Source: Nitrososphaerota archaeon (lineage in GTDB: Archaea > Thermoproteota > Nitrososphaeria > Nitrososphaerales > Nitrosopumilaceae). From it: DNA of 38,011 bases. The stretch lies in the NCBI GenBank assembly GCA_028867275.1, contig JAGWGU010000012.1:1-38011 (forward strand), written 5' to 3'. Every line of letters begins with the position of its first letter. Positions within the stretch are counted from its first letter, which is position 1. Below, in pieces: positions 1-38,011 of this stretch. Under the pieces are notes generated by a model that worked only from the letters and a program-made list of their open reading frames with translations, was not told the DNA's origin and did not search any database. The position numbers were made by a program, and so were the translations under genes.

Positions 1-305
1 ACGCCGGTTCACTATTTGATAGTGGACTCATCAAGAAAGGTGCAGATTTCAAATTCACTTTTGCAAATGCAGGCACATATGATTACTTTTGTACTGTCCA
101 TCCATGGATGACAGGTCAAGTAATTGTAGGAGCAGCTAGCACCACACCAAGTACTACAACAACTCCAACAACAAATACCACATCTACAACACCAGGCAAT
201 GCAGCTGTACCAGAATTTGGTCCAGTAGCATCAATAGTTCTGGCAATTGCTGTGATGAGCATGGTAGTGTTTGTTGCAAAGACTAGAGGAATTCCAAGAC
301 TCTAA
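1..305 (+). CDS. Cupredoxin with PEFG-CTERM tail (3' part only)
   Basis: This is the C-terminal end of a secreted blue-copper (plastocyanin/azurin-like) protein; the reading frame enters at base 3 and the N-terminus lies outside the window. The visible FCTVHPWM segment supplies the closely spaced Cys, His and Met of a type 1 copper site. A Thr/Ser/Pro-rich linker of about 30 residues follows, then PEFGP, a hydrophobic helix and a short basic end (KTRGIPRL). That tripartite tail is the PEFG-CTERM signal known in Thaumarchaeota and thought to be handled by an archaeosortase. Small copper proteins are numerous in ammonia-oxidising archaea, where they are proposed to replace haem electron carriers. 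The copper fold is well supported. Its electron-transfer partner cannot be told from the sequence. Confidence 0.88.
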   Translation, partial: AGSLFDSGLIKKGADFKFTFANAGTYDYFCTVHPWMTGQVIVGAASTTPSTTTTPTTNTTSTTPGNAAVPEFGPVASIVLAIAVMSMVVFVAKTRGIPRL

Positions 306-335
306 AATTAACTTCCTTTTTATTATTTTATTTTT

Positions 336-1454
336 CTAAGAACCTGGTTGAGGCTTGACTGTAGATAATGATATGGCATGATCATCAATCAAAACCCCTA
401 CTCCTACTGAAACATCTTTTATCCTGATTACAATTTTTGCCAAGTCATCATCAGAAAGTGTATATTGTTTTGCAAGTGCATCTTTTACTTTCTTTTCCGT
501 ATCCGATATCTGATTTAGGCCTGATGGGATGGAAATATCGAGAGTCTTTCGCATCATGTTAGCTGGAATCTTTCCACTTTCATCTTGTATTATATAAAAT
601 GAAATCTTATCTACGATCACCTCATGAGGAAGAGTATCCAAAGCATTTGCAGTGTAAAATGCTTGGACATCTAACACGTTGATGTCACTTGAAGAACTTG
701 TCATGGCCATTTCCCCATTAAATGTTGAATCTAATGGAACATTGATGATGGTAAACCCCTCTATGAAATTTTCATTGTTATTTCCAAGCGCAGTCCTAAT
801 GTCTTGGCAAGTTATACTCTTTGATGTTTCAGAATCCATCTTGAGCAAAATAGCATTTGAACTGGGGCCGTTGTTGAGCACAGAATTCCAAAGAACTTGT
901 GTCTGGAATCTTTGTTTGTTAAATAAACTAATGTCTGTATCGTAATGGCCTGGTCTTAGTGGTCCTTCCCCAGCATATATAGAACCACATTCAAACTTGG
1001 TCGTATAAGTAACACTTCTTGAAGTAGAAGATACAATTGTATTATTGGCAGGTAGATCAGTAAAAGTAGCAACACCAGATGAGTTATTCACCTGAATTGT
1101 TTTTTGAATCTGGTCAACACTATATCCTGATGTGATTCTTGTTTGAATTATGCTATAATTTCCATTTTTTATTCCTGACAAAGTAACTACACCGTCTTTT
1201 TCTTTATCAGTGTCATCAGCAGAATTGTCTATAATTGTATAATTTCCTGTACCCGTAAATGGATTTGGCGAGATTACAAATTGGCCTCCACCAACTAATT
1301 TGTTATCACTTGAGAGTGCGATTATCGTTAGCGATGAACTCTGTGCAAATGCTGTATCTCTTGAATGATACATTCCTGAACTTAATACTAGGTACAAAAT
1401 CAATACTGCAAAGGATATTCCAAAAACGGATGAAATTTTGGACCATCTTTTCAT
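336..1454 (-). CDS. Secreted protein with SpaA-like beta domain, function unknown
   Basis: This is a 372-residue exported protein of unknown function. Residues about 11-30 form a hydrophobic signal or anchor segment after a basic start (MKRWSK). Residues about 40-130 alternate beta-strands and contain NGNYSI and SGYSVD, which resembles the prealbumin/SpaA (Cna-B) fold of surface proteins. The middle holds a conserved-looking block (FECGSIYAGEG, LRPGHYDTDIS) with two cysteines about 64 residues apart that may form a disulfide. No catalytic motif is visible. It is convergent with the upstream cupredoxin and divergent from the next secreted protein, so it probably has its own promoter. An extracellular role is inferred only from the signal segment. 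Confidence 0.8.
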   Translation of the reverse strand: MKRWSKISSVFGISFAVLILYLVLSSGMYHSRDTAFAQSSSLTIIALSSDNKLVGGGQFVISPNPFTGTGNYTIIDNSADDTDKEKDGVVTLSGIKNGNYSIIQTRITSGYSVDQIQKTIQVNNSSGVATFTDLPANNTIVSSTSRSVTYTTKFECGSIYAGEGPLRPGHYDTDISLFNKQRFQTQVLWNSVLNNGPSSNAILLKMDSETSKSITCQDIRTALGNNNENFIEGFTIINVPLDSTFNGEMAMTSSSSDINVLDVQAFYTANALDTLPHEVIVDKISFYIIQDESGKIPANMMRKTLDISIPSGLNQISDTEKKVKDALAKQYTLSDDDLAKIVIRIKDVSVGVGVLIDDHAISLSTVKPQPGS

Positions 1455-1544
1455 TTCATAGTTTTACCTTGTCTTGTTAATAATTTTATGTTATCTATAT
1501 TGATGCCCAAGAATTAAATAGGTTGTCATGCCTTTTTTTAATTA

Positions 1545-3248
1545 ATGCAACTTTATGTCAAGAGCATATTATCACTAGTTCTTGGCTTGATAGTTTTATC
1601 ATCCTCTGTTCCATTCATTCCTCAAAAAGCATATGGTGATGGTTTTACCCAAGAAAATGTTCAGGCGAACATTGGAAACAGAGTAATTACACTTTTCATT
1701 AAAGTCAGTCCTCCAATTATAACATCTGATAATTCTGGAGACAAGTATATACAATTTAGATTCTTTGATGCAAATACCAATACTACAATAAACAACGTTT
1801 CATTTTTCATAAATGCAACAAAAGGTGATAAAATTTTGATGCATGATTTGTTTTACACTCACTCTGGATATCTCACAATAAAGTTACAGCCGGGTGGTAC
1901 TGTAGGACAATGGACAGTATATGGTGATCATGATCCAGTGCTGGGTGGATGGATGTCACAAACTGATGAGATAACCGTTTTAGGACCAATACTTACAGAA
2001 GGAGGTCTCTATCATTTTCACATGGAAATTTTAGCTCTTGATTATGCTAATACGCTAGTTGACCAATCGAATCCTCCAAAATTTGATTCTTATCTAAGTG
2101 TTGGAGATGTCTCTACACAAAATATTACCTACCAAAATAACTCATACAATACTACGCTAATTTCATACTATGACAAGACGTCTGATTTTAATTTTGATGA
2201 ATCAAAAAAACAATTTTCTTGGAAGATGCCATTTAATTGGGATGTGAATAGATTCCAAGATCGACCAATATTCATACATGAGGAACTAAGAGTTCCAAAG
2301 TCCCTCACGGCGTTCTCTGATACACCAACATATGCTGCAAGTGCTGAAGGATATGGCCTCACTGGAAGAAGAATAATTGTTGATCCCTACACAATTGGAG
2401 ATTACATGATTGTACACTTGTTCCTTAACAAACCTGACTTGGTAAACATGGCAAAGACTGTTCCAAGTGGAACTGATAATATTGAATTTAAGGTAGCACC
2501 TGAAAAACCAAACGTACAATCGTCCGCTTCCTTGTTGACAGACTTTGGAGGCTGGCACATAAAACTTGGCTGGAATCCAACAAATCTATCCGCAAATTCA
2601 CAAAATAATCTGAATATCAGCTTCTATGATTCATTTACAGAACAACAAGTATCTGGTGATGTGAATTATGATATTCAAATACTTGATAAAGATCAAGGTG
2701 TAATGTGGTCAAAGAATGATGCTGTTGCACAGAATGGGGCAGGCACTCAAACAGTAACCTTGCCTAGTAATGGTATCTATAGTATTGTTATTAAGGTAAA
2801 ATCAATCACTACTAATGGCATTCCTGATACCACAAGAATTGGTATGGGTAGAGGAAATATTGTGATACCTTCTACCGTAACAGAAAATGATTCGCTGACA
2901 CAATCAACTGATCAATCTTCTCAAACACAAACTCCAACACAAGCACAAAATCAAACACAAACTCAAACTGGACAAGGAATTGTAATTCCACAATGGGTGA
3001 GAAACAATGCTAAATGGTGGTCACAAAGTTCTATCGATGACAAGACTTTTGCATCAGGAATCCAGTATCTCATAAAGCAAGGAATAATCCAACTTCCACC
3101 AACAGCATCTGGCCAACCAAGTACTGGTGTCACCATACCATCATGGGTCAAAACTAATGCTGGATTCTGGGCTGACGGTCAAATTGATGACAAGACTTTT
3201 GCATCAGGAATTCAATACATGATCAAAGTTGGAATAATTACAGTCTAA
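1545..3248 (+). CDS. Large secreted protein with two C-terminal W-repeat modules
   Basis: This 567-residue exported protein is of unknown function. A signal peptide occupies about residues 1-31 (ending near QKAYGDG). The body is beta-rich with many Asn-X-Ser/Thr sequons and looks like Ig-type domains. A Gln/Thr-rich linker (about 455-478) leads to two copies of a roughly 37-residue module at about 481-517 and 531-567, each starting IP-x-W-V and containing DDKTFASGIQY. The copies are exactly 150 nt apart and share 26 identical bases (3036-3061 and 3186-3211), so the duplication is recent or conserved. The same module occurs twice at the end of the secreted HExxH protein at 13855. I do not recognise an enzyme domain; an envelope or binding role is inferred. 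Confidence 0.85.
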   Translation: MQLYVKSILSLVLGLIVLSSSVPFIPQKAYGDGFTQENVQANIGNRVITLFIKVSPPIITSDNSGDKYIQFRFFDANTNTTINNVSFFINATKGDKILMHDLFYTHSGYLTIKLQPGGTVGQWTVYGDHDPVLGGWMSQTDEITVLGPILTEGGLYHFHMEILALDYANTLVDQSNPPKFDSYLSVGDVSTQNITYQNNSYNTTLISYYDKTSDFNFDESKKQFSWKMPFNWDVNRFQDRPIFIHEELRVPKSLTAFSDTPTYAASAEGYGLTGRRIIVDPYTIGDYMIVHLFLNKPDLVNMAKTVPSGTDNIEFKVAPEKPNVQSSASLLTDFGGWHIKLGWNPTNLSANSQNNLNISFYDSFTEQQVSGDVNYDIQILDKDQGVMWSKNDAVAQNGAGTQTVTLPSNGIYSIVIKVKSITTNGIPDTTRIGMGRGNIVIPSTVTENDSLTQSTDQSSQTQTPTQAQNQTQTQTGQGIVIPQWVRNNAKWWSQSSIDDKTFASGIQYLIKQGIIQLPPTASGQPSTGVTIPSWVKTNAGFWADGQIDDKTFASGIQYMIKVGIITV

Positions 3249-3294
3249 TTCACAAAATGCTATTATAGAAATTACAGAATAAATCTATTATCGC

Positions 3295-4041
3295 ATGCTA
3301 CCTCTCAGAGATGAAAATCCAAAACCTGTAGGATACCGACCTTATGTTACATATTCTCTAATTGCAATTAACATTCTTGTATTCTTTTGGGAAATAGCTG
3401 TAACCCATCAAGTGTGGGAGTTTACAAACCAACGAGCAGAAAACATGTTGTTGAGTTATGGTACAATTCCAAATAATGTTGTAAATGGGTTAGCAAATCA
3501 CAACTATGGTGTATTTACTTCTATTTTCAGTTCCATGTTTCTTCATGCAGGTGTAATGCACATTGGAGGCAACATGTTATTCTTCTGGATATTTGGGGAC
3601 AATATTGAATACAAATTTGGAAGAGGCAAATTTTTAGCATTTTATCTTTTTTGTGGTGTTGCAGCTGATTTCTTCCATATCTTATCAAATCCTTCTAGCC
3701 CACTACCTGCATTAGGAGCCTCTGGTGCAATCTCTGGAGTACTTGGTGCTTATCTCATCTTATTCCCAAACGCCAAGGTAGTCACACTAATGTTTCTTGG
3801 ATTTTTTATCCGACTCATTAGAATTTCAGCCAAGTGGTGGCTACTAATTTGGTTCCTTTTACAAAATGTCTTGCCTGCATTTATCGGATCAAGTGGTTCT
3901 GGTGTTGCCTTTTTTGCACACATTGGAGGATTTCTAGTTGGATTGTTTACTGGATATGTTTACAAAAAGACTCACAGCTCAGAGTTTACCTATGGTACAA
4001 GGTATGGATGGAAAGGCAGCGGTACCAAGTGGGGAACTTGA
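3295..4041 (+). CDS. Rhomboid family intramembrane serine protease
   Basis: This 248-residue polytopic membrane protein carries the rhomboid signature. It has HIGGN in the second helix region, the nucleophile motif GASGAISG (Ser143) and the His partner in FFAHIGGF (His209). Several hydrophobic helices cover most of the chain, starting at about residue 20. Rhomboids cut transmembrane segments of other proteins within the bilayer. The N-terminal stretch (LPLRDENP) is typical of the bacterial/archaeal soluble start. It follows the secreted-protein gene on the same strand after 46 nt. Its position beside envelope genes, one with a tail-anchored sorting signal, is suggestive but proves no substrate. 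Family assignment is firm. Confidence 0.95.
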   Translation: MLPLRDENPKPVGYRPYVTYSLIAINILVFFWEIAVTHQVWEFTNQRAENMLLSYGTIPNNVVNGLANHNYGVFTSIFSSMFLHAGVMHIGGNMLFFWIFGDNIEYKFGRGKFLAFYLFCGVAADFFHILSNPSSPLPALGASGAISGVLGAYLILFPNAKVVTLMFLGFFIRLIRISAKWWLLIWFLLQNVLPAFIGSSGSGVAFFAHIGGFLVGLFTGYVYKKTHSSEFTYGTRYGWKGSGTKWGT

Positions 4042-4132
4042 ACCTACAAAATAACTAGATGTATCTGTAATAAAAAACTCCACAAGTTTGATGATTACCA
4101 AAGAATAAATCTTGTATGTTCATTGATGAGAT

Positions 4133-4309
4133 ATGCCTCTCATAACAGTCTCAATGTATCCAGGCAGAACTGAAAAGCAGAAAGAGGAATATGCAAAAGC
4201 TATTACAAAATCGGCAGTTGAGATTCTCAAGACGAAAGAAAGCCATGTAATCGTGGTTTTCGAAGAGAATCCAAAAGAAAATTGGTACATGGCAGGAAAT
4301 CCTCTCTAA
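4133..4309 (+). CDS. 4-oxalocrotonate tautomerase family protein (58 aa)
   Basis: This very small gene encodes MPLITVSMYPGRTEKQKEEY and 38 further residues. After Met removal it has the N-terminal Pro (Pro1) that is the catalytic base of the tautomerase superfamily. Pattern and length match the 4-oxalocrotonate tautomerase group (about 60 residues, working as hexamers): a beta-strand, the PGRTxEQK helix, a second strand (VIVVFEENP) and the ENWYMAG end. The substrate in an autotrophic archaeon is unknown. A TATA-like GAATAAATC lies about 26 nt upstream of the ATG, consistent with a leaderless transcript. It lies alone between the rhomboid and amidase genes. Confidence 0.88.
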   Translation: MPLITVSMYPGRTEKQKEEYAKAITKSAVEILKTKESHVIVVFEENPKENWYMAGNPL

Positions 4310-4343
4310 ACACATTTTTATTTTATAATAATTCAAAAAACTT

Positions 4344-5153
4344 GTGACAAAGATTGCTGTAGTCCAGATGCGAGCTGAAACAGACAAGAAAAATAATCTA
4401 AGAAAAATTCTTCGATATATATCCCAAGCAGCACATAGAGGTGCAGAACTCTGTACTTTTCCAGAATTTATGATGTGTTACACGCCATCATCTCAATCTG
4501 CTGCAGATCTTGCAAACATTGCAGAAAAAATAAATGGAGATTTTGTCTCATTAATATCTGAAGAAGCAAAAAAAAATTCAATACAAGTTATTGGCACCCT
4601 ATATGAAAAAAGCCCAAAACCAAATAGAGTATATGATACATCTTTTCTCATAGGAAAAAATGGTAAAGTCATCACAACATACAGAAAAATTCATCTCTAT
4701 GATGCACTTGGCTTCAAGGAATCTGCAAAACTCTATCCTGGTTCATCAATCACCAAACCTGTAAAAACTAGTGCAGGAAAAATGGGAATGATGATCTGTT
4801 ATGATCTTAGATTTCCTGAGATGTCTAGAATATTAGCCTCATCAGGTTCTGAAATTCTTGTAGTACCATCTGCATGGGTGCAAGGAAAAATGAAAGAAGA
4901 ACACTGGATCACCATAAACAAAACTAGAGCTATAGAGAATGGCTGTTATGTAGTATCTCCAGATCAAGTGGGGAACATTTACTGCGGAAGAAGTCTAGTA
5001 GTTGATCCTTATGGGAAAATACTTCTTGATATGAAGAAAAAAGAAGGAATTGGAATTATTGACATTTCTCTTGATGAAGTCAAGCAAGTAAGACAAAAAC
5101 TTCCACTTTTACAAAATAGACGTACTGACATTTACACTAATCTTAAGATCTAG
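4344..5153 (+). CDS. Carbon-nitrogen hydrolase (Nit1/Nit2-like amidase)
   Basis: This 269-residue nitrilase-superfamily amidase has the complete Glu-Lys-Cys triad: Glu41 in TFPEF, Lys115 in YRKIHLYD and Cys152 in MICYDLRFPE. RFPEM after the cysteine and the overall length fit the Nit branch, whose known members repair deaminated glutathione or hydrolyse omega-amides; the exact substrate here is unknown. The start is GTG. Starting later, at the internal ATG, would remove the first strand (KIAVVQM) of the fold, and an AT-rich TATA-like stretch about 25 nt upstream fits a leaderless GTG start. The last 11 nt overlap the convergent zinc-finger gene. Confidence 0.92.
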   Translation: MTKIAVVQMRAETDKKNNLRKILRYISQAAHRGAELCTFPEFMMCYTPSSQSAADLANIAEKINGDFVSLISEEAKKNSIQVIGTLYEKSPKPNRVYDTSFLIGKNGKVITTYRKIHLYDALGFKESAKLYPGSSITKPVKTSAGKMGMMICYDLRFPEMSRILASSGSEILVVPSAWVQGKMKEEHWITINKTRAIENGCYVVSPDQVGNIYCGRSLVVDPYGKILLDMKKKEGIGIIDISLDEVKQVRQKLPLLQNRRTDIYTNLKI

Positions 5154-5595
5154 TCCTGCTTGCACATCGTATGTTAGAGCATTGTCGTGCCCACTTTTGT
5201 TTTCTGGAATATCTTTGTAAAATAATTGGCCAAAAACAAATCTTGCAAGAAATCTTTGTCGCACAAATCATGCCCCTTTGCACTAGTGGGGATGATGCCC
5301 TGCAACCATTGTAATAATTTGAACATCCTATGAATCGCTTTTTTGTTTGACGAGATCTTATTATGAGAAGTTTTCCTATGCGACAATCAGGACATTCAAC
5401 AAGACCATTAACAGGTGTATTTGTCCCTAGAATTACATATTTTCTCTTCTTCTCTGACCATGAAAGATATCCATTCTTGTCATAGTATTGTCTTATCTCA
5501 CTCTGAATCTTACCAATCTTTTTCTTTGTTATTTTGACAGAATTTCTTGAATCCAGTCGTTTTTTGGCAACAGCTAGAGTAATCTGGTCTTTCAA
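5143..5595 (-). CDS. Standalone topoisomerase-type zinc-finger protein
   Basis: This 150-residue basic protein contains a C4 zinc finger of the topoisomerase I C-terminal type (ECPDC, then RFIGCSNYYNGC at about residues 65-98). A second Cys cluster (CKIC about 116-119 and CSNIRC near the end) looks like another zinc ribbon. No topoisomerase catalytic domain is present. The N-terminal 50 residues are lysine-rich and helical, which suggests nucleic-acid binding. It starts at TTG: a stop codon lies four codons upstream in frame with no ATG between. It overlaps the 3' end of the amidase gene by 11 nt and is divergent from the thiolase gene. A function in DNA or RNA binding is inferred from the finger type only. 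Confidence 0.75.
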   Translation of the reverse strand: MKDQITLAVAKKRLDSRNSVKITKKKIGKIQSEIRQYYDKNGYLSWSEKKRKYVILGTNTPVNGLVECPDCRIGKLLIIRSRQTKKRFIGCSNYYNGCRASSPLVQRGMICATKISCKICFWPIILQRYSRKQKWARQCSNIRCASRTRS

Positions 5596-5641
5596 TGATA
5601 TATCATGCTACTTATCGAACTAAAGAAACTACTGAAGAATT

Positions 5642-5648
5642 TTTATAT
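5642..5648 (+). promoter_or_regulatory. TATA box of the thiolase gene
   Basis: TTTATAT is centred 25 nt upstream of the GTG at 5670. In archaea this spacing places the transcription start at the start codon, so the mRNA would be leaderless. It supports the GTG start of the thiolase. Confidence 0.5.
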
Positions 5649-5669
5649 GGAATCTAGTCAGCGAGATTT

Positions 5670-6824
5670 GTGGAAAAAGTCTGTCTTATTGGAGCTGGCA
5701 GTACAAAATATGGTAAATTAGAAGATGGTATTACTGATATCGCACTCCAGGCATCAGTTGATGCCATAGAAAGTGCAGGAATAGGACCAAAGGAGATCCA
5801 AGCAGGATACATTTCCAACGTGTTTGGCATCGCAGACAAACAAGTTCACTTGGGTCCTGTCATAATGAGTAATCTCGGTATTCCAGAAGTTCCTTCACTC
5901 TCAATTGAATCTGCATGTGGAAGCGGTTCGGTTTCATTCAGAGAAGCATATGCAAATGTTGCCGCAGGATTTTATGATGTTGTCTTGGCAACCGGTGTAG
6001 AAAAAGTCACTCATACCGGTACTGAATGGACTACAACATATTTCTCATATTGTTCTGATTTCTTTTATGAGGGAGGAGCAGGAGCTTCATTTCCTGGATT
6101 ATTTGCATCTATGGCAAGAGCATATCTTGCTGAATTCAAAGCAACAGAAGAAGATCTTGCAATGGTTGCAGTAAAGAATCATGATAATGGATTTCTTAAT
6201 CCAAAAGCACATCTAAGAAAAAAGATTACAGTAGATGATGTGATGAAGTCAGCAGTAGTTGCAAGTCCTCTAAAGTTGTATGACTGTTGTCCATTTTCAG
6301 ATGGAGCAAGTGCTGTTATATTATGTAGTGAAAAATTTGCAAAGGCACATACCAAAAATTATGTTGAAGTAATTGGATCAGGAAGGGGTGGATCACCTGC
6401 AGCACTGCAAGGAAGAGACCATATAACTACTATACCAAGCACAAGAATTGCTGCACAAGCTGCATATAAGATGGCAGGTATATCTCCAAAGGATGTTGAT
6501 TTTGCAGAAGTTCATGACTGTTTTACAATTGCAGAGCTAGTTGACACTGAGGACTTGGGATTTTTCGAAAAAGGAAAAGCTGTTGAAGCTGTTCGAGAAG
6601 GGAGAACCAAACTTAATGGTGATATTTCTATCAACCCATCAGGAGGACTCAAGTCAAAGGGTCATCCAATAGGTGCAACTGGAATAGGTCAAGTTGCAGA
6701 AGTTTTTGATCAATTAACTGGAAAGGCAGGAGAAAGAACAGTCAAAGATGCCAAAATTGGATTAACACATAACTTTGGTGCAACAGGCGCCAGCTGTGCC
6801 GTACATATATTCAAAAGTGTATAA
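5670..6824 (+). CDS. Archaeal thiolase (acetyl-CoA C-acetyltransferase)
   Basis: This 384-residue thiolase of the archaeal/SCP-x branch has the acyl-accepting Cys83 in SACGSGS, His282 in EVHDCF, and the C-terminal GHPIGATG loop (His332). The expected reaction is condensation or cleavage of acetoacetyl-CoA. In ammonia-oxidising archaea that serves the mevalonate route and the last step of the 3-hydroxypropionate/4-hydroxybutyrate cycle; this gene could serve either. The start is GTG, supported by a TATA box 25 nt upstream. The DUF35 gene follows after 2 nt, matching the known archaeal thiolase-DUF35 pairing in which the DUF35 protein bridges thiolase and HMG-CoA synthase. No HMG-CoA synthase gene is adjacent. 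Confidence 0.92.
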   Translation: MEKVCLIGAGSTKYGKLEDGITDIALQASVDAIESAGIGPKEIQAGYISNVFGIADKQVHLGPVIMSNLGIPEVPSLSIESACGSGSVSFREAYANVAAGFYDVVLATGVEKVTHTGTEWTTTYFSYCSDFFYEGGAGASFPGLFASMARAYLAEFKATEEDLAMVAVKNHDNGFLNPKAHLRKKITVDDVMKSAVVASPLKLYDCCPFSDGASAVILCSEKFAKAHTKNYVEVIGSGRGGSPAALQGRDHITTIPSTRIAAQAAYKMAGISPKDVDFAEVHDCFTIAELVDTEDLGFFEKGKAVEAVREGRTKLNGDISINPSGGLKSKGHPIGATGIGQVAEVFDQLTGKAGERTVKDAKIGLTHNFGATGASCAVHIFKSV

Positions 6825-6826
6825 AA

Positions 6827-7192
6827 TTGCTAACAAAAGAAGAATTCGCTAACAATGCCAAATTAGGTAAGGTTCTGACTAGAAAATGTACAAAATGTGG
6901 TCATCATCATCTTGTTACTACATATTTCTGTCAAAATTGCGGAAACAAGGGATTTGAGAATGCAATAATTGATGGCAAGGGCTACATTGTAACTTATACA
7001 ATAATAACCGTGCCTCCAGACGGATACGAAGAATACGTTCCATATGCATGGGTAGTTATGAAACTAGATGATTCTGAATTGAGAATCTCTGGTTTTATGG
7101 CAGGCATAAAATCTCCTGCAGATCTTCCTCTTGGAACAAGAGCAAGAATTACAGGTTATGATCAACGTGGTATCATAATCGAAAAGCAGTAA
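6827..7192 (+). CDS. DUF35 zinc-ribbon/OB-fold protein, thiolase partner
   Basis: This 121-residue protein has an N-terminal rubredoxin-like zinc ribbon (CTKC and CQNC, residues about 21-37) followed by an OB-fold of the DUF35 type (GYIVTYTIITVPP, then PLGTRARI). Archaeal DUF35 proteins bind thiolase and are known to hold acyl-CoA between thiolase and HMG-CoA synthase. The TTG start lies 2 nt after the thiolase stop, so the two genes are surely co-transcribed and probably translationally coupled. Length is normal for the family. A structural or channelling role is inferred from the family; no catalytic residues are visible. Confidence 0.88.
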   Translation: MLTKEEFANNAKLGKVLTRKCTKCGHHHLVTTYFCQNCGNKGFENAIIDGKGYIVTYTIITVPPDGYEEYVPYAWVVMKLDDSELRISGFMAGIKSPADLPLGTRARITGYDQRGIIIEKQ

Positions 7193-7233
7193 ACAAATTT
7201 ACGAAACTGATTAAAAAAATTCAAAAAATCTCT

Positions 7234-7241
7234 TTTATAAT
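7234..7241 (+). promoter_or_regulatory. TATA box of the small zinc-ribbon gene
   Basis: TTTATAAT is centred about 26 nt before the ATG at 7264, giving a leaderless start. It indicates that the small zinc-ribbon gene is transcribed separately from the thiolase operon. Confidence 0.5.
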
Positions 7242-7263
7242 ATTTGCAATGACATAGTTTGTA

Positions 7264-7425
7264 ATGTCAGTTGATGTTGTTTGCGGAAGATGCGGAGCGA
7301 AAATTGCAAATATGCGTATGTTAAAATCAATAAAAGACGTAATGCGTCCATATAACAGTAAATGTCCATCCTGTGGACACACACTTTCTCCATCAGAATT
7401 TAGTGTGGATGTACAGAAAAACTGA
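7264..7425 (+). CDS. Small two-knuckle zinc-ribbon protein (53 aa)
   Basis: This 53-residue protein carries two CxxC knuckles: CGRC (residues 7-10) and CPSCG (34-37), separated by a basic helix (MRMLKSIKDVMRP). This is a complete zinc-ribbon of the size seen in many small archaeal nucleic-acid or protein-binding ribbons. A TATA box about 26 nt upstream of the ATG and the intact knuckles support it as a real gene. It lies just upstream of the HTH/ATP-cone gene, and its 3' end overlaps a spurious upstream extension of that gene. Function is not recognisable. Confidence 0.72.
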   Translation: MSVDVVCGRCGAKIANMRMLKSIKDVMRPYNSKCPSCGHTLSPSEFSVDVQKN

Positions 7426-7462
7426 TCTAAAAAGCTTCCGTACGATCAAATTAGTCAAAAAT

Positions 7463-7470
7463 CTTAATTA
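7463..7470 (+). promoter_or_regulatory. TATA box of the HTH/ATP-cone gene
   Basis: CTTAATTA is centred about 27 nt upstream of the ATG at 7493. The spacing supports that ATG as a leaderless start instead of the far upstream ATG at 7373, which would overlap the small zinc-ribbon gene. Confidence 0.5.
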
Positions 7471-7492
7471 CCGATGTTCTCTAGACAATCCC

Positions 7493-9589
7493 ATGGAACT
7501 TAGCGAGGACTTTGGCGATCCAAAACGTGGTGGAATATTACAATCAGCATCAAAACGTGTAAGAATGATCTTCTCTGTTATGGCAAGTCCAAACAGAATT
7601 GATATCTTACGTATACTAAACTCAAAGGGACCACTTACTTATTCCGAATTAAAATCTCTTGCTGGCTTTAAGTCAAAAAAGGAAAGTGGCAAGTTTGCAT
7701 ATCACTTGAGAAAATTACTAAGGCAGTCTCTTGTAGCACTGAACAAGTCTGAAAGGAGATATACTATTACTAACTTGGGAAAACTGGTCCTAAGTCTTGC
7801 AAGACAGATTGAAGAACGATCTATCATTGAAAGTGGTAAGATGTACGTTAGGACTTCGCATGAATCAATAGAAGAATTCAATTCTCATAAGATCATTCAA
7901 TCGCTGGTTCGAGAAGGTAGTCTTCCACTTGAGCTTGCTCAAAAAATTACTGAGGAAGTAGAAAACAGGATATACAAATTCCAAACATCTTATCTTACAT
8001 CCTCGCTTATACGCGAAATGGTCAACTCTGTGCTCTTAGAACAGGGCCATGAAGATTATAGGCACAAACTGGCAAGATTTGGCTTGCCTGGCTATGATAT
8101 CCATGAGATGTTAACCAACGTAGATGGTATTCATAACGGAGTTGAAGGTTTGCTATTTAAAACAGGTCAAAATGTATTTGGAGAATATCTTGTTTTAAAT
8201 ACTCTGCCTAAGGATGTGGCTGATTCCCACCTCTCAGGAGATCTTCATATTACTAATGCTGGATTATGGTCGCTTCTTCCAGATACAATATTTGTAAACA
8301 TCAAGGAACTTATCGAAGAAGGGGTTGACTTGAGAGGAAAATTCTTGGGTGTGACAAGGACTTCATCACCAAGTTCGTTAGATGATCTATTCACTTCCTT
8401 ATCGCTACTCACATGTCTTCTCATAAAAGAAGCATCACAAGAAGTAGTGATGGACGGGTTGATTGCAGTATTACAAAAATATTCCAAGAATTTGCCTGAA
8501 ATTGAAGAAAAACTTGCAAGTTGCTTTGCAAAAATATCTACAGGACCAAAATATGGAAAGAACGGAACACTTGCTTCATTTAGAATTTCCATTGGAACAG
8601 AACCAAAAATAGTTGGAACTGTTCTCCAAGCCTACAAGAAATATGTAAAGTCTACACCACTTCCTTCCATAGGATTGGTTATTGATTATGAAAAGGCCAA
8701 GATAAGTGACTATTCAGAAACTTTAGCAGATGTGATTGCATTAGGAGGACACATTATGTTTGCTAAAGGATTGGTATCTAACAAAGGATTAGCACGAGGA
8801 GATACAAAGAATGTTGGAACAACTTCTATCAATTTAGAGTCTTTATCGATCAATATGCCAAGACTTGCCTTTGAATCTAACAAAGATGAAACTTATTTCA
8901 GAGCAAGACTTGCACTGTTAATGAAACCTGCACTGGCAGCCATGTCTCTAAGAAAGAAAGAGATATCTGATCTAACAAGACGTGGTCTTAACCCGATACT
9001 TGCAAACAATACTCAGTACATGCAAAAGGGATCAGTTACACTTGTTGTTAATTTGATTGGCCTCAAGGAGGCAGTTTATGGTATTCTAGGATATGAAAAT
9101 AACAAGGCTGGACACGAAATCCTAGCCAAAGTGATAAACACTGCTATGGAAGTAGCCACAAAGAAAGGAAAAGAGATGGGTGATAATGTCATTGTAACCA
9201 TGACTGAGAGTGACGCTGCAAGTCGTTTCTCGTCTCTTGATGGTGAAAAATATGGTAAAATGTCAATTAATCATCATGTAATGGGAGAATCATACTCCGA
9301 AGGAGTTGTTCTTGACGCCTCTGAGATGACAGAGATGACTCCTAAGAATGAAAAGATTGTGGAATCGAATTATTTTTCAAAAATACTTAACGGCGGTCTC
9401 TTAGTTCAATTAAAGATCCCCGATGCAATGGATTCTTCAGGAATAAAGAAAGCAATAGAAAAGGCAGGAGATCTATTGGGATCTTTCAGGCCTATCAAAA
9501 AAGTACCTATATGTAGCAACTGTGGTCTCAAAGAGGAAAAGATCGCTGAAAAGTGTTCTGTTTGTAAGTCTCCTTACATACTAGCATAA
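7493..9589 (+). CDS. HTH / ATP-cone / NrdD-like protein, likely RNR regulator
   Basis: This 698-residue multi-domain protein has a winged-helix (ArsR-like) DNA-binding domain at about residues 20-105 (SPNRIDILRIL, then KFAYHLRKL). An ATP-cone-like helical domain follows at about 118-205, ending in EDYRHKLARFG. Next is a long NrdD-like region (HLSGDLHI; SINLESLSINMPRLAF; GLKEAVYGILG; ESDAASRFSSLDGEKYG). The last residues are a C4 zinc site (CSNCG, CSVC), and the chain stops there. Class III reductases continue past this site with a glycyl-radical loop (RVxGYL type), which is missing, so catalysis is unlikely. The ATP cone is the dATP/ATP sensor of reductases and of bacterial NrdR. Its neighbour is the reductase NrdJ. 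I infer a nucleotide-sensing transcription regulator; no direct proof exists in the sequence. Confidence 0.85.
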   Translation: MELSEDFGDPKRGGILQSASKRVRMIFSVMASPNRIDILRILNSKGPLTYSELKSLAGFKSKKESGKFAYHLRKLLRQSLVALNKSERRYTITNLGKLVLSLARQIEERSIIESGKMYVRTSHESIEEFNSHKIIQSLVREGSLPLELAQKITEEVENRIYKFQTSYLTSSLIREMVNSVLLEQGHEDYRHKLARFGLPGYDIHEMLTNVDGIHNGVEGLLFKTGQNVFGEYLVLNTLPKDVADSHLSGDLHITNAGLWSLLPDTIFVNIKELIEEGVDLRGKFLGVTRTSSPSSLDDLFTSLSLLTCLLIKEASQEVVMDGLIAVLQKYSKNLPEIEEKLASCFAKISTGPKYGKNGTLASFRISIGTEPKIVGTVLQAYKKYVKSTPLPSIGLVIDYEKAKISDYSETLADVIALGGHIMFAKGLVSNKGLARGDTKNVGTTSINLESLSINMPRLAFESNKDETYFRARLALLMKPALAAMSLRKKEISDLTRRGLNPILANNTQYMQKGSVTLVVNLIGLKEAVYGILGYENNKAGHEILAKVINTAMEVATKKGKEMGDNVIVTMTESDAASRFSSLDGEKYGKMSINHHVMGESYSEGVVLDASEMTEMTPKNEKIVESNYFSKILNGGLLVQLKIPDAMDSSGIKKAIEKAGDLLGSFRPIKKVPICSNCGLKEEKIAEKCSVCKSPYILA

Positions 9590-9647
9590 CTTTCACCATA
9601 GGAAAGGCTAATAGTTTAGTGAACAAAATTTTTGAATTAATTCCGGA

Positions 9648-9673
9648 TTTTATATCAAAATTTTATATCAAAA
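9648..9673 (+). repeat. Perfect tandem 13-bp repeat in the nrdJ promoter region
   Basis: TTTTATATCAAAA occurs twice, head to tail with no spacer (9648-9660 and 9661-9673). Each unit contains a TATA-like core. A start of transcription 25-30 nt further on would fall just before the Shine-Dalgarno of the leader ORF at 9703. It could be the promoter plus an operator for the adjacent HTH/ATP-cone protein. The repeat is seen directly; the regulatory role is inferred. Confidence 0.6.
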
Positions 9674-9702
9674 TTTATTTTGCCATAAGGTGATCTAATA
9701 CT

Positions 9703-9816
9703 ATGGAAATTGTAACGGTGTCAACAAAATTGATCCAAAGTTTAGCTTTAGAAAATTATTTTTTGCCGCAGTGTTTAATTAACTGCCATTTGATAGGGTT
9801 GAGGGGAGTAATTTGA
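9703..9816 (+). CDS. Possible leader ORF coupled to nrdJ (37 aa)
   Basis: This short ATG-started frame (MEIVTVSTKLIQSLALENYF and 17 more residues) has GGTGATC, a seven-base match to the archaeal anti-Shine-Dalgarno, 7 nt before its ATG (9689-9695). It ends at a TGA whose first two bases are the last two of the TTG start codon of nrdJ, so ribosomes ending here would sit on the reductase start. The peptide resembles nothing I know. It might be a translated leader that couples or regulates nrdJ translation, or a chance frame. A TATA-like TTTAATTAA at 9774-9782 inside it could instead drive a shorter nrdJ mRNA. Confidence 0.35.
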   Translation: MEIVTVSTKLIQSLALENYFLPQCLINCHLIGLRGVI

Positions 9817-12470
9817 CAGATTTTTCACAAATAGAAAATTCGATCATTCAAGTAAAGAAGCGCGATGGTCGAGTATCGGATTTCCAAAGAGATAAAATTT
9901 CAAACGCAATCTACAAAGCACTTGTTGCTTGCGGAAGATCAGATCATGGATTGGCAGACAAGCTAGCCAGTCATGTTCTTACAAAACTTGTGAATCGGGG
10001 ATTTTCTGGTTCAGAAGCACCAAGTGTAGAAGATGTTCAAGACATGGTCGAGTCTACTCTGATTGAAGAAGGACTCGGTGAGATTGCAAAGGCATACATC
10101 CTATACAGACACGAACGACGAAGAGTTAGAGAAGAAAAGATGAAAGTTCTTGAATCTAAATCGCTTGATAGCGTTGCAAAGAAATTTGATCTTAATTGTT
10201 TGAGGGTTCTTGCATCTAGATACCTGCTCAGAAATAACAAAGGTCAGATAACTGAAAGCCCAGGCGAAATGTTTGAAAGAGTTGCTATTTTGGTAGGAAT
10301 TGCAGATATCATTAGAGATCCATCTGTATTTCAACTTGAAGGGGGAAATACCCAAAGCACAGAGGAAGCAGCAAGATATCTGGACAAACTTGATGACTTT
10401 AACTACAAATTCAAGATAGGAAAATACTATCTTAACAAATATCACTTTAGATCTTTGATAAATCACTACATAGACTTGGCAAAACATGGACAGATGAAAG
10501 TCAGCTTTAGAGAATTGTTGACCATGTTAGCTGCAAACAAGTTTGAACAATATACTGAACGAATCAAAGAAGCTGCTGATCTTATGGTTGCACAGGACTT
10601 TCTACCTAATTCTCCAACTATGATGAATGCTGGTGCACGATTAGGCCAACTTTCTGCATGTTTTGTGCTTGCAATGGAAGACGACATGGAAAAGATAATG
10701 AAATCATCATCAGATGCTGCATTGATATTCAAATCAGGAGGCGGAGTTGGTATCAACTATTCCGATTTGAGACAAGAAGGAGATATGGTGGCATCTACAT
10801 CTGGAGTAGCCTCAGGTCCTGTCTCTTTTATGAACATCATTAACACTGTTACTGAAGTAGTCAAACAAGGTGGTAAACGAAGGGGTGCAAATATGGGAAT
10901 CATAGAAGCATGGCATCCCGATATTGAAAAATTCATCACTGCAAAAACAAAACCAGGTGTTCTCGAGAACTTTAATGTAAGTGTAGGAGTTTGGGAAGAC
11001 TTTTGGGAAGCACTTGTTAATTCGTCAGATGGAAAATTTACTCTTAGAACTCCAAAAGATAAAGCACCTGTAAGAGAAATAAATGCACATCATCTGATTG
11101 ACTTGATTGCACTTTCTGCATGGAAGAGTGCTGAACCAGGATTGATCTTCTTTGATATCATAAACAAATACAATGTTTTTGCAAAAGCAAGAGGTCAACC
11201 AATACGAGCAACAAACCCATGTGGAGAACAAAGTCTCTATCCATACGAATCATGCAATCTTGGCTCGATTAATCTAGCTAATTATGTTAAGAGAAAAGCA
11301 GATGGTCAATACGAGTTTGATTGGCAACGATATGAAGAAACCATACGAAAGACAACAAGATTCCTTGATAACATCATAGATGTTAATACATATCCAATTC
11401 CAGAAATTGACAAGGCATCAAAAGACTCTCGAAGAATCGGACTTGGAGTGATGGGAGTTGCAGATCTCTTGTTCAAATTACGAATTCCGTATAACTCACA
11501 AGAAGGATATGAGTTCCAAGAGAAACTTGCTGAAGCACTGACATACTATTCTATGGAAGAAAGTGTTGCACTTGCAAAGACACGAGGGTCATTTCCACTC
11601 TGCTCAAAAACCGAATATCCAGAAGGCAAAATTCCTGTTGCTGGGTACTATGAAAAACCAAAAAGTGCTCGCACTTATGATTGGGATGCCCTGATTGCCA
11701 AGATTCAGAAACATGGTATTAGAAATGTTCTGACAACAACTGTTGCTCCAACTGGTACACTGTCAATGATATCTGACTGTTCAAACGGAATGGAGCCAAT
11801 GTTTGCTCTAGTCTTTGAAAAGAGAGTGACAGTAGGTAGGTTCTTCTATACTAACAAAATCTTTGAAGCAGTACTAAAAGAACAAGGACTATACAACGAT
11901 CAAATTCTTGAAAAGATTGCAAATAACTATGGTTCAGTAAAAGGAATCGCTGAAATTCCAGAATGGATGCAGAAGATATTTGTCACAGCAATGGATATTC
12001 ACTGGGCAGATCACCTGATGGCTCAAGGAGTATGGCAACGCTGGATAGGTAACGCTATTGCAAAGACAATCAATATGCCAAATGACGTCTCGTCTGATGA
12101 TGTAAAAGCTGCATATCTACTAGCACATGATCTTGGTCTGAAAGGAATTACTGTATTCCGAGATGGTTCAAGACATGAACAAGTATTGCACATGACTGGA
12201 AACAATGTTCAAAAGAACTTCCAAGTAACCCCAAGTGGTTTTGTCACAGACTATATCTCAAAGAATGTCACAAATGCATATCTAAAAAGTGAGATAGAAA
12301 GAGCACTTCAAATAAAAATTCCAGATAATATGCAATCTACTCCCGCACCAGCACTTACTCCAGAACAAATGGAAGAAAGACTATGTCCTACATGTAAAAA
12401 CAACTTGGTATTTGCAGAGGGATGTAGTGTGTGCATAGAATGCGGATATAGTGGTTGTACATCTGGATGA
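9813..12470 (+). CDS. nrdJ: Adenosylcobalamin-dependent (class II) ribonucleotide reductase
   Basis: This 885-residue enzyme reduces ribonucleotides to deoxyribonucleotides using a B12-generated thiyl radical. An N-terminal ATP cone (about 12-104) is the allosteric switch. The catalytic barrel follows, with Cys283 (LSACFVL), the loop NPCGE (Asn468, Cys470, Glu472) and APTGTLSMISDCSNG near residue 650. The C-terminal 35 residues are Cys-rich (CPTC, CSVCIECGYSGC) and match the redox-active zinc-binding tail of this subclass. Length is typical and no intein is present. The start is TTG with a purine-rich GAGGGGAG just upstream. Its cofactor is the end product of the cobalamin operon at 33-37 kb. 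Upstream lie the HTH/ATP-cone gene, the tandem repeat and the possible leader ORF. Confidence 0.96.
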   Translation: MTDFSQIENSIIQVKKRDGRVSDFQRDKISNAIYKALVACGRSDHGLADKLASHVLTKLVNRGFSGSEAPSVEDVQDMVESTLIEEGLGEIAKAYILYRHERRRVREEKMKVLESKSLDSVAKKFDLNCLRVLASRYLLRNNKGQITESPGEMFERVAILVGIADIIRDPSVFQLEGGNTQSTEEAARYLDKLDDFNYKFKIGKYYLNKYHFRSLINHYIDLAKHGQMKVSFRELLTMLAANKFEQYTERIKEAADLMVAQDFLPNSPTMMNAGARLGQLSACFVLAMEDDMEKIMKSSSDAALIFKSGGGVGINYSDLRQEGDMVASTSGVASGPVSFMNIINTVTEVVKQGGKRRGANMGIIEAWHPDIEKFITAKTKPGVLENFNVSVGVWEDFWEALVNSSDGKFTLRTPKDKAPVREINAHHLIDLIALSAWKSAEPGLIFFDIINKYNVFAKARGQPIRATNPCGEQSLYPYESCNLGSINLANYVKRKADGQYEFDWQRYEETIRKTTRFLDNIIDVNTYPIPEIDKASKDSRRIGLGVMGVADLLFKLRIPYNSQEGYEFQEKLAEALTYYSMEESVALAKTRGSFPLCSKTEYPEGKIPVAGYYEKPKSARTYDWDALIAKIQKHGIRNVLTTTVAPTGTLSMISDCSNGMEPMFALVFEKRVTVGRFFYTNKIFEAVLKEQGLYNDQILEKIANNYGSVKGIAEIPEWMQKIFVTAMDIHWADHLMAQGVWQRWIGNAIAKTINMPNDVSSDDVKAAYLLAHDLGLKGITVFRDGSRHEQVLHMTGNNVQKNFQVTPSGFVTDYISKNVTNAYLKSEIERALQIKIPDNMQSTPAPALTPEQMEERLCPTCKNNLVFAEGCSVCIECGYSGCTSG

Positions 12471-12510
12471 TAGTATAAGAAAATTAACACCATTACATTA
12501 ATCTCTAAAA

Positions 12511-12586
12511 AGGGATGAACACTAGTGGCGTGATGGGATTGTGTGCAACGCGTGTACACCAGCTGATCCCTGACCATCACGTCACT
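12511..12586 (+). ncRNA. Structured RNA candidate downstream of nrdJ
   Basis: This intergenic stretch folds strongly on paper. A 13-bp helix with one G-U pair joins 12524-12536 to 12574-12586 (core GTGGCGTGATGG with CCATCACGTCAC). A 6-bp hairpin lies inside it (12541-12546 with 12554-12559, 7-nt loop). AGGGAT at 12511-12516 is complementary to ATCCCT at 12566-12571, which would make a pseudoknot with the long helix. ATCCC can alternatively pair with GGGAT at 12535-12539. It lies 40 nt after the nrdJ stop and upstream of the next gene's promoter. It could be a 3'-UTR/terminator structure, an independent small RNA or a switch. I do not recognise a known RNA class. Strand is uncertain, because helices form on either strand. 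Confidence 0.45.
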
Positions 12587-12614
12587 TCAACTTCTATTTT
12601 AATTAAAGAAAAGA

Positions 12615-12626
12615 TATACTAGTATA
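12615..12626. promoter_or_regulatory. Palindrome TATACTAGTATA, probable promoter/operator element
   Basis: This perfect 12-bp palindrome lies 72 nt before the TTG of the secreted glycosidase-fold gene, with a second inverted repeat (GATCAA-CTT-TTGATC, 12659-12673) between. The sequence is TATA-like and could serve transcription in either direction. Regulatory meaning is inferred only. Confidence 0.3.
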
Positions 12627-12697
12627 ATAAAGTATACGTGGTCATCCGTAAAGAATTGGATCAACTTTTGATCACAACTTTTTACTAGGATCATTTA

Positions 12698-13828
12698 TTG
12701 AAAATATTGTTGAATAAGAAACTCATTGGTGCTGTCATTGGTGCAGGAACTGCAATAACAATTGCAATGATTTTCTTTGTGCTGCCACAATTACAAACTG
12801 GAACCTACACAACTCCACCCGTAACTTCTTCACATAATCCAAAACTTGGTCTTGTTATTATGCCTCCTACTCAGAAATCAACTCTTCAAGAGATCAAAAA
12901 TGTATATGCTCAAGCAGCATCAACAGGAATAGGGAGAAGCAACGTCTATCTATCTTGGCCTCTCATGGAACCAAAACAAGGAACTTACAATTGGGGCTAC
13001 TCTGATATTCTAATGGGGTTAAATCGTGAACAGGGCCTCAATGTCACACTTTACTTTTCAGTAGTCAATAACCAAATTCTAGGTCCATTCCCTGATTGGA
13101 TGGGAAAACCACGACTTGATCAAAAACTTCAAGATCAGACAGTGACTACCCTTGATGCTATACTTTCAAGGTATTACATAGTAGATTATGTGATAATTGG
13201 GGGTAGTGTAGACAACTACTTTAGAGATCACCCAAGTGAAATTCAGCAATATGTGGATTTCTTCAATGGTGTGTATGATAAATTAAAAGTAAAACACCCA
13301 AATGTCAAATTTGGAAATTGGTTTTCACTAAATAGCATAATAAATCACGGTCAAGGAGATATTGTAGGAAAACTAGACCAAGGTGATTTTGTTGCATATT
13401 CATATGCACCTGTAGATTTGTTATATTATCAAAGTACCAGTATGGATAAAGAAAGCGCTAATTTGCAAAAGATGATTGACTTTGCAAAGGGCAAGAAAAT
13501 AGCACTAGTGGAAGTTGGTTGGAGTACTGACCACTCTATCAATGGAACAAAGGAAGACCAACAAAAGTTTGTAAAAATAGTGTATGACTTTTACAAAAAG
13601 AATCAGTCTGATTTTGAGTTTCTAACTTGGTATAGACAATATGACAGACCTGTTGATACATGTTATAACTCATTAAACCAAGAGAGTAATTCTATGTTTG
13701 GCAATAATGTGGTCTTGAATAACACTGCAGCATATCTATGTGGTGCCGGTCTATTTGATATAAACCAAAATCCTAAACCTGCATGGGATGAATTAAAGAA
13801 TCAGATACAATCTATTCCCAACTCTTAA
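12698..13828 (+). CDS. Secreted glycosidase-fold (TIM barrel) protein, possibly inactive
   Basis: This 376-residue exported protein has a hydrophobic signal/anchor at about residues 9-30. Its body follows the clan GH-A barrel pattern: WPLMEPKQGTYNWGYSD near residue 90, GLNVTLYFSVVNN, the strand-4 region VDYVIIGGSVDNYF, and VEVGWSTD (Glu272), which matches the nucleophile strand. Strand 4 of active GH-A enzymes ends in Asn-Glu, the Glu being acid/base. Here the aligned residues look like Gly169-Ser170, so the acid/base appears missing. It may be a sugar-binding pseudo-enzyme, or the alignment may be off. The TTG start fits the signal peptide. The HExxH protein follows after 26 nt on the same strand, so they may be co-expressed. 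Confidence 0.72.
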   Translation: MKILLNKKLIGAVIGAGTAITIAMIFFVLPQLQTGTYTTPPVTSSHNPKLGLVIMPPTQKSTLQEIKNVYAQAASTGIGRSNVYLSWPLMEPKQGTYNWGYSDILMGLNREQGLNVTLYFSVVNNQILGPFPDWMGKPRLDQKLQDQTVTTLDAILSRYYIVDYVIIGGSVDNYFRDHPSEIQQYVDFFNGVYDKLKVKHPNVKFGNWFSLNSIINHGQGDIVGKLDQGDFVAYSYAPVDLLYYQSTSMDKESANLQKMIDFAKGKKIALVEVGWSTDHSINGTKEDQQKFVKIVYDFYKKNQSDFEFLTWYRQYDRPVDTCYNSLNQESNSMFGNNVVLNNTAAYLCGAGLFDINQNPKPAWDELKNQIQSIPNS

Positions 13829-13854
13829 TTACAGAATTACGACTTTCTCTCTTA

Positions 13855-14997
13855 TTGAAGTATGTTTTACTTTTTAGTGTAGTATTAATTGTGAATATTA
13901 TTCCTGCGTATGCATTGTACGAGCCTTCAACAAACGAAGAAAAAGTCACCTTTGATCAGTTGCTTGCTCAATTTGAGACAGTAAATGCACCAAAAAAAGA
14001 TGTATCTGATGTGATTGGAACATTTCAAAAACCTATGGTGAATACTTTTTCTTGTAATTTACACGATACCAATAATCAAGTTATAATAATTGTCAAAACT
14101 AAATTGGCAAAGTTTGATGAAAATACAACTCATCAAGATCTAGTTACTGGAGGTTCCTACACATGGCACTGTTCTGAAACCATCCAGGACGGAAAAATTT
14201 CTCTAGATTGTAATAATGAACTTCGAATTAATCCAAAGGTAATATCAAATGATACTCAAATAGACCCGCGATTGCACAATGTTGAAAATTTAGTTATATT
14301 GTATCATGAATTACTTCATGGTCAACTTATGATTGACGCAATAAAGGACTCATCAATATGGCAGCAAGAGACCTGTAACTTGCAGCCTGGGGGAAATATA
14401 GATTATTCTTTTGCTGACCCTGATCATAAAATAATAAACTATCTGCAAACACAATTTGCATCTGATCTTGTTGATAAAGCTGGAGGAAAAATGATCACAA
14501 AAGAAATTTCTCCTAACCAAATAAGCAATGGAACATTTACCATCAAAGCCTTTAGCTTTAAAGACTATCCTACATTTGGAAATGGTTCAAAAATTACTTT
14601 TAGAACAAATAACATCTCTGAAAATTCATTCTTTCAAGTAAAAAATGATGTATTTCTAAGTGGATATTTGAAAGATAATACAAAGCCTGGAATTGCATGG
14701 TTCTATCTTTTTAACACTGAAAAAACGCAGAATATGACACATGAATCTATACCTATCTGGATAAAGCGAGTCGCAGGTTTGTGGTCAAGTGGAAATACAT
14801 ATGATGAGAATTTTCATGCTGCGGTTGATTATATGGTAAAACACAACATAGTCAGTTCAAATGATCAAAGAAATACTGTTTCTACCGTACCTCATTGGAT
14901 GCAAAAAAATGCCCACTTGTGGTTTACAGGTGAAATTAATGACAATACGTTTGTAGGTTCTATTCAATATTTGATCTCATCAGGAATAATTCATTGA
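13855..14997 (+). CDS. Secreted HExxH putative metalloprotease with two W-repeat modules
   Basis: This 380-residue exported protein has a signal peptide at residues 1-20 (ending AYA). A zinc-protease type motif HELLH lies at 151-155, in a helix after a hydrophobic strand (NLVILY). The third metal ligand is unclear; DPDH about 35 residues later is a candidate. The last 80 residues carry two modules beginning IPIWIKR and VPHWMQK, each ending in a YxIxxxII-like helix, homologous to those of the secreted protein at 1545. The TTG start gives a normal signal peptide. It is next to the glycosidase-fold secreted protein. Protease activity is inferred from HExxH alone, and I do not recognise the peptidase family. 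Confidence 0.72.
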   Translation: MKYVLLFSVVLIVNIIPAYALYEPSTNEEKVTFDQLLAQFETVNAPKKDVSDVIGTFQKPMVNTFSCNLHDTNNQVIIIVKTKLAKFDENTTHQDLVTGGSYTWHCSETIQDGKISLDCNNELRINPKVISNDTQIDPRLHNVENLVILYHELLHGQLMIDAIKDSSIWQQETCNLQPGGNIDYSFADPDHKIINYLQTQFASDLVDKAGGKMITKEISPNQISNGTFTIKAFSFKDYPTFGNGSKITFRTNNISENSFFQVKNDVFLSGYLKDNTKPGIAWFYLFNTEKTQNMTHESIPIWIKRVAGLWSSGNTYDENFHAAVDYMVKHNIVSSNDQRNTVSTVPHWMQKNAHLWFTGEINDNTFVGSIQYLISSGIIH

Positions 14998-15012
14998 TGA
15001 AAATATTAGGAT

Positions 15013-15085
15013 GCGGTCGCCGGGATTTGAACCCGGGTAACGGGCTTGGAAGGCCAGTGTACTAACCAAACTATACTACGACCGC
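15013..15085 (-). tRNA. tRNA-Gly (anticodon UCC)
   Basis: The 73-nt cloverleaf reads on the minus strand. The 7-bp acceptor stem is GCGGTCG with CGACCGC, the T arm is CCGGG-TTCAAAT-CCCGG and the anticodon loop is CTTCCAA, so the anticodon is TCC (glycine). CCA is not encoded. The anticodon stem (CTGGC with GCCCG) has one apparent U-C mismatch at the second pair. There is no intron. It lies in the gap between two convergent protein genes. Confidence 0.95.
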
Positions 15086-15105
15086 TCACTGTGCCAATCT
15101 TGGAC

Positions 15106-15774
15106 CTACATAATAATTCTTTTTTCGCACTCATAGAGTACACGTGAAATTATGATGTGAGCTTCAAGTGGATTTTTGTCTACAGATATTGTCTTGTCAA
15201 AATATTCTTTATTCTTATCGGAAAATTGACCTTTTGAAAATCCTCCTATTACAAGACATGTGTTGTTGTTTATCTCCTCAGCTAATTTTTGATAAGTGCT
15301 CTTGATACCTTTACTTGAAAGTGCAATTGTTTGTTCTGGATTGATTTTTCTAATTAGATCCCCAAAACTCATCTCCCTTAATGTAAGAAGTGTATTGTTG
15401 TTTTCTTTGATTTCTTTAGTAGCATACAGTTTCTCAACAAGTCCTATGAATCTATGATATGATTTTGGCAATCTTACATTTTGGCCTACAGAAATAACCT
15501 TGTCATCAATGGTGTGAACAAATACACTCAGCTTATCTTCAAAATAGAGTGGTATGCTACAAGCTTCAAGGAGTGAAAAATGAACCAGATCCGGCCTTCC
15601 TCTTTTTATCTCATTCTTGATTCCTTTCATTGCAGCAAAATGCCATGATACGTCAAGCAAAATTTCAGACGGTTTTTTGTTAAATCTTCTGGCAGATGCT
15701 GTAATAGAATTGTGTCTCTGTATCCCTAAAGGTACTAATTCTAATGCAGATTCTGCTATTACAAGCGAGAGCAA
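15106..15774 (-). CDS. nep1: Nep1/Emg1 16S rRNA pseudouridine N1-methyltransferase
   Basis: This 222-residue SPOUT-class methyltransferase methylates N1 of a pseudouridine in the small-subunit rRNA and assists ribosome assembly. Diagnostic segments are the N-terminal LVIAESALELVP, the substrate motif KRGRPDLVH near residue 59, HTIDDKVISV, and the C-terminal knot region with VIGGFSKGQF. Length matches archaeal Nep1. The start is TTG (complement of CAA at 15772-15774), placed exactly where archaeal homologues begin. It is divergent from the RNase P subunit gene with only 34 nt between, so the two ribosome/RNA-maturation genes share a promoter region. Confidence 0.93.
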   Translation of the reverse strand: MLSLVIAESALELVPLGIQRHNSITASARRFNKKPSEILLDVSWHFAAMKGIKNEIKRGRPDLVHFSLLEACSIPLYFEDKLSVFVHTIDDKVISVGQNVRLPKSYHRFIGLVEKLYATKEIKENNNTLLTLREMSFGDLIRKINPEQTIALSSKGIKSTYQKLAEEINNNTCLVIGGFSKGQFSDKNKEYFDKTISVDKNPLEAHIIISRVLYECEKRIIM

Positions 15775-15808
15775 GATTGTATTTTAAGGGTAGGAATTAT
15801 TAAACAAC

Positions 15809-16120
15809 ATGAAACCTGCAATTAAGGATCTCTTAATAGAACGAATGCAAATTCTAATTAAAAATGCCATGTCAAACGCAAGATCTAATCCGGAATTGGC
15901 AGAAAGACAAGCAATACTTGCTAAGAGGCTTTGTACGAAATACCGTATTAGAATGCCATATGAATTGCGGGCAAATTACTGCAAAAAATGTAAAAAATTC
16001 ATGGTACCAGGATTTACAGCACGAATAAGAATGGGAAGAAGCAATGTAAAATCAATACGCATTACCTGTAGTTTTTGTAATCACACATATAGAAAGATAA
16101 TTAAAAAACAAATTCTATAG
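15809..16120 (+). CDS. rnp4: RNase P protein subunit Rpp21 (Rnp4)
   Basis: This 103-residue protein of the Rpr2/Rpp21/SNM1 family is a protein subunit of RNase P, which removes 5' leaders from pre-tRNA. It has the N-terminal helical half (RMQILIKNA, LAERQAILAKRLCTKYRIRMP) that binds Rpp29, and a C-terminal zinc ribbon with Cys58, Cys61, Cys87 and Cys90. Basic residues (ARIRMGRSNVKSIRI) between the knuckles fit RNA contact. It is followed by eS19 on the same strand, an arrangement that groups RNA-processing and ribosomal genes. Confidence 0.92.
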   Translation: MKPAIKDLLIERMQILIKNAMSNARSNPELAERQAILAKRLCTKYRIRMPYELRANYCKKCKKFMVPGFTARIRMGRSNVKSIRITCSFCNHTYRKIIKKQIL

Positions 16121-16127
16121 GTCAATG

Positions 16128-16135
16128 ATTTATAA
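16128..16135 (+). promoter_or_regulatory. TATA box of the eS19 gene
   Basis: ATTTATAA is centred about 29 nt upstream of the ATG at 16160. It supports that ATG as the leaderless start of eS19 over the TTG/GTG-type codon three residues earlier. Confidence 0.5.
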
Positions 16136-16159
16136 GACGAACTTTGAATTTTGGTTTTT

Positions 16160-16612
16160 ATGGCAAAGGCATACGATGTACCAGCAGATTTACTGATCGG
16201 TAAATTATCTGAGACTCTAAAGAATGAAGATATCGTACAACCAAGCTGGATTCCATTTGTTAAAACTGGTGCTCATGCAGTAAAACCTCCGCAACAAAGT
16301 GATTGGTATTACACAAGATGTGCATCTCTTCTAAGAAAAATTTACTTGCACGGACCTATTGGCATAAATGATTTGAGATCAATGTATGGTGGAACAAAAC
16401 CTGTTGGTTATGGAGGAGCACATCATAGAGATGCAGGTGGCGCAATAATTAGAACAGCAGTACATAGTTTAGAAAAATTAGGTTATTTGGATAAGGTTGA
16501 AGGAAAAGGTAGAACAATATCTCATGAAGGTATGAAGAAACTTGATAGACTATCAACTGAGATCTTGAATGAATTAATCACAAAGAATCCAAATCTAAAG
16601 AAATATTCCTAA
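16160..16612 (+). CDS. rps19e: 30S ribosomal protein eS19
   Basis: This 150-residue ribosomal protein of the archaeal/eukaryotic small subunit (head region) is all-helical, with the family features AKAYDVPADLLI at the start, PSWIPFVKTG, DWYYTRCASLLRKIYL and GKGRTISHEGMKKLDRL near the end. I chose the ATG encoding MAKAYDVPA, because homologues begin there and a TATA box sits 29 nt upstream. The PDCD5-like gene follows after 7 nt, the usual archaeal pairing. The eL39/eL31 genes that often come next in archaea are not present. Confidence 0.96.
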   Translation: MAKAYDVPADLLIGKLSETLKNEDIVQPSWIPFVKTGAHAVKPPQQSDWYYTRCASLLRKIYLHGPIGINDLRSMYGGTKPVGYGGAHHRDAGGAIIRTAVHSLEKLGYLDKVEGKGRTISHEGMKKLDRLSTEILNELITKNPNLKKYS

Positions 16613-16619
16613 TAGTATC

Positions 16620-16898
16620 ATGAGCTCTCATAATTCAAATGATGATAGGAATCCAAGCGATGCAGAAGTTTCCGCTTTAAAGGAAAATGCACTAAAGACT
16701 CTTCTCACAGCTGAAGCAAGACTGAGACTAAACAATGTTAGATTGGTTAAACCTGACCTTGCAGCAATGGTTGAAAACTATCTTTTGGGATTAGCATCTC
16801 AAGGAAGGTTAAATTCACAAATTTCTGATGATCAGCTAAAGCAAATTTTGTTATCTACACAACAACCAAAAAGAGATTTCAAGATTAACCGCAAGTAG
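16620..16898 (+). CDS. PDCD5-like DNA-binding protein
   Basis: This 92-residue helical protein of the PDCD5/TFAR19 family is common in archaea just after eS19. Recognisable are LTAEARLRLNNVRLVKPDLA and the helix VENYLLGLASQGRL, and QPKRDFKINRK at the end matches the basic family C-terminus. The family is annotated as DNA-binding; its cellular role in archaea is not settled. It is 7 nt downstream of eS19 and clearly in the same transcript. Confidence 0.92.
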   Translation: MSSHNSNDDRNPSDAEVSALKENALKTLLTAEARLRLNNVRLVKPDLAAMVENYLLGLASQGRLNSQISDDQLKQILLSTQQPKRDFKINRK

Positions 16899-16943
16899 AT
16901 CTCTAGGGAAAATATATTAGGGGTAAACTGATCGATTACAAAT

Positions 16944-17993
16944 ATGAAAGCAGTTGTTTATGACAAATATGCCCCAAATGACGATTACAAATCAATCCTA
17001 AGTGTAAAAGAAATACCTGATCCAAAACCAAAACCAAATGAAGTTGTTTTCCGCGTCAAGGCAGCAGCCCTAAACTATAACGATATCTGGGGAATGAGAG
17101 GACAGCCAGTTGCCGTACCATTACCACATGTCTCAGGTTCTGATGCCGCAGGTGAAGTTATTGCAATAGGAGAAGACGTTACAAATTTCAAAGTTGGTGA
17201 TAGAGTTGTTTCACATTCAAACATGTCATGCAGAGTATGTGATGCATGTACTGATGGACGTGAATATGATTGCCAAAAGAGAACCATCTGGGGATTCCAA
17301 ACAGGACCTACATGGGGTGCATTCTCTGAAATCACACACTTGCCCGAAGTTAACGTTGCAAAAATTCCAGAAGGTGTTAGCTTTGATGAAGCTGCAGCAG
17401 CTTCTATGACATTACTTACATCATGGCACATGCTTGTAGGAAGAGCAAGAATTCATCCTGGACAAACAGTCCTTATCATGGGTGGAGGTTCTGGTGTAGG
17501 AAGCTTTGGAATTCAGATTGCAAAATTATACAACTGTAATGTTATTTCTACAGGAAGTCCAGATAAACTAGACAAACTAAAAGAACTTGGAGCAGATCAC
17601 GCAGTTGATCACAGAAAACCAGATTGGGCTAAAGAAGTAAGACAACTTGCAAAACCACTAGGTGGAATTGATATATCATTTGATCACATTGGCCAAACAC
17701 ACTGGAATGATCAACTTACCTTGCTAAAATACGGAGGAACGCTGGTAACATGTGGTGCAACAACAGGATATGATGCAAAGACCGACCTGAGACACATCTT
17801 CTTCAAAGGAACTAACATCTTGGGTTCCACACAAGGAACAAAGGCAGAGCTAGAACAAGGATTGTACTGGATGGGTAAAAAGAAAATTAAAGCTATCATA
17901 GATTCTGTGTATAGTTTCGAAAATGCTGCAGAGGCACATACTAAGATGCTCACTGGTAAAGGACTAGTCGGCAAAATCTTACTCAAACCATAA
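16944..17993 (+). CDS. Medium-chain dehydrogenase/reductase, quinone/enoyl reductase type
   Basis: This 349-residue MDR-family NAD(P)H oxidoreductase has an N-terminal GroES-like domain that keeps a structural zinc lobe (Cys96, Cys99, Cys102, Cys110). The catalytic-zinc cysteine position reads ALNYNDIW, the quinone/enoyl-reductase form, so the protein is probably not a true alcohol dehydrogenase. The Rossmann region contains VLIMGGGSGVGS and ends in GLVGKILLKP. Relatives include acryloyl-CoA and crotonyl-CoA reductases, and the 3-hydroxypropionate/4-hydroxybutyrate cycle needs an acryloyl-CoA reductase. That link is only a possibility. It stands alone between PDCD5-like and the CitE-like lyase, 13 nt from the latter. 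Confidence 0.85.
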   Translation: MKAVVYDKYAPNDDYKSILSVKEIPDPKPKPNEVVFRVKAAALNYNDIWGMRGQPVAVPLPHVSGSDAAGEVIAIGEDVTNFKVGDRVVSHSNMSCRVCDACTDGREYDCQKRTIWGFQTGPTWGAFSEITHLPEVNVAKIPEGVSFDEAAAASMTLLTSWHMLVGRARIHPGQTVLIMGGGSGVGSFGIQIAKLYNCNVISTGSPDKLDKLKELGADHAVDHRKPDWAKEVRQLAKPLGGIDISFDHIGQTHWNDQLTLLKYGGTLVTCGATTGYDAKTDLRHIFFKGTNILGSTQGTKAELEQGLYWMGKKKIKAIIDSVYSFENAAEAHTKMLTGKGLVGKILLKP

Positions 17994-18006
17994 ACTCTCT
18001 CTATTT

Positions 18007-18861
18007 ATGGCAAGACTCTTACGTAGTCTTTTGTTTGTTCCTGGAAATAATAGTCGTTTTCTAGAAAAAGCAAAATCTCTTCAGGCAGACATTGTGTGTT
18101 TTGATCTGGAAGATTCTGTTCCTCTAGGAGAAAAAAAATCTGCAAGAAATCTAATAAAAAATGCATTAAAAAATAGATCAGAATATAATTCAGAAATTTA
18201 TGTGAGAACAAATTCTCCTGCATCTGGAATGATACCTGATGATCTACTGGAAATTATTCAGAAAGGTGTTGATGGTATAGTGATTCCCAAAGTAAATACT
18301 GCAAGTGAAATAAAAAAAATTGAAAAAACTATGTTAGGGTTAGAAAAAAAACGTAAACTAAAGCCAATAGAACTTATGGCATCAATAGAATCTGCAGAGG
18401 GTGTTGTAAATGCATATTCAATTGCATCATGTAGTAAAAGAATATCAGCCTTGGTTTTTGGCGTATTTGATCTACTAAATGATTTGGGTGTCGAGTATAC
18501 AAAAAAACCAGAAGGAGCTGTATACTCACGAACTAAAATTCCAGTAGATGCAAGAGCAGCAGGAAAATATGCAATTGATGCAATCTGGCAAGATCTTGAT
18601 GATGTAATAGGATTAGAACAAGACTCTCTTGTTGCCAAAAATCTTGGATATGCAGGCAAAAGCATCATTCATCCCAATCAAGTTGATGTTGTTCACAAAG
18701 TATTCTATCCTACTCATGCAGAGCTGGAATGGGCAAAAAAAGTTATGAGTGCATATGATATGGCCAAGAAGAACAAGAAAGGCGCTACCACAGTTGATGG
18801 GAAAATGATTGATGAAGTGCATTATAAGAGAGCTATTGCCCTATTGAATTCTGCAAAATAA
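18007..18861 (+). CDS. HpcH/HpaI family lyase (CitE / malyl-CoA lyase-like)
   Basis: This 284-residue TIM-barrel C-C lyase of the CitE branch has the characteristic start RSLLFVPGNNSRFLEKA, the acidic motif CFDLEDSVP (metal/substrate Asp-Glu), GIVIPKVN, the metal-binding ESAEGV (residues near 127-132) and GKSIIHPNQV. Such enzymes cleave malyl-, citramalyl- or related CoA esters, or act without a citrate lyase complex; no citrate lyase alpha or gamma gene is nearby. It follows the MDR gene by 13 nt and probably shares its transcript. Substrate is open. Confidence 0.88.
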   Translation: MARLLRSLLFVPGNNSRFLEKAKSLQADIVCFDLEDSVPLGEKKSARNLIKNALKNRSEYNSEIYVRTNSPASGMIPDDLLEIIQKGVDGIVIPKVNTASEIKKIEKTMLGLEKKRKLKPIELMASIESAEGVVNAYSIASCSKRISALVFGVFDLLNDLGVEYTKKPEGAVYSRTKIPVDARAAGKYAIDAIWQDLDDVIGLEQDSLVAKNLGYAGKSIIHPNQVDVVHKVFYPTHAELEWAKKVMSAYDMAKKNKKGATTVDGKMIDEVHYKRAIALLNSAK

Positions 18862-18953
18862 TAATACTAGACTAAGTATGATGATAGACTAAATTCCAGA
18901 TCTACTTGTTATCTGATAAACATAAATCATCTTGATGTAAATAGAAACTCATC

Positions 18954-19544
18954 ATGTTTACTGGAATAATTGAAGGCTTGGGTAGCATTGTAATGTTTGA
19001 CAAGAAAACAGACAATCGCAGTGCTGCAAAAATGAAAATCAAACTTGATAAAATTGCAAAGGGCCTCAAAGTAGGAGACAGTGTTGCAATAAATGGAGTA
19101 TGTCTTACTGCAGTAAATATCTCAAAAGGAATCACAGAATTTGAGATGATTGGTGAGACAATAAAGAAAACTAACCTGGGATCTTTAGAACGTGGAGATA
19201 GAGTAAATATCGAAAGAAGCCTCAAAGTTGGTGAACGACTTGAAGGACATTTTGTACTAGGACATGTTGATGGTGTGGGTATTATTTCTAAGATTGAAAA
19301 ACAGATCAATCAAGTACAAATTTGGATAAAAATTCCAAAAGAGCTATCAAAATATATCATCAAGAAAGGTTCGATAACAGTTGATGGTATTAGTTTAACA
19401 ATTGTTGATAAATTAAAAGATCAATTTTCTGTTTCAATAATACCACATACTATGCAAGTAACTAATCTCGGTTACAAAAAAATTGGCGATAAAGTTAATA
19501 TTGAAACCGACATACTCGGAAAATACATTTTGTCTGAAGATTAA
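18954..19544 (+). CDS. ribE: Riboflavin synthase, bacterial-type (two lumazine-binding repeats)
   Basis: This 196-residue enzyme makes riboflavin from two molecules of 6,7-dimethyl-8-ribityllumazine. It shows both lumazine-binding barrels: MFTGIIEGLGSI with VAINGVCLTAV and ERSLKVGERLEGHFVLGHVDG, then the second barrel with GSITVDGISLTIV and NIETDILGKYI. This is the alpha-chain type found in bacteria and eukaryotes, not the unrelated RibC-type synthase of methanogens. It opens the riboflavin gene run; ribB follows 73 nt later with its own promoter. The ATG starts the invariant MFTG sequence. Confidence 0.95.
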   Translation: MFTGIIEGLGSIVMFDKKTDNRSAAKMKIKLDKIAKGLKVGDSVAINGVCLTAVNISKGITEFEMIGETIKKTNLGSLERGDRVNIERSLKVGERLEGHFVLGHVDGVGIISKIEKQINQVQIWIKIPKELSKYIIKKGSITVDGISLTIVDKLKDQFSVSIIPHTMQVTNLGYKKIGDKVNIETDILGKYILSED

Positions 19545-19548
19545 TCTA

Positions 19549-19572
19549 TTACCACTATTTTGGTAATTACCA
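19549..19572. promoter_or_regulatory. TTACCA/TGGTAA half-sites, candidate rib operator
   Basis: Three half-sites lie between ribE and ribB: TTACCA (19549-19554), TGGTAA (19561-19566) and TTACCA (19567-19572). The last two form a perfect 12-bp palindrome, and the first two form an inverted repeat with a 6-nt spacer. They lie immediately upstream of the ribB TATA box, where an archaeal activator or repressor would act. Archaeal riboflavin genes are known to be controlled in some lineages by RbkR. Whether this is such a site is inference. Confidence 0.45.
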
Positions 19573-19584
19573 ATTTTCTAGTAA

Positions 19585-19592
19585 GATTTATA
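19585..19592 (+). promoter_or_regulatory. TATA box of ribB
   Basis: ATTTATAA is centred about 29 nt before the ribB ATG at 19618, consistent with a leaderless transcript starting the ribB-ribH-arfA-amidohydrolase-arfC run. Confidence 0.5.
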
Positions 19593-19617
19593 ACAATAAT
19601 GGAAAGCTGATCATTAT

Positions 19618-20298
19618 ATGTCCTTAGACGAAGCACTCTCATCACTTAGGAAGGGAGATTTCATTTTACTTCATGATGGGAATAAACGTGAGAATGAGGT
19701 AGACATGGTAATTGCAGCAGAATTTGTAACTCCTGAACATATCGCACGCATGCGTATGGATGCAGGAGGATTGATTTGCATGTCAATTAACCATGAGCTT
19801 GCATCAAATTTGGGATTAAACTTTATGCACGAAATTCTTTTCAATTCTCAAAACTTTGATGCAGGCTTGAAGAAGATGATAATTGGTACAGCGCCTTACG
19901 GAGATCGACCATCGTTTTCAATTTCAATTAACCATAAAAACACATTCACTGGAATAACAGATAAAGAAAGAGCCTTCACAATTTCTCAGATGGCAGAATT
20001 ATACAAAAATGAAAATATTGACAAAAAAGAGATCTTCAATTCTAATTTTAAGACACCAGGACATATTCCATTACTTATTGCTTCAGAAGGACTATTATCA
20101 AATAGACTAGGACATACTGAAATGTCTATTTATCTAATGAAACTTGCAGGACTCTCACCAGTTACAGCAATCTGTGAAATGTTAGACTCTCAAACATATA
20201 CTGCATTGTCTACGGAAAAGGCAAAAAAATATGCAAAAGACAACGCTATACCATATTTTGATGGTACTGAGCTTGTCAAATTTGCCAAGGAGCATTGA
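19618..20298 (+). CDS. ribB: 3,4-dihydroxy-2-butanone-4-phosphate synthase
   Basis: This 226-residue RibB converts ribulose 5-phosphate into the four-carbon precursor of lumazine plus formate. Family marks are the metal-binding acidic loop NKRENEVDMVIAAE, MDAGGLICMS, and GHTEMSIYLMKLAG toward the C-terminus. It is a single-domain RibB without a fused GTP cyclohydrolase II, as expected where GTP cyclohydrolase III (arfA, downstream) makes the first intermediate. Its stop overlaps the TTG start of ribH as TTGA, indicating translational coupling. Confidence 0.95.
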   Translation: MSLDEALSSLRKGDFILLHDGNKRENEVDMVIAAEFVTPEHIARMRMDAGGLICMSINHELASNLGLNFMHEILFNSQNFDAGLKKMIIGTAPYGDRPSFSISINHKNTFTGITDKERAFTISQMAELYKNENIDKKEIFNSNFKTPGHIPLLIASEGLLSNRLGHTEMSIYLMKLAGLSPVTAICEMLDSQTYTALSTEKAKKYAKDNAIPYFDGTELVKFAKEH

Positions 20299-20717
20299 TC
20301 TTGAATATTGCAATTGTTGTTGCCGAGTTTAATAGTGAAATTACCTCTAAAATGCTTGATCTTGCTATAGAACGAGCAAAAGCACTAAAAATGAATGTAA
20401 AATACACCAGCAAAGTACCGGGCGTATTTGATATGCCTCTCTTGATTGATACTTTGTTGCAAAAAAAAGATGTTGATGCTGTAGTGACTCTTGGAGCAGT
20501 AATCAAAGGTCAGACAAAACATGATGAACTCATTTCACATGTAACTGCAAAAGCATTAGCAGATCTCTCGATAAAGTACCAAAAACCAGTGACGCTGGGA
20601 ATAACAGGGCCTGGAATGAGTGATAGACAAGCACATCAACGAATACGACCAGTAGCTGAGAGGGCCATTGAGGCTGCAAAGAGATTATCTGAAGAACTGG
20701 AAAAAATTAGAAAATGA
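20295..20717 (+). CDS. ribH: 6,7-dimethyl-8-ribityllumazine synthase
   Basis: This 140-residue lumazine synthase joins the ribB product to 5-amino-6-ribitylaminouracil. Signature regions are NIAIVVAEFNSEITSKML at the start, VPGVFDMPLLID, the substrate loop LGAVIKGQTKHDELI and ITGPGMSDRQAHQRI. Length fits the family subunit that assembles into pentamers or icosahedra. The start is TTG, either at 20295 (overlapping the ribB stop) or two codons later; both precede the conserved first strand. Its stop overlaps the arfA ATG as ATGA. Confidence 0.95.
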   Translation: MILNIAIVVAEFNSEITSKMLDLAIERAKALKMNVKYTSKVPGVFDMPLLIDTLLQKKDVDAVVTLGAVIKGQTKHDELISHVTAKALADLSIKYQKPVTLGITGPGMSDRQAHQRIRPVAERAIEAAKRLSEELEKIRK

Positions 20718-21466
20718 TTCAACTAACCATAATCAAGATAACTGGATATGGACCATGGACTCTGACCTTGGGCAGTGATAGAGAACATAGGCTTCAGATG
20801 CTTCAAGCATCATTGTACAAAGAAATACAAAACTTGTTTTCACAAAAAAACTGCCTTGCATTTCCTAATAGATTTGATGAAATCTTTGTAATAACTAACG
20901 GTCTCTCAGTTGATGATCATGTCGAAATCCAAAAGCAACTAGTAAAATCCTTTGAGCTGGGTTTATCCATGTCTATTGGACAGGGGGAGACCCCATTTGA
21001 GGCAAGCTCAAATGCTGACAAGGCACGAAGATCTAGCACGAGTCTAAGCAAGGATCATAATATCTTTGGATTACCGTTAAGCAAAGATGCAGATTTAGTC
21101 CAGATTATACACATGGATGTAGACGGTTCTACCTCAGTTTCTGCAAAAAAATCGCCTTACGAAGTATCTTCGCTTATTGTTAAATTGTATTCTGAAATGT
21201 CAGAGTTTTTCCTCAAAAGAAATTCACTTGCATTTTTCATGGGGGGAGATAACTTTATGATAATAAGTTCTGGTGCCAACAAAGATGAAATAACAAAGTT
21301 TCTCGAAATTGTAAAACAAAAGTATGATATCTCCTTTAACTGCGGAATTGGAACTGCAAAAACAGGAAGAAATGCAGCAAAATTAGCTACTCAATCATTA
21401 GATAAAATCCGTGAGCTTAGAGACTCTGGAAAAAAAGATACACGAATTCTTGAGACAACATGCTGA
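20714..21466 (+). CDS. arfA: GTP cyclohydrolase III (first step of archaeal riboflavin/F420 synthesis)
   Basis: This 250-residue archaeal GTP cyclohydrolase III opens GTP to the formylaminopyrimidine FAPy nucleotide. Two related ferredoxin-like halves are visible, each with a GGDEF-like acidic hairpin: FPNRFDEIFVITNG near residue 50 and FFMGGDNFMIISSG near 175. MDVDGSTSVSA supplies the metal-binding aspartates. Length is close to characterised members. Unlike bacterial RibA it does not release formate, so a separate deformylase is needed; no ArfB (creatininase-fold) gene is present here. It overlaps ribH by 4 nt and the amidohydrolase by 7 nt. Confidence 0.93.
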   Translation: MIQLTIIKITGYGPWTLTLGSDREHRLQMLQASLYKEIQNLFSQKNCLAFPNRFDEIFVITNGLSVDDHVEIQKQLVKSFELGLSMSIGQGETPFEASSNADKARRSSTSLSKDHNIFGLPLSKDADLVQIIHMDVDGSTSVSAKKSPYEVSSLIVKLYSEMSEFFLKRNSLAFFMGGDNFMIISSGANKDEITKFLEIVKQKYDISFNCGIGTAKTGRNAAKLATQSLDKIRELRDSGKKDTRILETTC

Positions 21467-22650
21467 TAAGAAATGTCAGTCTCCTCTATGGTACAGAACT
21501 AGATTATATCCCAAACACTAACGTGAGAATTTCTGGAAAACATATTGGACAAATAGGGACAAAACTCCTGCCTCAAAAAGGTGAGGTGACACTTGATGGT
21601 GAGGGCCTGTTAATGATGCCTGGACTAATCAATTCTCATACACACATTGGAGATTCTATAGCTAAAGACATAGGAATAGATTCAGACGTTGAGGAAAAGA
21701 TACATCCAGTTAGTGGATTTAAACAAAAAATTCTCAAAAATTCCGATAAATCTCATCTGACAAGTTTTGTAAAAAATTCTTGTATCTCAATGATTAGAAA
21801 AGGAATAACATCGTTCATCGATTTTCGGGAAGGAGGCAGTGAGGGAATTGATCTGTTAAAAAATGCCACATTGGGTATCCCAATAAGGCCTGTTATCTTA
21901 GGAAGAATCGAATATTATCAAGACTCAAGATCCGTCAAGAATAACACACCAATTCCACAATTTCATAAATCATCACTTCAAAACTTTCTAATGAACTGTG
22001 ATGGACTTGGCATTAGCGGTTCAAATGAGTTTAGTGATTCTGCATTACAATACTTTGCAAAGACTAGAAAAATCCGTGCCATACACTCGGCTGAGACTGA
22101 AGAAAGCAACAAGACATCCAAAAAGATATCTGGAAAAACTGAGACTCAGAGAGCTCTACTTGTAAAACCAAATTTCTTGGTTCATATGACTTATGCTTCA
22201 AAAAAAGATCTTGTGATGGCAATTAAAAACAGGGCAAGTATTGTTGTATGCCCAAGGGCAAATGGATCTCTTGCAGAAGGTATTCCGGATGTAGATATTA
22301 TGCTTGATGCTGGTTGTAATGTCGCTATTGGAACTGACAATGTCATGATAAATTCGCCTGACATGTTCAGGGAGATGGATTATCTTTGGAAAGTTTCAAT
22401 GGGTGTTAAGAAGAAAAGACTGTTGCCAAAAGATATACTCAAGATGGCTACTACAAACGCCTCAAAACTTTTGGGTGGCAAAATTGGAGTTATTCAAAAT
22501 GGCAACATGGCAGATTGTATATTCATTGAAAAACATTCAATTGATCTAGAACCAATGCATAATCCTCATGCGTCAATAGTGCATCGAGCTTCAGAAAATA
22601 CAATAAAAGCAGTAATGTATGAAGGAAAACTAGTGCATGGAAAAATCTAG
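21460..22650 (+). CDS. Amidohydrolase/deaminase family enzyme inside the riboflavin operon
   Basis: This 396-residue amidohydrolase-superfamily enzyme is closest in pattern to the TRZ/ATZ (cytosine/guanine/SAH deaminase) group. Metal ligands appear complete: His60 and His62 in NSHTHIGD, His209 in AIHSAE (with Glu212), His242 in LVHMTY and Asp293 in IGTDN. CPRANGSLAEG and the C-terminal domain ending AVMYEGKLVHGK also fit. It overlaps arfA by 7 nt and arfC by 14 nt, so its product belongs to the same pathway with high likelihood. Archaeal riboflavin synthesis needs a FAPy deformylase and a pyrimidine deaminase not otherwise seen here. I infer that it does one of these, deamination being the better fit to the family. 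This is unproven. Confidence 0.85.
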   Translation: MLIRNVSLLYGTELDYIPNTNVRISGKHIGQIGTKLLPQKGEVTLDGEGLLMMPGLINSHTHIGDSIAKDIGIDSDVEEKIHPVSGFKQKILKNSDKSHLTSFVKNSCISMIRKGITSFIDFREGGSEGIDLLKNATLGIPIRPVILGRIEYYQDSRSVKNNTPIPQFHKSSLQNFLMNCDGLGISGSNEFSDSALQYFAKTRKIRAIHSAETEESNKTSKKISGKTETQRALLVKPNFLVHMTYASKKDLVMAIKNRASIVVCPRANGSLAEGIPDVDIMLDAGCNVAIGTDNVMINSPDMFREMDYLWKVSMGVKKKRLLPKDILKMATTNASKLLGGKIGVIQNGNMADCIFIEKHSIDLEPMHNPHASIVHRASENTIKAVMYEGKLVHGKI

Positions 22651-23281
22651 GCCCTGTGTAATACTTAGTGCTGCCATCAGTATAGATGGAAAGATAGCTA
22701 CTCGTACTGGAAGATCCAATCTTTCATCAAAAAAAGACTTGGTACGAGTCCATAATCTTAGGAAAAGTGTTGATGCCATATTAGTAGGAAAAAATACTGT
22801 CAATGTAGACAACCCCTCACTTACTGTCAGATATGTAAAAGGAAAAAATCCAATTCGTGTCATCCTTGATCCTACAGGTAGTTTATCTCCAAAATCAAAA
22901 GTGATCAGAACTGCAAAAAAAACTCCCACAATACTTGTTGTATCAGAAAATGCTTCAAGAAATGTGGAAAAGCTTGTTACAAAAGGAGTTCAAGTAATCA
23001 GATGTGGGAAGAAAAAAATCAACATAAAAAAACTATTACAAATACTTGGTAAAAGAGGCATCAAAAGAATTCTTGTTGAAGGTGGGGGAACCACTAACTG
23101 GTATTTTTTCAAAGAAAAACTAGTAGATGAAATTGTAATTACTATTACGCCATATGTTCTAGGAGGCAGTACTGCAATTTCTCTAGTTGAAGGTATTGGC
23201 TTTGGAAATATATCAAACCCTTTCAAATTAAAAAAGATCAAGAAAATACAAAATGAACTAGTTTTACACTATGTATCCTAA
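22637..23281 (+). CDS. arfC: 2,5-diamino-6-ribosylamino-pyrimidinone 5'-phosphate reductase
   Basis: This 214-residue reductase of the RibD C-terminal/DHFR-like fold reduces the ribosyl side chain of the pyrimidine intermediate with NADPH. Typical segments are CVILSAAISIDGKIATRTG, VDAILVGKNTVNVDNPSLT, PIRVILDP and ILVEGGGTTNWYFF. It is a stand-alone reductase without the N-terminal deaminase domain of bacterial RibD, as in archaea. The ATG lies 14 nt inside the amidohydrolase gene. The stop is 1 nt past the first base of the convergent TFE gene, so the two overlap by 4 nt. Confidence 0.93.
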   Translation: MEKSRPCVILSAAISIDGKIATRTGRSNLSSKKDLVRVHNLRKSVDAILVGKNTVNVDNPSLTVRYVKGKNPIRVILDPTGSLSPKSKVIRTAKKTPTILVVSENASRNVEKLVTKGVQVIRCGKKKINIKKLLQILGKRGIKRILVEGGGTTNWYFFKEKLVDEIVITITPYVLGGSTAISLVEGIGFGNISNPFKLKKIKKIQNELVLHYVS

Positions 23282-23787
23282 TGTTTTAGATCATCGCGTA
23301 GCTGATCTATTTTTCCCTGCAAAGCCTTTTTCAGTTTTTCATTTTTTGAAAGATTTACCAATTTTCCACAAGTAGGACACTTGAAAGATAAATCAAGGGC
23401 CTTTTCAAAGGTCAATTTTTGACAATCTTCATTTCCACAATGGTAAAAATCAGCCGAGTTCTCATAATCTACTCTTTGTTGCAGTCTTTCTACAATCTTC
23501 TTTTTTTGATTCTCAATAAAATTATCGACCTCATCCTTTCTTGCTCTCCATCTGTAAACAAACCATCCTTTCTTTTCGTCCTTCACTCTAATGCCTGTTA
23601 TCAGAGCTTTACCAAAAAGATCATACAATACCTTTCTAACTATGTTAATTCTAAGTCCAGTTGAACTTGCTATTTCTTCATCTGTAGCATCTTCTGTGTT
23701 AAGAAGAGAACGGGCAACTTTTAGGTACTCATCTCCGCCAATCAAGGCAGCAATTTTTACAAAAGGATCCTCATGCTCAACTGACAT
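23278..23787 (-). CDS. tfe: Transcription factor E (TFE alpha)
   Basis: This archaeal homologue of TFIIE-alpha helps TBP/TFB promoters open and stabilises the RNA polymerase complex. An N-terminal winged helix (DPFVKIAALIGGDEYLKVA, DEEIASSTGLRINIVRKVLY) is followed by a helical, charged linker (about residues 85-105). A C-terminal zinc ribbon has CGNEDC and CPTC. I placed the start at the ATG giving MSVEHEDPF, which has a TTAAATAT box about 27 nt upstream; an ATG 9 nt and a TTG 18 nt further upstream are alternatives. It is the end of the minus-strand run and overlaps arfC by 4 nt. Confidence 0.92.
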   Translation of the reverse strand: MSVEHEDPFVKIAALIGGDEYLKVARSLLNTEDATDEEIASSTGLRINIVRKVLYDLFGKALITGIRVKDEKKGWFVYRWRARKDEVDNFIENQKKKIVERLQQRVDYENSADFYHCGNEDCQKLTFEKALDLSFKCPTCGKLVNLSKNEKLKKALQGKIDQLRDDLKH

Positions 23788-23852
23788 TATACTCATCTTC
23801 CCCAATCTCTATATTTAATCAAATGGTTTTAACCTATTTTTATATAATTAGT

Positions 23853-24383
23853 TCATTTAGCAGTTTTATCTATTACATTTTTTCCCTTTTTTGTTGGGAT
23901 TATTTCCCGTTCTCCATCAGAATATTTTTTCTGAAGGTATTGTCCTTGTAAAATTCTATCAAGCAATATTGCAAGTGCTGAGATCTCTGAATGTGGTTGA
24001 TTTCCAATTGCAATATTGTAATCTGCCATATCGTATACTTCTCTTGGAACCTTTTCCGCTCCAACCACAATCAAAATTTTTTCTTCTTTTTTTACTTGAT
24101 CCTGTACATCATTAATATTTTCACCATACATTGTTAAATGGACTATCTTGAACAAATCTTTCTTTTTTAATTTTATAACGTCCTTCCAATTCTCAATGAT
24201 CTCTACTTTGAAATCACTGCCCCACATTTTGTTTACTTTGGAAACAGTCTCTTTAATCTCTGGATTTGCATCATACATGTATATTTTTGATGCACCAAAT
24301 GCTCTTGATACGAGAGTTACGTGAGTGGTCACCCTATCATCTCTAACAAGTCGTGTGCCTATGCGTAAAACTTCAATCTTCAT
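23853..24383 (-). CDS. trm56: tRNA (cytidine-56-2'-O)-methyltransferase Trm56
   Basis: This 176-residue SPOUT-fold methyltransferase, specific to archaea, methylates the ribose of C56 in the T loop of tRNAs. The start [20 protein letters not shown] followed by [10 protein letters not shown] is the Trm56 hallmark. [37 protein letters not shown] forms the SAM-binding knot in several pieces. Length is normal. It overlaps hflX by 11 nt and is transcribed with it. Confidence 0.93.
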
Positions 24384-25503
24384 AATTTATTCTAATTTCT
24401 GGTCTTTGTATTTCATTTTTTTCCTCTGTTACTGGTGCATTATCTAATGCTTGGTATATCAGAGTCTTTAATTGTGCAATATTAAATCCAGTTGAAGATG
24501 ATACTGCTAACCATTTTTTATTATTTGTTAGGTCTAGTTGATTTGCTTTCTCAATCACCTCTTCTTTTGAAACCAAATCTGATTTATTTAGAACAAAAAT
24601 CATCTTGTCTTTGCTTACTCCAATCTCATCTAAGGTAGAAATACAACTTTTGAATTTTTTTCTTAATTCCAATATTGAATCACTAACATCAATGACAACT
24701 ATTACAACATCTGTATAGACAAGCTCCTCCAGAGTTGATTTGAATGCCTGCACCATGTATGCCGGTAGTCTGCTTATGAAGCCTACAGTATCTGAAATCA
24801 AAACCTCAGAATTTCTTAGAGTGATCTTTCGTGTGGTTGTAGAAAGTGTAGTAAAAAGTTTTGGACTTTCTTCTTTTTCTTCTCCAGTTAATATATTGAA
24901 AAGTGTAGTCTTTCCTGCTGATGTATATCCTGCAAGAGAAATTGTCTTAAACCCGAATCTTTTTCTTGCTTGTCTGTGAAGCGCGCGTTGTGTTGATGAT
25001 TTTGCTAACTTTGATTTTACACCATTCATTCTATTTTTAATATCGTTAAAGTAAACGTCAACTTCAAATTTTCCTATCCCCATAAATCCTGGTTGCTCTC
25101 CCATCTTTGCAAGTCTAACTTTTTCTTTAGCTCTTGACATCTCATATCTTAGCTGAGCCATCTTGACTTGCAGTGTGGATTCAGAACTCTTTGCTCTTCG
25201 CTCAAAGATCTGAAGAATTAGAGCTTCTCTATCAAGTATATTCATTTTGAGGGTAGAAGCCAAATTATAATTCTGACTTGGTTTGAGTATCTCATCAAAG
25301 ATTATGACATCAGGTTTGATAGATGCTAACATTTCCTTTAGTTCGTCTACTTTGCCTTCTCCCAGACCATATTTTGACTTGTTTAGTATTCTGTGTTGTA
25401 TAATTTTGCGAACTTCATATCCAGCAGCATCACATAAGCCTAATGCTTCTTTCAGAGAGTCTTCCTTATCGTATGTTATTAGGATTGCAGAATCTTTCAA
25501 CAT
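24373..25503 (-). CDS. hflX: GTPase HflX
   Basis: This 376-residue ribosome-associated GTPase has the HflX N-terminal domain (about 1-110), the [10 protein letters not shown] loop, and a coiled linker ([19 protein letters not shown]). The G domain carries the P-loop GYTSAGKTT (about 192-200), [10 protein letters not shown] and NKSD. HflX splits or rescues stalled ribosomes; the HFLX helical segment with [15 protein letters not shown] is conserved. The ATG start is unambiguous. It precedes trm56 with an 11-nt overlap and is 22 nt downstream of the PhoU-like regulator gene, so all three probably form one operon. Confidence 0.94.
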
Positions 25504-25525
25504 CTTATTGCTATCCTTCGATATC

Positions 25526-26569
25526 TTATTGCTTTCGCAGAGTTTTTTCTATTGTCACATCTAGAACTATCTCTGCTATGTCACTTGCATATTCTGATAT
25601 CCTTCGTATGTTTTCACTCATTCTTCTAACTCTGTAGATCTCTTCAGTATCCCTCAATGTCTTCAGACCGTCCTGAACCTTTTTTTCATATTTTGAAATT
25701 TCAGCTGTTTTTTGTACTGTTCGTTCTGCCTCATTAGAATCCTTCTTGAATAGCGATAAACAGGCTTCATCCAATACCGACAAGGTAAATGTATTCATCT
25801 CATGTATTGGCTCAAGTACATTTTTCTTGATAGGTTTCTTGTATTCAAGCAAGTCTCTTGCAATGTCTGTTGCATGATCTCCCACACGCTCGATATTTTT
25901 TACTATTAATCTATACCCCAAACAATGGTAAGGACTTTCTATTCCCATTTCATTTAACATGTGCTCATTTTGTATTGCTATCTTAAGTTGTCTCATTATG
26001 TAAAAACTAAACCTGTCAACCTCGTCGTCACTGTTTATGACCTCTTTTGCTAGATCAAAATTTGCTTCTTCTTGAGCAAGTAAAGCATCATTTTGCATTG
26101 ATTTTGCTATTATCAGCATTCTTTTTAGCGCTCCATCAACTGAAAGTTCAAACAGGTTGATGAGTACTTGAATAGTTATACCTTCAGTGGAATCTGCAGT
26201 AATCTCTGTTCCCATCAAAATACTCTTTACTGCATCTTTGATGGAATTTCTCTGAGATGGCTTTAATCTTCCAACTTTTGATTTTACGTTTATGATAGTA
26301 AATCCAAGAAGATAGAGTGAAATAAGTTTCCTAACAATTGTGGAGTCTTCATCTTCTGGTTTGATTTCAATTGTTGCCTCTTCAGTACCTACAGATTTGT
26401 TATGATGTTTTAATGGTACGATTTGTAAATTGGAAATTCCTTGTCTTACTACTGCCACTTGGTCTCCTTGCTTAAGACCCATGTCAGTAATCCACTGTTT
26501 TGGTAGTGAAACAATGTATGAAGACTTGCCTGTAAACTGTATCTTTCGCATTTCTTCATTTGTTCCCAT
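25526..26569 (-). CDS. AbrB-PhoU fusion, putative phosphate regulator
   Basis: This 347-residue protein has an N-terminal SpoVT/AbrB swapped-hairpin DNA-binding domain ([30 protein letters not shown]; residues about 7-53). It is followed by two PhoU-like three-helix bundles with the metal/acidic helices ([15 protein letters not shown] near 235 and the C-terminal [19 protein letters not shown]). Bacterial PhoU couples phosphate transport to signalling; in archaea the fused AbrB domain suggests direct transcription control. A CTATATAG box 26 nt upstream of the ATG supports the start and a leaderless transcript. An inverted repeat lies just upstream of that box. The regulon is not visible from here. 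Confidence 0.9.
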
Positions 26570-26591
26570 GTTACATGGATTGTGAATTATT

Positions 26592-26599
26592 CTATATAG
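26592..26599 (-). promoter_or_regulatory. TATA box of the AbrB-PhoU gene
   Basis: CTATATAG is centred about 26-27 nt upstream of the ATG at 26569 on the minus strand. An identical CTATATAG recurs 21 bp further upstream (26613-26620), two helical turns away. Confidence 0.45.
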
Positions 26600-26606
26600 T
26601 TGTTAG

Positions 26607-26623
26607 GACCTACTATATAGGTC
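26607..26623. promoter_or_regulatory. Inverted repeat GACCTA-5-TAGGTC, candidate operator
   Basis: A perfect 6+6 inverted repeat with a 5-nt spacer lies between the divergent AbrB-PhoU and PUA-protein genes, just upstream of the TATA box of the former. Position and symmetry suit a regulator of the AbrB-PhoU gene, possibly its own product. That is inference. Confidence 0.35.
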
Positions 26624-26669
26624 ACTTCTATTGCAAAAATAATTAACATGGATAAATCGCCATAATTCT

Positions 26670-27137
26670 GTGGATTCGGTTCTTAAAATCAAGTATACGT
26701 TGGATGCGCTTTTTGGTCAAGGGGTGTCAAAATATCTCCCAAAGGATGTAGCTATTACCTATTCAAAAAATACTGGTAGGATAAAACATGTACATCAAAA
26801 TGATAACTTGCTTTGTACTCTACGAACTGATGGTGGCCTTGCCATTACCCCTTATTTTGCCCAGATCCTTTTGAAAAGTAAGAAATTCCGAGAAAACTGC
26901 CTTGAAATTGATGATGAATCTAAGGCGTTTGTTCAAGAAGGCAGCTCGGTCTTTTGTAAGCATGTAGCTTGGTGTGGAAAAAACATACTGATAGGCTCAG
27001 ATGTGGCAGTATTACACGATGGTAAAGTAATCGCGGTTGGTAAGGCGGTACTATCTACAAGAATGATAAAGTCCTTTAAAAAAGGAGTAGCGATAAAGAT
27101 CAGAGATAGTTTAAAAAGTACAAACAGCGGAGTATGA
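26670..27137 (+). CDS. PUA-domain RNA-binding protein
   Basis: This 155-residue protein has a C-terminal PUA domain (about 70-150: KAFVQEGSSVFCKHVAW, GSDVAVLHDGKVIAVGKAVLS) preceded by an alpha/beta segment with GGLAITPYFAQILL, as in archaeal PUA proteins related to the accessory part of tRNA-guanine transglycosylases and MCT-1. It binds structured RNA by family expectation; no catalytic domain is present. The GTG start lies about 27 nt after an ATAATTAA box. NAC follows 7 nt downstream, a pairing that suggests a translation-linked role. Confidence 0.82.
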   Translation: MDSVLKIKYTLDALFGQGVSKYLPKDVAITYSKNTGRIKHVHQNDNLLCTLRTDGGLAITPYFAQILLKSKKFRENCLEIDDESKAFVQEGSSVFCKHVAWCGKNILIGSDVAVLHDGKVIAVGKAVLSTRMIKSFKKGVAIKIRDSLKSTNSGV

Positions 27138-27144
27138 ATATATC

Positions 27145-27486
27145 ATGATGCGTGGCGGAAACCGCGAAATGCGGAGAATGTTGGACAAAATGGGCCTTGA
27201 AATGAAAGATGTCCAAAATGTACAAGAGGTCATAATTAAGACAGATACAAAAGAGATCATAATTGCAAAGCCATCTGTTACAGAAATGAAGGCAAAAGAT
27301 AATTCCATTTTTCAGATAATCGCTGAAAGTTATGAAGAAAGGGAACTTGAGGTGCCTATCTTCAGTCAAGAAGATATAATGCTTGTAGCACAACAGGCTA
27401 ACGTATCTCCTGATGAGGCAACCCAGGCATTAACTGAAGCAAAGGGAGATCTTGCAAGAGCAATATTGCTATTGACAACTAAATGA
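27145..27486 (+). CDS. nac: Nascent polypeptide-associated complex protein (archaeal NAC)
   Basis: This 113-residue archaeal NAC-alpha homologue forms a homodimer at the ribosome exit and binds emerging chains. It starts with a basic ribosome-contact segment (MRGGNREMRRMLDKMGLEM), continues with the NAC beta-barrel (VIIKTDTKEIIIAKPSV) and ends in a UBA helix bundle (EDIMLVAQQANVSPDEATQAL). Length is typical. The first or second ATG may be used (27145 or 27148). It is 7 nt downstream of the PUA gene. Confidence 0.94.
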   Translation: MMRGGNREMRRMLDKMGLEMKDVQNVQEVIIKTDTKEIIIAKPSVTEMKAKDNSIFQIIAESYEERELEVPIFSQEDIMLVAQQANVSPDEATQALTEAKGDLARAILLLTTK

Positions 27487-27539
27487 AATTTATTGATCAA
27501 AAACAACACACAAACAATCTTTAAATTTTCTCAAAAGTA

Positions 27540-28202
27540 TTGTCAATCATATCATACCCACCACAAAACAATATAGCAGTGGCAACGATATCAGGCAGAT
27601 CATATTTTAAATTCATAAATATCTTAAGACGACTCGAACTAAATTACGACTCTATATTACCAGAAGAGATAACCAGTTCAGACAGAAGATTGATTCTAAC
27701 CACTATGCATGAATCTTCTAAAATACCGACTAATCTGGTTCTTTTAGATGATGAATTCAATTATCATCCTACTATCATACGAGCAAAAATAGTTGAAAAA
27801 TTACAATCTGGAATCAACGATAATTCTCTGGTAATAGGAATTGATCCTGGCAGCAGAACAGGATTATCCATTTTTTACTATGAAAAAGAGATTGAGAGTT
27901 CGATTTACACATCAACTGATGACTTGGTATCACACATTGTCAGAGTTTTGGTAGGGATAAACGCTCAACGAAAAATTGTCAAAGTAGGAAATGGTAACAT
28001 GAAAATTGCTTTACACATAGTAAACTCCTTAAATCTCCGATTCTGTTCCCACTTTGAACTAGAATTTGTAGATGAGCATAAAACATCATTGAAAATAAAA
28101 AATTTCAATAGGCGAGGAAAACGTGATAAAATATCTGCCAGATACATCACGCAGAGAGAAGGCTACAGACATCTTGTTCTACCTCTTTCAAGAATTGGAT
28201 AA
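27540..28202 (+). CDS. RuvC/RNase H-fold candidate, unassigned
   Basis: This 220-residue protein is not assigned to any named family by me. From residue about 98 it reads VIGIDPGSRTGLSIFYYE, the first strand and acidic residue of RuvC/YqgF-type RNase H folds, followed by a second hairpin. FVDEHKTS (about 178) and RRGKRDKISARYIT (about 193-206) occupy places where RuvC-like enzymes carry later acidic residues. The N-terminal 90 residues look like a separate alpha/beta domain. It starts at TTG 53 nt after NAC. A structure-specific nuclease is possible, but the second and third catalytic acids are uncertain, so a non-catalytic member cannot be excluded. Confidence 0.62.
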   Translation: MSIISYPPQNNIAVATISGRSYFKFINILRRLELNYDSILPEEITSSDRRLILTTMHESSKIPTNLVLLDDEFNYHPTIIRAKIVEKLQSGINDNSLVIGIDPGSRTGLSIFYYEKEIESSIYTSTDDLVSHIVRVLVGINAQRKIVKVGNGNMKIALHIVNSLNLRFCSHFELEFVDEHKTSLKIKNFNRRGKRDKISARYITQREGYRHLVLPLSRIG

Positions 28203-28223
28203 AAAACTCAAAATAGATCAAAA

Positions 28224-28239
28224 AACCTCAAGAGGTTTC
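28224..28239. repeat. Inverted repeat AAACCTC-AA-GAGGTTT after the RuvC-like gene
   Basis: Perfect 7-bp arms with a 2-nt centre begin 22 nt after the stop codon at 28202. A 2-nt loop is tight for an RNA hairpin, so it may be a protein site. With T-rich sequence following it could also help end transcription. Confidence 0.35.
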
Positions 28240-28330
28240 ATTTAAGGTTAATCTTTTGAGTTGGATGTAAAAGAACGATAGATATTTATAGTGTTTTTCA
28301 TTTTTTTCTTGAAAACTGTTCAATTGAGAA

Positions 28331-28393
28331 CATGGATCTAAAATAATAATTTCATAAAAAATGCTTTAAAATTATAAAAATTTTAGATCCATG
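28331..28393. repeat. Perfect 14-bp inverted repeat flanking 35 nt
   Basis: CATGGATCTAAAAT (28331-28344) is exactly complementary to ATTTTAGATCCATG (28380-28393). The intervening 35 nt is almost pure A/T. The right arm directly abuts CTTAAATA, a TATA-like box upstream of the zinc-finger gene at 28437. It may be a paired operator, a hairpin, or the trace of a tiny inverted-repeat element. No coding sequence lies inside the 234-nt gap holding it. Confidence 0.55.
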
Positions 28394-28436
28394 CTTAAAT
28401 ATTTACTATAACTATATGGTATACAGGTAACAACAT

Positions 28437-28808
28437 ATGACATGTAAAGGAATATGCACAAGATACAAGGCGCAGAAGCCAGTAGGAACTGGTCGTTACG
28501 CATCAGGACAGAAAAGATGCCAAATTTGTGAAATTTTCATAAAATGGGAGGGTCTTTGGTGTCCTTGCTGTGGATACAGACTAAGAACTAAACCACGAAA
28601 CCTCAAGTACAAAGCAAAACTACGCGCAAGAGTCGAAGCTGATCAACTAGAAGCTGTTGCTGTAAAGGCTGCAGAAGTAGAAGAAATAGAGCTAGAGCCA
28701 ATAACAGTAAAGGCTACAAAGAAGGCTAAAACTGCAAAGGCTAAAACGACAAAAGCTAAGACAGTAAAGGCTACAAAGAAGGTAGCAGTTACGCCGGTAG
28801 CAATATAG
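28437..28808 (+). CDS. Zinc-finger protein with lysine/alanine/threonine-rich tail
   Basis: This 123-residue protein has a compact Cys-rich N-terminal domain (residues 3-48) with CKGIC, CQIC and CPCC knuckles among basic residues. An acidic helix (EAVAVKAAEVEEIELEP) follows, then a tail of roughly 30 residues made of KATKKAKTAKAKTTKAKTVK-type repeats. The tail resembles histone H1-like lysine-rich tails and would bind nucleic acid without specificity. The zinc fold looks like those recurring as paralogues in Thaumarchaeota. The gene stands alone behind an unusually long upstream region with a 14-bp inverted repeat. Function is unknown; chromatin or RNA binding is inferred. Confidence 0.82.
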   Translation: MTCKGICTRYKAQKPVGTGRYASGQKRCQICEIFIKWEGLWCPCCGYRLRTKPRNLKYKAKLRARVEADQLEAVAVKAAEVEEIELEPITVKATKKAKTAKAKTTKAKTVKATKKVAVTPVAI

Positions 28809-28831
28809 GCCTAGTAAGCTGAAGTAAACTA

Positions 28832-29170
28832 TTGATATCACAAGTCGGTTATACAAAAAAAACCGTCAAGGTGAATCATCGAGACTTTCTGGTACAGATT
28901 GTTCCATATGATAATGGAAATTATATTTCTATTTCAGAAGGAAAGGAAAGAATAGGAACACTTGTTGTTTCTATTAGTTCGGGTGGTCGTGTAAGTACAG
29001 CTGCTGTTATACCATCAAAATCAGACACACTTTTCCTCAAGATGGTCTCAGAGCGTGTGGCTTCAACAATAAACGGAATTTGTATCTTCTCATTAAATAT
29101 TGAAAAAGACTTGGATCTTGATAGTATGAAAACACTAATGAACGAATTAATGGAGATTGTAAAACAATGA
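28832..29170 (+). CDS. Small protein resembling proteasome assembly chaperone PAC3
   Basis: This 112-residue protein shows beta-strands (FLVQIVPYDNGNYISIS), then ERIGTLVVSIS, STAAVIPSK, a helix (LFLKMVSERVASTIN), a strand (GICIFSLNIEKD) and a final helix. From memory, the order and motifs parallel eukaryotic PAC3/PSMG3, which has KMGTLV, a TTxVLLG strand, a helix and a terminal strand-helix. PAC3-like proteins assist assembly of the 20S proteasome alpha ring. The likeness is at motif level only. The TTG start and a 4-nt overlap of its stop with the ubiD ATG put it in the ubiD transcript, which is not the expected partner. Treat the name as a hypothesis. Confidence 0.6.
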   Translation: MISQVGYTKKTVKVNHRDFLVQIVPYDNGNYISISEGKERIGTLVVSISSGGRVSTAAVIPSKSDTLFLKMVSERVASTINGICIFSLNIEKDLDLDSMKTLMNELMEIVKQ

Positions 29171-30501
29171 CTTCTGATATGCGAAGCTATCTAGATCTTA
29201 TTGCCAAAAAGGGCGAGTTGGCTATAGTAAAAAAGAAAGTTTCTACAAAATTTGAGATTGCAGCAGTAACAGCCAAAATGGATGGCTCAAAAGCATTGTT
29301 GTTTGAAAATGTCAAAGATAGCAAGTTTCGGGTGGTTTCAAATCTAGTCGGGACACGAAAAAGATTTGCTTATGCAGTTGGTGCCAGTGAAGGCAAGATA
29401 CATGAAAAAGTAATTTCTGCCATAAAACATGCATCAAAACCAAAAACAACTGTAAAGGCAAAATTTCTGGAAAATCAGTCACGAGATCTTTTTACTTTAC
29501 CGATGGTTACTCATTTTGATAAGGAACCAGGTCCATTCATTACGTCTTCAATCATCTATACTAAAAATCAGGAAATGGGCACACAAAATTCATCATTTAA
29601 TAGATTGTTGAGAATCGACGAAAAACACTTCTCAATTAGAATGGTGGAGGGCAGACACCTTCACAGGACTTTTGTTTATGCAAAAGAACATGGTGAAGAC
29701 CTCAAAGTTGCTATTTCAGTAGGTGTTCATCCAGCTGTTTCTATTGCAGGTGCATATCAAGCTGATTGGGGAAAAGATGAACTTGAGATTGCAAATGAGT
29801 TGTTGGGAAAAAAACTCACCCTTTCCATGTCTCCTTATTCTAAGATGCTTGTTCCATCAGAATCAGAAATAATTATCGAGGGAAGGATTCTCAAGGACAA
29901 GACACACAAAGAATGGATGGTAGAAATGCTTCGCACATATGATTTCAAAAGAGCCCAGCCTGTTTTTGAGCTTGATAGAATATACTTTAGGAATAATCCC
30001 ATCTTTCATGACATACTAGCTGGCTTTGGCGAACATCAGTTACTAATGGGCATGCCTATTGAAGCAAAGATAAACAAGGAACTAAAACAAGCCCTGCCGC
30101 AAACCAAAAATGTCGTACTCACTGAGGGTGGCTGTAAATGGTTGCATGCTGTGGTCCAGATCTCAAAAAAACGAGACTCGGATCCAAAAAAAGCAATTGA
30201 AGCTGCCTTTTCTGCCCATCGTTCTCTTAAGAATGTAGTAGTGGTGGACGATGATATCGATCCATCAAATCCTGTTGCAGTGGAATATGCCATGGCCACT
30301 AGATTTCAAGCCGACAAGGACCTAGTAATAGTGCCAAAAGTAAGAGGTTCTAGCCTAGATCCTTCTAGTGATCAAAAAAATCTTCTTACTGCAAAGATGG
30401 GAGTAGATGCAACAAAATCCTTTTCAAAAAGGGCAGAAGGATTTGAGATTGCCAAGATCCCTGGCGCAGAAAATATGTCGCTAAAAAAATATCTCAAATA
30501 A
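29167..30501 (+). CDS. ubiD: UbiD family decarboxylase
   Basis: This 444-residue UbiD-type (de)carboxylase uses prenylated FMN. Features include the N-terminal MRSYLDLIAKKGEL, RMVEGRHLHRTF, VGVHPAVSIAGA, the oligomerisation/active region ELDRIYFRNNPIFHD, and VVVVDDDIDPSNPVAVEYAMATR. Length is as expected. In archaea with the modified mevalonate pathway a UbiD homologue decarboxylates trans-anhydromevalonate 5-phosphate; others serve quinone synthesis. Which role applies cannot be read here, and the matching UbiX gene is not in the window. It overlaps the PAC3-like gene by 4 nt and converges with ctaB. Confidence 0.92.
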   Translation: MTSDMRSYLDLIAKKGELAIVKKKVSTKFEIAAVTAKMDGSKALLFENVKDSKFRVVSNLVGTRKRFAYAVGASEGKIHEKVISAIKHASKPKTTVKAKFLENQSRDLFTLPMVTHFDKEPGPFITSSIIYTKNQEMGTQNSSFNRLLRIDEKHFSIRMVEGRHLHRTFVYAKEHGEDLKVAISVGVHPAVSIAGAYQADWGKDELEIANELLGKKLTLSMSPYSKMLVPSESEIIIEGRILKDKTHKEWMVEMLRTYDFKRAQPVFELDRIYFRNNPIFHDILAGFGEHQLLMGMPIEAKINKELKQALPQTKNVVLTEGGCKWLHAVVQISKKRDSDPKKAIEAAFSAHRSLKNVVVVDDDIDPSNPVAVEYAMATRFQADKDLVIVPKVRGSSLDPSSDQKNLLTAKMGVDATKSFSKRAEGFEIAKIPGAENMSLKKYLK

Positions 30502-30504
30502 AAC

Positions 30505-31410
30505 TCAAAGTGCAGAATCGATCATTAGTGCAATAAACAATATTGCAAGATATGGACTTGAAAACTTGAATAATGTCCATGATGCTTTCTCAGATGGCTT
30601 TACAAGTAGCCAGATACTTAGTGCAATCATTATTGCACCTGAAACAATTGCTGTGTACAGATACACTTCATGAAACAAATGTTTTCCAGACGTGCCTGTC
30701 ATGAAAAAGGGAAGAACGCTAAAAAGAACCATCATTAGAGTGGTTCCAGCAATAACTCGAACTGATGTCTTTTCTGATTCAACTGCTGTCAACATTGGAA
30801 CATTGACTTTGTTATAATCATCCTTGACATGAAGTGTAAGACTCCATATGTGCATTGGAATCCAAACAAAGACCAGTCCGGCCATTACTAGTCCTAAATC
30901 CCATAATCCTGTAGTTGTAACTGCAACATAGCCAATCATTGCTGGTGCTCCTCCGGAAAAGCCTCCTAAAACAATATTTGTTCTACTCCTTCTTTTGAGT
31001 AATTTACTATAAATCAAAATATTATCAGCAAGTCCAAAGGCCATAAAAATACCTGCCCATGTGTTTATGGCAAAAGCGCTGACTAGGGATATTGCAGCAA
31101 GAATTAATCCAAAGTATAATGCCTTTTCAGCAGGAAAAATTCTCCTACTTGGAATGGGTCTATCCTTTGTTCTCTCCATTATTGCATCAATGTCTCTGTC
31201 GTTATAGTTTGTCAGTGTATTTGCAGAAGCAGAACCAGCTATTACACTACCTATGACAAGACCCCATGTTAAGGGAGATACTGGAATATGGTACAAATTC
31301 GATGCAGTCAAGGCTGCTCCTATTGCAGTAAAAACAAGGAGATACCATATCTTTGGCTTGGTAACTTCATAGTATACCTTAATTCTTGAACTAGCTTTTG
31401 TTGTTAGCAC
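30505..31410 (-). CDS. ctaB: Protoheme IX farnesyltransferase (heme O synthase)
   Basis: This 301-residue UbiA-superfamily membrane prenyltransferase attaches farnesyl to haem b to make haem O for the terminal oxidase. The first Asp-rich motif is NYNDRDIDAIMERTKDRP (Asn70, Asp71, Asp73, Asp75). The second is near VKDDYNKVNVPML. About nine hydrophobic helices are visible. ERTKDRP after the motif points to CtaB and not to a quinone UbiA. The start is GTG. It lies 3 nt from the convergent ubiD stop and downstream of the Lrp gene on the same strand. Confidence 0.93.
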   Translation of the reverse strand: MLTTKASSRIKVYYEVTKPKIWYLLVFTAIGAALTASNLYHIPVSPLTWGLVIGSVIAGSASANTLTNYNDRDIDAIMERTKDRPIPSRRIFPAEKALYFGLILAAISLVSAFAINTWAGIFMAFGLADNILIYSKLLKRRSRTNIVLGGFSGGAPAMIGYVAVTTTGLWDLGLVMAGLVFVWIPMHIWSLTLHVKDDYNKVNVPMLTAVESEKTSVRVIAGTTLMMVLFSVLPFFMTGTSGKHLFHEVYLYTAIVSGAIMIALSIWLLVKPSEKASWTLFKFSSPYLAILFIALMIDSAL

Positions 31411-31465
31411 ACTCTTACTCCCATTTGGATCTTATTACTTATTTATAGGTTGAAAAGACCACTGA

Positions 31466-31924
31466 CTATTTTGCTGGCTTGTAAGGCATAGGCTTTGTTG
31501 TCCTTTTCATTTCAATGAAACTCTCAGAACGCTGAACTCCTTGAATTCTTCCTAGTCTTTCAGATATCAATCGATGCATCTCATCGAGGTTTTTGGCATA
31601 CATGGTTACAATAATATCAAATCTTCCAGTTACCTCTGAAATCTCTCTTACCTCTGGAATCTTCATTAATTCTTCAATCACATTGTCTCTCATCTTAGAG
31701 TCCATGTTTATTCCAGTGAGTGCTTTTACTGTATAGCCTAATTCTCTATCATTTACTACTATGGTAAAACGTTCTATGAGTTTTCTCTTAATTAGTCTCT
31801 TAATTCGGCTGTATACTACAGATGAATTTACGTTGATCTTCTTTGAAATTCGTGGAACTGATATGTTTGCATCCTGTGATAATTCTGATAAAATTATCAT
31901 ATCTAAATCATCAACTTTTGTCAT
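31466..31924 (-). CDS. Lrp/AsnC family transcriptional regulator
   Basis: This 152-residue two-domain regulator has an N-terminal winged helix (DDLDMIILSELSQDANISVPRI split over two helices, recognition helix NSSVVYSRIKRLIKR) and a C-terminal RAM ligand-binding domain (VKALTGINMD, GRFDIIVTMYAKNLDEM). Archaeal members often sense amino acids or control central metabolism. I start it at the ATG (MTKVDDLD) because the TTG one codon earlier has no better support. It lies between asd and ctaB on the same strand, 55 nt before ctaB. Targets are not evident. Confidence 0.92.
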   Translation of the reverse strand: MTKVDDLDMIILSELSQDANISVPRISKKINVNSSVVYSRIKRLIKRKLIERFTIVVNDRELGYTVKALTGINMDSKMRDNVIEELMKIPEVREISEVTGRFDIIVTMYAKNLDEMHRLISERLGRIQGVQRSESFIEMKRTTKPMPYKPAK

Positions 31925-31999
31925 CAAAACACCGATTATTGTGAATAAATGGATCTTATTAAAGTTGTTAGTATAAAATTTCTATGATTTTATAATTTA

Positions 32000-33076
32000 C
32001 TAAATATAGCCTTTTTTGTATAGCATTTCTGCTAACAATACAGCACCTTTTGCAGAACCCATTTTCTCATTATGTGAGAAAAGCACATACTTGATGCCAT
32101 TGTCAAATACTGTGTCTTCTCTTAATCTTCCAACTACTGTAGTCATTCCTTCATTGATCTCTCTATCTAGTCTTGGTTGTGGCCTTGTAGGATCCTCGTT
32201 AACCATGAGATATTCTTTTGGAGCAGAGGGTAATCCAGTAACGCTAACATTGTTTGAGAACTCCTGCATGGCTTTCTTGACACTTTCCGGGTCAACATGA
32301 GTGGCAGTTTCAACAAAAACGGTTTCAGTGTGACCGTCTAGTACTGGAACTCTTGTACATGTACAACTAACTTTCATCTTTGCTGGATCAATCTTTCCAT
32401 CTGTGAACTTGCCAAGTATTTTTCCTGTTTCTAGTCTTACCTTGTCTTCTTCTTTTGGGATATATGGAATTATGTTGTCAGTAATATCCAATGCTGAAAC
32501 ACCAGGTGATCTGCCTGCGCCTGACATTGCTTGCATGGATGTCATGATTATCTTCTGAGCCCCAAACTTGTCTAAAAGTGGTTTCATAGTTATTGCAAGG
32601 CCTGTTGTAGTACAATTTGGTAATGGTGCTACAAATCCTTTCCAACCTCTATTCTTTCTCTGAACGTCCAGTAACCCAATATGGTCGTCATTTATCCCAG
32701 GAATCAAAATTGGTACATCTGCTTCGTATCTGTATGCCGCAGAGGTACTGATAACTGGAACATGTCTTGCAAATTTTGTTTCAATGTCTCTTGCAGCTTC
32801 GCTTTCTACAGAACTAAAAATTAAATCAAAATTTTCTGGATTTATATCATCTACAGCATCCACTGTCATGTTTTTCACGTACTCTGGAATAGGCTCTCGT
32901 AAATGCCATTTCAAAATGCCACTGTTTGGATCTCTGATCGCCTCTACAAACTTTTTCTTGGCAGATCGTTCGGATGCAGCTATCTGTTTTACCTCAAACC
33001 ATGGATGCTTGTTCAAGGCTAGAACGAATTCCTGTCCTACTGCACCAGTAACTCCAATGATGGCTACACGTTTCAT
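32000..33076 (-). CDS. asd: Aspartate-semialdehyde dehydrogenase
   Basis: This 358-residue NADP-dependent enzyme makes aspartate semialdehyde for the lysine/threonine/methionine branch. It shows the Rossmann loop VAIIGVTGAVGQEF, the catalytic Cys155 in PLPNCTTTGLA, SMQAMSGAGRSPG and the His-bearing VLDGHTETVFVE. The sequence is of the archaeal/fungal subgroup, from which malonyl-CoA/succinyl-CoA reductases evolved in Sulfolobales. I see no feature that decides for that role. Threonine from this branch is also the precursor for the cobalamin side chain made by the divergent neighbour. ATG start. Confidence 0.93.
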   Translation of the reverse strand: MKRVAIIGVTGAVGQEFVLALNKHPWFEVKQIAASERSAKKKFVEAIRDPNSGILKWHLREPIPEYVKNMTVDAVDDINPENFDLIFSSVESEAARDIETKFARHVPVISTSAAYRYEADVPILIPGINDDHIGLLDVQRKNRGWKGFVAPLPNCTTTGLAITMKPLLDKFGAQKIIMTSMQAMSGAGRSPGVSALDITDNIIPYIPKEEDKVRLETGKILGKFTDGKIDPAKMKVSCTCTRVPVLDGHTETVFVETATHVDPESVKKAMQEFSNNVSVTGLPSAPKEYLMVNEDPTRPQPRLDREINEGMTTVVGRLREDTVFDNGIKYVLFSHNEKMGSAKGAVLLAEMLYKKGYI

Positions 33077-33133
33077 AAAGAAAATAGTCCTTTATACAAT
33101 TAATATTCTTTTAGAAGCGCAAGCAAAACACAA

Positions 33134-33141
33134 CTAAATAC
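33134..33141 (+). promoter_or_regulatory. TATA box of the cobalamin operon
   Basis: ACTAAATA is centred about 25 nt upstream of the ATG at 33163, giving a leaderless mRNA. It favours that ATG over the TTG three codons earlier. Confidence 0.5.
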
Positions 33142-33162
33142 CGTTATGGGTATTTGAAAAAT

Positions 33163-34239
33163 ATGAGGCTTAGTGTAGAAAAGACCATAACCAATCACAA
33201 AGTGGCTGCTCACGGAGGCATATTTTCAAATGGCCTTAAACATAATTTGAGACTGTTAGATTTTAGCTCAAATGTCAACCCTCTTGGATTTCCATCTAAA
33301 GTAAGAGATGTTTTCAAAACTGTTTCACATGTTTCTATCTATCCAGATCCTCATTCAAATGAATTAAGAACTCATCTTCAAAAATATACTGGAATTCCAA
33401 AAAATCAGATTATAGTTGGAAACGGAGCTACTGAAATTATCTATAATTATTGTGCTGCATTTCTACGAAAACAAAAAGTGTTGATTCCAATTCCTACATT
33501 TAGTGAATATGAATCTGCTGCAAAATTAAACGGAGCAATGACCTATTTTTTCAAAACAATGAATCTAAATCAAAACTTGGCAGAATTACAAGATGCAATT
33601 TCAAAGAAATACTGTGTTTTTCTATGTAATCCAAATAACCCTACAGGTGTTCTCATAAAGAAAAAAAACATGTTAAAGATTCTTGAATCAGCATATGAAA
33701 AATCTGCAATGGTATTTCTTGATGAGTGTTTCATTGAATTAGTTCCTAGTGGTAACGAAAGCGTTGTCTCATATCTGAAAGAGTTTGATAATCTTTTCAT
33801 CCTTAGGTCCTTAACAAAGTCATTTGGATTGGCTGGATTGAGGATTGGGTATGGACTTGGCAATAAAAAAATGATTGAAATTCTACAAAAGATCAAGATT
33901 CCATGGAACGTTAGTGGGATTGCACAACAATCGTCAATCAAGGCATTATCTGACAAATCCCATTTGTCAAAGACATTAAATGTAATCCGAAAGGAATCAA
34001 AATTTCTCATGGACTCCATATCAAAAATAAAAGGCTTTACTTGTTACAATTCTGATACAAACTTTATTTTAATAAAATCAAAAATAAAGTCACGCCAACT
34101 TCAAAATAAGTTGCTACACAGAAATATTCTCATACGGAACTGTAGCACATTTCGCGGATTAAATGACAATTACATAAGAATTGCAGTTAGAACTCATAAA
34201 GAAAATCTAAAACTAGTTGAGGCATTACAAAAATCATGA
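33163..34239 (+). CDS. cobD: L-threonine-O-3-phosphate decarboxylase-like aminotransferase-fold enzyme
   Basis: This 358-residue PLP enzyme of the HisC/CobD branch carries HGGIF and LLDFSSNVNPLGFP at the start, typical of CobD (CobC). NPNNPTG binds the cofactor and Lys219 in SLTKSFGLAGLRIGYG would hold PLP. The C-terminal arginine sits in NYIRIAVR. In cobalamin synthesis the enzyme supplies (R)-1-aminopropan-2-ol phosphate for the nucleotide loop. It heads an operon of CobQ, CbiB, CobS and CobY genes, which supports this role over histidinol-phosphate aminotransferase. ATG chosen because of the TATA spacing. Its stop overlaps cbiP as ATGA. Confidence 0.88.
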   Translation: MRLSVEKTITNHKVAAHGGIFSNGLKHNLRLLDFSSNVNPLGFPSKVRDVFKTVSHVSIYPDPHSNELRTHLQKYTGIPKNQIIVGNGATEIIYNYCAAFLRKQKVLIPIPTFSEYESAAKLNGAMTYFFKTMNLNQNLAELQDAISKKYCVFLCNPNNPTGVLIKKKNMLKILESAYEKSAMVFLDECFIELVPSGNESVVSYLKEFDNLFILRSLTKSFGLAGLRIGYGLGNKKMIEILQKIKIPWNVSGIAQQSSIKALSDKSHLSKTLNVIRKESKFLMDSISKIKGFTCYNSDTNFILIKSKIKSRQLQNKLLHRNILIRNCSTFRGLNDNYIRIAVRTHKENLKLVEALQKS

Positions 34240-35081
34240 CCGCAAAAACTTTGATGATACAGGGTACTTCTTCAGGGGCTGGAAAAACAACTCTAGTTAC
34301 TGCCCTTTGTAGAATTTTCTCTGATGAAGGATACAAAGTAGCGCCATTCAAGTCGCAGAACATGTCATCTTATTCCTATGTTGGCAAAGAATTTGAGATC
34401 TCAAGGGCTCAAGCCATTCAAGCAATTGCTGCAAGAAGTAAGGTAATGCCAATAATGAATCCAATTTTATTAAAACCTCTTGGAAATTATGAGAGTGAAA
34501 TTTTTGTAAATGGTATATTCCATGGTAAGATGCATGCTAGGGATTATTACAAAAAATTTGCACTCTCAACAGGACTTGAAGAATCAAAGAATGCGCTTGA
34601 CCAATTACTAAAGGCGAATGATATTGTAGTACTGGAAGGAGCTGGATCTCCATCGGAGATAAACTTGCAACGATATGACATTGCAAATATGAGAATGGCA
34701 GAGTATTGCAAGTCACCAGTGATTTTGGTAACTGACATAGACAAGGGCGGAAGCTTTGCAAGTATTGTAGGGACATTATCGCTTCTTGATAAAAAATATC
34801 AAAAACTTGTCAAAGGGTTTGTTATAAACAAGTTTAGAGGAGATGTGACTATGCTATACCCAAGTTATTCTATATTGAGAAAGAAAACCATGAAACCAGT
34901 AATTGGTACAATTCCTTTAATTGAGTTTGACATACCAGATGAGGATTCTTTGCATGCAACCCCAAAACAAGTATCATGGACAAAAAAATATCTCAGAACA
35001 CTAGACAAAGAAATTGATCACTTGGCTTTAATTGTGAAAAAAAATCTGGATATGAAAAAAATACGAGGTATGTTGAACTGA
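34236..35081 (+). CDS. cbiP: Cobyric acid synthase, synthetase domain only (no glutaminase domain)
   Basis: This 281-residue protein matches the N-terminal, ATP-dependent half of CobQ/CbiP: P-loop QGTSSGAGKTT (about 9-19), APFKSQNMSSYSYV, ILLKPLGNYES, VLEGAGSPSEINL, DIDKGGSFASIVGT and KGFVINKFRGD. Full-length enzymes are about 480-510 residues with a C-terminal class I glutaminase (Cys-His-Glu). Here the chain ends soon after PDEDSLHATPK and the next gene begins at once, so that domain is absent, with no frameshifted remnant. It would amidate cobyrinic acid diamide with free ammonia or with a partner glutaminase. That fits an ammonia-rich cell but is inference. Confidence 0.9.
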   Translation: MTAKTLMIQGTSSGAGKTTLVTALCRIFSDEGYKVAPFKSQNMSSYSYVGKEFEISRAQAIQAIAARSKVMPIMNPILLKPLGNYESEIFVNGIFHGKMHARDYYKKFALSTGLEESKNALDQLLKANDIVVLEGAGSPSEINLQRYDIANMRMAEYCKSPVILVTDIDKGGSFASIVGTLSLLDKKYQKLVKGFVINKFRGDVTMLYPSYSILRKKTMKPVIGTIPLIEFDIPDEDSLHATPKQVSWTKKYLRTLDKEIDHLALIVKKNLDMKKIRGMLN

Positions 35082-35104
35082 TTCTAATACCAATAATTGC
35101 AGTT

Positions 35105-36070
35105 GTGTTTGCACTTGCCCTTGATTTTATTTTTGGAGATCCAAAAAACAGATATCATCCAACTGTTTGGATGGGAAAATTGATTGGCAAGTCTGTACCA
35201 TATGCAAAATCTGCCAACCCAATTACTGAAAAAATTAATGGTACTATTCTTCTTGTTTTGTTGGTATCACTGGTATCTATTTTGATTATCTTCTTCTCCT
35301 CTTTTTTGAGATATGTAGAAAATTTTGAGTTAACTGGACTCTACAAAATTCTATTCATAGGTACAAGTATAATCCTGGTCGGAATTCTCCTAAAGACTAC
35401 CATTGCAATAAAGGGAATGGAAGATCATGCATCAAAAATCATGGATTCTGTATCAAAAAATGACCTAGATGGTGCAAGGGTAAAACTTTCCATGATAGTA
35501 AAACGAGATACCAAAAATTTAGATAAACAACATGTAATTTCTGCAACACTTGAAAGTATCAGCGAAAATATTGTTGATGGTATAACTGGTCCGCTTTTCT
35601 ACTTTTCAATTTTTGGTCTGGCTGGTGCATTTGTATATCGAACTGTAAACACTGCTGATTCTATGATAGGGTATAAAACAGAAATATTTAGAAACATAGG
35701 ATGGTTTGCTGCCAACTGTGACAAAATACTAAACTTTCTTCCTTCTAGACTTACAAGCCTCGTAATGATATTTTCATGCATTATACTAAAAAAAGATTGG
35801 AGGCACTCAATCCATATCATGAAAAGAGATGGTCCCAAGACTGAAAGTCCAAATGCTGGTTATCCAATGGCTACTCTTGCTGGTGCACTTGGAATAAAAT
35901 TTGAAAAGATGGAACATTATGTTTTAGGAGATGGCAAGTCTGAGATAACTGAAAAACATTTCAGATCTGCAATTTCTATAATGAAGATGACTACCGCATT
36001 GTTTGTCTTATTTTTTACAATTCCTGTGATTCTGTTATTGTCATATCTTGGTTGGTGGTTTAATGTTTAA
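35105..36070 (+). CDS. cbiB: Adenosylcobinamide-phosphate synthase CbiB
   Basis: This 321-residue integral-membrane enzyme attaches aminopropanol phosphate to cobyric acid. It shows DFIFGDPKNRYHPTVWMGKLIG at the N-terminus (split at FGDP), RDTKNLDKQHVISATLESISENIVDG, the VYRTVNTADSMIGYK segment and NAGYPMATLAGALGI. Five to six membrane helices are predicted. The first GTG gives an unusually short start (7 residues before the conserved Asp). The frame stays open upstream (LILIPIIAV, back to a CTG overlapping the cbiP stop), so the true start may be a rare codon at 35078-35081. Order and family place it after CobQ in the pathway. Confidence 0.92.
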   Translation: MFALALDFIFGDPKNRYHPTVWMGKLIGKSVPYAKSANPITEKINGTILLVLLVSLVSILIIFFSSFLRYVENFELTGLYKILFIGTSIILVGILLKTTIAIKGMEDHASKIMDSVSKNDLDGARVKLSMIVKRDTKNLDKQHVISATLESISENIVDGITGPLFYFSIFGLAGAFVYRTVNTADSMIGYKTEIFRNIGWFAANCDKILNFLPSRLTSLVMIFSCIILKKDWRHSIHIMKRDGPKTESPNAGYPMATLAGALGIKFEKMEHYVLGDGKSEITEKHFRSAISIMKMTTALFVLFFTIPVILLLSYLGWWFNV

Positions 36071-36788
36071 GGGAATATCATCTGTAGTGTCATTTCTAAC
36101 AATCATTCCTTCCAAGAATGGTGAACTAGAAACTGTAGCAAAGAACATGTATCTTTTTCCAATTGCAGGAGCTCTGATTGGAATAGTTATTGGTGCAGCA
36201 GGTTATGGATTATCTTTATTTCTTCAACCTCTTATTACTGGCCTGATCTTGACTGGAGCACTTGCTATAATCACTGGTATGCATCATACTGATGCACTAT
36301 GTGATTTTGCAGATGGGATTATGGCAAAGGGAACCAGAGAAAAAAAACTCCAAGCAATGAGGGATCCCGCAGTTGGTTCTGCGGGAGTGATGACAGTTGT
36401 TCTATATGCTGCAGGCATGATACTAGCTATTTCCATGATGAAGGGTTTTGCATTGTTTGAGGCAATACTTCTAAGTGAACTCATGGCTAAACTATCAATG
36501 GTAATACAGGCAAATCGAGGTCTTTCTGCTTGGCAAGGACTAAGTTCTCCCTTTACTCAATCCATGAAAGATCCAAGAAAACTTGTTCTAGCTGCACTAT
36601 TGGCAATAGTACCTACCGTAATTTTGGCAGGAATGACAGGTATATTTGTAGTAATATCGTGCATAGGATTGTCTTTTCTATTGATTGCCATTGCAAACAG
36701 GAGCTTTGGGGGAATTTCAGGTGATGTCTTTGGTGCAAGTAATGAGTTAGTAAGACTGGCATCTCTATTGATTTTTGCATCGGTATGA
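36063..36788 (+). CDS. cobS: Adenosylcobinamide-GDP ribazoletransferase (cobalamin synthase)
   Basis: This 241-residue membrane enzyme joins the lower ligand (alpha-ribazole or its phosphate) to GDP-cobinamide. The conserved acidic motif is HHTDALCDFADGIMAKGTRE, followed by MRDPAVGSAG, as in CobS. Helices span most of the rest (GALIGIVIGAAGYGLSL; AALLAIVPTVILAG). I start at ATG 36063 (MFKGISSVVSFLTIIP), since family members begin with this amphipathic stretch; the upstream TTG lies inside cbiB. Overlaps are 8 nt with cbiB and 4 nt (ATGA) with cobY. Confidence 0.93.
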   Translation: MFKGISSVVSFLTIIPSKNGELETVAKNMYLFPIAGALIGIVIGAAGYGLSLFLQPLITGLILTGALAIITGMHHTDALCDFADGIMAKGTREKKLQAMRDPAVGSAGVMTVVLYAAGMILAISMMKGFALFEAILLSELMAKLSMVIQANRGLSAWQGLSSPFTQSMKDPRKLVLAALLAIVPTVILAGMTGIFVVISCIGLSFLLIAIANRSFGGISGDVFGASNELVRLASLLIFASV

Positions 36789-37369
36789 TAGGACTAGTTA
36801 TGTGTGGAGGTAAGGGCACTAGAATGAAATCCTCCGAGGAAAAACTACTCCTACGATACAAAAAGCCACTGATAGAACATGTTCTAAATGCTTTGCAAAA
36901 TTCAAAAATATTTTCGAATATAGTATGCGTTACAAGTAATAATGCACCAAAGACCCGTGAGTTTGTTTCTAGTCTGGGTATTGACATACTTGAAACAAAG
37001 GGAACTGGATATGTCAGTGATCTGGGAGAATCTCTTTCCAAGTTTAAAGAATTAATTTTTGTGACTTCTGGGGACATGCCGCTTTTAGATTCTGAGATAA
37101 TTAAAAAAATTGTAGATTTGGTAAATGAAGAAAATGTCTGGACAAGTATATTGATACGAAAAACTTTTCTTTTATCTCTTGGATTGGAAGCAGAATTTTT
37201 TGTTAATTATAACGGTGAAGAATGTGCCTACACTGGAATCTCTATGGTTGATCCTAGAAAGATAAAAAACATGGAAACTGTAAAGGAATCTCACATTGTT
37301 CTTGATGACAAAAGAATAGCTATTAACCTGAACACAAAGAAAGAATATGACCTAATCTGCGCTACCTAA
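36785..37369 (+). CDS. cobY: GTP:adenosylcobinamide-phosphate guanylyltransferase CobY
   Basis: This 194-residue archaeal nucleotidyltransferase activates adenosylcobinamide phosphate with GTP; it is the archaeal replacement of bacterial CobU. The N-terminal signature MCGGKGTRM with EEKLLLRYKKPLIEHVL and the metal-binding FVTSGDMPLL are diagnostic, and KRIAINLNTKKEYDLI ends the fold. Length agrees with characterised CobY. It closes the operon (ATGA overlap with cobS) and its 3' end overlaps the convergent eS27 gene by 18 nt. Confidence 0.93.
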   Translation: MIGLVMCGGKGTRMKSSEEKLLLRYKKPLIEHVLNALQNSKIFSNIVCVTSNNAPKTREFVSSLGIDILETKGTGYVSDLGESLSKFKELIFVTSGDMPLLDSEIIKKIVDLVNEENVWTSILIRKTFLLSLGLEAEFFVNYNGEECAYTGISMVDPRKIKNMETVKESHIVLDDKRIAINLNTKKEYDLICAT

Positions 37370-37549
37370 AATTTTTCCATTTGTTTTTGCAATGGAACCA
37401 GTTGGTTCTGCTAGAGTATTACCACATGCCTTACATGTCACTATTGAGGAAACATGCGAGTAAACAACACTCTCTTCGCCACATTCTTTACACTGTACTC
37501 TTTGGAATTTACTTCCTGGTTTTGGTATCCAAATATGAGCTCTTTTCAT
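37352..37549 (-). CDS. rps27e: 30S ribosomal protein eS27
   Basis: This 65-residue zinc-ribbon ribosomal protein has CKECG and CKACG knuckles (about 21-40) around VVYSHVSSIVTC, and ends with AEPTGSIAKTNGKI as in archaeal eS27. I start it at the ATG whose first base is also the last base of the eL42 stop codon (TAATG on the minus strand), so both are translated in tandem. Longer upstream extensions in frame lie inside eL42. Its 3' end overlaps cobY by 18 nt. Confidence 0.95.
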   Translation of the reverse strand: MKRAHIWIPKPGSKFQRVQCKECGEESVVYSHVSSIVTCKACGNTLAEPTGSIAKTNGKILGSAD

Positions 37550-37827
37550 TATGCAACTAACTCCAATTTTCTTAGTCTTATCCCTGATACATTCCATTTC
37601 TTCTTGCATTCTGGACATGTCATGATAGGAGTAATCTTCTTAGTAGTCTTTGCTGGTTTTGCTAACTTTGGGAACTTTTGACCACCATAACCTTTCTTAT
37701 CCTCAGCGTGTCTTCTTTCACCAATAGCAGAACCTCTTCTTTTTCCTGCCTTGTATATGGAGACCTTGTGTAACGTATGTTTCTTACACTTGGGGCAATA
37801 CCTATTGATCTCCTTTGGCATGTTCAT
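37549..37827 (-). CDS. rpl44e: 50S ribosomal protein eL42 (L44e)
   Basis: This 92-residue ribosomal protein contacts the E site of the large subunit. It starts MNMPKEINRYCPKCKKHT and has the second knuckle CPECKKKW, making a C4 zinc site. The middle AGKRRGSAIGERRHAEDKKGYGGQ (in pieces) is the conserved basic loop containing the GGQ-like segment. It is the first gene of the eL42-eS27 pair. A TTTAAATT box about 28 nt upstream of the ATG (37852-37859) indicates a leaderless mRNA. Confidence 0.96.
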   Translation of the reverse strand: MNMPKEINRYCPKCKKHTLHKVSIYKAGKRRGSAIGERRHAEDKKGYGGQKFPKLAKPAKTTKKITPIMTCPECKKKWNVSGIRLRKLELVA

Positions 37828-37851
37828 AAAAAATGAGCTGCGTTGACCGTA

Positions 37852-37871
37852 ATTTAAACATCGCTTTAATA
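37852..37871. promoter_or_regulatory. Divergent promoters for eL42 and the adenine deaminase-like gene
   Basis: Two TATA boxes lie in this 66-nt divergent gap. One is AATTTAAAC at 37851-37859, read on the minus strand about 28 nt before the eL42 ATG. The other is TTTAATA at 37865-37871 on the plus strand, about 26 nt before the ATG at 37894. Both spacings fit leaderless starts. Confidence 0.45.
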
Positions 37872-37893
37872 GTATACTGAATTAACCATCTCC

Positions 37894-38011
37894 ATGAAGG
37901 CCAGTTCACTTGCCTCCATGATTCTATCGCTCAATGCAGTAGCTATGGGTGAAAGCAAGGCAGATGTTGTCTTGAAAAATTGCAGGCTGGTTAATGTATT
38001 TTCAAGGGAAA
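37894..38011 (+). CDS. Adenine deaminase-like protein (5' end only)
   Basis: Only the first 39 residues are in the window. After an N-terminal helix (MKASSLASMILSLNAVAMG) they read ESKADVVLKNCRLVNVFSRE, the opening beta-strands of the amidohydrolase composite domain as found in adenine deaminase (Ade). Adenine deaminase makes hypoxanthine in purine salvage. A TATA box 26 nt upstream supports the ATG. The catalytic His residues would lie beyond the edge, so other amidohydrolases such as dihydroorotase-type enzymes cannot be excluded. Confidence 0.6.
   Translation, partial: MKASSLASMILSLNAVAMGESKADVVLKNCRLVNVFSRE

Follow-up and report, generated by a model that had tools for sequence, protein, structure and literature searches.

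Gene and protein architecture

The window (the whole 38,011-nucleotide stretch of DNA analyzed here) belongs to a Nitrosotalea-like ammonia oxidizer and carries, on its forward strand at positions 7493 to 9589, a gene for a 698-amino-acid protein in which a winged helix, an ATP-cone, and a body resembling the class III ribonucleotide reductase (RNR) NrdD are joined in one chain. We refer to this winged-helix/ATP-cone/NrdD-like protein as NDL. Its reading frame is open from position 7373, and the ATG at 7493 is the start kept in relatives ("MEL..."), with the stop at 9589. Downstream on the same strand lies nrdJ (9813 to 12470), which encodes a class II (B12-dependent) RNR with an ATP-cone of its own (TIGR02504, 734.7 bits) and is the likely target of NDL. 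Directly upstream of NDL, at 7264 to 7425 on the forward strand, is a gene for a 53-amino-acid protein with a double CxxC zinc ribbon, which keeps its position throughout the window's family and has no Pfam assignment above the cut-off. Homologs of 535 to 587 amino acids also occur (L222, L225, L226, and L228); they keep the winged helix, but little of their NrdD barrel can be recognized.

The ArsR/SmtB-like winged helix spans amino acids 18 to 113 (7544 to 7831) and was assigned from Pfam, AlphaFold with Foldseek, profile matches, and conservation. Pfam models DUF7347 (41 bits, amino acids 26 to 100) and HTH_20 (amino acids 30 to 82) both exceeded their gathering cut-offs, and a profile of this N-terminal domain, which contains no cysteines, matched ArsR, HlyU, and CadC chains. 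Modeled alone, it reached a pLDDT of 89, with Foldseek matches to ArsR/SmtB/CadC/CzrA and MarR structures. The predicted recognition helix (KESGKFAYHLRKLLRQ; 7676 to 7723) is the helix that AlphaFold2 places at amino acids 62 to 77, and it carries invariant residues. Next comes the ATP-cone at amino acids 117 to 200 (7841 to 8092), identified by invariant residues and by PF03477 (amino acids 117 to 189, 39.3 bits versus a cut-off of 25.8), and then an NrdD-like region at amino acids 201 to 670 (8093 to 9502), identified by PF13597 (NRDD; amino acids 442 to 693, 85.7 bits versus 26.2), Foldseek, and the cysteine columns of an alignment. A C4 zinc site (Cys 674, 677, 688, and 691; 9512 to 9565), evident in sequence and alignment, closes the protein; 7 residues lie between Cys 691 and the stop, and there is no glycyl-radical loop. 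Since NRDD, DUF7347, and ATP-cone were all matched in 51 of 51 members of a diverse homolog alignment, the domain assignment is not a product of chance.

AlphaFold2, supplied with an alignment of 51 locus-derived homologs, returned a model of NDL with mean pLDDT of 84.8 and pTM of 0.76. The top 36 Foldseek matches to the whole model were class III RNRs throughout (9d3x at E 4.7e-20), and the model aligned to T4 NrdD (1h7a) with a TM score of 0.67 by target length. A profile search matched NDL to 9d3x at E 1e-36, which establishes homology to NrdD at the sequence level. The sequence-only reading of this DNA had described a winged helix, an ATP-cone-like domain, NrdD-like segments, and an end just past a C4 zinc site, and had proposed AlphaFold as a check; all of these features were borne out, and the model recovers the winged helix, the cone, and the barrel.

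Loss of catalytic residues and descent from NrdD

That reading overlooked that the NrdD active-site cysteines (FC-Q and Q-CC) are also missing from NDL. When winged-helix homologs were aligned with NrdDs of the same phylum, the active-site cysteine columns were kept in 0/67, 0/67, and 1/67 of them, and the column of the radical glycine (SR(V/I)TGYY) held glycine in 2/67. Genuine NrdDs had the catalytic cysteines and the radical glycine in 29/29 cases, after three NrdD rows lacking catalytic residues had been set aside as truncated or doubtful. The four zinc cysteines were kept in about 60 of the 67 winged-helix homologs. No NrdG activase gene was noted among the neighbors that were examined. 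We also considered whether some lineage might retain a working reductase topped by a regulatory head, and rejected this: glycine occupies the radical column in L211 and L154 only, and both lack one or more of the active-site cysteines.

Members from ammonia oxidizers, including the window protein, stop at the zinc site. A degenerate radical-loop tail persists in several members from other organisms (YGRLTTRYETISSWDYGKRIEYMERFRHII in L153 versus WSRVTGYYQAVSGWNKGKREELANRYRTGL in NrdD), so the tail was lost after descent from NrdD. In an IQ-TREE mixture-model tree, a single branch with SH-aLRT support of 100 separated 29 winged-helix rows from 18 NrdD rows, and the ammonia-oxidizer members nested inside the wider winged-helix clade; a quick FastTree analysis gave low support for the same split. 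Judged from these alignments and trees, the winged-helix proteins are one clade of single origin, derived from NrdD. The earlier proposal of a class III reductase scaffold as the ancestor is thus upheld, by homology to NrdD and membership in one clade in which every catalytic residue was lost and an ArsR-like winged helix was gained.

Conservation of the predicted DNA-binding and sensing domains

Mean pairwise identity among ammonia-oxidizer members fell from 83% for the winged helix to 72% for the cone and 37 to 41% (about 39%) for the NrdD-like parts, and it reached 95% over amino acids 58 to 77 around the recognition helix. Residues G66, F68, Y70, H71, and L72 of the recognition helix and R120, E127, F129, and T169 of the ATP-cone are invariant in 51 sequences. 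We take R120, E127, and T169 to be the counterparts of R10, E15, and T55 of Escherichia coli NrdA, which contact nucleotide. The position of Lys9 in the E. coli protein is presumably that of Val119 in NDL, so nucleotide binding by the cone is to be regarded as putative. In families f15, f27, and f41, most recognizable barrel sequence is gone, while the winged helix is kept, as is the cone in some. The pattern points to selection acting on the DNA-binding and sensing parts while the barrel drifts.

Loss of every catalytic residue would also be expected of a decayed class III reductase that survives as a functionless pseudogene or a chance fusion. We give this reading negligible weight, as it is refuted by conservation: the frame is open in nearly all genomes, the high identity of the winged helix (83%) holds across families, gene order is kept, and presence is phylum wide. 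A winged-helix-plus-cone profile found matches in 257 of 397 genomes of the phylum, a few of the weaker ones probably being NrdD cones.

Linkage to nrdJ in ammonia oxidizers

The synteny with nrdJ that the sequence-only reading had proposed to check is found across relatives: nrdJ lies on the same strand just downstream of NDL in 157 of 161 ammonia-oxidizer loci (a redundant set), and the four exceptions are three contig ends and one convergent arrangement (L158). G024, a near-complete genome from the order, lacks NDL. Linked nrdJ genes from 11 families are 35 to 97% identical to that of the window, and the ATP-cone is missing from some of their products (e.g., L028, of the TSCPD type). Because the linked nrdJ lineages differ this widely while linkage to NDL persists, it appears that the regulator stayed and the enzyme was replaced.

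Several loci showed features of their own. A further class II RNR gene, unlinked, is present in the window's genome (L282, contig C43, 1410 to 3221), and similar unlinked second copies occur in L283 to L286; none has TGTCAA upstream. Overlong nrdJ or nrdD frames of 1115 to 1737 amino acids, broken inside conserved motifs, were seen in L021 (4262 to 7711), L207/L234, L235, and G068:C1 and probably hold inteins. A locus recorded as a Phycisphaerales bacterium (L083) is of the Nitrosopumilus type (69% identity) and is probably a misbinned contig.

The tight linkage to a reductase gene would also suit a protein-level allosteric partner, in which the dead NrdD body docks on NrdJ or NrdD and tunes its activity, with the winged helix as a protein-protein module. 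Such a partner could supply a cone to linked NrdJs that have none, such as L028; most linked NrdJs, however, have their own. Moreover, the adjacent reductases are as little as 35% identical, come from unrelated lineages, and may be of class II or class III, which makes them ill-suited to one docking surface; many NDL genes adjoin pyrB/pyrI, UMP kinase (UMPK), or dcd instead; and conservation is highest in the recognition helix and lowest in the barrel, the natural docking surface. Although this is the main rival to a transcription factor, it is made less likely by how varied the adjacent reductases are, by the pyrimidine-linked copies, and by a DNA-binding head that is better conserved than the barrel, and we consider it distinctly improbable.

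A candidate operator upstream of nrdJ

Inside 9590 to 9812, the region singled out by the sequence-only reading, lies a candidate operator (GGTGTCAACAAAATTGATCC; 9717 to 9736, forward strand) with the dyad GTCAA-N5-TTGA at 9720 to 9733. A TATA-like element of nrdJ (TTTAATTAA; 9774 to 9782, forward strand), recognized by its sequence and conserved spacing, follows it at a distance of 54 bp. Members of the window's family conserve GTGTCAA-N5-TTGA ahead of nrdJ, with the dyad either 44 or 54 bp before the TATA-like element, positions that are one helical turn apart. In many relatives another conserved dyad, TATGAnnnTCATA, lies just upstream of the operator; its counterpart at 9702 to 9714 of the window is degenerate (TATGGAAATTGTA) and is possibly a second site or the site of another factor.

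Compared with shuffled sequences, a fixed 12-letter model (TGTCAA-N5/6-TTGACA) was strong in the window's family and not significant in others. With a looser dyad and word counts, adopted after the fixed model and therefore partly post hoc, with some sequences already seen, perfect dyads (GTCAA-N3-6-TTGA) were found in linked intergenic regions of 4 of 14 held-out families versus 0.32 expected from the locus background (P = 3.5e-4), and TGTCAA occurred 10 times in linked intergenic regions of other families versus 2.4 expected (P = 2e-4). The held-out families with a perfect dyad are f4, f13, f12, and, before nrdD, f49; the dyad is absent in f3, f2, f6, and other families. Essentially no dyad was found at nrdD genes that are not adjacent to NDL (f18, f21, f37, and f47), and there was none before unlinked second reductases in five of the same genomes or before the reductase of G024, which lacks NDL. 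Autoregulation of NDL was rejected, as no dyad lies upstream of NDL and TGTCAA occurs there 7 times versus 7.0 expected.

Should NDL be a transcription factor for other genes, its place beside nrdJ would reflect inherited gene order. In favor of this alternative, a scan of relatives' genomes with GKTGTHAANNNNNTTGAVC gave no excess of sites over a reversed control, although the pattern excluded the TTGATC form of the genus's own site. We nevertheless find the alternative very improbable, given that linkage to NDL outlasts replacement of the reductase and that the dyad is specific to promoters of linked reductases, with none upstream of second, unlinked reductases carried by the same genomes.

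Neighbors across the phylum

We examined 60 further loci, drawn mainly from classes other than the ammonia oxidizers, with Pfam checks on neighbors. A nucleotide gene lies within two genes of NDL in 41 of the 60, representing 19 of 32 families. The neighbors include pyrB at 25 loci, which is the commonest, pyrI at 15, nrdD at 10, UMP kinase at 5, dCTP deaminase at 2, and nrdJ at 1. Genuine nrdD is found directly downstream of NDL in f45, f36, and f65, with a glutaredoxin gene between the two in f36. The claim that the regulator is tied to the B12-dependent reductase therefore stands for the ammonia oxidizers and fails elsewhere, where NDL adjoins genuine nrdD or pyrimidine genes. Since NDL keeps such company across the phylum, the family tracks nucleotide synthesis, not the B12-dependent reductase specifically. 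An archaeal NAC gene adjoins NDL or lies near it in several deep families (L261, L267, L270, L274, L275, and L158), and the slot between the two is filled by dcd or nrdJ in L153, L264, and L158.

The prominence of pyrB and its relatives in these counts, together with the divergent orientation of NDL and pyrB in f22, f27, and f41, would be natural if NDL chiefly regulated pyrimidine synthesis (aspartate transcarbamoylase) and the reductase were a secondary or lineage-specific target. The usual arrangement of pyrB is tail-to-tail with NDL, though, indicating association without a shared promoter. The dyad is not enriched before pyrB, pyrI, or UMPK, and linkage in the ammonia oxidizers is with nrdJ only, so we view this explanation as unlikely.

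Comparison with NrdR and other known systems

Of 200 phylum genomes, 14 gave a score above the cut-off for the NrdR model TIGR00244, and each of these belongs to family f16; NrdR was not found in the sampled ammonia oxidizers or in the window's genome, and NDL itself had no match to this model in an NCBIfam scan. These results agree with the suggestion of an independent solution to NrdR. In several f16 genomes (e.g., G117:C96, G135:C33, and G093:C48), an NrdR gene sits beside an nrdD of a different type, with which it was probably acquired, and winged-helix NDL is kept elsewhere in the genome, which indicates that NrdR and NDL are separate solutions.

NrdR is a bacterial RNR repressor of 140 to 220 amino acids consisting of a Zn-ribbon and an ATP-cone (PMC9110341). 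Like NrdR, NDL is a single chain with a DNA-binding domain and an ATP-cone, is encoded by an RNR-linked gene, and would be expected to read ATP/dATP. Unlike NrdR, its reader is a winged helix, it carries a whole NrdD body, its candidate operator is a conserved dyad different from paired NrdR boxes, and its cone is of the NrdD type, whereas that of NrdR belongs to a distinct two-nucleotide class (PMC9110341). With class III RNRs (PF13597; 9d3x, 1h7a, and 4coi) NDL shares the cone, the barrel fold, and the C4 zinc site, but it lacks the catalytic cysteines and glycyl-radical loop and has gained the winged helix. The fold of the DNA-binding head is that of ArsR/SmtB regulators (CadC, CzrA, and HlyU), which have no RNR body or cone; by analogy with the binding of ArsR/SmtB-type dimers to inverted repeats, the conserved dyad near nrdJ is consistent with a similar mode of binding by NDL. 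An enzyme-derived regulator of nucleotide genes is also found in Bacillus subtilis, where PurR consists of a winged helix and an inactive phosphoribosyltransferase fold. As in PurR, a dead pathway enzyme would serve NDL as the sensor of a winged-helix regulator; the enzyme fold, the ligand, and the domain of life differ.

Proposed function and implications

Altogether, we propose that NDL is a dead NrdD converted into a transcription factor that controls RNR genes in response to ATP/dATP, a reading to which we assign a probability of roughly 0.7. In this proposal, an ArsR-like winged helix would have been fused ahead of the ATP-cone of an archaeal NrdD, and the catalytic cysteines and glycyl-radical loop would have been lost, the barrel surviving as a scaffold. 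A dimer of NDL would bind GTCAA-N5-TTGA upstream of nrdJ, or of nrdD in other lineages, and occupancy of the cone by ATP or dATP would switch DNA binding, tying reductase expression to the dNTP pool. Because the dyad precedes the TATA box by 44 or 54 bp, we lean modestly toward an activator in the ATP-bound, low-dATP state over a dATP-dependent repressor.

More tentatively, and with somewhat less than even confidence, we suggest that such RNR-derived factors have a single origin in a class III reductase, early in the history of the phylum, and kept control of dNTP supply while class III nrdD gave way to several lineages of class II nrdJ. They may read ATP/dATP through the cone, and the old specificity site might let them sense other dNTPs as well, with some lineages coupling dNTP supply to pyrimidine synthesis.

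In the open-access literature covered by our search, we found studies of NrdR and of RNR cones and no experimental description of the NDL family, in line with the sequence-only reading, which was aware of none; nor did we find there any regulator of RNR genes in ammonia oxidizers. For annotation, a protein of an aerobic ammonia oxidizer that matches NrdD models is not necessarily an anaerobic reductase. For bacteria, RNR gene control through NrdR is well documented, and NDL would fill the corresponding gap in ammonia-oxidizing archaea, where NrdR was absent from the genomes examined. If our reading is true, RNR transcription came under ATP-cone control on at least two occasions, and NDL would be a clear case of an enzyme that became a regulator of its own pathway and outlived the replacement of that enzyme.
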